Shown: piece after piece, positions 1 to 43,616 of the stretch
How positions within the stretch are numbered: position 1 is the first letter of the stretch
How the letters are laid out: the number at the start of each line of letters is the position of its first letter
From: Pseudoxanthomonas sp. J35
GTDB taxonomy: Bacteria; Pseudomonadota; Gammaproteobacteria; Xanthomonadales; Xanthomonadaceae
Assembly (NCBI RefSeq): GCF_000513995.1
Contig: NZ_AZVB01000026.1
Span: 920-44,535 of the forward strand
Length of the DNA: 43,616 nucleotides
Direction of reading: 5' to 3'
Notes under the pieces: model-generated
Told to the model about the DNA's origin: nothing
Database searches by the model: none
Seen by the model: the letters and a program-made list of their open reading frames with translations, nothing else
Translations under genes and position numbers: made by a program

Positions 1-4
1 CGAT

Positions 5-1012
5 ATGACGTATGACGGCGAGCAGGCCCCGTTATCGGCCGGAGGGATGCAGGCGGGCGGGCCGCGGCTGCTGGAGCAGGTACGCGGGCGGCTGCGGCTC
101 AAGCATTACAGCCTGCGTACCGAGCAGGCCTACCTTTACTGGATTCGCCGGTATATCCGGGCGTACCTGCCGCGGCATCCGCGCGATCTTGACGGGGCGG
201 CGGTCGAGGCCTTCCTCACCCGCCTGGCCACACGCGACCACGTCGCCGCCAGCACCCAGAACCAGGCGCTGTCGGCGCTGCTGTTCCTGTACCGCGAGGT
301 GCTGGGCGTGGACCTGCCGTGGATGGAGAACGTGGTCCGGGCGCGGCGGCCGCAACGGCTGCCGGTGGTGCTGTCGCGGGCCCAGGTCGGCCAGCTGCTC
401 GGCCTGCTGGCCGGGCGCGAGGCGCTCATGGCCGGGCTGCTCTACGGCAGCGGCCTGCGCCTGATGGAGTGCGTGCGGCTGCGGGTGAAGGACGTGGACC
501 TGGCGCGCAACGAACTGACCGTGCGCAATGGCAAGGGTGGCAAGGACCGCATGACCGTGCTGCCGGCCGCGCTGCGCGAGCCCCTCGCCCGCCAGCTGGC
601 GGGGGTGCGCCAGCTGCACGCACGCGACCTGGCCGCCGGGCTCGGCCGGGTGCACCTGCCGCACGCGCTGGCGCGCAAGTATCCGAACGCGGCGGCCGAG
701 CCGGGCTGGCAGTACGTGTTCCCCGCCACGCGCATCTCGGTGGACCCGCGCGACGGCGTGCGCCGGCGCCACCACATCGACGAGAAGGTGCTGCAGGCGG
801 CGGTGCGGCGGGCGGCGCTGGAAGCGGGCTTCGAGCGGCCGGTGACCCCACATACCCTGCGCCACTGCTTCGCCACCCACCTGCTGGAAGCCGGCGCGGA
901 CATCCGCACGGTGCAGGAACTGCTCGGGCACAAGGACGTCGCCACCACCCAGATCTACACCCACGTCCTCAATCGCGGCGCCCACGGTGTGGTCAGCCCG
1001 CTGGACCGCTGA
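5..1012 (+). CDS. intI: Integron integrase (IntI family tyrosine recombinase)
   Basis: A site-specific tyrosine recombinase that would insert and excise gene cassettes at attI/attC sites. The N-terminal SAM-like DNA-binding domain covers about residues 20-105 and the catalytic domain about 120-330. The expected residues are visible: Arg152 (SGLRLME), His283 and Arg286 (HTLRH), His309 (LGHKD) and Tyr318 (QIYTHV). The stretch at about 205-265 ([19 protein letters not shown]) is the extra segment that separates integron integrases from XerC/XerD. The length of 335 aa is normal for the family. The ATG at 5 is the first in frame; the ATG at 47, directly behind GGAGGG, is an alternative. attI and cassettes normally lie next to the 5' end of intI, so they should be just left of the window and cannot be seen here. 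Confidence 0.93.
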
Positions 1013-1039
1013 GGAGATGGCCGGCTGCACCGGTGGGAT

Positions 1040-1222
1040 TCAGAACACGGTGGACAGTACGACCGAAAGCGCCGCGCAGATCACCACCACGCTCCAGAAA
1101 TAACCCGGAGAGTCGATGCGCTGGACTTCGCGCATCCGGACGCCGGCCTTCGCGTGGATGCGTCCGGTGGCGACCGCGTAGCAGACGTAGAGCAGGAGGA
1201 ACGCGCCGATCAGCTTGAACAT
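1040..1222 (-). CDS. Small two-helix membrane protein, unknown
   Basis: A 60-residue protein with two hydrophobic segments, about residues 3-19 and 42-59. They are separated by a short basic loop (GRIHAKAGVRMREVQR) that would face the cytoplasm. It lies 39 bp beyond the end of the next minus-strand gene (stop at 1262), so the two are probably co-transcribed. I do not recognise a family. It is real rather than a shadow because of its clean membrane-protein composition, and because it fits the gap between the integrase stop and the upstream gene. The function is unknown. Confidence 0.6.
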   Translation of the reverse strand: MFKLIGAFLLLYVCYAVATGRIHAKAGVRMREVQRIDSPGYFWSVVVICAALSVVLSTVF

Positions 1223-1261
1223 GACTGTGCCCGTATGGTCTTCACGCCCGGGGTCGGCCCA

Positions 1262-1651
1262 TCACGCGCTCTGGCGGACGAACAGCAGCCATCCGGGCAA
1301 TCCGCCGACCAGCGCCCCCACGAATGCCGATCCGAACCCGGGCGCCAGGACCAGGGCGATCTCGAACGGCCACAGGTTGTGGGTGCCCGGATCCAGGATC
1401 ACGTCGTAGGCGACGCGGGCGAAGATGGCGGCCGGGACCGAGGCGCCGATCACCAGCCACGACAGCCAGAAGCCCGTGCCGCTGAGGAACGCTGGCACTG
1501 CGGCCATCACTGCGACGACGACCAGGCGGGCATCCAGGATCGCGTCCGGCAGCGCCAGCTGCTTGAGCGGCGTCAGCCAGTAAGGCAGGCCCACGGCGAG
1601 GAAGGCGACGAGGAAACACGGGATGAGGACATCGCGGCTTTTCGCAGCCAT
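1262..1651 (-). CDS. Hypothetical multi-pass membrane protein
   Basis: 129 residues from the ATG at 1651 (MAAKSRDVLIPCF). About four hydrophobic segments are visible: 8-27, 40-56, 58-78 and 98-126. There is a conserved-looking polar loop around DVILDPGTHNLWPFE. The reading frame stays open much further upstream, to 1954. That extension is arginine- and proline-rich and runs through intergenic palindromes, so I place the start at 1651. It is followed on the same strand by the 60-aa membrane protein. No family is recognised and no catalytic motif is seen. Confidence 0.65.
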   Translation of the reverse strand: MAAKSRDVLIPCFLVAFLAVGLPYWLTPLKQLALPDAILDARLVVVAVMAAVPAFLSGTGFWLSWLVIGASVPAAIFARVAYDVILDPGTHNLWPFEIALVLAPGFGSAFVGALVGGLPGWLLFVRQSA

Positions 1652-2100
1652 GGCGGCGGTTCCCCCAGGTCCGGGACTGGCCGGGCGCCCGCCCCCCCTG
1701 GGCGTGAGTCCGGCTGGGCCTGAAGTTAACCCAGGACGCGACATCAGCGTAGCCCGGGCAAGCGGAGCGCACCCGGGGTATGCGGTCTGGTATCGCAGGA
1801 TGGTCGACTGCCGGGCCCTTCGAGGTGGTGTCCCGGATGCGCCCTTCGGCCTTATGCGGGCTACGGGGCGATTGCTGGGCGCCCGAACCTCTCCCCTCCC
1901 CCCTCGCGAGGAGAGAGGGAGGCCAGGTGCGTAGCCCGGGTAAGCGGAGCGCACCCGGGATCACGGCGCCTGGTGTCACGGAGTGTCGGCCGCCGGGGCG
2001 CGCGGGACCGGTTTCCCGCATGCGGCCTTCGGCCTTGTCCGGGCCACGCCGGCGCCCGACCCGCTGCCCTACCCCTCTCCGGGGGAGAGGGGGCTCCTGG
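1652..2100. repeat. Intergenic cluster of GTAG-type REP palindromes
   Basis: A gene-free stretch of about 450 bp holding four copies of the long REP type. Forward copies start with GTAGCCCGGG at 1749-1777 and 1931-1959. Inverse copies ending in CTAC or CCAC lie at 1832-1864 and 2015-2047. Forward and inverse copies alternate, as in BIME-like arrays. Spacer DNA is C-rich and low in complexity. The GTAG head and GC-rich hairpin match the REP class described in Stenotrophomonas and relatives, which are mobilised by RAYT transposases. No RAYT gene is present in this window. Confidence 0.8.
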
Positions 2101-3603
2101 CTAGTCGGCCAGGTTGATCCAGGTCGCCTTGATCTCGGTGTACTTGTCGAAGGCGTGCAGCGACTTGTCGCGGCCGTTGCCGGACTGCTTGTAGCCGCCG
2201 AAGGGCGCGGTCATGTCGCCGCCGTCCCAGTAGTTCACCCACACGCTGCCGGCGCGCAGGCCGCGGGCGACACGGTGGGCGCGGGCCAGGTTGGCGGTCC
2301 ACACGCCGGCGGCCAGGCCGTACTCGGTGTCGTTGGCGATCCTCAGCGCCTGGGCCTCGTTGTCGAACGGGATCACCGACAGCACCGGGCCGAAGATCTC
2401 CTCGCGCGAGATCGTGTGCTCCGGGCGCACCTCGTCGAACACGGTCGGCTCCACGTAGCAGCCGCCGTCCACCGGCGAGATGCGCTTGCCGCCCAGGGCC
2501 AGCTTCGCGCCTTCGGCCTGGCCCTTGGCGATGTAGTCGAGCACCCGCTTCGTCTGCGACTCGTCCACCAGCGCGCCCATCGGCGCGCCCGGCTCCAGCG
2601 GGTGGCGCGGCTGCATCTTCCTGCCCGCTTCCACCACCCGGGCGACGAACTCGTCCTTGATCGAGCGGTCCACCAGCAGGCGCGAGGCCGCGGTGCAGAC
2701 CTCGCCCTGGTTGTAGAAGATGCCCACCGCCGCGGCCTCGGCCGCCTTGGCCAGGTCCGGGGCGTCGGCGAAGACGATGTTCGGGCTCTTGCCGCCGCAC
2801 TCCATGTACGCGCGCTTCATGTTGGACAGGCCGGCGCACTGCAGCAGGCGCTTGCCCACCGCGGTCGAGCCGGTGAACACCAGCCCGTCCACGTCCATGT
2901 GCAGCGCCAGCGGTTCGCCGGCCTCCTGGCCGAAACCCGGCACCACGTTGAACACGCCGTCGGGGATGCCGGCCTCGGCCACCAGCTCGGCCAGGCGCAG
3001 CACGCTCAGCGGCGACTTCTCCGAGGGCTTGAGCACCACCGAGTTGCCGGTGGCCAGCGCCGGGGCCAGCTTCCACGCCGCCATCAGCAACGGGAAGTTC
3101 CACGGCACGATCGCGCCGACCACGCCCAGCGGCTCGCGCGTGACCAGGCCCAGCTCGTCCTCGCCGGTGGGCGCGACCTCGCCGTAGACCTTGTCCAGCG
3201 CCTCGGCGGTCCACGAGAAGCAGCGGATCGTCGCGGCCAGGTCGACGTTGCGCGCGTCGTCGATCGGCTTGCCCATGTCCAGGGTTTCCAGCAGGGCCAG
3301 CTCGTCGGCGTGCCGTTCGATCAGCGCCACCAGCTTCTGCAGGGTCTTCTTGCGCTTGACCGGCCTGGCCCGCGACCAGTGCCCGGCCTCGAAACTGCGC
3401 CGCGCCGCGCGCACCGCGCGGTCGATGTCCGCCTGCCCTCCACGCGCCACCTGCCCCAGCACCCGCCCGTCGATCGGGCTGGTGCAGTCGAAGGTGCGGC
3501 CGTCGGCGGCGTCGACGTACTTGCCGTCGATGAACGCCTGGGTGCGCAGCGACAGCCCGGCGGCCATCGCTTCCCAATCGGTGCGGGTACGTGCAGTGCT
3601 CAT
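2101..3603 (-). CDS. puuC: NAD(P)-dependent aldehyde dehydrogenase, PuuC/KauB-like
   Basis: Expected to oxidise an aminoaldehyde such as gamma-glutamyl-aminobutyraldehyde, aminobutyraldehyde or guanidinobutyraldehyde to the acid in polyamine or arginine breakdown. It is 500 aa, the full length for the family. Visible motifs are the cofactor-binding VPWNFPLLMAAWK and VFTGSTAVGK, the general-base region MECGGKSPN, and the nucleophile Cys303 in NQGEVCTA. The C-terminal stretch with GDMTAPFGGYKQSGNGRDKS is very close to E. coli PuuC. It lies 120 bp downstream of the puuR-like gene on the same strand, which supports an amine substrate. The exact substrate cannot be told from sequence. Related dehydrogenases (AldB, betaine-aldehyde type) are less likely because of the PuuC-like C-terminus. 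Confidence 0.88.
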   Translation of the reverse strand: MSTARTRTDWEAMAAGLSLRTQAFIDGKYVDAADGRTFDCTSPIDGRVLGQVARGGQADIDRAVRAARRSFEAGHWSRARPVKRKKTLQKLVALIERHADELALLETLDMGKPIDDARNVDLAATIRCFSWTAEALDKVYGEVAPTGEDELGLVTREPLGVVGAIVPWNFPLLMAAWKLAPALATGNSVVLKPSEKSPLSVLRLAELVAEAGIPDGVFNVVPGFGQEAGEPLALHMDVDGLVFTGSTAVGKRLLQCAGLSNMKRAYMECGGKSPNIVFADAPDLAKAAEAAAVGIFYNQGEVCTAASRLLVDRSIKDEFVARVVEAGRKMQPRHPLEPGAPMGALVDESQTKRVLDYIAKGQAEGAKLALGGKRISPVDGGCYVEPTVFDEVRPEHTISREEIFGPVLSVIPFDNEAQALRIANDTEYGLAAGVWTANLARAHRVARGLRAGSVWVNYWDGGDMTAPFGGYKQSGNGRDKSLHAFDKYTEIKATWINLAD

Positions 3604-3723
3604 CGTGAACTCCCGAAGTAAAGCGTCAACCCCGTCCAGCGGAGAAATGGTCCTGGAACCGCTGGCGACCTCGAAGCATCACGGTGCGAGGCCTGCCGAC
3701 GGAAAACAATCGCCACCTGTGCA

Positions 3724-4272
3724 TCAGAACGTCGCCGGCGTGTTCGCACTGACGATCACCGCCTCGGTGTCGCCGACGTTACGGAAACGGTGCGGCACCT
3801 TGCTCTCGAAGTAGTACGCCTCGCCCGGCCCCAGCACCCGCACCTGGCTGCCGACGGTCACCTCCACCTGGCCGGAAACGACCACGCCGCCCTCCTCGCC
3901 TTCGTGGACGATCATCGCCTCCCCGGTGTCGCTGCCCGGCGGCATCACCTCGCGCAGGATGCACATCTGCCGCTGCGGCCGGTGCTGGCCCACCAGGTAG
4001 TAGTGGATGCCGCCATTGCCCACGTCCGGCAGTTCGTCGGCCGCGTAGAACGGCTGCTCCGGCGGGCCCGGGTCCAGGTCCAGGGTGAAGAAGTCGGCCA
4101 GCGAGATCGGGATCCCGTCCAGCACCTTCTTCAGCGAGCTGACCGAGGGGCTGACCTTGTTCTGCTCGATCAGCGAGATCGTGCTGTTGGTGACGCCCAC
4201 GCGGCGGGCCAGCTCGCGCTGGCTCAGGCCACGGGCCGTGCGTACCCGCTGCAGGCGTGCGCCGATGTCCAT
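3724..4272 (-). CDS. puuR: XRE/cupin transcriptional regulator, PuuR-like
   Basis: A 182-aa repressor-type regulator. Residues 1-60 form an XRE helix-turn-helix (ARGLSQRELARRVGVTNSTISLIEQNKVSPSVSSL). Residues about 105-180 form a small cupin domain (LREVMPPGSDTGEAMIVHEGEEGGVVVSGQVEV) that probably senses the amine ligand. Length and layout match E. coli PuuR (185 aa). The start is set at ATG 4272 (MDIGARLQRV). The open frame continues to 4446, but that extension crosses the divergent promoter. It is divergent from the aminotransferase gene and just upstream of the aldehyde dehydrogenase, so it probably controls both sides. Candidate operators are listed separately. Confidence 0.9.
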   Translation of the reverse strand: MDIGARLQRVRTARGLSQRELARRVGVTNSTISLIEQNKVSPSVSSLKKVLDGIPISLADFFTLDLDPGPPEQPFYAADELPDVGNGGIHYYLVGQHRPQRQMCILREVMPPGSDTGEAMIVHEGEEGGVVVSGQVEVTVGSQVRVLGPGEAYYFESKVPHRFRNVGDTEAVIVSANTPATF

Positions 4273-4319
4273 CGCCTCGTTCCGCTCCGTCCGGGGGCTG
4301 GCCCGGCGTGTTGCGGGAT

Positions 4320-4379
4320 ACTTTACATGGCACCCCGCCGGGGTCAATTTTTGCCGTAGACTCGCCCCCAGCGTTGAAT
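4320..4379. promoter_or_regulatory. Divergent promoters and candidate operator repeats between puuR and the aminotransferase gene
   Basis: Rightward promoter: -35 TTGCCG (4351-4356), 17-bp spacer, -10 TTGAAT (4374-4379). Leftward promoter, read on the minus strand: -35 TTGACC (4342-4347) and -10 TAAAGT (4320-4325), 16-bp spacer. Two similar AT-rich boxes, TCAATTTTTGC (4344-4354) and TGAATTTTTCG (4375-4385), lie 31 bp apart, about three helical turns. One covers both -35 elements and the other covers the rightward -10. They are natural candidates for PuuR-like binding sites. This is inferred from sequence only. Confidence 0.5.
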
Positions 4380-4438
4380 TTTTCGAACGGCGCCCGGTCC
4401 CACGGACGCCCCGCCGATCCAGACCGGAGCCTGCCGCC

Positions 4439-5812
4439 ATGAGCACCGACGCCGACGCTTCCCGGGCCGCCCTGGCCGACCACTACGCCTCCCAGAACCT
4501 GGCCGCGCCGCCGGCCATGGACGCGTTCTGGATGCCGTTCACCGCCAACCGCCAGTTCCGGCACAGCCCGCGCCTGCTCGCCTCGGCCGAGGGCATGTAC
4601 TACCGCGACGTCGAGGGCCGCCAGATCCTGGACGGCACCGCCGGCCTGTGGTGCTGCAACGCCGGCCATGCGCGCCCGCGCATCGTCGAGGCGATCGCGC
4701 GCCAGGCCGCGACCCTGGACTTCGCCCCGCACTTCCAGATGGGCTCGCCGCTGCCCTTCGTCGTGGCCGAGCGCCTGAAGGAAATCGCGCCGCGGCCGCT
4801 GGACCATGTGTTCTTCACCAACTCCGGCTCCGAATCCGTCGACACCGCGTTGAAGATCGCCATCGCCTGGCACCGCGCCCGCGGCGAGGGCCAGCGCACG
4901 AAACTGGTCGGCCGCGAGAAGGCCTACCACGGCGTCGGCTTCGGCGGCATCTCGGTCGGCGGTCTGCCCAACAACCGCAAGTGGTTCGGCCCTGGCCTGC
5001 CGGGCGTGGACCACCTGCGCCACACCCTGGACATCGGCCGCAACGCGTTCTCGCGCGGCCTGCCCGCGCACGGCGTGGAGCTGGCCGAGGACCTGGAACG
5101 GATCGTGCAGCTGCACGACCCCAGCACGATCGCGGCGGTGATCGTCGAGCCGATCTCCGGTTCGGCCGGCGTGATCCTGCCACCGCCGGGCTACCTGCAG
5201 CGGCTGCGCGAGATCTGCGACAAGTACGGCATCCTGCTGGTCTTCGACGAGGTGATCACCGGCTTCGGCCGGGTCGGCGCGCCGTTCGCGGCGCAGCGCT
5301 TCGGGGTCACCCCGGACATGATGACCGTGGCCAAGGGATTGACCAGCGGCTGCGTTCCGATGGGCGCGGTGTTCGTGTCCGAGCGCATCCACGAGGCCTT
5401 CATGCAGGGCCCGGAGGGCGCGATCGACCTGTTCCACGGCTACACCTACTCCGGCCACCCTCTGGCCTGCGCCGCCGCGCTGGCGACCCTCGACACCTAT
5501 GCCGAGGAAGGCCTGCTGACCCGGGCGCTGGAGCTGGAGGACTACTGGGCCGACGGCCTGCACGCGCTGCGCGGCAGCAGCCCGCACATCATCGACATCC
5601 GCAACTACGGCCTGATCGGCGCGATCGAGCTGGCGCCGCAGGACGGCGCCCCCGGCGCGCGCGGCTACCAGGTGCTGGAGCGGGCGTTCCGCAAGGGCCT
5701 GCTGGTGCGCACCACCGGCGACATCGTCGCCCTGTCGCCGCCGCTGATCGTCGAACGACGGCACATCGACGACATCTTCTCGATGCTGGGCGAGATTCTT
5801 TCGAGCCTCTGA
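4439..5812 (+). CDS. bauA: Omega-amino acid:pyruvate aminotransferase (class III, BauA-like)
   Basis: A PLP enzyme that would move the amino group of beta-alanine or another omega-amine to pyruvate, giving a semialdehyde and L-alanine. It is 457 aa. Visible are the N-terminal substrate-loop motif WMPFTANR, the PLP-phosphate loop NSGSESVDTALK, the VFDEVITGFGR stretch with the pyridine-binding Asp, and the Schiff-base Lys299 in TVAKGLTSG. The overall pattern (WMPF, GYTYSGHP, DIRNYGLIGAIE) is closer to Pseudomonas beta-alanine:pyruvate aminotransferase than to putrescine:pyruvate SpuC. It is the first gene of a three-gene run with alanine dehydrogenase and MmsA, which fits beta-alanine use. The start at 4439 is chosen over longer frames that cross the promoter. 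Confidence 0.9.
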   Translation: MSTDADASRAALADHYASQNLAAPPAMDAFWMPFTANRQFRHSPRLLASAEGMYYRDVEGRQILDGTAGLWCCNAGHARPRIVEAIARQAATLDFAPHFQMGSPLPFVVAERLKEIAPRPLDHVFFTNSGSESVDTALKIAIAWHRARGEGQRTKLVGREKAYHGVGFGGISVGGLPNNRKWFGPGLPGVDHLRHTLDIGRNAFSRGLPAHGVELAEDLERIVQLHDPSTIAAVIVEPISGSAGVILPPPGYLQRLREICDKYGILLVFDEVITGFGRVGAPFAAQRFGVTPDMMTVAKGLTSGCVPMGAVFVSERIHEAFMQGPEGAIDLFHGYTYSGHPLACAAALATLDTYAEEGLLTRALELEDYWADGLHALRGSSPHIIDIRNYGLIGAIELAPQDGAPGARGYQVLERAFRKGLLVRTTGDIVALSPPLIVERRHIDDIFSMLGEILSSL

Positions 5813-5856
5813 CCGGCGCTCCCCCACGCCGCAGTCATCACTCCACGGAGATTTCC

Positions 5857-6975
5857 ATGCTGATCGGCGTACCCAAGGAAATAAAGAACCACGAGTATCG
5901 CGTCGGCCTGACCCCGGCCGGCGCGCGCGAGCTGTCCGCACGCGGCCACCAGGTCCTCGTGCAGCGTGGCGCCGGCGAAGGCGCGGGCCTGGCCGACGCG
6001 GCGTTCGAGGCCGCCGGCGCCCGGATCGTCGACACGGCCGAGGAGGTCTACGGCTGCGCCGAAATGGTCATCAAGGTCAAGGAGCCGCAGCCGGCCGAAT
6101 GCGCGATGCTGCGGCCCGGGCAGATCCTCTACGCCTACCTGCACCTGGCGCCGGACCCGGAGCAGACGAAGGCGCTACTGGCTTCCGGCTGCACCGCGAT
6201 CGCCTACGAGACCGTCACCGACGACCGCGGCGGCCTGCCGCTGCTGGCGCCGATGAGCGAGGTGGCCGGGCGCATGTCGATCCAGGCCGGCGCGCACGCG
6301 CTGGAGAAGGCGCAGGGCGGCTCGGGCATCCTGCTCGGCGGCGTGCCCGGGGTGAAGCCGGCCGAGGTGATGGTGATCGGCGCCGGCACCGTGGGTCTCA
6401 ACGCCGCGCGCATGGCCATGGGCCTGGGCGCGCACGTGACCCTGCTGGATCGTTCGCTGGAACGGCTCAAGTACGTCGACGAGCTCTACGGCGACCGGCT
6501 GACCACGATCTTCTCCAGCCAGGACGCGATCCAGGAACGGTTGCCCTACACCGACCTGGTGATCGGCGCGGTGCTGATCCCCGGCGCGGCCGCGCCCAAG
6601 CTGGTCAGCCGCGCGCAACTGAAGCTGATGCGACCCGGCTCGGTGCTGGTGGACGTGGCCATCGACCAGGGCGGCTGCTTCGAGACCAGCAAGCCGACCA
6701 CCCACCAGGAGCCGACCTACGAGGTCGACGGGATCATCCACTACTGCGTGGCCAACATGCCCGGCGGCGTGGCCCGCACCTCGACCTTCGCCCTGACCAA
6801 CGCCACCCTGCCGCATGCGCTGGCGCTGGCCGGCAAGGGCGCGGTGCAGGCGCTGATGGACGACGCGAACCTGCGCAACGGCCTCAACGTGCACGCCGGC
6901 AAACTCACCTACCGCGCGGTGGCCGATGCGCTGCGCCTGCCGTACACGCCGGCTTCCGAGGCGCTGGCGGCGTAG
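5857..6975 (+). CDS. ald: Alanine dehydrogenase
   Basis: NAD-dependent oxidative deamination of L-alanine to pyruvate and ammonia, reversible. It is 372 aa, full length. The N-terminal signature [20 protein letters not shown] is present. Also seen are the substrate-site KVKEPQ and the Rossmann glycine motif [15 protein letters not shown], followed by Asp in LLDRS. The C-terminal [20 protein letters not shown] is diagnostic for Ald. A good ribosome-binding site, ACGGAG at 5845-5850, sits 6 bp before the ATG. It begins 44 bp after the aminotransferase stop. In this position it can recycle the L-alanine made by the transaminase to pyruvate, making the pathway self-sustaining for acceptor. Confidence 0.96.
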
Positions 6976-7039
6976 CCGCGCCCGGCACGCATCCCTTCCC
7001 CACCACCGGCGCCCGCCGCGCCGCGCACCGCAGACCGCC

Positions 7040-8542
<1,503 letters not shown>

Positions 8543-8561
8543 CCCCGCCGGCACTCGACCT

Positions 8562-8814
8562 GTAGAGCGGGGCTTGCCCCGCTGCTTTTCGCAGGGCGCT
8601 GGAACATCGGGCGGGGGAGTCGGGCAAGCCCGGCTCTACAGGGGCATTCCGCTCCCACCGGGCCAGGCTCGCCTCGTAGAGCGGGGCTCGCCCCGCTGCT
8701 TTTCACAGGCGCGGGACATCCGGATTCCGTAGCCCGGATAAGGCCGAAGGCCGCATCCGGGACGAACGGGCCCACCACGCGTACCCCCGGACGCGCTTCG
8801 CTTATCCGGGCTAC
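8562..8814. repeat. REP palindrome cluster (short and long GTAG types)
   Basis: The 353-bp gap after mmsA holds a facing pair of short REPs: GTAGAGCGGGGCTTGCCCCG at 8562-8583 and an inverse copy ending in CTCTAC at 8618-8639. A further short copy lies at 8676-8697. A facing pair of the long type lies at 8729-8761 (GTAGCCCGGATAAGGCC...) and about 8785-8814 (...CTTATCCGGGCTAC). Conserved spacer pieces (GCTTTTCGCAGGGCGCTGG) recur in other clusters. Each unit can fold into a GC-rich hairpin and may dampen read-through from mmsA. Confidence 0.85.
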
Positions 8815-8895
8815 ACGCCGGCAACGCCCCCGCCGCTAAACTCCCGCGAGTCGGTGCCGCCCGATGGTGGCGCCTCCCTCCCCTACAGGACGCAG

Positions 8896-10188
8896 ATGAG
8901 CGAGCAGGACCCGCGCGCGGCGCAGTTGCGCCGCATGAAGAGCATCGCCCTGGCGATGCTGCTGGCGATGGTCGCCGGCTTCGTGCTCAGCCACGCCATG
9001 GGCAACCAGGGCGTGTGGGCGTGGGTGTCGGCGTTCTGCGAGGCGGCCACCGTCGGTGCCCTCGCCGACTGGTTCGCGGTGGTCGCGCTGTTCCGCCATC
9101 CGCTGGGCCTGCCCTTCCCGCATACCGCGATCATCCCGCACAGCAAGGCGCGCATCGCCGACAGCCTGGCCGCGTTCGTGCGCGACCATTTCCTCGAGCC
9201 GGAGACCCTGCTCAAGCGGCTGGAGGTGTTCGATCCGGCGACGAAGCTGGGCGAGTGGCTGTCCCGGCCCGAGCAGTCGCAGCGACTGGCGCAGATGGCG
9301 CGCGGCTGGGCGCTGCAGGCGCTGGACCTGCTCGACGAGCGCGCGGTGCACGAGAGCATCCAGCGCTTCGTCATCGCCCGCCTGCAGGCCTGGGATGCCT
9401 CCGCCACCGCCGGCGAGGTGATGGGCCTGCTCACCGCGGATGGCCGCCACCAGCAGCTGCTGGATGAGGCGCTCAAGCGCCTGTCGCATTACCTCGACGG
9501 CGAGGCGGTGAAGCGGCGCGCCTCGGCGCTGCTGGTCAAGCACGCGCGCCGCGAGTGGCCGCGGCTGGTCGGCACGGTCAACTGGATCCGTCCGGTCGAA
9601 GGCATCGCCGACGACCTGGCCGAACGCATCGCCCGCGCGGTGCTGGAAGAGCTCAACGGCATCCTCGCCGAGCCGCGCCACCCGATCCGCCGCGATTACG
9701 AACGCTGGTTGCGTACGTACATCCAGCGCCTGCGCACCGATCCCGAGCTGGCCGCGCGCGTGGCGAAGATCAAGCAGGACCTGATCGACCATCCCAGCGT
9801 GCAGGACTACGTGCGCGGATTATGGGACCAGATCCACGGCGCCCTGCGTGAGGACCTGGAACGCGGAGACGGCGTTCTGGCGCGCCACCTGGAACGCTCG
9901 CTGCTCGGCATCGGCGAGGCGCTGGGCCGCGACGAGGGCCTGCGCGAGGCGATCAACCAGCACGTGATGGGCGGGGCCGAAAAGCTGGCCCTGCGCCTGC
10001 GCGGCGGCGTGACCGACTACATCGCGCAGACGGTGAAGAGCTGGGACGAGCGCCACCTGGTCCGGCAGCTGGAGCTGAGCGTCGGCCGCGACCTGCAGTA
10101 CATCCGCTTCAACGGCACCCTCGTAGGCGGTCTGATCGGCCTGCTCCTGCACGCGGTGATCGTCCTCCTCGACCGCGCCCCGGTGTGA
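8896..10188 (+). CDS. DUF445 family membrane-anchored protein (YjiN-like)
   Basis: 430 aa from ATG 8896, which has AGGACG just upstream. Two N-terminal hydrophobic segments (about residues 16-34 and 38-60) carry the family signature CEAATVGALADWFAVVALFRHPLGLPFPHTAIIPHSKARI. A long charged, mostly helical middle follows. A C-terminal transmembrane segment (LVGGLIGLLLHAVIVLL) ends the protein. This is the DUF445/YjiN architecture. The family has no settled biochemical role. It stands alone between two REP clusters. An upstream GTG at 8854 would add 14 residues and is not favoured. Confidence 0.9.
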   Translation: MSEQDPRAAQLRRMKSIALAMLLAMVAGFVLSHAMGNQGVWAWVSAFCEAATVGALADWFAVVALFRHPLGLPFPHTAIIPHSKARIADSLAAFVRDHFLEPETLLKRLEVFDPATKLGEWLSRPEQSQRLAQMARGWALQALDLLDERAVHESIQRFVIARLQAWDASATAGEVMGLLTADGRHQQLLDEALKRLSHYLDGEAVKRRASALLVKHARREWPRLVGTVNWIRPVEGIADDLAERIARAVLEELNGILAEPRHPIRRDYERWLRTYIQRLRTDPELAARVAKIKQDLIDHPSVQDYVRGLWDQIHGALREDLERGDGVLARHLERSLLGIGEALGRDEGLREAINQHVMGGAEKLALRLRGGVTDYIAQTVKSWDERHLVRQLELSVGRDLQYIRFNGTLVGGLIGLLLHAVIVLLDRAPV

Positions 10189-10192
10189 CCCC

Positions 10193-10362
10193 GTAGAGTC
10201 GGGCTCGCCCGACTCCCCGCCTGATGTCCCAACGCCCCCCGAAAAGCAGCGGGGCAAGCCCCGCTCTACAAAAGCCCCGCCCCTGTAGAGTCGGACTTGC
10301 CCGACTCCCCCGCCCGATGTTCCAGCGCCCTGCGAAAAGCAGCGGGGCAAGCCCCGCTCTAC
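10193..10362. repeat. Two facing pairs of short GTAG REPs
   Basis: Between the convergent DUF445 and rlmKL genes lie two REP pairs. The first is 10193-10215 (GTAGAGTCGGGCTCGCCCGAC) with inverse partner 10248-10269. The second is 10285-10307 with inverse partner 10341-10362. In both pairs the left unit has a GTCGGGC core and the right unit an AGCGGGGCAAGCCCCGCT core. The pair unit itself, not just the single palindrome, is therefore repeated. Hairpins here could act as a shared terminator for the two converging genes. Confidence 0.85.
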
Positions 10363-10379
10363 CAAGCGCGGCACGCCCC

Positions 10380-12650
10380 TCAAACCGTCAGGCGCCAGGC
10401 GCGGTGGATGCGCGGGTTGCGTTCGAAGTCCGGCGGGATGGTGGAGGCGCTGATGTCCTCGCAGTGGGCGAACTGCGCCACCGCTTCCTCGTCCAGGCGG
10501 AAGCGGCGGAAGTTGTTGGAGAAGTACAGCACCCCGCCCTGCGCCAGGCGTGCGCAGGCGGCGCGCAGCAGGCGCACGTGTTCGCGCTGCACGTCGAAAT
10601 CGTCCGCGCGCGCCGAGTTGGAGAAGGTCGGCGGGTCGCAGAAGATCACGTCGTACTTGCCGCGCTCGGCCTCCAGCCACGCCACCGCGTCGGCCTGCAC
10701 CAGCCGGTGCGAGGCGCCGCCCATGCCGTTGAGCGCCAGGTTGTCCGCGCACCACTGCAGGTAGGTCGCCGACAGGTCCACGCTGGTCGTCGATGCCGCG
10801 CCGGCCACCGCCGCCTGCACGCTGGCCACGCCGGTGTAGCAGAACAGGTTGAGGAAGCGCCGCCCCCTGGCCTCCTTGGCCATCCGCCGGCGCAGTGGGC
10901 GGTGGTCGAGGAACAGGCCGGTGTCCAGGTAATCGAACAGGTTCACCCACAGCTTCGTGCCATGCTCGCGCACGACGAAGCGCTCGCCGCCCTGCTGGAA
11001 GCGCCCGTACTTGCTGCCGCCCTTGCCGCGCTCGCGGGTCTTCAGCGCGACCCGGTCCGGCGGCACGGCGAAGGTCGTGCGCGCGGCGGCCAGCAGTTCG
11101 TGGCGGCGGCGGCGCACGTCGGCCTCGGGGATCTCCGCCGGCGGTGCGTACTCCTGCACGTGCAGGAAGGTGCGTTGTTCGCCACCGTCCTCGGCGTAGA
11201 CGTCGATCGCCGCCGCGTACTCGGGGATGTCGGCGTCGTAGGCGCGAAAGCAGGACACGCCCTCGCCGCTGCGCCAGCTCTTGAGCTTGCGCAGGTTGCG
11301 CTGCAGGCGGTTGGCGACCATCTTCGCGCCTTCGGACAGCTCGCGCGGGACGGCGTCGCGCTGCGGCGGGCGCAGCGGATCGCAGACGATCAGCGCGCAC
11401 TCCAGCGCGCCGTTGAACAGCTGGTATTTCTTCGCCGCGCGCAGCCCGGTGGCCTGGGCCAGCTCCGCGTCGCCGCACAGCAGGCTGGCGCGCCACTCCG
11501 GCACCGCCCGTTGCAGCGCCTGGCCCAGGCGCCGGTACAGCAGGCCGTCTGCAGCCAGGCGGCGGTCGTACGGCGGATTGCACACCACCAGGCCGCGCGG
11601 TTGCGGCGCCTCCGGCAGCGCGTCGATATCGCGCACCTCGAACGCGATCGCCGAGGCGACGCCAGCGGCCTGCGCGTTGCTGCGCGCCGCGGCGATCGCG
11701 TACGGATCCAGATCGCTGCCATGGAACACCGGGCGCAGCGCGGCCAGGCCGGCCGCGGCGCGGGTGCGGGCTTCGGCCACCAGCGCGCGCCAGGCGGCGG
11801 CATCGAAGCCGATCCAGCGGGTGGGCCGCGACGCATCGGCGGTCGCGGCGACGGCACGGGCGCCTGCATCGCCCGGCGCGACCTTCGCCAGCGCCGCCGA
11901 CCACGGGTCCTGTGCCGCACCTTCCAGCGAAGGGGCCGCCAGTGCCTCCGGCGCCGGATCGCCGGCGCTGCGCGCGTCGATCCGGCCCAGTCCCGGAGCC
12001 ACGTCGGCGGCCATCAGCGCGCCTTCGATCAGCAGCGTACCGCTGCCGCACATCGGGTCGAGCAGCGCGCCGCCTTCGGCATACAGCGCCGGCCAGCCGC
12101 CACGCAGCAGCACCGCCGCGGCGAGGTTTTCCTTCAGCGGCGCCTCGCGCTGTTCGGCGCGCCAGCCGCGCCGGTGCAGCGGGCCACCACCGAGATCGAT
12201 CGACAACGTCGCCCTGCCCTTGCGCAGCGACAGGTTCAGGCGCAGGCCGGGGGCCTCGACGTCGACCGACGGCCGTTCCAGGCCCTGCGCGCGGAACACG
12301 TCGACCACCGCGTCCTTGACCCGCTGCGCGGCGAAGCGCGCATGGCTGATCGCCTCGCCGGAAACGTGCGCGTCCACCGCCAGGGTGTCGCCCTCGCCCA
12401 GGTGCTCGTGCCACGGTACCGCGGCCGCGCCGGCGTACAGCGCCTGCTCGTCCGGGCAGTCGAAGCTGGCCAGCGGCCACAGCACGCGGCTGGCCAGGCG
12501 CGACCACAGCACGGCGCGCTGGGCGTCGGCCAGGCTGCCTTCGGCGTTGGCACCGGCGATGGTGGCGGTGGCCTTCGCGGCGCCCAGCGCCACCAGTTCG
12601 TCGGCCAGCAGGTATTCCAGGCCCTTGGCGCAGGAAACAAAGAACTTCAT
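10380..12650 (-). CDS. rlmKL: Bifunctional 23S rRNA methyltransferase RlmKL (m2G2445 / m7G2069)
   Basis: Fusion of two rRNA methyltransferases acting on 23S helix 74. It is 756 aa. The N-terminal THUMP region covers residues 1-155 ([20 protein letters not shown]). The RlmL half contains [18 protein letters not shown] and the catalytic NPPYDRRL, about residues 195-400. The RlmK half contains [16 protein letters not shown] and CDPPTFSNS, about residues 460-756. The RlmL half has a long alanine-rich insert (about 225-290) that varies among relatives. The start at 12650 gives MKFF, the usual family start; the longer frame upstream is not conserved-looking. It appears monocistronic. Confidence 0.95.
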
Positions 12651-12795
12651 CGGGAAACGGGCTCGCGTTCGGGGCCGCCGGGCCGCGGCGCGCGGCCGGG
12701 CATCGGCATGGATGGGAATGGTCGGCCATCGGGCGGGGCCGCGCCAGCCCGGGGCTGGCGCGGCGTTCACCCGGGCGATGGCCGCCGGCGCAGGC

Positions 12796-13326
12796 TCAGA
12801 GCGATTCGAGCAGCTCGGCGAAGGCGCGCGCGGTGGCGTCCACGTGCGCCGACAGGCGGTGGCTGTCGTCCAGCAGCAGCAGCCGCGCCGAGCGCGCGCG
12901 TGCCCATTCGATGACCCCGGCCGCCGGGATGATCTCGTCGTGCCAGGCATGGACCACCGAGGTCGGCACCGGCGCGGCGTCCAGCGCCGGCATCGGCCCC
13001 ATCTGCAGCGGCGGCACCATCAGGAACAGGCCGCGGGTCGGCACCTGCAGCGAGGCGATCGCCGAGATATAGGCGCCCAGGCTCGAGCCGGCCAGCACCA
13101 CCGGCCCGCGCCGCTGCACCGCCTCGCCGGCGATGCGCAGCAGGCGCTGCAGGCGCGCCGGCACGTCACCGACGCGGCTGACCTCGCTGCGCGCGTCCAG
13201 GTCGGTGTAGTCCGGGCGCTCGGTGGTCCAGCCCAGCGCCTCGGCCGCCTGCGCCAGCGCGGTGACCTTGGTCGCGTCCGGGCCGCTTTCGAAACCGTGG
13301 GAAAGAATGCAGTGGCCGCGGCTCAC
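12796..13326 (-). CDS. Small alpha/beta-fold hydrolase
   Basis: 176 aa from a GTG at 13326. That GTG overlaps the stop of the upstream MOSC gene by 4 bp (GTGA), which indicates translational coupling. Early residues [16 protein letters not shown] form the oxyanion strand-loop. The nucleophile elbow is [10 protein letters not shown] (Ser in GSSLG). The acid and His are probably in HAWHDEIIP and DDSHRLS. This pattern matches small YqiA/RBBP9-like hydrolases. The substrate is unknown. The frame is open further upstream to 13458, but that part is the antisense-like shadow of the MOSC gene. Confidence 0.85.
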
Positions 13327-13829
13327 AGCGCCTCCACCACGTCGCCGACGCGCAGGGTGCCGCCTTGGACGATGCGCGCGCACAGCCCGCCGTGGCCGCG
13401 CATGGCATTGAAGCCGCCGGGGCCGAGCGCGTCCTCCATGCGCGTGCACGGATCGCACGCATCCGTGCCTTCCAGCACCACCTCGCCGACGCGGAAGCGG
13501 CGGCCCTTCAGCGCCACCAGCGGTATCCCGGAGACGACCAGGTTGCGGCGCAGGGTGGCCGGGACGACGGATTCGTGGCCGGACAGCGCGGCGATCACCG
13601 GCAGGTGCTCGGCCTGGATCAGGGTGACCCCGCGCTTGCCGCTGCCGCCGTTGTAGCGGTCACCGGTGAGGCCGGCGCCGGGGGTGGCTTCGACCGCGTC
13701 GACCTCGACCATCGCCGTGTCGCGGGCCGGGCGCAGACCGATCCATTCGACCTTGCCGCCGCGCGGGAGGGTCGCCATGAGCCGACCGAGGGGACTGTCG
13801 GGAGGAGGAACGGAGCTGCGGGTCGCCAT
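13323..13829 (-). CDS. MOSC domain protein
   Basis: 168 aa from ATG 13829. The MOSC beta-barrel is recognisable: VEWIGLRPARDTAMVEVDAV, then GLTGDRYNGGSGKRGVTLIQAEHL, RRNLVVSGIPL and CDPCTRMEDALGPGGFNAMRGHGGLCARIV. The cysteine in CDPC is typical of MOSC proteins, which handle sulfur or molybdenum cofactor chemistry. The physiological substrate is unknown. The ATG at 13778 would give a shorter form that still keeps the domain. The gene starts only 25 bp from the divergent amidase start, with a palindromic -10 between them. The hydrolase gene downstream is translationally coupled. Confidence 0.88.
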   Translation of the reverse strand: MATRSSVPPPDSPLGRLMATLPRGGKVEWIGLRPARDTAMVEVDAVEATPGAGLTGDRYNGGSGKRGVTLIQAEHLPVIAALSGHESVVPATLRRNLVVSGIPLVALKGRRFRVGEVVLEGTDACDPCTRMEDALGPGGFNAMRGHGGLCARIVQGGTLRVGDVVEAL

Positions 13830-13836
13830 GGCGCGA

Positions 13837-13846
13837 ATGCTAGCAT
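13837..13846. promoter_or_regulatory. Palindromic shared -10 element for two divergent leaderless genes
   Basis: ATGCTAGCAT is self-complementary, so it presents the -10-like hexamer TAGCAT on both strands. The gap from hexamer to start codon is 8 bp to the amidase ATG (13855) and 7 bp to the MOSC ATG (13829). Both transcripts would then begin at or next to their start codons. No Shine-Dalgarno sequence is visible on either side. The start-site assignment is inferred. Confidence 0.45.
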
Positions 13847-13854
13847 CCGGCCCC

Positions 13855-14427
13855 ATGCCCACCCCGCCGGAACTCGAAGTGATCGACCAGCCGCTACCCT
13901 ACGTGGACCGGCTCGGGCAGCGTTCGCTGGCGGACATCGACCTGGTGGTCATCCACTGCACCGAACTGCCGGACCTGGCCACCGCCCGCGAGTACGGCGA
14001 ACGCGTTCGCTACGACAGCGGCACCGGCAACAGCGGCCATTACTACATCGACCGCGACGGCACGGTGCTGCGCTACGTGCCCGAGGAGCGCATCGCCCAC
14101 CACGTGCGCGGGCAGAACCCGCGTTCGCTGGGGATCGAGCTGGTCAACAGCGGGCGCTACCCGCACTGGCTGGACTCACGCCACCAGGCGATGGACGAGC
14201 CGTACACCGACGCGCAGATCGACGCGCTGGCGCGCCTGCTGCAGGACCTGGCCGCGCGCCTGCCCTCGCTGCGCCACATCGCCGGCCACGAGGACCTGGA
14301 CCGCGAGCGCGTCCCCGCCAGCGACGATCCGGCGGTGCTGGTGCACCGCAAGCTCGACCCCGGCCCCCGCTTCCCCTGGGACCGCGTCCTCGCCGCCCTC
14401 CCCCTCCAGCGCCTCCTGCCCTCGTAG
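13855..14427 (+). CDS. N-acetylmuramoyl-L-alanine amidase, AmpD/Amidase_2 family
   Basis: A zinc amidase that would cleave the muramyl-L-alanine bond of peptidoglycan fragments. It is 190 aa. His34 in VVIHCTEL is the first zinc ligand. GHYYIDRDGTVLRYVPEERIAHHVRG carries the second region (AHH), and HIAGHEDLDRERV with KLDPGPRFPW gives the remaining family motifs. No signal peptide is present, so it would act in the cytoplasm on recycled anhydromuropeptides, like AmpD. The ATG at 13855 is preferred to ATG 13828, which overlaps the MOSC start. The TAG stop codon is part of a REP element that begins at 14424. Confidence 0.88.
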   Translation: MPTPPELEVIDQPLPYVDRLGQRSLADIDLVVIHCTELPDLATAREYGERVRYDSGTGNSGHYYIDRDGTVLRYVPEERIAHHVRGQNPRSLGIELVNSGRYPHWLDSRHQAMDEPYTDAQIDALARLLQDLAARLPSLRHIAGHEDLDRERVPASDDPAVLVHRKLDPGPRFPWDRVLAALPLQRLLPS

Positions 14428-14546
14428 AGTCGGGCCCACCCGACTCCCACCCCTGATGCCCCGCTCTTCGTAGAGTCGGGCTCGCCCGACTCCCACGCCC
14501 GATGCCCCAACCCGCGCCAAGAGCAGCGGGGCAAGCCCCGCTCTAC
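14424..14546. repeat. REP cluster overlapping the amidase stop codon
   Basis: Short REPs at 14424-14446 (GTAGAGTCGGGCCCACCCGAC) and 14470-14492, with an inverse copy at 14525-14546. The first unit's GTAG supplies the TAG stop of the amidase gene at 14425-14427, so the insertion or origin of the repeat set the C-terminus of that protein. Confidence 0.85.
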
Positions 14547-14605
14547 CCGAAGCGCCGCGGATTCATGTCCGTCGCCCCAACCCTTCCCCCGGGGAGCGAG
14601 GGAAA

Positions 14606-14740
14606 GAAGCCACGACCCATAAGCGCCCGAAGACGCGGCAGCACGGGGGTATGGCGCAAGCAGCACATGGATGTGCTGCGTTCGCGCGCTGGAGCAGGAC
14701 GCGGAACCGCGCGATGCGCCATACCCCCGTGCTGCCGCGG
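14606..14740. repeat. Structured palindromic element, copy 1
   Basis: Arms 14634-14658 and 14715-14739 are perfect 25-bp inverted repeats. Inside lies a hairpin at 14660-14679 with a 7-bp stem (GCAGCAC/GTGCTGC) and loop ATGGAT. Flanking blocks GAAGCCACGACC (14606-14617), CCCGAAGACGCGG (14626-14638), GCGGAACC (14701-14708) and GATGCGCCATACCCCCG (14713-14729) recur with the same spacing in the element at 23804-24019. No coding frame explains it. Confidence 0.75.
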
Positions 14741-14767
14741 CTCCGTCCGGAGCTGGCCCAACCCAAT

Positions 14768-14821
14768 GCTGTCGTTGTTGCTGTCGCTATTGCTATTGCT
14801 GTTGCTGTTGCTGTGGCTGTC
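14768..14821. repeat. Hexanucleotide microsatellite (GCTRTY-like)
   Basis: Nine imperfect tandem copies of a hexamer of the type GCTGTT/GCTATT/GCTGTC span 54 bp. It lies in the 560-bp non-coding stretch between the amidase and thioesterase genes, just after the palindromic element. In one frame it would encode a poly-leucine peptide from ATG 14766. There is no convincing ribosome-binding site, so I do not call a gene. Confidence 0.7.
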
Positions 14822-14951
14822 GATCGAGCGGACTCAGGCTCGAGCGGGGAACGTCCGGACGCCGCCGCACCGCGAACGGGAGGACTTGCCGGCCCCCGGC
14901 CCCCTCCCCCGGCCCTCTCCCCGGAGGAGAGGGGGCAGACAACGCCCCCGG

Positions 14952-14957
14952 TATAAT
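14952..14957 (+). promoter_or_regulatory. Consensus -10 hexamer upstream of tesB
   Basis: A perfect TATAAT stands out in very GC-rich DNA. No good -35 is seen 16-18 bp upstream. Transcription would start at about 14963-14966, downstream of the in-frame TTG at 14957. That TTG therefore cannot be the tesB start. Confidence 0.5.
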
Positions 14958-15010
14958 TGGCTCCCCCCTTAGCGACGACGGGTGCCCCCTTGCCCCCCGC
15001 CCTCGGCCCC

Positions 15011-15901
15011 GTGGCCTCCGAACTGATCGACCTGCTCACCCTGGAGCGTCTGGAAGACAACCTCTTCCGCGGCCAGAGCCGCGACATCGGCACCCGCTAC
15101 GTGTTCGGCGGGCAGGTGCTCGGCCAGGCCCTGGCCGCCGCCCAGGCCACCCTGGACAACGGCCGCCACGTGCACTCCCTGCACGCCTATTTCCTGCGCG
15201 CCGGCGACATCGACCACCCGATCGTCTACGACGTCGACCGCACCCGCGACGGCGGCAGCTTCTCCGTGCGCCGGATCACCGCGATCCAGCACGGCAAGGT
15301 GATCTTCTTCTGCGCCGCCTCCTTCCAGGACGACGAACCCGGTGCCGAGCACCAGCTCGGCATGCCCGAGGTCCCGCAGCCGGAAGACGTCCAGCCCGCC
15401 CCGCTGGTGCCGGCCGACGTGATGGCCTCGCTGCCGACCAAGGTGCAGCGCTGGCTCTCCCGCGGCGGCCCGTTCGAGTTCCGCCACGTCTATCCGCGCG
15501 ACGAACTCAACCCGCCCAAGCGCCCGCCCTACCAGCAGGTGTGGTTCCGCCTGCGCGAAAGCGTCGGCGACGCGACAACCGAGATGCACCAGGCCCTGCT
15601 CGCCTACGCCTCCGACTTCCACCTGCTGGGCACCGCGACCTTCCCCCACGGCATCAGCTACTACACGCCGAACGTGCAGATGGCCTCGCTCGACCACGCG
15701 CTGTGGTTCCACCGTCCGTTCCGCATCGACGAGTGGCTGCTGTACTCGATCGACAGCCCCTCCACCCAGGGCTCGCGCGGCCTGGCCCGCGGCCAGATCT
15801 TCGATCGCCAGGGCCGGCTGGTCGCCAGTACCGCCCAGGAAGGCCTGATCCGCGTCGTCCCGGACCGCGCCGCCGCGCGGGCCGTGCCGGCGAAGGAATA
15901 A
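15011..15901 (+). CDS. tesB: Acyl-CoA thioesterase II
   Basis: Hydrolyses medium- and long-chain acyl-CoA to free acid and CoA. It has two hot-dog folds. The TesB signature LLTLERLEDNLFRGQSRDIG runs into VFGGQVLGQAL near the N-terminus. The C-terminal half has LLGTATFPHGISYY and MASLDHALWFHRPFRIDEWLLY, ending with GLARGQIFDRQGRLVASTAQEGLIR, which holds the conserved Asp and Gln residues. From the GTG at 15011 the protein is 296 aa, and its N-terminus lines up with E. coli TesB (286 aa). The TTG at 14990 is a possible alternative. The gene 3' of it starts 2 bp after the stop. Confidence 0.92.
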   Translation: MASELIDLLTLERLEDNLFRGQSRDIGTRYVFGGQVLGQALAAAQATLDNGRHVHSLHAYFLRAGDIDHPIVYDVDRTRDGGSFSVRRITAIQHGKVIFFCAASFQDDEPGAEHQLGMPEVPQPEDVQPAPLVPADVMASLPTKVQRWLSRGGPFEFRHVYPRDELNPPKRPPYQQVWFRLRESVGDATTEMHQALLAYASDFHLLGTATFPHGISYYTPNVQMASLDHALWFHRPFRIDEWLLYSIDSPSTQGSRGLARGQIFDRQGRLVASTAQEGLIRVVPDRAAARAVPAKE

Positions 15902-15903
15902 GC

Positions 15904-16428
15904 GTGCGCCAGGTATTCACCAGCCAGCGCCTGGAAACCGTCGAAGGCGTGGCGAAGATGCTGGAAGAGGCCGGCATCGCGGTCCACGTCAGCCAGCCGC
16001 GTTCCTACCGCGGGCGTCGCCGCGGGCAGTTCAGCTATTCCGAACCGGTGCCGCAGAACCAGCAGCCGGCGGTCTGGGTGCGCCTGGCCGAGGACCAGCC
16101 ACGCGCCCGCGAGCTGCTGCGCCAGGCTGGCCTGCTGGCGACCACGCGCTCCTACTCCGGCCTGCCGCAGGCAGCGACCGAAGCGCTGCCCTCGCGCTTC
16201 GAGGAGAACGGCGGCAGCCGCTGGGCCTGGCGCATCCGCCTGGCCCTGCTGCTGGTGATCGCGGCGGTGGCGGTGCTGGTGTGGATGGGCCGCCACAAGG
16301 CGCCCGCGCCGGCGGCAGTCCCCGCTGCCACGGAACAGCCAGCCGCATCGCAACCGGCGCCGGCCGAGGACGAGGACGAGGAGGTCCGCGTCCGCATCGC
16401 CCCGCCGCCGCCAGCGCCGCAGGACTGA
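15904..16428 (+). CDS. DUF2007-like single-pass membrane protein
   Basis: 174 aa from a GTG 2 bp after the tesB stop, so almost certainly co-transcribed. The N-terminal domain (residues 1-75) begins RQVFTSQRLETVEGVAKMLEEAGIAVHVSQPRSYRGRRRGQFSY. This resembles small ferredoxin-like DUF2007 (putative signal-transducing) domains. One transmembrane helix lies at about 117-134 (IRLALLLVIAAVAVLVWMG). It is followed by an alanine/proline linker and an acidic patch (EDEDEEVRVRI). Such proteins in xanthomonads are sometimes named pathogenicity-like; I see no evidence for that here. The function is unknown. Confidence 0.75.
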   Translation: MRQVFTSQRLETVEGVAKMLEEAGIAVHVSQPRSYRGRRRGQFSYSEPVPQNQQPAVWVRLAEDQPRARELLRQAGLLATTRSYSGLPQAATEALPSRFEENGGSRWAWRIRLALLLVIAAVAVLVWMGRHKAPAPAAVPAATEQPAASQPAPAEDEDEEVRVRIAPPPPAPQD

Positions 16429-16449
16429 GCGCGCGGCGCGCCACGGCAT

Positions 16450-16482
16450 AAAAAGAGGCCCGGCGACGCATCGCCGGGCCTC
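16450..16482 (-). terminator. Rho-independent terminator of the EF-hand gene
   Basis: The perfect 12-bp stem GAGGCCCGGCGA/TCGCCGGGCCTC (16455-16482) has a 4-nt loop. On the minus strand it is followed by a run of five T (AAAAA at 16450-16454 on the plus strand). It also lies just past the stop of the plus-strand gene at 16428 and may serve both converging genes. Confidence 0.88.
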
Positions 16483-16520
16483 GTTGCTTCAGGCTTCGCG
16501 GAGCCGGGGCTCCAGCGGGC

Positions 16521-17111
16521 TTACTTCTGCGCCGGCGCAGCCTTCGGCGCCGAACCGCCCTTCGGGGGGTGGTGGCCGCGCTCCGCCATGCGCCTGGCAT
16601 GGGCGGCGTCGAACTCGGCCTTGCTCAGCTTGCCGTCCTTGTCGGTGTCGGCCTCGGTGAACCAGGCGTCGTTGCGCTTCTTCATCGCCAGCTCGTGATC
16701 GGCCTTGTCGAGGAAGCCGTCGCCGTTCACGTCGAGCTTGGCGAAACGCTCGGCGAAACGCGGCTTGGCAGCGGCCTCGGCCTTGCTGATGCGGCCGTCC
16801 TTGTCGGCGTCCAGGGCCATGAAACCGTCGTTCGGCCCGTGGCCGAAGCGGCCGTGGTGGCCCTTGCCGTGGCGCGGCAGCTCGCCGGTCTGCAGCTTGC
16901 CGTCCTGGTCGCGGTCCAGTTCGTCGAAACGCGCGGCCAGGCGGGGGAACGCGGCGGCCTCGCTGCGATCGACCACGCCGTCGCCATTGGCATCGAGCGC
17001 CTTGCGCTCCGCCTTCGCAGGCGCGGCGGCCGGGGGGGTGGTCTGGGCCACGGCGGCGCCGGCGGTCATGGCCAGCAGGGCGGCGGCGATCAGGGAGGGG
17101 GTCTTCTTCAT
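16521..17111 (-). CDS. Periplasmic EF-hand calcium-binding protein with five Ca loops
   Basis: 196 aa with a signal peptide (MKKTPSLIAAALLAMTAGAAVAQ, cleavage after AVA-Q) and then an alanine/proline spacer. Five canonical 12-residue EF-hand loops follow: DANGDGVVDRSE, DRDQDGKLQTGE, DADKDGRISKAE, DVNGDGFLDKAD and DTDKDGKLSKAE. A His/Gly-rich insert (RHGKGHHGRFGHG) between loops 2 and 3 could bind other metals. An odd number of loops means one hand must be unpaired or pair between molecules. It is monocistronic with its own terminator. A periplasmic calcium sensor or buffer is likely. The partner is unknown. Confidence 0.9.
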   Translation of the reverse strand: MKKTPSLIAAALLAMTAGAAVAQTTPPAAAPAKAERKALDANGDGVVDRSEAAAFPRLAARFDELDRDQDGKLQTGELPRHGKGHHGRFGHGPNDGFMALDADKDGRISKAEAAAKPRFAERFAKLDVNGDGFLDKADHELAMKKRNDAWFTEADTDKDGKLSKAEFDAAHARRMAERGHHPPKGGSAPKAAPAQK

Positions 17112-17277
17112 GGTGTTCTCCAGTCAAGGTGACCCGGTGGCCACGCGAAGGAGAACGGGCCAGCACCGGGCCGGTTGACCGCCCGCCGGATCCGTTCAGC
17201 CACCGTCCGGGAAAGGCGTCGCAGCGTCCGCGACCGGCCGGCGCTATGCTGCGGGCATCCGCCGCGGTCCGTACCCG

Positions 17278-18015
17278 ATGGGCAACGACTCCTCCCCGAC
17301 CGACGACCTGCGCCTGTTCCAGACCGGCGGCCACCCCTGTGGCTACTGGCCGGAGCGCAGCGCGCGCGACCTGGTCCTGGATCCGCGCGACCCGCGCCTG
17401 GCGACGTTCTACCCGCAGGCGCTTGAATGGGGCTTCCGCCGCTCCGGCGACCTGGTCTACCGGCCGCACTGCGCGCACTGCCGCGCCTGCATCGCCGTGC
17501 GCATCCCGATCGCGGACTTCGTTCCCGACCGCAGCCAGCGCCGCTGCCTGGCACGCAACGCCGAGGTCGAGTCGCGCATCGTGCCGGCGCGGCGCAGCAC
17601 CGAACACTTCGAGTTGTACCAGCGCTACCTCGGCAGCCGCCACCGCGACGGCGGCATGGACGGGCATGGCACCGCCGAGTTCGACCAGTTCCTGGTCGGC
17701 AGCTGGTCGGACACCCGCTTCCTGGAGATGCGCGAGCCTGGCGACGGCAAGCCCGGACGGCTGCTGGCGGTGGCGGTGACCGACCGCGCGCCCCACGGCC
17801 TGTCGGCGGTCTACACCTTCTACGAACCGGACCTGCCGCAACGCGGGCTGGGCACGCTGGCGATCCTGCGCCAGATCGAATGGGCCCGCCGCGAGGGCCT
17901 GGACCACCTCTACCTGGGCTACTGGATCGACGGCCACGCGAAGATGGACTACAAGCGCCGCTTCCGCCCGCTGGAAGCCTTCGACGGGTGCCGCTGGCGC
18001 CGCTTCGAACCCTGA
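17278..18015 (+). CDS. bpt: Aspartate/glutamate leucyltransferase
   Basis: Transfers Leu from leucyl-tRNA to N-terminal Asp or Glu of proteins, marking them for ClpS/ClpAP degradation (N-degron pathway). It is 245 aa. The N-terminal Cys region ([15 protein letters not shown], then [16 protein letters not shown]) and the C-terminal GNAT-fold half are typical. The latter includes [29 protein letters not shown] and [22 protein letters not shown]. The pattern fits the Bpt branch of the ATE/Bpt family. A possible -10 TATGCT lies at 17245-17250. The next gene begins 40 bp downstream. Confidence 0.93.
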
Positions 18016-18040
18016 GCGCGGACGAGCGCGCGGCGGCGCA

Positions 18041-18049
18041 TGCGAGAAT
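18041..18049 (+). promoter_or_regulatory. Extended -10 directly before a start codon
   Basis: TGC-GAGAAT gives the extended -10 pattern TGN plus a hexamer matching TATAAT at four of six positions. It ends 6 bp before the ATG at 18056. The transcript would then be leaderless. No Shine-Dalgarno sequence is seen. Confidence 0.35.
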
Positions 18050-18055
18050 CGGCGC

Positions 18056-19258
18056 ATGCACGCCCTCTTCCGCTTCCTGCCCGCCGCCCTCCTGCTGATG
18101 ACCACCGCCTGCGCCAGCACGCCGCAGCCGGCCGCGACGCACGCGACGCTGCGCGTGGCCACCTACAACACCTCGCTGTACGACGACGAGGACGGCGGCC
18201 TGGTCCGCCGCCTGGAAGCCGGCGACGAGAGCGCGCGCAGGATCGCCGCAGTGCTGCAGCAGGTGCGCCCGGACCTGGTCCTGCTCAACGAATTCGACTA
18301 CGACCCCGAAGGCCGCGCCGCCGACCTGTTCCAGCGCCGGTACCTGGAACAGCCGCAGGCCGGCGGCGGCGAACCGCTGCGCTATCCCTACCGCTACCTG
18401 GCCGAGGTCAACACCGGCGTGCCCAGCGGCCTGGACCTGGACAACAACGGTGTGGTCGGCGGCGAAGGCCGCGCCCGCGGCAACGACGCCTGGGGCTACG
18501 GCCTGCACCCGGGCCAGTACGGCATGCTGGTGCTGTCGATGCATCCGATCGACGCGGCGCAGGTGCGCAGCTTCCGCCTGCTGCGCTGGGCCGACATGCC
18601 CGGCGCGCGGCGCCCGCTCGACCCGGCCACCGGCCAGCCCTGGCACAAGGACGAGGTATGGCGGCAGCTGCGCCTGTCGTCCAAGTCGCACTGGGACGTG
18701 CCGGTGCGCACGCCGCTGGGCACGGTGCACTTCCTGGTCTCGCACCCGACCCCGCCGGTGTTCGACGGTCCGGAGGACCGCAACGGTGCGCGCAACGCCG
18801 ACGAGATCCGGCTGTGGCAGGACTACATCTCGCCGGGCGAACACCCGTGGCTGTGCGATGACGCCGGGCGCTGCGGCGGCCTCGCGCCGGACGCGCGCTT
18901 CGTCATCGCCGGCGACCTCAACAACGATCCGGTCGACGGCGACGGCCACAGCGAAGCCATCCTCGGCCTGCTCGAACATCCGCGCGTGCTGCGCATGGCC
19001 ACGCCGAGCTCGATCGGCGGCGCGGAAAAGGCCCGTGCCTATGCCGCGGCCGGGCTGCAGCACCGCGGCGCACCGGCGCACGTGACCGGCGATTTCGGCC
19101 CTCGCTCCGGCGCGATGCGCCTGGACTACGTGCTGCCGTCCACCGGCTTCGCCCTGCGCGGCAGCGGCGTGTTCTGGCCGGCTTCGGACGATCCCGCAGC
19201 GGCCATCGCCGATGCCAGCGACCACCACCTGGTATGGGTGGAGCTTGCCGCCGACTGA
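18056..19258 (+). CDS. Secreted lipoprotein of the endonuclease/exonuclease/phosphatase family
   Basis: 400 aa. The N-terminus MHALFRFLPAALLLMTTAC is a lipoprotein signal with lipobox MTTAC, so the mature protein is anchored by Cys19. The EEP fold is recognisable from RVATYNTSLYDDE, QVRPDLVLLNEFDYD (metal-binding Glu), ISHPTPPVFDG-like VSHPTPPVF, FVIAGDLNNDPVDGDG (Asp/Asn motif) and the final DASDHHLVWVEL (catalytic DHH). Related proteins act as extracellular nucleases or phosphodiesterases. The substrate here is not known. It may serve phosphate scavenging or nucleic acid degradation at the cell surface. Confidence 0.88.
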   Translation: MHALFRFLPAALLLMTTACASTPQPAATHATLRVATYNTSLYDDEDGGLVRRLEAGDESARRIAAVLQQVRPDLVLLNEFDYDPEGRAADLFQRRYLEQPQAGGGEPLRYPYRYLAEVNTGVPSGLDLDNNGVVGGEGRARGNDAWGYGLHPGQYGMLVLSMHPIDAAQVRSFRLLRWADMPGARRPLDPATGQPWHKDEVWRQLRLSSKSHWDVPVRTPLGTVHFLVSHPTPPVFDGPEDRNGARNADEIRLWQDYISPGEHPWLCDDAGRCGGLAPDARFVIAGDLNNDPVDGDGHSEAILGLLEHPRVLRMATPSSIGGAEKARAYAAAGLQHRGAPAHVTGDFGPRSGAMRLDYVLPSTGFALRGSGVFWPASDDPAAAIADASDHHLVWVELAAD

Positions 19259-19294
19259 ACGGCACCGGGGGTCCGGAAAGGCGGCAGTGGGCGA

Positions 19295-19308
19295 TTGATT
19301 TCAATCAA
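19295..19308 (+). promoter_or_regulatory. Perfect FNR/Anr-type box
   Basis: TTGAT-TTCA-ATCAA matches the FNR consensus TTGAT-N4-ATCAA at every position. It sits within a larger 18-bp palindrome (19293-19310). Its centre is 41.5 bp upstream of position 19343, the classic class II activator spacing if transcription starts at 19343. Confidence 0.8.
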
Positions 19309-19327
19309 TCTCCCCTTCGGGATGGCG

Positions 19328-19336
19328 TGCTGCAAT
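19328..19336 (+). promoter_or_regulatory. Extended -10 for the roadblock operon
   Basis: TGC-TGCAAT (four of six matches to TATAAT plus an upstream TGN) ends 6 bp before the ATG at 19343. Together with the FNR box it predicts a transcription start at the A of the start codon, i.e. a leaderless mRNA. No Shine-Dalgarno sequence is present. Confidence 0.5.
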
Positions 19337-19342
19337 GAATAC

Positions 19343-19732
19343 ATGAACGCGATCCCCCTCCAGCAGAACCAAAGGGCCCAGCAGATCCATCAGACGCTGG
19401 CGGACCTCAACACCTCCAGCGCCGACATCGAAGCCTCGGCCCTGATCTCGATCGACGGCCTGCTGATCGATGCGGTCATGCCCCAGGGCATGGACGAAGA
19501 CCGCATCGGCGCCATGTCGGCGGCGCTGCTCTCGCTCGGCGAGCGCACCGCGCGCGAACTGGGCCGCGGCCGCCTCGAGCGCGTCCTGGTCCAGGGCGAG
19601 CACGGCTACGTGATCATGACCGCCGCCGGCGAAGAGGCCGTGCTGACCGTGCTGACCAAGGCCGAGGTGAAGCTGGGCCTGGCCTTCCTTGACATCAAGC
19701 GTGCCGCGCAGGCCCTCGGCAGGATCGTCTGA
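19343..19732 (+). CDS. Roadblock/LC7 domain protein
   Basis: 129 aa made almost entirely of one roadblock/LC7 domain: DIEASALISIDGLLIDAVMPQ, then MSAALLSLGERTARELGRGRLERVLVQGEHGYVIMTAAGEEAVLTVLTKAEVKLGLAFLDIKRAA. In bacteria such proteins usually pair with Ras-like GTPases (MglB with MglA) or act as dimeric scaffolds. No GTPase gene is nearby. It leads a five-gene operon with gaps of 2 bp or ATGA overlaps. The ATG at 19343 is chosen because upstream in-frame sequence contains the FNR box. The precise role is unknown; a scaffold or regulator for the PAS and PhnD-like partners is my inference. Confidence 0.88.
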   Translation: MNAIPLQQNQRAQQIHQTLADLNTSSADIEASALISIDGLLIDAVMPQGMDEDRIGAMSAALLSLGERTARELGRGRLERVLVQGEHGYVIMTAAGEEAVLTVLTKAEVKLGLAFLDIKRAAQALGRIV

Positions 19733-19734
19733 AC

Positions 19735-20238
19735 ATGCGCGTGCTCCCCGACATGGTCCCGCCGGCGGAGCCGCATCGCTCCGCCAAAGCCATCTACCAG
19801 GACGGCACCTCCCGCGTCATCCACTGGAGCGATCGCGAGGTGCCCTTCCCCGACGGCCGTCTCATCGTCTCCAGGACCGACCTGGACGGCATCATCACCC
19901 ACGCCAACGCGGCCTTCGTCGAGATCAGCGGCTACAGCCGCGAGGAACTGATCGGCGCCCCGCACCACATCCTGCGCCACCCGGACATGCCCAAGGTCGC
20001 CTTCAAGGACCTGTGGGACACCCTCAAGCAGGGCCGCAAGTGGCACGGCTACGTCAAGAACCTGCGCAAGGACGGCGCCCACTACTGGGTCTACGCCACC
20101 GCGCTGCCGAACGTGCGCAACGGCGAGGTCGTCGGCTACACCTCGGTGCGCCGCAAGCCTTCGCGCAAGCGCATCGAGGAGCTGGTGCCGGTCTACCAGA
20201 AGTGGCTCGAGGAAGAGATCGCAGGAGTGGGCGCATGA
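19735..20238 (+). CDS. Stand-alone Aer-type PAS sensor protein
   Basis: 167 aa starting 2 bp after the roadblock stop. A single PAS domain covers about residues 33-150: PDGRLIVSRTDLDGIITHANAAFVEISGYSREELIGAPHHILRHPDMP, then FKDLWDTLKQGRKWHGYVKNLRKDGAHYWV and GYTSVRRKPSR. The RHPDMP and KW residues match the FAD-binding PAS of the aerotaxis receptor Aer. The HAMP and methyl-accepting signalling domains of Aer are absent, and no output domain is fused. It may therefore sense redox state and pass the signal by contact, probably to operon partners. FAD binding is inferred from similarity. Confidence 0.85.
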   Translation: MRVLPDMVPPAEPHRSAKAIYQDGTSRVIHWSDREVPFPDGRLIVSRTDLDGIITHANAAFVEISGYSREELIGAPHHILRHPDMPKVAFKDLWDTLKQGRKWHGYVKNLRKDGAHYWVYATALPNVRNGEVVGYTSVRRKPSRKRIEELVPVYQKWLEEEIAGVGA

Positions 20239-20987
20239 CGCTGAACATGCTGGTGGCGCCGGACTTCGCGCCCGAGAACTTCCCCGGCTGGTACATGCTC
20301 AGCACCCTGCTGCAGGGCCGCTCCGGCCTGCGCCTGCACCTGCTGATGCCCAGCGACGCCCACGAACAGGTGCGCATGCTGGCCGACGGCGGCGTCGACC
20401 TGGTCTACGCCAATCCCTTCGATGCCACCTCGCTGATCCGCAGCGAAGGCTACATCCCGTTCGCGCGCCCGGCCGGGCATTCGGACGAGATGGTGATCGC
20501 CACGGCCGCGACCTCGCCGCTCAACTGCGTCGAGGACCTGCAGCCGGGCTGCAGCATCGCCCTCACCGACAACCGCGACGTCAAGCTGATCGGCCTGCGC
20601 CTGCTCGAACCGGCCGACCTGGCCGAACAGGACATCCGCTGGGAACTGGCCAACAGCTACCAGGCCGCCGCGCGCATGACCCTCAACGGCCAGGTGGACG
20701 CGGGCTTCTTCCTCGCCTCGGCCTACCACTCGCTGGCGCGCATCACCCGCGAGCGGCTGAAGGTGTTGGTGGAAAGCAAGCTGCGCGACATCAGCCACGT
20801 GCTGCTGGCCCACCCGCGCATGACCGAAGACCTGCCCAGGCTGTCCGAGGCCCTGCTCGGCGTGAACCCGGCCGACCCGGGCGACCTGGAAGTGCTCAGG
20901 GCGCTGGGCCTGGCCAACGGCTTCGAGGCCATGGAGCAGGAAGACGCCGAGTTCATGATCGACCTGATGGACACCCTGCTGGATTGA
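20235..20987 (+). CDS. Cytoplasmic PhnD-like substrate-binding-fold protein
   Basis: 250 aa with ATGA overlap to the PAS gene. The fold is that of type 2 periplasmic binding proteins of the PhnD/SsuA kind: LNMLVAPDFAPENFPGWYMLSTLL, ADGGVDLVYANPFDATSLI, LNCVEDLQPGCSIALTDNRDVKLIGLRLL and GQVDAGFFLASAYHSLA. Unlike transport proteins it has no signal peptide or lipobox, and no ABC transporter genes are nearby. It is therefore likely a cytoplasmic ligand sensor. The ligand is unknown. An acidic tail (MEQEDAEFMIDLMDTLLD) may be an interaction helix. Confidence 0.82.
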   Translation: MTLNMLVAPDFAPENFPGWYMLSTLLQGRSGLRLHLLMPSDAHEQVRMLADGGVDLVYANPFDATSLIRSEGYIPFARPAGHSDEMVIATAATSPLNCVEDLQPGCSIALTDNRDVKLIGLRLLEPADLAEQDIRWELANSYQAAARMTLNGQVDAGFFLASAYHSLARITRERLKVLVESKLRDISHVLLAHPRMTEDLPRLSEALLGVNPADPGDLEVLRALGLANGFEAMEQEDAEFMIDLMDTLLD

Positions 20988-20989
20988 CC

Positions 20990-21619
20990 ATGCCCGGGAC
21001 CGCCGCCTCGCTCAACGCACGCCGCCAGTTCCGCACCCGCACCTGTGCGGTGCTGCGCGCCCCGCAGGACGCCAGCGCGCACCTGGCGCGCCTGCAGTCG
21101 GCCCTGCAGCTGGGCGACGTGGAACCGCTGCAGGGCACGCTGGCGGACCTGTTCGTGGCCCTGCCCAAGGAAGAGACCGCGATCCGCCAGGCCGCGCTGG
21201 CCCTGGCGGCGCCGCGGCTGCCGCCCTACGTGGCCGAAGCCTTCGACCGCAACGCCCACGGCCACGCGCTGACCCAGGTCACCACCCTGGCCACGCGCTG
21301 GAGCGTGTTCGCCCAGCCTTCGGCCAGCGTGCCGGCGCGGATCCGCCGCGCCAGCCCCGACCATTCGCGACGCCTGGCGGCGCGGGTGGTGGAGGCCCTG
21401 CTCGACGGCGAGCCGCTGCAGGCGGCGCGCATCGAGCGCGACTTCCTCGACCACTGCGTCTCCTGCCAGGACAAGTTCGCCTTCATGCTCGCCAGCCGCG
21501 ACCTGCGCCGCCACGAGATCGCCGTGGGCGACCGCTGGGAACAGGTCGCCGCCTGGCTGGAACAGCACGCGGCGATGGGCGAGAAGCAGCCCCCGCCCCG
21601 TTCAACGACACGGACATGA
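20990..21619 (+). CDS. Unknown helical protein with CxxC motif
   Basis: 209 aa starting 2 bp after the PhnD-like gene and overlapping the next start by ATGA. It is mostly helical and rich in Ala, Leu and Arg. A CVSC motif sits in DHCVSCQDKFAFMLASRDLRRHE near the C-terminus, and another Cys is near the N-terminus (RTRTCAVLRAP). The CxxC pair could bind a metal or form a redox disulfide, which would fit a redox operon. I do not recognise the family. The alternative TTG start at 20984 would add two residues. Confidence 0.75.
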   Translation: MPGTAASLNARRQFRTRTCAVLRAPQDASAHLARLQSALQLGDVEPLQGTLADLFVALPKEETAIRQAALALAAPRLPPYVAEAFDRNAHGHALTQVTTLATRWSVFAQPSASVPARIRRASPDHSRRLAARVVEALLDGEPLQAARIERDFLDHCVSCQDKFAFMLASRDLRRHEIAVGDRWEQVAAWLEQHAAMGEKQPPPRSTTRT

Positions 21620-22254
21620 CCCAGACCCTCGACAGCGTCGAAACCCTCTCCACCGCCATGTGGGTCCTGCCGACCCCGCGCGGTGCGCTGCATGCCTTCT
21701 CCTCCCCGGACCCGACGCCGATGCAGCGCGCGGTACAGGCGATGCTGCGCGACCAGTCCGCCCCGCCGCTGGAAAGCTGGCGCCGCAACCACGACCAGGG
21801 CGGGCGCATGCTCGAGCAGCTGCGCGAGCGGCAGTGGGTGCAGCTGCTGCGTCGCGAGGTGCCGGCGCCGGACGTGCGCCTGGGCGACTTCGCCCAGCAC
21901 GTGATCGCGCCGCTGTCCGGCGAGCGCCGCGCGGTGCTGGCCTCCGACAGCGGCTTCTGCCTGGGCCAGTCCGGCCTGTCGCAGGAGCAGGCCGAGACGC
22001 TCAGCGCCGCGGCCGCCGACTACTCCTCCTTCGCGCAGCGCCAGGCGCGCCGTGGCTGGGACGGGGCGCGCCGCGTCTCCTTCCACAGCGACCCGGACAT
22101 GCTGCTGCCGGACTGGTCGTTCGTGCCGTTCTGGGTCGACGGCACCGGCTACTGGCTGATCCTGGCCGGCGAACCGCTGCTCAACAACCTGGCGATGGTC
22201 GAGCTGGTGTGGAGCATCCAGCTGGCCGGCGCACGCTTCGCCGCGCCGCTCTGA
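21616..22254 (+). CDS. Second roadblock-like protein, last gene of the operon
   Basis: 212 aa. The C-terminal 110 residues look like a diverged roadblock/LC7 domain. The stretch RRAVLASDSGFCLGQSGLSQEQAETLSAAAADYSSFAQR lines up with ALISIDGLLIDAVMPQGMDEDRIGAMSAALLSLGER of the first gene. The ending WLILAGEPLLNNLAMVELVWSIQLA lines up with VLTVLTKAEVKLGLAFLDIKRAA. The N-terminal 100 residues are unlike anything I know. A roadblock homodimer or heterodimer with the first gene product is plausible. Similarity was judged by eye only. Confidence 0.7.
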   Translation: MTQTLDSVETLSTAMWVLPTPRGALHAFSSPDPTPMQRAVQAMLRDQSAPPLESWRRNHDQGGRMLEQLRERQWVQLLRREVPAPDVRLGDFAQHVIAPLSGERRAVLASDSGFCLGQSGLSQEQAETLSAAAADYSSFAQRQARRGWDGARRVSFHSDPDMLLPDWSFVPFWVDGTGYWLILAGEPLLNNLAMVELVWSIQLAGARFAAPL

Positions 22255-22276
22255 TCGAAGCGAAGTGAAGGCAGTT

Positions 22277-22309
22277 GCGCCGCCGCCCTCGGGCGGCGGC
22301 GCTGTTTTT
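22277..22309 (+). terminator. Strong rho-independent terminator of the roadblock operon
   Basis: A perfect 12-bp GC stem at 22277-22302 (GCGCCGCCGCCC/GGGCGGCGGCGC) with a 2-nt loop is followed by TGTTTTT. It lies 22 bp after the last stop codon and before the converging purT gene. Confidence 0.9.
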
Positions 22310-22349
22310 ACCGCCAGGGCATCACGTCGCGCTGGATCGCGTGTGCCCG

Positions 22350-23552
22350 TCAGGGCATCACGTCGATCCTGATCGCTTCCGCCGCCTCGCGGGCGATGGC
22401 GCGCGCGGCGTCCACGTCGGCCGCCCGCGCCAGGGTGACGCCGACGCGGCGATGCCCTTCCACGCGCGGCTTGCCGAACAGGCGCAGCGCCGTGGTCGGT
22501 GCCTGCAGCGCCGCTTCGACGTTCGAGAACACCGGCACGCCGTGGCCGTAGGCCAGCAGCGCGCACGAGGCCGACGGGCCGCTCTGCGGCACCACCCCGC
22601 CTTCGCCGGCGCCGACCGGCAGGCCGAGGATGGCGCGCGCATGCAGGGCGAACTCGCTCAGTTCCTGCGAGACCAGGGTGACCAGGCCGGTGTCGTGCGG
22701 GCGCGGCGACACTTCCGAGAACCACACCTGGTCGCCCTTCACGAACAGCTCGACGCCGAACACGCCCCAGCCGCCGAGGTCGCCGGTGACGGCGCGGGCG
22801 ATTTCCTGGGCGCGCTGCAGCGCCAGCGGCGACATCGGCTGCGGCTGCCAGCTCTCGCGGTAGTCGCCGTCACGCTGCAGGTGGCCGATCGGTTCGCAGA
22901 AGCTGGTGCCGCCGGCGTGGCGCACGGTCAACAGGGTGATCTCGTAGTCGAAGTCGACGAACCCCTCGACGATGCAGCGGCCGGCGCCGGCGCGGCCGCC
23001 GGTCTGGGCGTACTCCCAGGCGGCGCCGATCTCCTCGGCGTGGCGCACGGTGCTCTGGCCCTTGCCCGACGACGACATCACCGGCTTGACCACGCACGGC
23101 AGGCCGATGGCGGCGATGGCCTCGCGGTACTCCTCCTCGGTATCGACGAAGCGGTACGGCGAGGTCGGCAGGCCGAGGGTCTCGGCGGCAAGGCGGCGGA
23201 TGCCTTCGCGGTCCATGGTCAGGCGCGCGGCGCGCGCGGTCGGGATGACGCGCAGGCCGTGCTCGCGTTCCAGCTCGACCAGGGTCTCGGTGTGGATCGC
23301 CTCGATCTCCGGGACGATCAGGTCCGGCTTCTCCAGGGCGATGAGTTCGCGCAGGGCGAAGGTGTCGAGCATGTCGACGACGTGGCTGCGATGGGCCACG
23401 TGCATGGCCGGGGCATCGGCATAGCGGTCGGCGGCGACCACTTCCACGCCCAGGCGCTGCAGCTCGATCGCCACTTCCTTGCCCAGTTCGCCCGATCCGA
23501 GCAGCAGGACGCGGGTGGCATGGGGAGACAGCGGGGTTCCGATCCGGACCAT
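22350..23552 (-). CDS. purT: Formate-dependent phosphoribosylglycinamide formyltransferase
   Basis: Makes formyl-GAR from GAR, formate and ATP in purine synthesis without folate. It is 400 aa, the usual size. The N-terminal Rossmann-like domain is [45 protein letters not shown]. The ATP-grasp signature is [16 protein letters not shown], with [17 protein letters not shown] and [18 protein letters not shown]. The start is ATG 23552; in-frame sequence upstream is repeat DNA. It is a single gene, convergent with the roadblock operon and followed by REP repeats upstream. Confidence 0.96.
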
Positions 23553-23583
23553 GGCGGGCTTCGCAAGGCAATGGGCCCACCAT

Positions 23584-23752
23584 TGTAGAGCGGGGCCTGC
23601 CCCGCTGCCGTCGCCGCGAAGAGCAGCGGTGCAGGCCACGCCAGCATGTGCTGTTGCGGCATACCCCCGCGTACCGGCCCCCGGATGCGCTTCGCTTATC
23701 CGGGCTACCGACTGCCGTCGCACGCGACGCAGCGGGGCAAGCCCCGCTCTAC
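23584..23752. repeat. REP cluster upstream of purT
   Basis: A short REP at 23584-23605 (GTAGAGCGGGGCCTGCCCCG) is followed by an inverse long-type unit at about 23679-23707 (ending TATCCGGGCTAC). An inverse short unit follows at 23731-23752. A half-copy of the palindromic element family (GGCATACCCCCGCG, 23658-23671) sits between them. Confidence 0.8.
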
Positions 23753-23803
23753 AGGAAGACGCGGCACCCATCAGCCCCCCAAGGCGGCGGGGGAGCAAAG
23801 AAC

Positions 23804-24019
23804 GAAGCCACGACCGGAACGCCCCCGAAGACGCGGTAGCGCGGGGTATGCAGAAGCGTGTGGCTGGACGATGCGGTTGGAAGGCCGGCGCGTGGCGACG
23901 CGCCAGGCATGGCCAGCGCCCGAGCTCATTCCCGGCGCGGCGCAAGCAGGCCATGGATGGCCTGCGGTCGGCTGTTGGAACCATGGATGGCGGAACCAGC
24001 CGATGCGCCATACCCCCGG
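23804..24019. repeat. Structured palindromic element, copy 2
   Basis: Shares blocks GAAGCCACGACC (23804-23815), CCCGAAGACGCGG (23824-23836), GCGCAAGCAG (23940-23949), GCGGAACC (23990-23997) and GATGCGCCATACCCCCG (24002-24018) with copy 1. The hairpin at 23946-23965 has a 7-bp stem GCAGGCC/GGCCTGC and the same ATGGAT loop. An extra segment of about 80 bp separates the left and right parts, and the outer arms are decayed. The rest of the 628-bp gap between purT and the SPFH gene shows no gene. Confidence 0.72.
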
Positions 24020-24129
24020 AGCTGGCGCCCCCGCTGCGCGATCGAACCCTAGCCGCCCTCGCGATCGGGACCGTCCGACGGCGCCCCCTCGCGCCTGCCC
24101 TCTCGGGGGAGGGGATGTCCCGGGGGCAC

Positions 24130-24157
24130 TTGACGTCTGATATCAAATTGATATCTT
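24130..24157 (+). promoter_or_regulatory. SPFH operon promoter with embedded palindromic operator
   Basis: -35 TTGACG (24130-24135), 16-bp spacer, -10 TATCTT (24152-24157). The perfect 17-bp palindrome GATATCAAATTGATATC (24139-24155) fills the spacer and overlaps the -10. A protein bound there would block RNA polymerase. The Arc-type protein encoded in the operon is the obvious candidate. The region is distinctly AT-rich against its surroundings. Confidence 0.65.
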
Positions 24158-24181
24158 CGTCCTGCACCCAGGAGACCCGCC

Positions 24182-25045
24182 ATGAAAGAGCTTCCGATCC
24201 GTTCGCTTCCCGGTATCCCCGTCCTCATCGCGGTCCTGCTCGCCGCTGCGTCCACGGCGTGGCTGTTCTTCACCGGCATGGAGCAGGCCTCCGCCCCGAG
24301 GATCGCCACCTCGGTCGTGCTGGCCATCCTGACCGTCTTCGCCATCATCGGCCTCTACTCGATCCAGCCCAACCAGGCCGCCGTGCTGAGCCTGTTCGGC
24401 AAGTACGTCGGCACGGTCAAGGAAGCCGGCCTGCGCTGGAACAACCCCTTCTACGCCAAGCGCAAGGTCAGCCAGCGCGTGCGCAATTTCGAGAGCGGCC
24501 GGCTCAAGGTCAACGACCTGGACGGCAGCCCGATCGAGATCGCCGCGGTGATCGTGTGGCAGGTGGTGGACGCGGCCGAGGCGGTGTTCAACGTCGACGA
24601 CTACGAGAGCTTCGTCCACATCCAGTCCGAGGCGGCGCTGCGGGCGATGGCCTCCAGCTATCCCTATGACCAGCATGACGACGGCCAGGTCGCGCTGCGC
24701 AGCCACCCGCAGGAGATCTCCGAGCACCTGCAGGTGCAGATCGCCGAACGCCTGGGCCGGGCCGGCGTCGAGGTGATCGAGGCGCGCATCAGCCATCTGG
24801 CCTACGCGCCGGAAATCGCCCAGGCCATGCTGCAGCGCCAGCAGGCCAACGCGGTGATCGCAGCCCGCACGCGGATCGTCGCCGGTGCGGTGGGCATGGT
24901 CGAGATGGCCCTGGAGGAGCTGCAGAAGAACGACGTCGTGCAGCTGGACGAGGAGCGCAAGGCGCAGATGGTCAGCAACCTGCTGGTCGTGCTGTGCGGC
25001 GACCGCGGCATGCAGCCGGTCCTCAACGCCGGGTCGATCTACTGA
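24182..25045 (+). CDS. SPFH/Band 7 domain membrane protein
   Basis: 287 aa with a ribosome-binding site AGGAGA at 24170-24175. Two N-terminal membrane segments (residues about 12-30 and 41-59) are followed by the SPFH domain ([32 protein letters not shown], then [31 protein letters not shown]). A helical C-terminal part ([28 protein letters not shown]) would oligomerise. SPFH proteins form large ring assemblies that organise membrane domains and recruit proteases. It leads a run of eight genes with gaps of at most 14 bp. The role here is unknown. Confidence 0.9.
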
Positions 25046-25329
25046 TGGAGGCGTTGGCTCCCCTGCTGCTGGCGCTGACCGGACTGCCGGCCGTGGGCAT
25101 CGCCGCGTGGTACGCGCGCGATGCCCGCGGTCCCTACGCCCGCGGCATCGCCCTGCGCTGGGCGCTGGCCTCGCTGGCGATCTTCGGCGGCGCCATCGGC
25201 CTGTACTTCGCCGGCGGCGACCGCACCGCCGCCACCGTGGTGGTGGTCGCGATGGTGGTGGCGGTCAACGCACTGGCGGTTTCGCTGGTGATGCACATGA
25301 AGCGCGGCGACCGGGATACGCGGCAATGA
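25045..25329 (+). CDS. Small membrane protein in the SPFH operon
   Basis: 94 aa. Its ATG overlaps the SPFH stop by one base (TGATG), so translation is coupled. Three hydrophobic segments are seen, at about 5-20, 34-52 and 59-83 ([23 protein letters not shown]). The tail is short and charged. The family is not recognised. The tight coupling suggests it works in the membrane with the SPFH protein. Confidence 0.75.
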
Positions 25330-25505
25330 GCGAGAAGAAGGCCTACCCGCTGCGGATCAACGCCGAAGTGCTGGCGGCGGCGCAGCGCTGGGCCGACGAC
25401 GAGCTGCGCAGCCTCAACGCGCAGATCGAGTACGTGCTGCGCGACGCGCTGCGCAAGGCTGGCCGGCTGCCCAAGCCCGGCGGGAAGAAGGAGAACGACG
25501 CATGA
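25326..25505 (+). CDS. Arc-type ribbon-helix-helix DNA-binding protein
   Basis: 59 aa with ATGA overlap to the upstream gene. The start [40 protein letters not shown] is a ribbon-helix-helix fold of the Arc/CopG kind. It has a short beta strand for DNA contact (AYPLRIN) and two helices, with the SLNAQIE motif typical of Arc family proteins. The tail is basic. It is likely the autoregulator of this operon through the 24139-24155 palindrome. That link is inferred from context. Arc proteins of this subtype commonly accompany SPFH genes. Confidence 0.85.
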
Positions 25506-25681
25506 GCACGCGCTGGCAATACCACGTGGTGGAGATCAAGCCGACCGTGCTGAGCGGCTTCAAGCTCCAGGAAGTGCAGGAAGCCCTCTCCCGCCAGGGA
25601 CAGCTGGGCTGGGAGCTCGTCAACATCATCACGCACGCGCCGATGATGCCGCTGATGGCGGTGTTCAAGCGCCCGGACTGA
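25502..25681 (+). CDS. DUF4177 family small protein
   Basis: 59 aa with ATGA overlap to the Arc gene. The pattern [10 protein letters not shown], then [27 protein letters not shown] and LMAVFKRPD, is that of the short DUF4177 family. In that family a WEYxVv strand is followed by a helix, LGxxGWELV and a closing strand. The family has no known activity. Co-occurrence with an SPFH gene and Arc suggests a conserved functional set. Confidence 0.82.
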
Positions 25682-25695
25682 AGGAGGAGCGCGCC

Positions 25696-25818
25696 ATGGT
25701 CCATGTGATCCGCATGATCGAACGGCGCAGCGGCCGCCACGCCCGCCTCGTCGCCCCCGCGCTGGGCCTGCTGTCGCTGCTGGCGCTGGCGGGCGGACTC
25801 TGGCTGGCCACGCACTGA
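25696..25818 (+). CDS. 40-residue single-helix membrane peptide
   Basis: Too short for most gene finders but well supported. A near-ideal Shine-Dalgarno (AAGGAGGAG, 25681-25689) sits 6 bp before the ATG at 25696. The peptide has a basic N-terminus (HVIRMIERRSGRHARLV) and one transmembrane helix (APALGLLSLLALAGGLWLA). The frame ends with a TGA 8 bp before the next gene. The position inside a tightly packed operon argues that it is translated. The function is unknown. Confidence 0.65.
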   Translation: MVHVIRMIERRSGRHARLVAPALGLLSLLALAGGLWLATH

Positions 25819-25826
25819 GGCTCGCC

Positions 25827-26645
25827 ATGGCCACGACGACGGCGAACGGCGCGTCCGCGCCGGCCAGCGCACTGCAAGACCTGAAAGTCGCCGGCGTGTA
25901 CGGCGTGCTGGCCGGGCTGGCCGGCGCGGCGGTGATCCCCTACGCCGCGCAGCTGATGCCGGAGGCGTTCGCGAAGATCCCGCTGCCGCTGTGGATCATC
26001 GCCGCGGCGCAGGGCGCGCAGGCGGCGGTGTTCTGCGCGGCGATGGCCTGGCTGGGCCTGCGCATGGGCCAGCGCATCGGGCTCGGCAGCCCGCTGCTGC
26101 ATGCCTGGATGGTCGCGCGGCGGCGTCCCGACTGGGCGCGGCTGCGGCCTCTGCTGGCGGTGCTTGTCGGCCTCGCCGCCGGCATCGCCATCCTGGTCCT
26201 GGCGCCGCTGGTCGACCGCGCCATGCCGCCGATGCTGCATCCGCCGGCGCAGGCCGGGGCCGGCGGCACGGCGCTCAACGGCTTCCTCGCCTCGTTCTAC
26301 GGCGGCATCGCCGAGGAACTGATGCTGCGCCTGTTCCTGATGACCCTGCTGGTGTGGATCGTGGCGCGGGTGTCGAAGCACCAGCCACCGGCCTGGGTGT
26401 ACTGGGCCGCGATCGTGGCCGCCGCCGTGCTGTTCGGCGCCGGCCACCTGCCGGCGGCGGCCAAGGTCTGGGGCCTGGAGCCCGTCGTGGTCGCGCGCAC
26501 CCTGCTGCTCAACGGCATCGCCGGCGTCGCCTTCGGCTGGCTGTACTGGAAGCGCGGCATCGAGATGGCGATGCTCGCCCACTTCAGCGCCGACATCGTC
26601 CTGCACGCCATCGCGCCCCTGCTCCAACCCGTCCACCTGCCATGA
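25827..26645 (+). CDS. CPBP family intramembrane glutamic protease
   Basis: 272 aa with several membrane helices. The three CPBP motifs are in order: EELMLRLFLMTLL (EExxxR) at about residue 158, FGAGHLPAA (FxxxH) at about 205, and HFSADIVLH (HxxxD) at about 253. These proteases (Abi/CAAX-like) cleave prenylated or membrane peptides in known cases. It follows the SPFH set by 8 bp and overlaps the next gene by ATGA. SPFH proteins often partner membrane proteases, which fits the context. The substrate is unknown. Confidence 0.9.
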   Translation: MATTTANGASAPASALQDLKVAGVYGVLAGLAGAAVIPYAAQLMPEAFAKIPLPLWIIAAAQGAQAAVFCAAMAWLGLRMGQRIGLGSPLLHAWMVARRRPDWARLRPLLAVLVGLAAGIAILVLAPLVDRAMPPMLHPPAQAGAGGTALNGFLASFYGGIAEELMLRLFLMTLLVWIVARVSKHQPPAWVYWAAIVAAAVLFGAGHLPAAAKVWGLEPVVVARTLLLNGIAGVAFGWLYWKRGIEMAMLAHFSADIVLHAIAPLLQPVHLP

Positions 26646-27235
26646 CCTCGACCACCGATCCCCGCCTGCAACTGGCCCCGGCCGGCCCGCGCGCCGGCAC
26701 CTGGCTGTTCCTCCTGGGCTTCGTCCTGCCGCTGGCCATCACCGCCATCGCGCTTGCCTTCGCGGTGCAGGGCGGCGGCGAACTGAAGCTGATCGCCGGC
26801 AGCCTGCCGCTGACCATCGTCCTCACCCTCGGCGGCCTTGCCGTGCTCTGCGGCGGCCTGTGGTGGCTGCTGGCGCGGATGATGCGGCGGCAGTCGCTGC
26901 AGCTGTCGGCGGCCGGCGTCGACGTGCGCTCCAGCTTCTACCGCTGCCAGGTGCCGCTGCAGGAACTGAAGCTGGACCAGGCGCGCGTGGTCGACCTGGA
27001 CGAGCACACCGAACTCAAGCCCATGCTGAAGACCAACGGCTTCTCGATCCCCGGCTTCCACAGCGGCTGGTTCCTGCTGCGCAACCGCCGCCGCACCTTC
27101 GTCGCCATCGCCGAGGGCCGGCGCAAGCTGTGGCTGCCGGGCAACGGCAGGCGCGACCTGCTGCTGGAACCGCGCGATCCGCACGCCGTGCTGGCCCGCC
27201 TGCGCGAGCTGGCCGCCACCGCCAGGCGTGGCTAA
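26642..27235 (+). CDS. Membrane protein with PH-like domain
   Basis: 197 aa. Two transmembrane segments (about residues 20-42 and 54-76) are followed by a cytoplasmic beta-rich region: LQLSAAGVDVRSSFYRCQVPLQELKLDQARVVDL, then GWFLLRNRRRTFVAIAEGRRKLWLPG and AVLARLREL. This looks like a bacterial PH domain (bPH-type). It overlaps the protease start by ATGA, so it belongs to the same transcript. No enzymatic motif is seen. A membrane adaptor role is possible. Confidence 0.75.
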   Translation: MTSTTDPRLQLAPAGPRAGTWLFLLGFVLPLAITAIALAFAVQGGGELKLIAGSLPLTIVLTLGGLAVLCGGLWWLLARMMRRQSLQLSAAGVDVRSSFYRCQVPLQELKLDQARVVDLDEHTELKPMLKTNGFSIPGFHSGWFLLRNRRRTFVAIAEGRRKLWLPGNGRRDLLLEPRDPHAVLARLRELAATARRG

Positions 27236-27244
27236 GCTGGCCCG

Positions 27245-28075
27245 ATGCGCACCAACCTCGCTCCGCTGCACGCCCGCCTGCTCAACACCCCGGCCATCGA
27301 ACTGTGGCCGGCACCGCTGCTGCGTGCGCGCAGCAATGGCGACGCCCGCCTGCTGGCGCGCGCCCGCACCGTGCTGCGCCGCAAGCGCGACGGCCGCTAC
27401 CTGGCCGCTGCGCTCGACGGTGGACTGATGCCGCTGGTGCCGCGGCTGGCGGACGAAGCGGGTATCGACAAGGCGCTGGACCTGCTGGAGACGCAGGAAG
27501 GCCCGCGCCGGGGCCCGCCCCCGCCGCCGGGCGAGCTGCCGCTGCACGGCCTGCGCGAGCGCCTGGAGGCGCTGGGCCTGGACGACGGCTACGCCACGCG
27601 CACCGGGCTGGCCCTGGTCGCCGAGCCGGACTGGCTGCTGCTGGCCGGCTTCGACCGCTACCGCCGCCCGCTGTGGCTGCGTCCGGCGGCCGCGCGCGCC
27701 TGGCAGGCGATGCGCGCCGCCGCCGCGGCCGATGGCGTGACGCTCGAGGCGATCTCCGGCTACCGCAGCCACGACTACCAGCTGGGCATCTTCGAGCGGA
27801 AGCTGGCACGCGGGCAAAGCATGGCGCAGATCCTGCAGGTCAACGCCGCGCCCGGCTACAGCGAACACCACGGCGGCGACGCGCTGGACATCGGCACGCC
27901 GGGCGAGCCCCCGGCCGAGGCATCGTTCGAGGCCACGCCCGCCTTCGCCTGGCTGCGCGAGCACGCCGCCGCGCACGGCTTCGCGATGAGCTACCCGCGC
28001 GACAACCCGCACGGCATCGTCTACGAGCCCTGGCACTGGCGCTTCAGCCGCTGGGACAGCCCGCGTCCGTCTTGA
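27245..28075 (+). CDS. M15 family D-alanyl-D-alanine carboxypeptidase (VanY-like)
   Basis: 276 aa. The catalytic C-terminal half shows ISGYRSHDYQLGIFERKLARGQS, then APGYSEHHGGDALDIGTPG (zinc-binding His and Asp) and PWHWRFS (catalytic Glu/His region, IVYEPWHWRF). The N-terminal 130 residues are a helical extension (ARTVLRRKRDGRYLA...) unlike classic VanY. I see no signal peptide, which is odd for a peptidoglycan enzyme; the protein may be cytoplasmic and act on recycled peptides. It begins 9 bp after the PH-like gene, so it is probably the last gene of the SPFH-led run. Confidence 0.85.
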   Translation: MRTNLAPLHARLLNTPAIELWPAPLLRARSNGDARLLARARTVLRRKRDGRYLAAALDGGLMPLVPRLADEAGIDKALDLLETQEGPRRGPPPPPGELPLHGLRERLEALGLDDGYATRTGLALVAEPDWLLLAGFDRYRRPLWLRPAAARAWQAMRAAAAADGVTLEAISGYRSHDYQLGIFERKLARGQSMAQILQVNAAPGYSEHHGGDALDIGTPGEPPAEASFEATPAFAWLREHAAAHGFAMSYPRDNPHGIVYEPWHWRFSRWDSPRPS

Positions 28076-28085
28076 CCCGGATCAA
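28072..28085 (+). promoter_or_regulatory. FNR/Anr-like box upstream of the b561 gene
   Basis: TTGAC-CCGG-ATCAA fits the relaxed FNR/Anr pattern TTGAY-N4-RTCAA, one base from perfect. It overlaps the stop codon of the VanY-like gene and is centred about 63 bp before the b561 start at 28142. No clear -10 is visible in the GC-rich leader. Confidence 0.5.
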
Positions 28086-28141
28086 TGGCAAGCGCGCGAC
28101 ACAGGCGGACACTCCCCGCATCCGCCCCGCCGGAGTGCCAC

Positions 28142-28684
28142 ATGTCCACCCTCGCCCACGGCCGCTATCCCCGCGGCGTCATCGCCCTGCACTGGCTCAC
28201 CCTGCTGTTGCTGGTCGCCGTCTACGCGACGATGGAACTGCGCGGCGTCTTCCCGCGCGGCAGCGCCGAACGCGCGGCGATGAAGACCGCGCACTACTTC
28301 CTCGGCATGTCGGTGTTCGTCCTGACCTGGCTGCGGCTGGGCCTGCGCATCGCCGGCAGGACCCCGCCGATCCTGCCCGAGCCGCCGCTGTGGCAACTGC
28401 TGCTGGCCAGGGCCGTGGCGCTGTCGCTGTACGGGCTGATGCTGGCGATGCCGGTGCTCGGCTACCTGCTGCTCAACGCCGAGGGCACCGCACCGGCGAT
28501 CGGCGGCTGGCAGCTGCCGCCGCTGATCGGCGCGCAACCGGGCCTGGCCGAAACCCTGGAGACCTGGCACGAGGGCATCGCCACCGCCGGCTACTGGCTG
28601 GTCGGCCTGCACGCACTCGCCGCGATCTACCACCACCACGTGCGCCACGACGACACCCTGCTGCGGATGTCGCTGCGCGGCTGA
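28142..28684 (+). CDS. Cytochrome b561
   Basis: 180 aa, four-helix diheme b-type cytochrome of the inner membrane. RGVIALHWLTLLLLVAVYATMELRG carries the first heme His. KTAHYFLGMSVFVLTWLRLGLRI carries the second. The last helix pair has TWHEGIATAGYWLVGLHALAAIYHHHV with the remaining His ligands. It would move electrons between quinone and a periplasmic acceptor such as superoxide or a partner cytochrome. The ATG at 28142 follows GGAG; the longer frame from 28085 starts inside the FNR-like box and is not used. Confidence 0.92.
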   Translation: MSTLAHGRYPRGVIALHWLTLLLLVAVYATMELRGVFPRGSAERAAMKTAHYFLGMSVFVLTWLRLGLRIAGRTPPILPEPPLWQLLLARAVALSLYGLMLAMPVLGYLLLNAEGTAPAIGGWQLPPLIGAQPGLAETLETWHEGIATAGYWLVGLHALAAIYHHHVRHDDTLLRMSLRG

Positions 28685-28691
28685 GCCGCGC

Positions 28692-29366
28692 TCAGTCCTG
28701 CGAACGGTTGGTCGGCGTCTTCGCCGCCGTGGCGAAGTCGGCGATGCGCCACAGGTAGAGGCTGGCGTAGGTGCGGTAAGGCCCCCACGCCTCGCCGCGG
28801 GCGGCCAGTTCTTTCGGCGTGGGCATGGCTTCCAGCCGGTCGACCAGCTGCGCGCCCTTGCGGATGCCCAGGTCGTCCACCGGCAGCACGTCGGGGCGGC
28901 CGAGGCGGAACATCAGCATCATCTCCACCGTCCAGCGGCCGATGCCGCGGATCGGCACCAGCGCGGCGACGATCTCGTCCTCGTGCATGGTCGACATGCG
29001 CCGCAGGTCCGGGATCTCGCCGCGGGCCTCGCGCGCGGCCAGGTCGCGCAGCGCCAGGGTCTTGTTGCCGGACACGCCGCAGGCGCGCAGGGTCGCGTCG
29101 TCGACCCGGCCCAGGGTGTCGTGGTGCAGGCGCCTGCTGCCGATCGCCGCCTCGACCCGGCCGACGATGGTGGAGGCGGCCTTGCCCGACAACTGCTGGA
29201 ACAGGATCGCCCGCGCCAGCGCGTCGACCGGATCGAACGGCTTGCGCCAGCGCGGCTCGGCCGGCAGCGGGCCCAGCTTCTTCATCCAGGCGCCGAGCCT
29301 GCGGTCGCGCCGCAGCAGGTGCGCGTGCGCGGCCTCGACGTCGAATCCACGGGCATGGCGCGGCAT
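28692..29366 (-). CDS. DNA-3-methyladenine glycosylase II (HhH-GPD family)
   Basis: Base excision repair of alkylated bases. It is 224 aa, a compact AlkA-like enzyme lacking the extra N-terminal domain of E. coli AlkA. The pattern DPVDALARAILFQQLSGKAASTIVGRV starts the core. The helix-hairpin-helix plus catalytic Asp region is LVPIRGIGRWTVEMMLMFRLGRPDVLPVDDLGIRKG, where the Asp of VDD is the catalytic residue. The gene begins 2 bp after the DUF423 stop and is probably co-transcribed with it. It converges with b561, 7 bp apart. Confidence 0.92.
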   Translation of the reverse strand: MPRHARGFDVEAAHAHLLRRDRRLGAWMKKLGPLPAEPRWRKPFDPVDALARAILFQQLSGKAASTIVGRVEAAIGSRRLHHDTLGRVDDATLRACGVSGNKTLALRDLAAREARGEIPDLRRMSTMHEDEIVAALVPIRGIGRWTVEMMLMFRLGRPDVLPVDDLGIRKGAQLVDRLEAMPTPKELAARGEAWGPYRTYASLYLWRIADFATAAKTPTNRSQD

Positions 29367-29368
29367 CG

Positions 29369-29752
29369 TCAGCGCCTCCGCAGCGCGGCCACGGCCAGCA
29401 GCAGCCAGCTGGCCATCAGCACGGTGCCGCCGAACGGCGCCAGCCGCGTCGGCCAGCCCAGCAGCGCGCCACCGGCGACGCTGCCGGCGAACAGCAGCGT
29501 GCCCAGCAGCAGCCCGGCCAGCGCAGCCAGGCGCAGCCCGCGCGCGGTACCGCCGAGCACCGCCAGCACCGCGCCGTGCCCGAAGGCGTAGAGGCTGGCG
29601 GTCTGCAGGTTGCCGCGCGCGTGCGCGTCGGCCACGCCGTGCGCGGCATAGGCCGACAGGGCGATCGCCAGCGCCGCCAGCACCGCGCCGGCGGCCACCA
29701 GCCACGCACCCGCGCTCCCTGCCACCGCCTGCTTGCCCTGCTCCGACACCAC
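29369..29752 (-). CDS. DUF423 family membrane protein (YgdD-like)
   Basis: 127 aa with four hydrophobic helices. The family signature ALSAYAAHGVAD is followed by LQTASLYAFGHGAVLAVLG, then LLGTLLFAGSVAGGALLGWPTRLAPFGGTVLMASWLLLAVAAL. DUF423 proteins are small inner-membrane proteins of unknown function. It is upstream of and adjacent to the DNA glycosylase gene. Confidence 0.9.
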   Translation of the reverse strand: MVSEQGKQAVAGSAGAWLVAAGAVLAALAIALSAYAAHGVADAHARGNLQTASLYAFGHGAVLAVLGGTARGLRLAALAGLLLGTLLFAGSVAGGALLGWPTRLAPFGGTVLMASWLLLAVAALRRR

Positions 29753-29786
29753 GGATACTCCCGATGTTGCAACCGCAGCGAGCCTA

Positions 29787-29816
29787 AACGAAAAAGCGCC
29801 GCTTGCGCGGCGCTTT
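29787..29816 (-). terminator. Rho-independent terminator of the SRPBCC gene
   Basis: Stem AAAGCGCCGC/GCGGCGCTTT (29793-29802 and 29807-29816) with loop TTGC. On the minus strand it is followed by a T run (A-rich 29789-29795 on plus). It lies 54 bp past the stop at 29870. Confidence 0.85.
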
Positions 29817-29869
29817 CGCGGGGATCCGCAGATCCCGGTTGCGGCCCGGCCAGCGCCGGATCGCAGGTC

Positions 29870-31033
29870 TTACTTGATCGCCCAGTAGACGTCGTAGGTG
29901 CCGTCGGCGGTGAACGACTTGTCCACGCCGCCCTTCCAGATCTCGAACGGACGATCGGTGACCTCGTAGCCGTGGGTCAGGGCCCAGGCGCGGACCGAGT
30001 TGCGGACCGCGTCCAGCTCGGCCATATAGCCGGTGTAGGAACCGAACGCGGCGCGCCGCGGCTGGGTGCGGACGTACTGGACCGGGGCGCCGTCCGGGAT
30101 CTTGACGGTCAGCGGCTCGCCATCGGCGGCGACCAGCGGGAACGGACCCTTCGCCGCCTCTTCCTTGGCTTCCTCGCCCTCGCCTTCGGCCGGGGCAGCC
30201 GCGGCCGGAGCCGGGGCCGAACCCTTGCGGCGGACCGGGATGGCCACGTCGAAGGCGTACTTCTCGGCGCCGAAGTCGGTGGTGATGATGCGCACCGGGC
30301 CGGCGGCCTCGAGGTTGTTGGCCTCCATGGTGCGCTTGATCCACTCCTGGTTGTTCTTGATCGACTGCTTGATCGCGTCGTTGTTGCGGTCGACGTTGCC
30401 GGCGTTGACCACCAGCAGGTCCTCGGCCGGGACATCGACGATCTTCAGGTCGCGCAGCGGCACGCCCTCGGCGCGGTAGTCGAAGTTGGGCACCGTGGCC
30501 AGCATGTTGCTCATGCGGCTCAGGCCCAGCTTGATGTCGTCGCCGACGTGGCGGCTGACGTACAGGCCGGCGTAGCGGCCGATCAGGTCCCAGCCGTAGT
30601 CGACGTCGTAGGTCTGGGTGATCTTGACGTTGCGGTTGTTCTTGCCAGTCGGCTCCAGCAGGAACTGCACGGTCTTGTTGTGACCGCGGCGCTCGTCCTC
30701 GACCTTGATCACGACCTTCTCGTTGGGGACGCTCTCGACGATCTCCCAGCTGCCCTTGCCGATGTGGCCCTCGTTCGAGGCGTAGTCCAGGCGCGCGCCC
30801 ACGCCTTCGCTGGCGCCGGAGACGTTGAGCTGGACCTTCGGGTCACGCAGGACCAGCGGGTTCCAGTCCTTGAAGCGGCGCAGGTTGTTCACCGTGTCGT
30901 ACACGATGGTCATCTTGCGGTTGGTCTCGACGCTCTCGGAGATATGGCGGTGGGACGGAAGTACAACGCCAACCACCAGGGCCAGAACAGCCACGATGCC
31001 CAGGGCGATCAGGAACTCGATAAGGCGGGTCAT
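29870..31033 (-). CDS. Membrane-anchored SRPBCC plus GyrI-like ligand-binding protein
   Basis: 387 aa from ATG 31033. One N-terminal transmembrane helix (RLIEFLIALGIVAVLALVVGVVLP, 3-26) is followed by a polyketide cyclase/SRPBCC domain at about 35-180 (IVYDTVNNLRRFKDWNPLVLRDP, then WEIVESVPNEKVVIKVEDERRGH). A second domain of the GyrI/effector-binding kind covers about 200-387. It contains a low-complexity linker (GSAPAPAAAAPAEGEGEEAKEEA) and ends with GYEVTDRPFEIWKGG and DGTYDVYWAIK. Both folds bind hydrophobic small ligands, so this looks like a two-site ligand sensor or carrier. Codon use is slightly less GC-rich than its neighbours. The function is unknown. Confidence 0.82.
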   Translation of the reverse strand: MTRLIEFLIALGIVAVLALVVGVVLPSHRHISESVETNRKMTIVYDTVNNLRRFKDWNPLVLRDPKVQLNVSGASEGVGARLDYASNEGHIGKGSWEIVESVPNEKVVIKVEDERRGHNKTVQFLLEPTGKNNRNVKITQTYDVDYGWDLIGRYAGLYVSRHVGDDIKLGLSRMSNMLATVPNFDYRAEGVPLRDLKIVDVPAEDLLVVNAGNVDRNNDAIKQSIKNNQEWIKRTMEANNLEAAGPVRIITTDFGAEKYAFDVAIPVRRKGSAPAPAAAAPAEGEGEEAKEEAAKGPFPLVAADGEPLTVKIPDGAPVQYVRTQPRRAAFGSYTGYMAELDAVRNSVRAWALTHGYEVTDRPFEIWKGGVDKSFTADGTYDVYWAIK

Positions 31034-31156
31034 GCAGGGGGTCTCCGGGGCCGATCCACGGCAAATTGACAAGGCGAGCCGCGAATCCTAGCAGGCTTCG
31101 CCGCCTGCGCGCAGCCAAGCAGGCCACCGAGGCGTGGGGTGAACGGAATTCTTACA

Positions 31157-31210
31157 ACCGGAACGGCCGGGTGTCCTCCATGGACACCACGGCGCGACGG
31201 CGGTTCCGGT
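31157..31210. repeat. Two-level palindrome of the ATGGA-loop family, copy 3
   Basis: Outer arms ACCGGAAC (31157-31164) and GTTCCGGT (31203-31210). The inner hairpin at 31170-31188 has a 7-bp stem (GGTGTCC/GGACACC), and read on the minus strand the loop is ATGGA. It lies in the 291-bp gap between the SRPBCC gene and the response regulator gene. A further GC hairpin at 31272-31291 (CCACGCGG-GTTT-CCGCGTGG) could end the regulator transcript but lacks a clear T run. Confidence 0.6.
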
Positions 31211-31324
31211 GCTGGAGGGCGTGGCCGCCAGACGGTAGCGCATGGCCGCCGTGCGGCGCGAAAACGCCTGATCCACGCGGGTTTCCGCGTGGGCCGTGCG
31301 GCAGTGGTTCAGTTTCGCGACGAC

Positions 31325-31966
31325 TCAGACCAGCTGCAGCTCGAAGGCCTTCAGCACCGCGCGGGTGCGGTCGCGCACGCCGAGTTTGCTGAGAATGTTG
31401 GAAACGTGGTTCTTGATCGTGCCTTCGGCCACGCCCAGCGAATTGGCGATCTCCTTGTTGGAGAAGCCCGACGCCATCAGGCGCAGGATCTCGGTCTCGC
31501 GGTCGGTCAGCGGGTCCGGGCGGTCCAGGCTGACGAATTCGTTGCGCATGTGCTCCAGGCCCGACAGCAGGCGCTGGGTCACCGCCGGCTGCACCAGCGA
31601 ACCGCCCTCGGCCACGGTGCGGATGGCCCCGACCAGCTGCTCCAGGGACACGTCCTTGAGCAGGTAGCCCTTGGCCCCGGCCTTGAGCCCGGCCAGCACC
31701 AGCTGGTCGTCGTCGAAGGTGGTGAGGATGATGGTCGGCGGCAACTGGTCCTGGCGCGACAGCACCTGCAGCGCCTCCAGGCCGGACATCGCGGGCATGC
31801 GCATGTCCATCAGCACCACGTCCGGCTTCACCTGCGGGATCAGCTCGACCGCCTGGCGGCCGTCGCCGGCCTCGGCGACCACCTCGATGCCCCCGTCCAG
31901 GGCCAGCAGGGAACGGATGCCCTGGCGGACCAGGGTCTGGTCGTCGACCAGGCAGACACGGATCAT
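31325..31966 (-). CDS. NarL/LuxR-type response regulator
   Basis: 213 aa. The receiver domain (1-120) has the acidic pair DD at 8-9, the phosphoacceptor Asp54 in VLMDMRMP, and Lys in YLLKDVS. The LuxR-type HTH (about 150-205) reads LTDRETEILRLMASGFSNKEIANSLGVAEGTIKNHVSNILSKLGVRDRTRAV. The family resembles DesR/LiaR-like regulators. Its ATG overlaps the stop of the upstream kinase gene (ATGA), so the two form one transcript with the kinase first. The target genes are unknown. Confidence 0.95.
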   Translation of the reverse strand: MIRVCLVDDQTLVRQGIRSLLALDGGIEVVAEAGDGRQAVELIPQVKPDVVLMDMRMPAMSGLEALQVLSRQDQLPPTIILTTFDDDQLVLAGLKAGAKGYLLKDVSLEQLVGAIRTVAEGGSLVQPAVTQRLLSGLEHMRNEFVSLDRPDPLTDRETEILRLMASGFSNKEIANSLGVAEGTIKNHVSNILSKLGVRDRTRAVLKAFELQLV

Positions 31967-33162
31967 GGCAAGGCTCCTTCGATGGCCGGCAGCACCGGCG
32001 TCGTAACGGGAATGGACAGGCGCAGGCGGAAACCTTCGCCGCGCCGGGTCTGGATCTCGAGGGTACCGCCGCACTGCTGGATGCGTTCGCGCATCCCGCG
32101 CAGGCCGTTGCCCGGGACCAGGCCATCGGCGCCCCGGCCGTCGTCCTGGGCGTCCAGCATCAGCGCGCCCGGCTCGCGCCAGACCCGGATCCTGAGGTGG
32201 CGGGCACCGGCGTGGCGCACGGCGTTGGTGATGATTTCCTGGGTGCAGCGCAGCATCACGTGGGCCCGTTCGGGGTCGTCCACGGCCAGCGGCGACTGCA
32301 CGTCGAGGGTGATGTCCAGCGAGGGCACGTGGTCGGCCAGCGGCTGCAAGGCCGCGGCCAGGTCGATGCCGCCGCTGGCGTCGCGCAGCTGGCTGACCGC
32401 CTCGCGCACGTCGGTCAGCAGCAGCTTGGCCAGGGTATGGGCCTGGCGCACGTGCTCCTGGGCCCGGCCCTCGGTCATGTGGCTGGCCACTTCCAGATTC
32501 AGGCTCAGCGCGGTCAGGTGGTGGCCGAGCAGGTCGTGCAGCTCGCGGGAGATGCGGGTGCGCTCGTTGACCCGGGCGCTCTCGGCCAGCAGCGCGCGGG
32601 TGGCGCGCAGTTCGGCGTTGAGCCGGCGCTGCTCGTCGCGGGCCTGGGCCTGCTGGCGGGCGACGTAGGCGGTGGTCATCACGAAGGCCGAGAACCCCAC
32701 GTAGAACAGCGACTGCAGCAGGGATTCCCAGAAATTGAAGTCGTCCCGGGCCATGAACGAGGGCACCAGGGCCACGTGCGCGGCCACCAGCCACAGCACC
32801 GCGACCCGGATCCCGGCCAGCCAGGGCAGCACCCCGGCCATGATCATCAGCAGCACCGCGCCCAGGCCGGTCTGGGTATAGAAGCCCACGCCGATGGCCG
32901 CGGCGTTCATCGCCAGCAGCAGCACGGCGTGCCAGGCCACCTCGCGGCGGCCGCCGCTGCCCAGCGAGCTGGTCGCCAGCCAGTAGCAGGCGCCGAACCC
33001 GAAATAGGTCAGCGCGGTCATCGGCACGTGCACGCCGTTGCCGTCCACCCCGCGCGACGGGGGCAGGAACCAGATGTTAAGGATGATCGGCAGCCCCACC
33101 AGGGCCCAGGTGTACAGGCCGGCGTAGCGCAGCAGATTGGTGTGGCTCAGTCTTCCCAGCAT
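31963..33162 (-). CDS. Sensor histidine kinase, HisKA_3 type
   Basis: 399 aa from ATG 33162. Five to six N-terminal membrane helices (residues about 10-165) with almost no periplasmic loops suggest intramembrane or lipid-state sensing, as in DesK. A coiled coil leads to the phosphoacceptor motif RTRISRELHDLLGHHLTALSLNLEVA. The ATPase domain has TQEIITNAVRHAGA (N box) and DDGRGADGLVPGNGLRGMRERI (G boxes). ATGs at 33180, 33189 and 33198 are alternative starts; none has a clear ribosome-binding site. It is paired with the downstream NarL-type regulator. Confidence 0.92.
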   Translation of the reverse strand: MLGRLSHTNLLRYAGLYTWALVGLPIILNIWFLPPSRGVDGNGVHVPMTALTYFGFGACYWLATSSLGSGGRREVAWHAVLLLAMNAAAIGVGFYTQTGLGAVLLMIMAGVLPWLAGIRVAVLWLVAAHVALVPSFMARDDFNFWESLLQSLFYVGFSAFVMTTAYVARQQAQARDEQRRLNAELRATRALLAESARVNERTRISRELHDLLGHHLTALSLNLEVASHMTEGRAQEHVRQAHTLAKLLLTDVREAVSQLRDASGGIDLAAALQPLADHVPSLDITLDVQSPLAVDDPERAHVMLRCTQEIITNAVRHAGARHLRIRVWREPGALMLDAQDDGRGADGLVPGNGLRGMRERIQQCGGTLEIQTRRGEGFRLRLSIPVTTPVLPAIEGALP

Positions 33163-33327
33163 CGCGGAACGCTCGTGCATTGGTGCCATGGCGCACATGT
33201 GCAGGAAGCCATGGCCCGCTCGTGGCCGGGAGCCTCGCATCCCCTGTGGATGCGGCGAACGTGGCCCACAAGCCCGGCCTTGTCAAGCAATCCGGCCGCC
33301 GCGGGCCTGCCCGTGGCCGGAACCTCG

Positions 33328-33336
33328 TGCGATAAT
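33328..33336 (+). promoter_or_regulatory. Extended -10 for the GNAT-minCDE run
   Basis: TGC-GATAAT is an extended -10 with five of six matches to TATAAT. Transcription would start near 33343, giving a leader of about 48 nt with TGGAGT before the ATG at 33391. Confidence 0.55.
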
Positions 33337-33390
33337 CCGGGACGGCCGCGCCGCTGGCCCGCATCGCCCCACTGGAGTCGGCTTCACCCC

Positions 33391-33990
33391 ATGTCCATCG
33401 TCATCCGCGACGTGCGCGAACACGAGCTGGATTCGATCCTGGCGCTCAACAACAACGCCGGTTCGGCGATCCTCCCGCTGGACCAGGCCAGGCTGCGCCG
33501 GTTCTACGACGAGGCCGAGTACTTCCGCGTGGCCGAACGCGACGGCAACCTGGCGGGCTTCCTGGTCGGTTTCGGCAGCGACAGCGACCACGACAGCAGC
33601 AACTTCGCCTGGTTCAAGGAGCGCTACCCCCACTTCTTCTACATCGACCGCATCGTGGTCGCCAGCCGCCGCCGCGGCGGCGGCGTCGGCCGCGCGTTCT
33701 ATGCCGACGTGCAGAGCTACGCCGAGCTGCGCTACCCGCTGCTGTGCTGCGAGGTCTTCCTCGACCACGGCGCCGACCCGGCGCTGCTGTTCCACGGCAG
33801 CTTCGGCTTCCACGAGGCCGGGCAGAACCTGATGCCCGACGTCGATGTCCGCGCGAGCATGATGATCAAGGAACTGTGCAGTTACCCGTGGGTCCGCGAG
33901 ACCTACGGCGACAACCTCCCCGACCTGCCCTGGGTCGGCCGCCCCCGCCACCAGCGCCAGCCGCGCGCCAGCCGTGCGACGGGTACCTGA
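33391..33990 (+). CDS. GNAT family N-acetyltransferase
   Basis: 199 aa. The GNAT core shows IVIRDVREHELDSILALNNNAG, then GNLAGFLVGFGSDSDHDSSNFAWF and the acetyl-CoA loop IDRIVVASRRRGGGVGRAFYADV. The later part CCEVFLDHGADPALLFHGSFGFHEAGQN matches GNAT beta strands 6-7. The substrate is unknown. The stop lies 1 bp before the minC GTG, so it is probably co-transcribed with the cell division genes. The last 20 residues are basic and low in complexity. Confidence 0.88.
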   Translation: MSIVIRDVREHELDSILALNNNAGSAILPLDQARLRRFYDEAEYFRVAERDGNLAGFLVGFGSDSDHDSSNFAWFKERYPHFFYIDRIVVASRRRGGGVGRAFYADVQSYAELRYPLLCCEVFLDHGADPALLFHGSFGFHEAGQNLMPDVDVRASMMIKELCSYPWVRETYGDNLPDLPWVGRPRHQRQPRASRATGT

Positions 33991-33991
33991 C

Positions 33992-34762
33992 GTGGCCCTG
34001 GCAGCGAACGACTACGAACAGGCGGGCGAACTGAAGATCGGCCAGGTCGGCATCGCCAACCTGCGCATCCGCAACCTCGACGTGGACCAGCTCGTGCGCG
34101 AGATGCGCGAGCGGGTCGAGCGCGCGCCGAAGCTGTTCGGCCGCGCCGCGTTGATCGTCGACTTCGGCGGCCTGGCGAAGACCCCGGACGTGGACACCGC
34201 CCGCGCCCTGATCGACGGCCTGCGCGGCGCCGGCGTGCTGCCGGTGGCGCTGGCCTACGGCACCCGCGACAATGACGCCCTGGCCGAGGCCCTGGGCCTG
34301 CCGGTGCTGGCCAAGTTCCGTGCCCAGTACGAGCGCAGCGAACCGGCGCCGGCTGCCCCGCCGCCGGCGCGCGAACCGGCCCCCGCCCCGCGCGCGGCCG
34401 CCCGCCCTGCCCCGGCACCGGACAAGCCGCGCGCCCCGGGCCGCATGCAGAAGGCCGCGGTGCGTTCCGGCCAGCAGCTGTACGCCGAGGGCTGCGACCT
34501 GACCGTGCTGTCCACGGTCGGCGCCGGCGCCGAGGTGATCTCCGACGGTTCGATCCACGTCTACGGCAGCCTGCGCGGCCGCGCCCTCGCCGGCGCCCAG
34601 GGCAACACCGACGCGCGGATCTTCTGCCGCGAATTCCACGCCGAGCTGGTGGCCATTGCCGGCCACTACAAGGTGCTGGACGATATCCCCGAAACCCTGC
34701 GCGGCAAGGCAGTGCAGGTGTGGCTGGACAACGGCCAGCTCAAGCTGGCCGCGCTCGACTGA
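33992..34762 (+). CDS. minC: Septum site-determining protein MinC
   Basis: FtsZ assembly inhibitor at the poles. It is 256 aa. The N-terminal domain (EQAGELKIGQVGIANLRIRNLDVDQLVREM, 1-110) blocks FtsZ. An Ala/Pro-rich linker covers about 113-150. The C-terminal beta-helix domain (VRSGQQLYAEGCDLTVLSTVGAGAEVISDGSIHVYGSLRGRALAGAQGNTDARIFC) binds MinD. The start is the GTG at 33992, which matches the MA(S/L) starts of xanthomonad MinC; an upstream GTG at 33974 overlaps the GNAT gene. It is followed by minD and minE. Confidence 0.95.
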   Translation: MALAANDYEQAGELKIGQVGIANLRIRNLDVDQLVREMRERVERAPKLFGRAALIVDFGGLAKTPDVDTARALIDGLRGAGVLPVALAYGTRDNDALAEALGLPVLAKFRAQYERSEPAPAAPPPAREPAPAPRAAARPAPAPDKPRAPGRMQKAAVRSGQQLYAEGCDLTVLSTVGAGAEVISDGSIHVYGSLRGRALAGAQGNTDARIFCREFHAELVAIAGHYKVLDDIPETLRGKAVQVWLDNGQLKLAALD

Positions 34763-34832
34763 CCATTCCCCCGGCGCGCCGGCGACGACGCCTGGCGCGC
34801 ATACCCCGCACGCAGCACGCAGGAGACATCCA

Positions 34833-35642
34833 TTGGCTGAAATCATCGTAGTCACTTCCGGCAAGGGCGGCGTCGGCAAGACCACCTCCAGCGCGAGCAT
34901 CGCCATCGGCCTGGCCAAGCGCGGCCACAAGACCGCGGTGATCGACTTCGACGTCGGCCTGCGCAACCTCGACCTGATCATGGGCTGCGAGCGCCGCGTG
35001 GTTTACGACTTCGTCAACGTCGTCCACGGCGAGGCCACGCTGAAGCAGGCGCTGATCAAGGACAAGCGCTTCGACAACCTCTACGTGCTGGCCGCCTCGC
35101 AGACCCGCGACAAGGACGCCCTGACCAAGGAAGGCGTGGAGAAGGTGCTCAAGGACCTGGCCGCCGACGGCTTCGAATACATCGTCTGCGACTCGCCGGC
35201 CGGCATCGAGAAGGGCGCGTTCCTGGCCATGTACTTCGCCGACAAGGCGGTGGTCGTGGTCAACCCGGAAGTGTCCTCGGTGCGCGACTCCGACCGCATC
35301 ATCGGCCTGCTCGACTCCAAGACCCGCCACGCCGAAGCCGGCGAACCGCTGCCGGCGCACCTGCTGCTGACCCGCTACAGCCCGGCGCGCGTGGCCAGCG
35401 GCGAGATGCTGAGCATCGCCGACGTGGAGGAGGTGCTGGGCCTGAAGGCGCTGGGCGTGATCCCCGAGTCGACCGACGTGCTCAACGCCTCCAACAAGGG
35501 CGAGCCGGTGATCCTGGAGACCGAATCGGAGGCCGGCCAGGCCTACGACGACGCGGTCGCCCGCCTGCTCGGGGAGGACCGTCCGATGCGCTTCACCACC
35601 CTGGAGAAGAAGGGCTTCTTCAGCAAGTTGTTCGGAGGTTGA
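34833..35642 (+). CDS. minD: Septum site-determining ATPase MinD
   Basis: Membrane-cycling ATPase that carries MinC and oscillates with MinE. It is 269 aa. The deviant Walker A is KGGVGKTT (11-18). [22 protein letters not shown] is the switch I region and [10 protein letters not shown] the Walker B/switch II. The C-terminal amphipathic membrane-targeting helix is [11 protein letters not shown]. It starts at a TTG with a strong AGGAGA (34821-34826) 6 bp upstream; no ATG lies in a suitable place. The use of TTG may limit expression. Confidence 0.97.
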
Positions 35643-35644
35643 GC

Positions 35645-35902
35645 ATGGGCCTGTTCGACTTCCTGAAGTCCAAGAAGAACACCGCCGAGACGGCCAAGAA
35701 CCGCCTGCAGATCATCATCGCCCAGGAGCGCAGCAGCCGCGGCGCCCCGGACTACCTGCCGCTGCTGCGGCGGGAACTGCTGGAGGTGATCAAGAAGTAC
35801 GTCAACGTCGACGTGGACGCGGTCAAGGTCGACCTGATCAAGGACGGCGACCACGACGTGCTCGACATCTCGGTGGCCCTGCCGGAAGGCCCGGCCAACT
35901 GA
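35645..35902 (+). CDS. minE: Cell division topological specificity factor MinE
   Basis: 85 aa. The membrane-targeting N-terminus is [30 protein letters not shown], which also contains the MinD-binding helix. The C-terminal dimer domain reads [26 protein letters not shown]. It stimulates MinD ATPase and confines MinCD to the poles. GGAGG at 35635-35639 lies 5 bp before the ATG. It begins 2 bp after minD. Confidence 0.97.
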
Positions 35903-36040
35903 CCTGGCCCGGCGGGGACGCGCCAGCGTGCCCGCCTGTTCCCTGACCGGCAGGAACGCGCAGGCACCTGCCGTGCATCGCGTGGTGCCGGGCGGCCCGC
36001 GACTTCCCATGTTCGCCCTGCGCCCGCGCCTGACGCACCG

Positions 36041-36520
36041 ATGACCGCTCCCGATCCCTCCACCGTCCTCCGCCTGGACGACATCTCCGTGGCCGACGCG
36101 GCCGCCCTGCTCGCCCGCTACGACCTGGTGCTCGAGCAGGTGCCGGCCGGCGCACCGATCCCCGGCAGCTACTGGGGCGAACCGGAGGCCGGGATCATCG
36201 GCAGCACCGTCTACGTGCGCGGTGACACCCCGGTGCACTCGATGCTGCACGAGGCCTGCCACCTGATCGTGCTGCCGCCCGAGCGCCGCGCCCAGGTCCA
36301 CACCGACGCCACCGATTCGGTGCCCGAGGAGGACGCCACCTGCTACCTGCAGATCGTCCTCGCCGGCCAGCTGCCCGGCGTCGGCAGCGAACGGCTGATG
36401 GCGGACATGGATGCGTGGGGTTACACGTACCGGCTGGGTTCGACCAGGGCGTGGTTCGAGCAGGACGCGGACGACGCGCAGCAGTGGCTGGCCGAGCACG
36501 GGCTGCTGCCCCTCGCCTGA
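36041..36520 (+). CDS. HExxH-containing putative zinc protein
   Basis: 159 aa. A HExxH motif is present in HSMLHEACHLIVLPPERR, and a downstream acidic pair in VPEEDATCYLQIVLAG could be the third zinc ligand. This makes it a candidate gluzincin-type metallopeptidase, or an ImmA/IrrE-like fold. No signal peptide is present, so it is cytoplasmic. The protein is acidic, unlike DNA-binding proteases. The gap to minE is 138 bp. The family is not recognised with certainty and the substrate is unknown. Confidence 0.75.
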   Translation: MTAPDPSTVLRLDDISVADAAALLARYDLVLEQVPAGAPIPGSYWGEPEAGIIGSTVYVRGDTPVHSMLHEACHLIVLPPERRAQVHTDATDSVPEEDATCYLQIVLAGQLPGVGSERLMADMDAWGYTYRLGSTRAWFEQDADDAQQWLAEHGLLPLA

Positions 36521-36539
36521 CATCCCATGCCCCCACACT

Positions 36540-36626
36540 CCGGGTGCGCTGCGCTTACCCGGGCTACGAGGCTCCCACGCCTGGTCCCAGGCCGCGCGGA
36601 AAGCAGCGGGGCAAGCCCCGCTCTAC
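36540..36626. repeat. REP pair between converging genes
   Basis: An inverse long-type unit at 36540-36566 (ending TTACCCGGGCTAC) and an inverse short unit at 36605-36626 (AGCGGGGCAAGCCCCGCTCT...). They fill the gap between the HExxH gene and the kinase gene that converges on it. Confidence 0.8.
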
Positions 36627-36642
36627 GGGACGAATCGCCGGC

Positions 36643-37950
36643 TCAGGCGCCTTCGCGGGGCCGCGAGCGGCCCAGGTCGAGGGTCGCCTCCGTACCTTGC
36701 GGCTGCCGGGGCGCGAACGCCAACTTCCAGCCCAGGTGCTCGCACAGCCGCGCGATCAACTCCAGCCCGATCCCGGGTGCCTGGCCCTCGCCTCCCGCCC
36801 GGGCCAGGCGGGCGTGGATCGTGCTGATTTCCTCGGGCGCCATGCCATGGCCCGGGTCCTCGATCGTCGCCACCGCATCGGCCGTCAGCGACACCCGTAC
36901 CACTCCGCGGTCGCTGTTCTCGACCGCATTGCGCAGGAGGTTGCCGATCGCCGCCTCCACCACCCCCGGCGGGGCGAGGATCACGCACGGCGACAACGCG
37001 CCGAACTCGATGGCCAACTGCTTGTCGCCCAGCAGGTGGGCATGGTCGTCCACGACCTGCCGCACCACCTGGTCCAGCTCGATCCGTTCGGACAGCGCGG
37101 GCAGGCGCCGCGGGTCCCGCGCCAGCACCAGCAGCAGCTGGATCAGCTGCTCCACGCCTTGGGCGGTGTGCAGGACCCGCTGCAACTGCTGCCGCGCCAT
37201 TGGCGGCAGCTCCGGGTTGTCCAGGGCCAGGCCGGCGGCGCCGACGATCACCGCCACCGGCGTGCGCAGCTCGTGGCTGGCGGTGGTGATGAAGACGCGC
37301 TCGCGCTGCACGAACTGGTCGTTGCGCTTCAGGTAGGCGTTGAGCGCATCGGCGATCACGTAGAGCTCGGAACTGCCGCCCGCCGGCACTTCTACCCGCT
37401 GCGCCTGCGCACCGGCGCGCAGGCGGCCGATGTCGTCGGCGAACAGGGCCAGGGGCCGGACCAGGCGTCCCACACCCAGCCAGGCGGCCAGGCCGGCGAC
37501 CACGATCAATACCGCTCCGGCCAGCACCGCGGAACGCTCGGCGAAGGATTCCAGTTCGTGGAAGTCCTCGATGTCGAGTGCCAGTGCCAGCCGGCCGAAG
37601 CGCTGGCTTGGACGGATCATCACCACGCTAAGCCGCCCGTCGAGGTGGACGTTGTCGTGCAATCCGTCGTGCAGCCCGCGCAGGCCCTCCGGCACCGGCT
37701 GGCTGCCGTCGAGGCGGAACAGGCGCAGGGTGTCCGAATCCTGCCAGCGGTAGGACGGATCGCGCGCACTGTGTTCCTCGATCGCGGCCAGCTCCGAGCG
37801 CAGCAGCGCCCGCCAGGCCGCGTGCTCGGCATGCTCGTGGACATGGGTGCCGACCGCGAACACCAGCACCGAGATCAGCGCCGAGAACGCCAGCAGCCAC
37901 GCCACCATGCGCCGGCGCAGCGACTTTGCCCGGCGCGCGGCTTCAACCAT
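36643..37950 (-). CDS. Sensor histidine kinase (HisKA type) of an OmpR-class system
   Basis: 435 aa. Two transmembrane helices (about 16-35 and 140-160) flank a periplasmic sensor segment of about 100 residues. HAMP-like and dimerisation helices precede the H box FITTASHELRTPVAVIVGAAGLAL. N box AIGNLLRNAVENS and G1 IEDPGHGMAPEE follow. Its start overlaps the end of the response regulator gene by 8 bp, so the regulator is first in the transcript. Given the divergent PAP2 and EptA genes, it may sense envelope stress or cationic peptides, like PmrB or ColS. This is inferred from context. Confidence 0.92.
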   Translation of the reverse strand: MVEAARRAKSLRRRMVAWLLAFSALISVLVFAVGTHVHEHAEHAAWRALLRSELAAIEEHSARDPSYRWQDSDTLRLFRLDGSQPVPEGLRGLHDGLHDNVHLDGRLSVVMIRPSQRFGRLALALDIEDFHELESFAERSAVLAGAVLIVVAGLAAWLGVGRLVRPLALFADDIGRLRAGAQAQRVEVPAGGSSELYVIADALNAYLKRNDQFVQRERVFITTASHELRTPVAVIVGAAGLALDNPELPPMARQQLQRVLHTAQGVEQLIQLLLVLARDPRRLPALSERIELDQVVRQVVDDHAHLLGDKQLAIEFGALSPCVILAPPGVVEAAIGNLLRNAVENSDRGVVRVSLTADAVATIEDPGHGMAPEEISTIHARLARAGGEGQAPGIGLELIARLCEHLGWKLAFAPRQPQGTEATLDLGRSRPREGA

Positions 37951-38638
37951 CCAGCCGCTCCCCGGCCACGGCCGCGAGGCGATAGCCGACCCGCGGCAGG
38001 GTCTGGATCAGCTTGCGTTCGAACGGGCCGTCGACGACGCGACGCAGCTCGTACACGTGCGAGCGCAGCAGGTCGCCCTCGGGCGGCTCGTCGCCCCACA
38101 GCGAATACTCCAGTTCGCCGCGGCTGACCGCCGCCGGGCTTGCGCGCATCAGCGTCTCCAGCAGCTTGCGGCAGGCCGGATACAGGTGCAGCAGGCGGCC
38201 GCCGCGGCGCGCCTCCAGGGTCGACAGGTCCAGCACCAGGTCCTCCACCTGCAGCACCTTCCGCTGCGCGCGGCCATGCGCGCGCAGCAGCAGCGCCTCC
38301 AGGCGGATCTCCAGCTCCGGCAGGTCGAAGGGCTTGGTCAGGTAGTCGTCGGCGCCGGCGCGGAAGCCGGCGATCTTGTCCGGCAGTTCGTCGCGCGCGG
38401 TGAGCATGATCGCGGGGGTCTCGCAATGGTGCTGCTGGCGCAGCCGGCGCAGCACTTCCGCCCCGTCCATGCGCGGCAGCATCCAGTCCACGACCAGCGC
38501 GTCGTAGGCCTGGCTGGTCGCCAGGTGCAGCCCGGTAGCGCCGTCCGGAGCCGCGTCGAGCACATGGCCGCGCGCTTCGAAGTATTCGAACAGGTTTGCC
38601 ACCAGTTGCCGGTTGTCCTCGATCACCAGCAGGCGCAT
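37943..38638 (-). CDS. OmpR/PhoB-type response regulator
   Basis: 231 aa. The receiver domain has acidic Glu7-Asp8, phosphoacceptor Asp51 in LVVDWMLPRMDG, and TARDELPDKIAGFRAGADDYLTKPF. The winged-helix DNA-binding domain (about 130-225) reads LHLYPACRKLLETLMRASPAAVSRGELEYSLWGDEPPEGDLLRSHVYELRRVVDGPFERKLIQTLPRVGYRLA. Such proteins bind direct repeats spaced 11 bp, and such repeats lie upstream of this gene and of the divergent PAP2 gene. Autoregulation is likely. Confidence 0.95.
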   Translation of the reverse strand: MRLLVIEDNRQLVANLFEYFEARGHVLDAAPDGATGLHLATSQAYDALVVDWMLPRMDGAEVLRRLRQQHHCETPAIMLTARDELPDKIAGFRAGADDYLTKPFDLPELEIRLEALLLRAHGRAQRKVLQVEDLVLDLSTLEARRGGRLLHLYPACRKLLETLMRASPAAVSRGELEYSLWGDEPPEGDLLRSHVYELRRVVDGPFERKLIQTLPRVGYRLAAVAGERLDG

Positions 38639-38682
38639 GCCAGGTGTCCTGCGTTGCGAGGCCCCATGGTAAACCCGCGGAT

Positions 38683-38700
38683 GTCGGAATCCGGTCGGAA
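38683..38700 (-). promoter_or_regulatory. Direct-repeat regulator box of the two-component operon
   Basis: Read toward the regulator gene: TTCCGAC-N4-TTCCGAC, 11-bp period. Then 11 bp, a -10-like TACCAT, and the ATG 44 bp after the box. The layout is like a PhoB box replacing the -35. Confidence 0.6.
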
Positions 38701-38727
38701 ATGGCAGCGGCATCGGCCGTTCCCGTC

Positions 38728-38745
38728 GGCCGCGTGAACGCGGCC
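38728..38745. promoter_or_regulatory. Inverted repeat at the centre of the divergent region
   Basis: GGCCGCG-TGAA-CGCGGCC is centred at 38736.5, the midpoint between both start codons and between both boxes. It may separate the two promoters or aid looping. A second hairpin, CCCCGCG-CTTAAC-CGCGGGG, follows at 38744-38763. Confidence 0.5.
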
Positions 38746-38771
38746 CCGCGCTTAACCGCGGGGCAACCTGG

Positions 38772-38789
38772 TTCCGACCCCTCTCCGAC
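38772..38789 (+). promoter_or_regulatory. Direct-repeat regulator box of the PAP2-eptA operon
   Basis: TTCCGAC-N4-CTCCGAC with an 11-bp period. Then 11 bp, a -10-like CAGCAT (38801-38806), and the ATG of the PAP2 gene 44 bp after the box. It mirrors the box at 38683-38700. Confidence 0.6.
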
Positions 38790-38833
38790 AGCCGGGCCAC
38801 CAGCATGGGCGCGCCTTTCCAGCAGCGCCCCCC

Positions 38834-39556
38834 ATGAGTCCCCGGTCCGTCACACCCGCACCCGATCGCCCCTGCGTCCCGCCGCTGCCCCGTGGCTTCC
38901 TGCTCGGTCACCTGGCCTGGCCGCTGCTTGCCGCGGCGCTTGCCAGCGCCCTGCTGATGCAAGGTGGCGACCGCTGGCTGGCCGACCTGCTGTTCCACCT
39001 CGAAGGCGGTCGCTGGGCGTTGCGCGGGCACTGGCTGACCAGCGAGCTGATCCACCGCGGCGGCAAGGTAGCCAGCGCGCTGGCCTGGCTCGGCGTGATC
39101 GCCCTGTACCTGCATGCACGCCGCCGCCCCGGGCGGACGTCGCTACGCCAGCCTCTGCTGTACCTGCTGCTCGCCGTCGCCCTTGGCAGCGGCACGGTGT
39201 CGCTGCTCAAGCAGGTGTCCCCGCTCGACTGCCCCTGGGACCTCGCACGCTACGGCGCGACTGCGGCGGGCGCGACGCATGGTGGTTGCTACCCGGCGGG
39301 CCATGCCAGCGCCGGCTACGCGTGGGTCGCGCTCTACTTCGCCGCCCTGCTGGGCCGGCCACGCTGGCGCTGGCACGGGCTGGCCGTGGGGCTGGGGGCC
39401 GGCCTGGCGTTCGGCCTGGCCCAGCAGCTGCGTGGCGCGCATTTCGCCTCGCATGACGTGGCCACGCTGGCCGTGTGCTGGCTGGTTTCACTGGGCCTGT
39501 TCGCCGTCTTCCAGGCCTGCGCCGCGCGCGCCCAAGCAGGGGTACCGCACGCGTGA
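38834..39556 (+). CDS. PAP2 family membrane phosphatase (LpxE/PgpB-like)
   Basis: 240 aa with five to six membrane helices. The phosphatase motifs are KQVSPLDCPWDL (motif 1 region), CYPAGHASAGYAW (motif 2, PSGH-like) and RGAHFASHDVATLAVCW (motif 3 with catalytic His). The enzyme would remove a phosphate from lipid A or another lipid pyrophosphate on the periplasmic side. Its stop overlaps the GTG of the phosphoethanolamine transferase gene (GTGA), so the two are coupled. LpxE-type dephosphorylation and EptA addition both alter lipid A charge, which supports that substrate. Undecaprenyl pyrophosphate is an alternative. Confidence 0.88.
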   Translation: MSPRSVTPAPDRPCVPPLPRGFLLGHLAWPLLAAALASALLMQGGDRWLADLLFHLEGGRWALRGHWLTSELIHRGGKVASALAWLGVIALYLHARRRPGRTSLRQPLLYLLLAVALGSGTVSLLKQVSPLDCPWDLARYGATAAGATHGGCYPAGHASAGYAWVALYFAALLGRPRWRWHGLAVGLGAGLAFGLAQQLRGAHFASHDVATLAVCWLVSLGLFAVFQACAARAQAGVPHA

Positions 39557-41265
39557 GCACCTGGATCCTGCGTCGCCCGGCCCTGCCGGCCCGGACCGCG
39601 TGGCGGCACTGGCGCCCGTCGATGTCGACCGAGGCGCTGCTGGCCTGGACGACCCTCTTCTTCGTCGTGGCCTGCAACGGCGTGTTCTGGCGCGATGCGC
39701 TGGCCGTGCACCCGGGCAGCGTGCGCTTCGCGGCCGCGCTGTTGCTGCTGCTGGCGGGAGTCCACGGGCTGCTGCTGGGACTGCTGGCGTGGCGCTGGAA
39801 CGCGCGCGTCGTGGTCTCCGTGCTCGTGCCGATGGCGCTGGCGGCGGCGCATTACATGGGCCGCTACCACATCTACCTGGACGTGGACATGCTGCGCAAC
39901 GTGCTCGCTACCGACGTCAAGGAGTCCGGCGAACTGCTCACCGCCTCGCTGCTGTGGCCGTCTGCGCTGGCGATGCCAGCGCTGTGGTTGCTGTGGCGGG
40001 TGCGGTTGAGGGCGTACCGCCTGCCGTGCGCGCTGCTGCGTCGCGCCGGCTTCCTGCTGGTGACGCTGGCCGCGATCGCCGCCGGCGCCCTGCTCGCGCC
40101 GCAGGACGTGTCCTCGCTGCTGCGCGGCCACCGCGAGGTGCGCTACCTGGCCACCCCCGCCAACATCCTGGTCGGACTGCCGCGCGCCCTGCAGGGCGAC
40201 GGTCCGGTCCGGCACGAGGCGAAGGCCCCGATCGGCCTGGATGCACGCGCCATCCCGCGCGCGGCTGGCGCGCGCCCGCGCCTGCTGGTGATCGTGGTCG
40301 GCGAAACCGTGCGTGCGGAGAACTGGGGCCTGAATGGTTACGCGCGCCAGACCACCCCCGAACTGCAGCGGATCGGCGTGCTCAACTTCCCCGACGTGCA
40401 GGCCTGCGGGACCGCCACCGAGATCTCGCTGCCGTGCATGTTCTCGCCGTGGGGCCGCCGTGGCTACGACGAGGCACGCATCCGTGGCCACCAGTCGCTG
40501 CTGCACGTGCTCGAGCATGCCGGCGTGGCGACGCTGTGGCGCGACAACCAGTCCGGCTGCAAGGGCGTATGCGAGGGCCTGGAAACCGACCGCCTCGACG
40601 ACGCCACCGATCCTTCGCTGTGCGCCGGCGGCCGCTGCCTGGACGAGATCCTGCTCGACCGCCTCCCCGAGCGGGTCCGCGCCCGCCAGGGCGACCGCGT
40701 GGTGGTGCTGCACCCGCTCGGCAACCACGGCCCCAGCTACTTCGAACGCTATCCACCCGCGTTCCGCCGCTACACGCCAACCTGCGACAGCGCCGACCTC
40801 GGGAGGTGCAGCCGCGAACAGATCGTCAACAGCTACGACAACGCGGTGCTCTACGCCGACCACGTGCTCGCCCGCCTGGTCGACACGCTCGGCAGCATGG
40901 AGGACTACGACACGGCGATGATCTACCTGTCCGACCACGGCGAATCGCTGGGCGAGAAGGGCCTGTACCTGCACGGGATGCCGCGGGCGATCGCACCCGA
41001 GCAGCAGACCCGGGTACCGATGGTGATGTGGTTCTCGGCAGGCTTCGCCGCCCACCGCGGGCTCGATCTGGCATGCCTGCGCGAGCGCGCCACCCGGCCG
41101 GCGGACCACGACAAGCTGTTCTCGTCCGTGCTCGGCCTGATGCAGGTCCGCACCGCCCTCTACGATCCCGCGCAGGACCTGTCCGCCGGGTGCGTGCAGG
41201 ACCCGCAAGGCCTCGTGGCCGCCGCGGCGCCGCGCCAGGTTGCGGGGCCGGGCCCGAGCCACTAG
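39553..41265 (+). CDS. eptA: Phosphoethanolamine transferase, EptA/MCR family
   Basis: 570 aa from a GTG that overlaps the PAP2 stop by 4 bp. Five N-terminal membrane helices (about 25-190) are followed by a periplasmic alkaline-phosphatase-fold domain. VIVVGETVRAENWGLNGY carries a zinc-binding Glu. CGTATEISLPCMFSPWGRRGYD carries the nucleophile Thr. HPLGNHGPSYFERYPPAFRRYTPTCDS and YLSDHGESLGEKGLYLHGMPRAIAPEQQTRVPM carry the other zinc ligands. Paired cysteines for disulfides are present. It adds phosphoethanolamine to lipid A phosphates and is linked to polymyxin tolerance in known members. An internal ATG at 39622 is an alternative start. Confidence 0.93.
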   Translation: MSTWILRRPALPARTAWRHWRPSMSTEALLAWTTLFFVVACNGVFWRDALAVHPGSVRFAAALLLLLAGVHGLLLGLLAWRWNARVVVSVLVPMALAAAHYMGRYHIYLDVDMLRNVLATDVKESGELLTASLLWPSALAMPALWLLWRVRLRAYRLPCALLRRAGFLLVTLAAIAAGALLAPQDVSSLLRGHREVRYLATPANILVGLPRALQGDGPVRHEAKAPIGLDARAIPRAAGARPRLLVIVVGETVRAENWGLNGYARQTTPELQRIGVLNFPDVQACGTATEISLPCMFSPWGRRGYDEARIRGHQSLLHVLEHAGVATLWRDNQSGCKGVCEGLETDRLDDATDPSLCAGGRCLDEILLDRLPERVRARQGDRVVVLHPLGNHGPSYFERYPPAFRRYTPTCDSADLGRCSREQIVNSYDNAVLYADHVLARLVDTLGSMEDYDTAMIYLSDHGESLGEKGLYLHGMPRAIAPEQQTRVPMVMWFSAGFAAHRGLDLACLRERATRPADHDKLFSSVLGLMQVRTALYDPAQDLSAGCVQDPQGLVAAAAPRQVAGPGPSH

Positions 41266-41298
41266 CCTCCCGGGACTGCAATCCACCCGGGGTCCCAC

Positions 41299-43275
41299 GT
41301 GAAACACCGCCATCTCCTGCTGCCGCTCGCCATCGCCGCGGGCGTGCTCTCCCTGTCCGCCTGCAAGAAGGAAGCCTCGCCGGGTGAAACCGGTACCTCC
41401 GGCAAGGCCGGCACCGAGACCGCCGACGAGTTCGTCGCCCGCATCAACGCCGAGTTCAAGGCCGACATGCCGGAGCAGACCTCCGCGCAGTGGCTCTCGC
41501 AGACCTACATCAACGAGGACAGCCAGCGCGTGGCCGCCAAGGCCAACGAGCGCGCCCTGACCAAGCTCAATTCCTGGATCGAGCAGGCCGCGAAGTTCGA
41601 AGGCCAGCCGATGTCCGAGGACAGCCGCCGCACCCTGGCCCTGCTCAAGCTGCAGACGCCGATGCCGGCACCGAAGGACCCGGCCAAGCTCGGCGAGCTG
41701 ACCACTATCGCCACCCGCATGGAAGGCGCGTACGGCGCCGGCACCTATTGCACCGGCGAAGGCGACGCGAAGAACTGCCGCCAGCTCGGCGACCTCGAGG
41801 ACGTGCTGCGCTCCAGCCGCGACTACGACGCCCAGCTCGACGCCTGGCAGGGCTGGCACTCCATCGCCATTTCGATGCGCAACGACTACGCCCGCTTCGT
41901 CGAGCTGGTCAACGAAGGCGCCCGCGAGCAGGGCTACGCCAACGCCGGCGCGATGTGGCGCAGCGCCTACGACATGGACCCGGACGCGTTCGCCGCCGAG
42001 ACCGACCGCCTGTGGGAGCAGGTCCGGCCGCTGTACGAGCAGCTGCACTGTTACACCCGCGACAAGCTGCAGCAGACCTACGGCGTGGAGAAGGGCCAGG
42101 TCGCCGGCGGCCTGCTGCCGGCGCACCTGACCGGCAACATGTGGCAGCAGGACTGGGGCAACCTCTGGGACATGCTGCAGCCCTACCCGGGCGCCGGCGA
42201 CCTGGACATCACCGCCGCGCTGGAGAAGCAGTACCAGCAGGAACTGCGCGCGGCGCAGCAGAAGCGTGGCGCCAACCCGGATGCCCGCGCCAGCTTCGAG
42301 GCCGAGCGCGAGGCACGGCTGGCGATCGCGAAGAAGATGACCGAGCGCGCGCAGGACTTCTACGTGTCGCTGGGCATGCCGGAACTGCCGAAGACCTTCT
42401 GGGAACGCAGCCAGTTCATCAAGCCGCTGGACCGCGACGTGGTCTGCCACGCCAGCGCCTGGGACATGGACATGGAAGGCGACGTGCGCATCAAGATGTG
42501 CATCAAGCCGAACGAGGAAGAGTTCACCACGCTCTACCACGAGCTGGGCCACCTCTACTACGACCTGGCCTACAACCCGCAGCCGCCGCTGTTCCAGAAC
42601 GGCGCCAACGACGGCTTCCACGAGGCCATCGGCGACACCATCGTGCTGGCGATGACGCCGAAGTACCTGGAATCGATCGGCCTGGTCAACGCGCAGCAGC
42701 AGACCCGGGAGGCGCTGATCAACGAGCAGATGCGCATGGCCCTGGCCAAGGTCGCGTTCCTGCCGTTCGGCCTGATGATCGACCGCTGGCGCTGGGGCGT
42801 GTTCGACGGCTCCATCACCCCGGACAACTACAACGCCGCCTGGTGGCAGCTGAAGGCCAAGTACCAGGGCGTGGCCCCGGCCGGCGCGCGCGGCGAGGAG
42901 TTCTTCGATCCGGGCGCCAAGTACCACGTGCCGGGCAACACCCCGTACACGCGCTACTTCCTGGCGCACCTGCTGCAGTTCCAGTTCTACAAGTCGCTGT
43001 GCGAGGCCGCCGGGCACACCGGCCCGCTGTACCAGTGCACGTTCTACGGCAACCCCGAGGCCGGCAGGAAGTTCCAGGCGATGCTCGCGCGCGGCGCCAG
43101 CCAGCCGTGGCAGGCCACGCTCAAGGAGCTGACCGGCAGCGAGCAGATCGACGGCGGCGCGGTGCTCGAGTACTTCGCGCCGCTGCAGGAGTGGCTGAAG
43201 CAGCAGAACCAGGGCCGCCAGTGCGGCTGGGAGGCGCCGGCCGCCGCCGCGCCGGCCCCTGCCAAACAGGGCTGA
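41299..43275 (+). CDS. M2 family peptidyl-dipeptidase lipoprotein (ACE homologue)
   Basis: Zinc dipeptidyl carboxypeptidase related to angiotensin-converting enzyme. It is 658 aa from a GTG. A lipoprotein signal MKHRHLLLPLAIAAGVLSLSAC places Cys22 as the lipid anchor. The active site is HELGH (His414, Glu415, His418) in TTLYHELGHLYYDLAYN, with the third ligand Glu in GFHEAIGDTIVLAM. FFDPGAKYHVPGNTPYTRYFLAHLLQFQFY is a well-known M2 block. It probably degrades peptides at the cell surface for nutrition. Bacterial ACE homologues are characteristic of xanthomonads and few other groups. It is monocistronic with its own terminator. Confidence 0.95.
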   Translation: MKHRHLLLPLAIAAGVLSLSACKKEASPGETGTSGKAGTETADEFVARINAEFKADMPEQTSAQWLSQTYINEDSQRVAAKANERALTKLNSWIEQAAKFEGQPMSEDSRRTLALLKLQTPMPAPKDPAKLGELTTIATRMEGAYGAGTYCTGEGDAKNCRQLGDLEDVLRSSRDYDAQLDAWQGWHSIAISMRNDYARFVELVNEGAREQGYANAGAMWRSAYDMDPDAFAAETDRLWEQVRPLYEQLHCYTRDKLQQTYGVEKGQVAGGLLPAHLTGNMWQQDWGNLWDMLQPYPGAGDLDITAALEKQYQQELRAAQQKRGANPDARASFEAEREARLAIAKKMTERAQDFYVSLGMPELPKTFWERSQFIKPLDRDVVCHASAWDMDMEGDVRIKMCIKPNEEEFTTLYHELGHLYYDLAYNPQPPLFQNGANDGFHEAIGDTIVLAMTPKYLESIGLVNAQQQTREALINEQMRMALAKVAFLPFGLMIDRWRWGVFDGSITPDNYNAAWWQLKAKYQGVAPAGARGEEFFDPGAKYHVPGNTPYTRYFLAHLLQFQFYKSLCEAAGHTGPLYQCTFYGNPEAGRKFQAMLARGASQPWQATLKELTGSEQIDGGAVLEYFAPLQEWLKQQNQGRQCGWEAPAAAAPAPAKQG

Positions 43276-43289
43276 CGTTCCAGGACCAG

Positions 43290-43324
43290 GGCCCGCGAGG
43301 TTCGTCTCGCGGGCCTTTTTCTTT
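43290..43324 (+). terminator. Rho-independent terminator of the M2 peptidase gene
   Basis: A perfect 10-bp stem GGCCCGCGAG/CTCGCGGGCC (43290-43299, 43306-43315) with a 6-nt loop is followed by TTTTTCTTT. It lies 14 bp after the stop. Confidence 0.92.
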
Positions 43325-43327
43325 GGT

Positions 43328-43616
43328 TCATCTCCCAACTCCGGGGAAGGCCGCCCGGATCTTGAGGAAGAAGTAGGCGTCATCGCGGAAGCCGTAGGCC
43401 ATGCGCTTGATGACCTTGATCTTGTTGTTGATGCCCTCGACCAGGTTGGTGCCCAGCGGCCACCGGCAGTGGGCCAGGATGCCGGGCAGGTAGGGCTCCA
43501 GGCGCCGGACGAAGATCTTCAGCGGCTCCAGCCCGCTGCGCAGGGCCCGGCGCTTCCACTGCTTCCAGGCGCGTAACGCCCAGGCGCGGCTGCGATATCG
43601 CCACAACTGTTTGAGG
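43328..43616 (-). CDS. ISL3 family transposase, C-terminal part, cut by the window edge
   Basis: The last 96 or so codons of a transposase whose frame runs on past 43616. The C-terminus LVEGINNKIKVIKRMAYGFRDDAYFFLKIRAAFPG is the typical end of ISL3/DDE transposases. The Glu of LVEGINNK is the last catalytic acidic residue. It is read right to left, converging on the M2 gene only 12 bp after the latter's hairpin. No terminal inverted repeat could be identified on this side. Whether the element is complete cannot be told from this window. Confidence 0.88.
   Translation of the reverse strand, partial: LKQLWRYRSRAWALRAWKQWKRRALRSGLEPLKIFVRRLEPYLPGILAHCRWPLGTNLVEGINNKIKVIKRMAYGFRDDAYFFLKIRAAFPGVGR

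Follow-up and report, generated by a model that had tools for sequence, protein, structure and literature searches.

What might a pair of roadblock proteins do in an operon that encodes likely sensors and no GTPase? The question is raised by five genes in a 43,616-nt stretch of Pseudoxanthomonas sp. J35 contig NZ_AZVB01000026.1 (hereafter the window, to which all coordinates refer; Table 1), for which a preliminary description had proposed an undescribed redox-signalling module. The five-gene observation itself is confirmed: five plus-strand ORFs, spaced in order by a 2-bp gap, a 4-bp ATGA overlap, a 2-bp gap and a second 4-bp ATGA overlap, lie between an exonuclease-family gene and PurT, and RB2 is followed by a strong terminator composed of a hairpin and a T run. 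Pfam and NCBIfam scans find no GTPase, transporter permease, kinase or MCP domain in the five proteins, as had been stated. The single promoter that was also claimed is not borne out, with 0 sigma-70-like sites found in a scan that says little for this organism. A TTG at 19295 stays open upstream of the RB1 ATG and could serve as an alternative start; aligned RB1 homologues begin at 19343 or later.

Table 1. Features of the five-gene operon in the window.
Feature	Coordinates	Strand	Basis or remark
RB1, roadblock/LC7 protein, 129 aa	19343..19732	+	ATG start; Robl_LC7 1.3e-17
PAS, Aer-type single PAS domain, 167 aa	19735..20238	+	PAS_3 5.2e-18; profile match to Aer
PhnD-like, periplasmic-binding-fold protein, 250 aa, probably cytoplasmic	20235..20987	+	PF12974 7.9e-39 (Pfam)
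"CxxC" protein, 209 aa, helical throughout; possibly an adaptor made of helical repeats	20990..21619	+	Predicted model
RB2, mostly helical N-terminal domain and C-terminal roadblock fold, 212 aa	21616..22254	+	Predicted model
Intrinsic terminator, 11 G-C pairs, T run to 22309	22277..22302	+	Sequence
CxxC/RB2 ATGA junction	21616..21619	.	Nothing intervenes in the window; REC-like and GTPase genes sit at the corresponding place in relatives

Two roadblock proteins had been proposed, and both assignments hold, that of RB1 by its Pfam family and that of RB2 by predicted fold. RB1 homologues share 55-98% identity, and the RB1 profile reaches the MglB structure 6h5b as a distant match (E 3e-4). By sequence, RB2 matches Robl_LC7 in Pfam at an E of 0.21 only; its model (pLDDT 91.9), however, retrieves roadblock/MglB structures, including 3kye, at a Foldseek probability of 1.00 and a best E of 7.5e-4, the best match having a modest TM-score of 0.52 by target length. 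In relatives that carry a GTPase gene, the RB2 homologue adjoins that gene on its downstream side.

The two proteins encoded next to RB1 are the likely sensors. E. coli Aer (31cj/8dik) is the nearest solved structure to the PAS profile (E 2.2e-44), and the homologues retain RHP[DE]MP in 72/74 cases and TH-x-N in 74/74, residues of a type that we take to be FAD contacts in the Aer PAS domain. By profile match and conserved motifs, this is an Aer-type PAS with candidate FAD-contacting residues. All of its family matches, including those to NCBIfam kinases, are confined to the PAS part, in agreement with the earlier view that receptor domains are missing. The PhnD-like protein, which has the PF12974 fold, is probably cytoplasmic: hydropathy, which is low at the N-terminus across 74 homologues, and the start positions of these homologues give no sign of a signal peptide, as had been suggested. 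The 4-bp overlap between PAS and PhnD recurs in 37 of the 74, and no ABC partner genes occur within or directly beside the operon. Its profile finds PtxB (5o2j; E 4.7e-6 and 1e-4), and the single sequence matches no PDB structure at E<=1. The S/T-rich loop of PtxB, presumably the phosphite-binding loop, aligns with a conserved N-R-D-V and a two-residue gap; because the S/T-rich stretch is thus replaced, phosphonate binding is doubtful.

The fourth protein has no Pfam or NCBIfam family match. Its model (pLDDT 90.9, pTM 0.60) consists of nine helices, and a fold search returned mostly TPR-like, insignificant matches, none at E<=0.001; perhaps it is a helical-repeat adaptor. The CxxC itself was considered as a metal or redox motif and rejected, since both cysteines are kept at this place in only 34/70 homologues, and CxxC is therefore not a feature of the family.

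Conservation of gene order, which the preliminary description had offered as its own test, is found when that test is run. All five genes occur in the same order in 8/8 relatives with an RB2 of >60% identity, and RB1, PAS and PhnD lie side by side in 74 named loci out of 80, a set made up of the best 80 among 551 confirmed relatives. Neither of the contrary observations named there was made: the order is not scrambled, and the PhnD-like protein has no sign of a signal peptide or of transporter partners. Among the same best 80 of 551, the five-gene form accounts for 36 loci. A further 16 carry a GTPase gene and an extra gene between CxxC and RB2, the latter encoding a REC-like protein in nearly all of them; another 15 have an extra gene and no GTPase, and 13 show a partial or other arrangement. 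"Extra gene" is a loose label here and covers every unassigned gene of 126-985 aa that separates CxxC from RB2.

A class-wide sample gives a broader picture. It comprises 40 of the 46 RB2 rows outside the window genome, second copies, partial or weakest rows having been dropped (six in all), and contains RB1 in 35 loci, CxxC in 31, GTPase in 29, PAS in 13 (at a cut-off of 150 bits) and PhnD in 13. PAS and PhnD occur in the identical 13/40 loci, a distribution that makes the pair an all-or-none cassette by co-occurrence, and a GTPase gene is also present in 12 of these 13. Conversely, 10 of 11 GTPase-less loci are without both PAS and PhnD, so the cassette is no constant companion of roadblock loci that lack a GTPase; five of them show CxxC and RB2 only, some on short contigs.

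The gene missing from the window can be described from its relatives. Their GTPases contain TPGQ or APGQ, lack the G4 lysine in 20/21 cases and have D-x-R in 21/21; a missing G4 lysine and D-x-R are reported for Groups 2 and 3 MglA (PMC4316618). In the window genome, which is 99.99% complete, neither a 21-row profile nor a single-relative query detects an MglA-type GTPase, and Ras and Arf models match only in long frames (443-905 aa). The absence is firm for the window genome only, because other genomes may be incomplete. The REC-like partner is likewise not found in the window genome; it was not found in 18/19 five-gene genomes, the remaining one having a 20-bit match with two stops. In the full system of locus L105, family models recognize the GTPase weakly (PF03029 and small_GTP), the REC-like protein matches no Pfam family and one NCBIfam model far under the cut-off, and RB2 and CxxC match no NCBIfam family.

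Where the partner persists, its form follows the state of the GTPase. A C-terminal tail is present in 15/16 partner genes from GTPase-containing loci and in 0/13 from GTPase-less ones, as judged by eye on 29 genes, all >250 aa (the short L070, L071 and L114, and also L081, were left out), with an alignment that covers 5 of the 13 GTPase-less genes. Since the tail goes when the GTPase goes, this part of the partner is predicted to work with the GTPase. On the operon tree, which omits 17 Psychrobacter loci and every locus without RB1, PAS and PhnD, there are at least 5 switches between presence and absence of the GTPase, with 2/71 rows (a contig-edge locus and a mislabelled Streptomyces record) not scored. 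The GTPase-less clades include several Lysobacteraceae (Xanthomonadaceae) and Comamonadaceae genera and many Psychrobacter, and one locus, L075, carries a GTPase within an otherwise GTPase-less clade. A relaxed GTPase interface was also sought in the roadblock proteins of GTPase-less loci, in a comparison that excluded six edge or doubtful loci and in which the GTPase-less rows are narrower in taxonomy. Of the positions conserved in GTPase-containing systems, none in RB2 is relaxed in the others and just four in RB1 are candidates, a result that fits a working roadblock pair and marks no lost interface.

Overall, the operon is best read, with a probability of about 0.6, as what is left of a Group-3-MglA-type system, its sensors and roadblock proteins, after the genes for the GTPase and the REC-like partner were lost. 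That the form without a GTPase is derived is suggested by related operons, in which genes for both an MglA-type GTPase and a REC-like protein lie between CxxC and RB2. The sequences show the shared operon, the PAS-PhnD cassette, the repeated change of GTPase state, the loss of the tail and purifying selection, whereas the roadblock fold of RB2 comes from a model. By analogy with Aer, the PAS protein would read redox or oxygen state through FAD, and the PhnD-like protein would read a small metabolite in the cytoplasm. With the helical CxxC protein serving as a putative adaptor, both inputs could alter the assembly of RB1 and RB2, which in full systems would control the GTPase and in the window operon would act on some other target. 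As a first guess, drawn solely from the analogy with MglA/MglB, the output may be a type IV pilus or surface behaviour. PilT was dropped as a link to phenotype, since it is matched in 358/369 genomes and so is uninformative.

A bolder extension, at somewhat less than even odds, is that several lineages removed the small GTPase and now use the retained sensors and roadblock scaffold as a GTPase-free redox/metabolite switch, with the roadblock pair as its own output and PAS-PhnD as a sensory head portable among MglA-type GTPases. Such a switch may be likened loosely to a bacterial Ragulator without Rags. A portable head of this kind would also place a periplasmic-binding fold at work inside the cell. 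The redox and metabolite signalling originally envisaged stands in part: the gene order, the Aer-type PAS, the PhnD fold and the two roadblock proteins agree with it, whereas the GTPase-free form appears to be a derivative.

Nothing essential would have been lost if the roadblock pair still served a GTPase, MglA-type or large, encoded elsewhere. Such an arrangement is conceivable for the 9/25 genomes with GTPase-less operons that have a further, more distant MglA-like small GTPase, but in four of five regions, those where the GTPase was called, that enzyme has a roadblock-type gene of its own within about 2 kb. Moreover, the profile detects no MglA-like GTPase in 16/25, the window genome included, where Ras and Arf matches are limited to the long frames, and this explanation is unlikely. 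The PhnD-like protein might instead be an enzyme or a moonlighting binding protein, making the operon metabolic rather than signalling. The binding-protein fold is also found in some enzymes, and N-R-D-V in place of the S/T-rich stretch makes phosphonate binding doubtful. Against this, PhnD accompanies PAS in 13/13 class-wide loci and a GTPase in 12/13, it stays with RB1 and PAS in 74 named loci of the best 80 of 551, and no other gene is constant beside the operons by size and strand (neighbours compared without annotation), so that a metabolic role seems quite improbable.

The least probable account is decay, in which the operon would be what remains of a vanishing GTPase system and would have little function. 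Its occurrence is patchy, with RB2 in 12/60 related genomes (the window genome counted), and the GTPase state switches repeatedly on the tree. However, gene order and reading frames are preserved across genera, the GTPase-less clades span the diverse lineages named above, and all five genes are under purifying selection: dN/dS against the nearest relative is 0.11-0.26, similar to the 0.14-0.20 of the flanking genes (NG86 figures; YN00 failed in the majority of pairs).

If the operon is indeed the remaining sensor and roadblock part of such a system, it supplies Group 3 MglA systems, about which little is known, with candidates for their inputs: a PAS of the Aer type and a PhnD-fold protein in the cytoplasm. 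Both would bear on the regulation of bacterial Ras-like GTPases. Repeated GTPase losses would amount to natural knock-outs, in which comparison of full, GTPase-less and five-gene species could reveal the GTPase-dependent parts, and the operon may exemplify the rewiring of a small-GTPase switch without its central enzyme. As of 2014, no orphan MglB protein had been characterized experimentally, according to PMC4316618; here, an orphan roadblock pair is accompanied by likely sensors.

Individual components recall familiar proteins in altered settings. PF12974 is common to the PhnD, PtxB and AioX binding proteins and to the window protein, which shows no sign of a signal peptide, has no transporter gene in its operon and has other residues in place of the S/T-rich loop. 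Similarly, the PAS domain is shared with Aer (profile E about 2e-44), which has HAMP, membrane and MCP signalling domains that the window protein lacks. In the M. xanthus MglA/MglB polarity module, a roadblock GAP acts on a small GTPase (PMC9481161; MglC has 0 occurrences in its main text), whereas the window roadblocks are distant, the GTPase is missing and sensor genes lie within the operon. Actinobacterial conservons are operons with a sensor, a roadblock protein, an unknown protein and a GTPase (PMC4316618 and PMC13343842); the window operon is without the CvnA histidine kinase and the CvnD GTPase, and its sensors are soluble.

The closest comparison is with Group 3 MglA systems of Beta/gamma-proteobacteria, which comprise an MglA homologue, one or two MglB-type roadblock proteins and an unknown REC/winged-helix-like protein, both folds of the latter being predictions of the same source (PMC4316618). 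In Snodgrassella communis, whose mgl locus is assigned to Group 3 by its authors, mutation of an "orphan" mglB altered soft-agar spreading and host colonisation; unlike the window genome, this organism keeps mglA, and the passages of the report that were covered name no PAS-domain gene (PMC11112851). The claim that the module is undescribed therefore holds in part. The related full set resembles Group 3, while the RB1-PAS-PhnD-CxxC order was not found in the roadblock/MglA literature covered, subscription papers lying mostly outside its scope, and "pas" has 0 occurrences in the main text of PMC4316618. GTPase-containing relatives of the operon hold the Group 3 gene set, and their GTPases resemble those of Group 3, as placed by motifs (common to Group 2), neighbours and taxonomy. 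An MglA-type GTPase that has D-A-R and lacks the G4 lysine is not found in the window operon or genome, and the partner, with its REC-like N-terminus, variable linker and conserved C-terminal region, is found in relatives and not in the window genome. What the window operon retains of Group 3 is the roadblock component, RB1 by Pfam and RB2 by fold, and to this it adds PAS and PhnD as a pair, along with the helical CxxC protein.

The operon consists of five closely packed genes on the forward strand (see table), and the 2-bp gaps and ATGA overlaps reported in the preliminary description are confirmed by the window sequence. The terminator described there also holds, as a hairpin followed by a T run; a promoter had been claimed as well, and no consensus promoter was detected. 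Translation of RB1 most likely starts at the ATG at 19343 rather than at the TTG at 19295. In the predicted model of RB2 (mean pLDDT 91.9), the N-terminal part is mostly helical, and the C-terminal part has an alpha-beta-beta-alpha-beta-beta-beta-alpha fold; the structural matches of this fold are Streptomyces roadblock proteins and MglB (probability 1.00, best E 7.5e-4, TM-scores modest). This predicted likeness supports the earlier designation of RB2 as a second roadblock-like protein. Elsewhere in the window, the tyrosine recombinase presumably resembles an integron integrase, and the Arc-like/DUF4177 gene pair is also found in several relatives.

Features of the window; assignments of the five operon genes are from family-model scans
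Feature	Position	Strand	Assignment
Tyrosine recombinase	47-1012	+	PF00589 2.8e-36, PF13495 1.5e-25
RB1	19343-19732	+	roadblock/LC7
PAS	19735-20238	+	PAS family
PhnD-like	20235-20987	+	PF12974
CxxC	20990-21619	+	no family
RB2	21616-22254	+	no family match better than E 0.21
Terminator hairpin	22277-22302		
Two tiny genes, 4-bp overlap	25326-25681	+	Arc-like DNA-binding protein (just under cut-off), DUF4177 protein

The arrangement is stable among near relatives. RB2 is present in 12 of 60 genomes searched, the window's own counted, and the proposal of a five-gene module is borne out by an identical order in all eight relatives with RB2 above 60% identity, six of which also have the window's neighbours on either side, namely purT and a gene of the exonuclease family. 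In three more distant matches, a gene for a GTPase of 181-192 aa immediately precedes that of the RB2 homologue. Within the same genus, genome G016 (87% complete) has a short contig (locus L023) with genes for the GTPase, the REC-like protein and CxxC, together with an RB2 of 45% identity; thus, full and GTPase-less forms coexist in one genus.

A scan with the RB1 alignment, from which the best 80 of 551 confirmed relatives were taken in a sample leaning to close kin, placed RB1, PAS and PhnD together in 74 of the 80 loci, adjacent in the printed maps. Exactly the window's five families occur in 36 loci, a GTPase plus an extra gene between CxxC and RB2 in 16, and the extra gene without the GTPase in 15, the other 13 being incomplete, located at contig ends or of a different layout; gene calls and tblastn alike detect the GTPase in 22 of the 80. 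One record, titled Streptomyces cinereus JCM 3040 (L091), has 44% GC and an operon that groups with Moraxellaceae, and is probably mislabelled or contaminated.

Across the class, RB2 was detected in 40 of 369 genomes (own genome counted), and a six-frame profile search of the 40 fetched regions found RB2 in all by construction, RB1 in 35, CxxC in 31, GTPase in 29, and PAS and PhnD in the same 13; the REC-like protein, found in 18, is variable and probably undercounted. Had the loci been independent, which is not the case, PAS and PhnD would coincide in this way with a probability of about 1 in 1.2 x 10^10. The GTPase accompanies the pair in 12 of its 13 loci. Among the 11 GTPase-less loci, some on short contigs, only L175 has the pair, five have CxxC and RB2 only, and five have CxxC, RB2 and RB1; roadblock loci that lack both the GTPase and the sensor pair therefore exist as well. 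In gamma-proteobacteria the genes run CxxC-REClike-GTPase-RB2-RB1-PAS-PhnD, which is RB1-PAS-PhnD-CxxC-REClike-GTPase-RB2 circularly permuted. In L175 and at L024:5564-6304 the operon is adjoined by a second, divergent PhnD-like gene, the latter encoding a product with 18-19% identity to the window's PhnD-like protein.

A 21-row profile that recovered 7/7 controls at 1e-82 or better found no such GTPase in 16 of 25 genomes with GTPase-less operons, including the window's (99.99% complete, the only completeness stated; others may be incomplete), and a weaker match elsewhere in the other 9. In the window's own genome, every match of the Ras and Arf models was to a frame of 443-905 aa. Five of the 9 weaker-match regions were fetched; in the four where the GTPase was called (L220, L222, L223 and L224), it has a roadblock-type gene no more than about 2 kb away, and these four are other small-GTPase loci distinct from the five-gene operon. 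The REC-like protein was not detected in 18 of 19 five-gene genomes searched, the 19th yielding a 20-bit match with two stops. Where this partner gene is kept but the GTPase is gone, its product ends early: among genes of >250 aa, a C-terminal GFF-x-x-LL-x-KLF-like tail occurs in 15 of 16 with the GTPase (L075 is the exception) versus none of 13 without, and all five of those 13 that entered an alignment lack the C-terminal region. We infer that this region and the GTPase work together.

On a quick RB1+PAS+PhnD tree with several weakly supported branches (71 rows, 69 counted), GTPase state changed at least 5 times, for example by four losses and one regain. Lysobacteraceae (Xanthomonadaceae) operons cluster with those of Lampropedia and Corticibacter (99% SH-aLRT), suggesting transfer between this family and Comamonadaceae. 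The operon does not look like one in decay, judging from NG86 dN/dS of 0.11-0.26 for its genes and 0.14-0.20 for three flanking genes against the nearest relative, and of 0.13-0.56 and 0.25-0.47 against four further relatives, although absolute values are unsure owing to GC-rich codons and YN00 failed for most pairs.

The nearest solved structure to the PAS profile is E. coli Aer, and the homologues conserve TH-x-N (74/74) and RHP[DE]MP (72/74); FAD binding is likely. PhnD-like homologues mostly start at the first strand with low N-terminal hydropathy, and in half of the loci (37 of 74) their gene shares 4 bp with that of PAS, features that favour the earlier view that the protein has no signal peptide. 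A single-sequence search of solved structures gave no match at E<=1 for it. In alignment, a conserved N-R-D-V replaces the S/T-rich loop of PtxB, and phosphonate is therefore not the expected ligand. The CxxC protein is all-helical in its predicted model, whose matches to structures are insignificant and mostly TPR-like.

The best-supported scheme is cytoplasmic sensing of redox or oxygen and of a metabolite, acting on an RB1/RB2 assembly; the architecture is observed, and every interaction is one that we infer. PAS would sense redox or oxygen and the PhnD-like protein a metabolite, both altering the roadblock assembly, with CxxC as a putative adaptor. In full systems this assembly would set the GTPase, which would act on the REC-like protein; for the window's lineage, the assembly would need a different target. 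By analogy with the Snodgrassella Group 3 data of PMC11112851, type IV pilus behaviour is the first guess for the output.

The GTPases of relatives carry a TPGQ/APGQ motif, lack the G4 lysine in 20 of 21 cases and have D-x-R at G5 in all 21; according to PMC4316618, a missing lysine and the D-A-R arginine mark Groups 2 and 3. Group 3, as described there, comprises MglA, one or two MglB and an uncharacterised protein whose REC-like N-terminus is joined by a variable linker to a winged-helix-like C-terminus, in beta- and gamma-proteobacteria. Relatives' operons agree with that portrayal by motifs, neighbours and taxonomy. No description of the PAS-PhnD-CxxC additions or of the GTPase-less form was found in the literature searched; the GTPase core is already known, its physiology hardly. 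The window operon is missing two defining features, the GTPase and the REC-like protein, and for that reason is not filed as a Group 3 member; the best reading is that it derives from its relatives' Group-3-like system.
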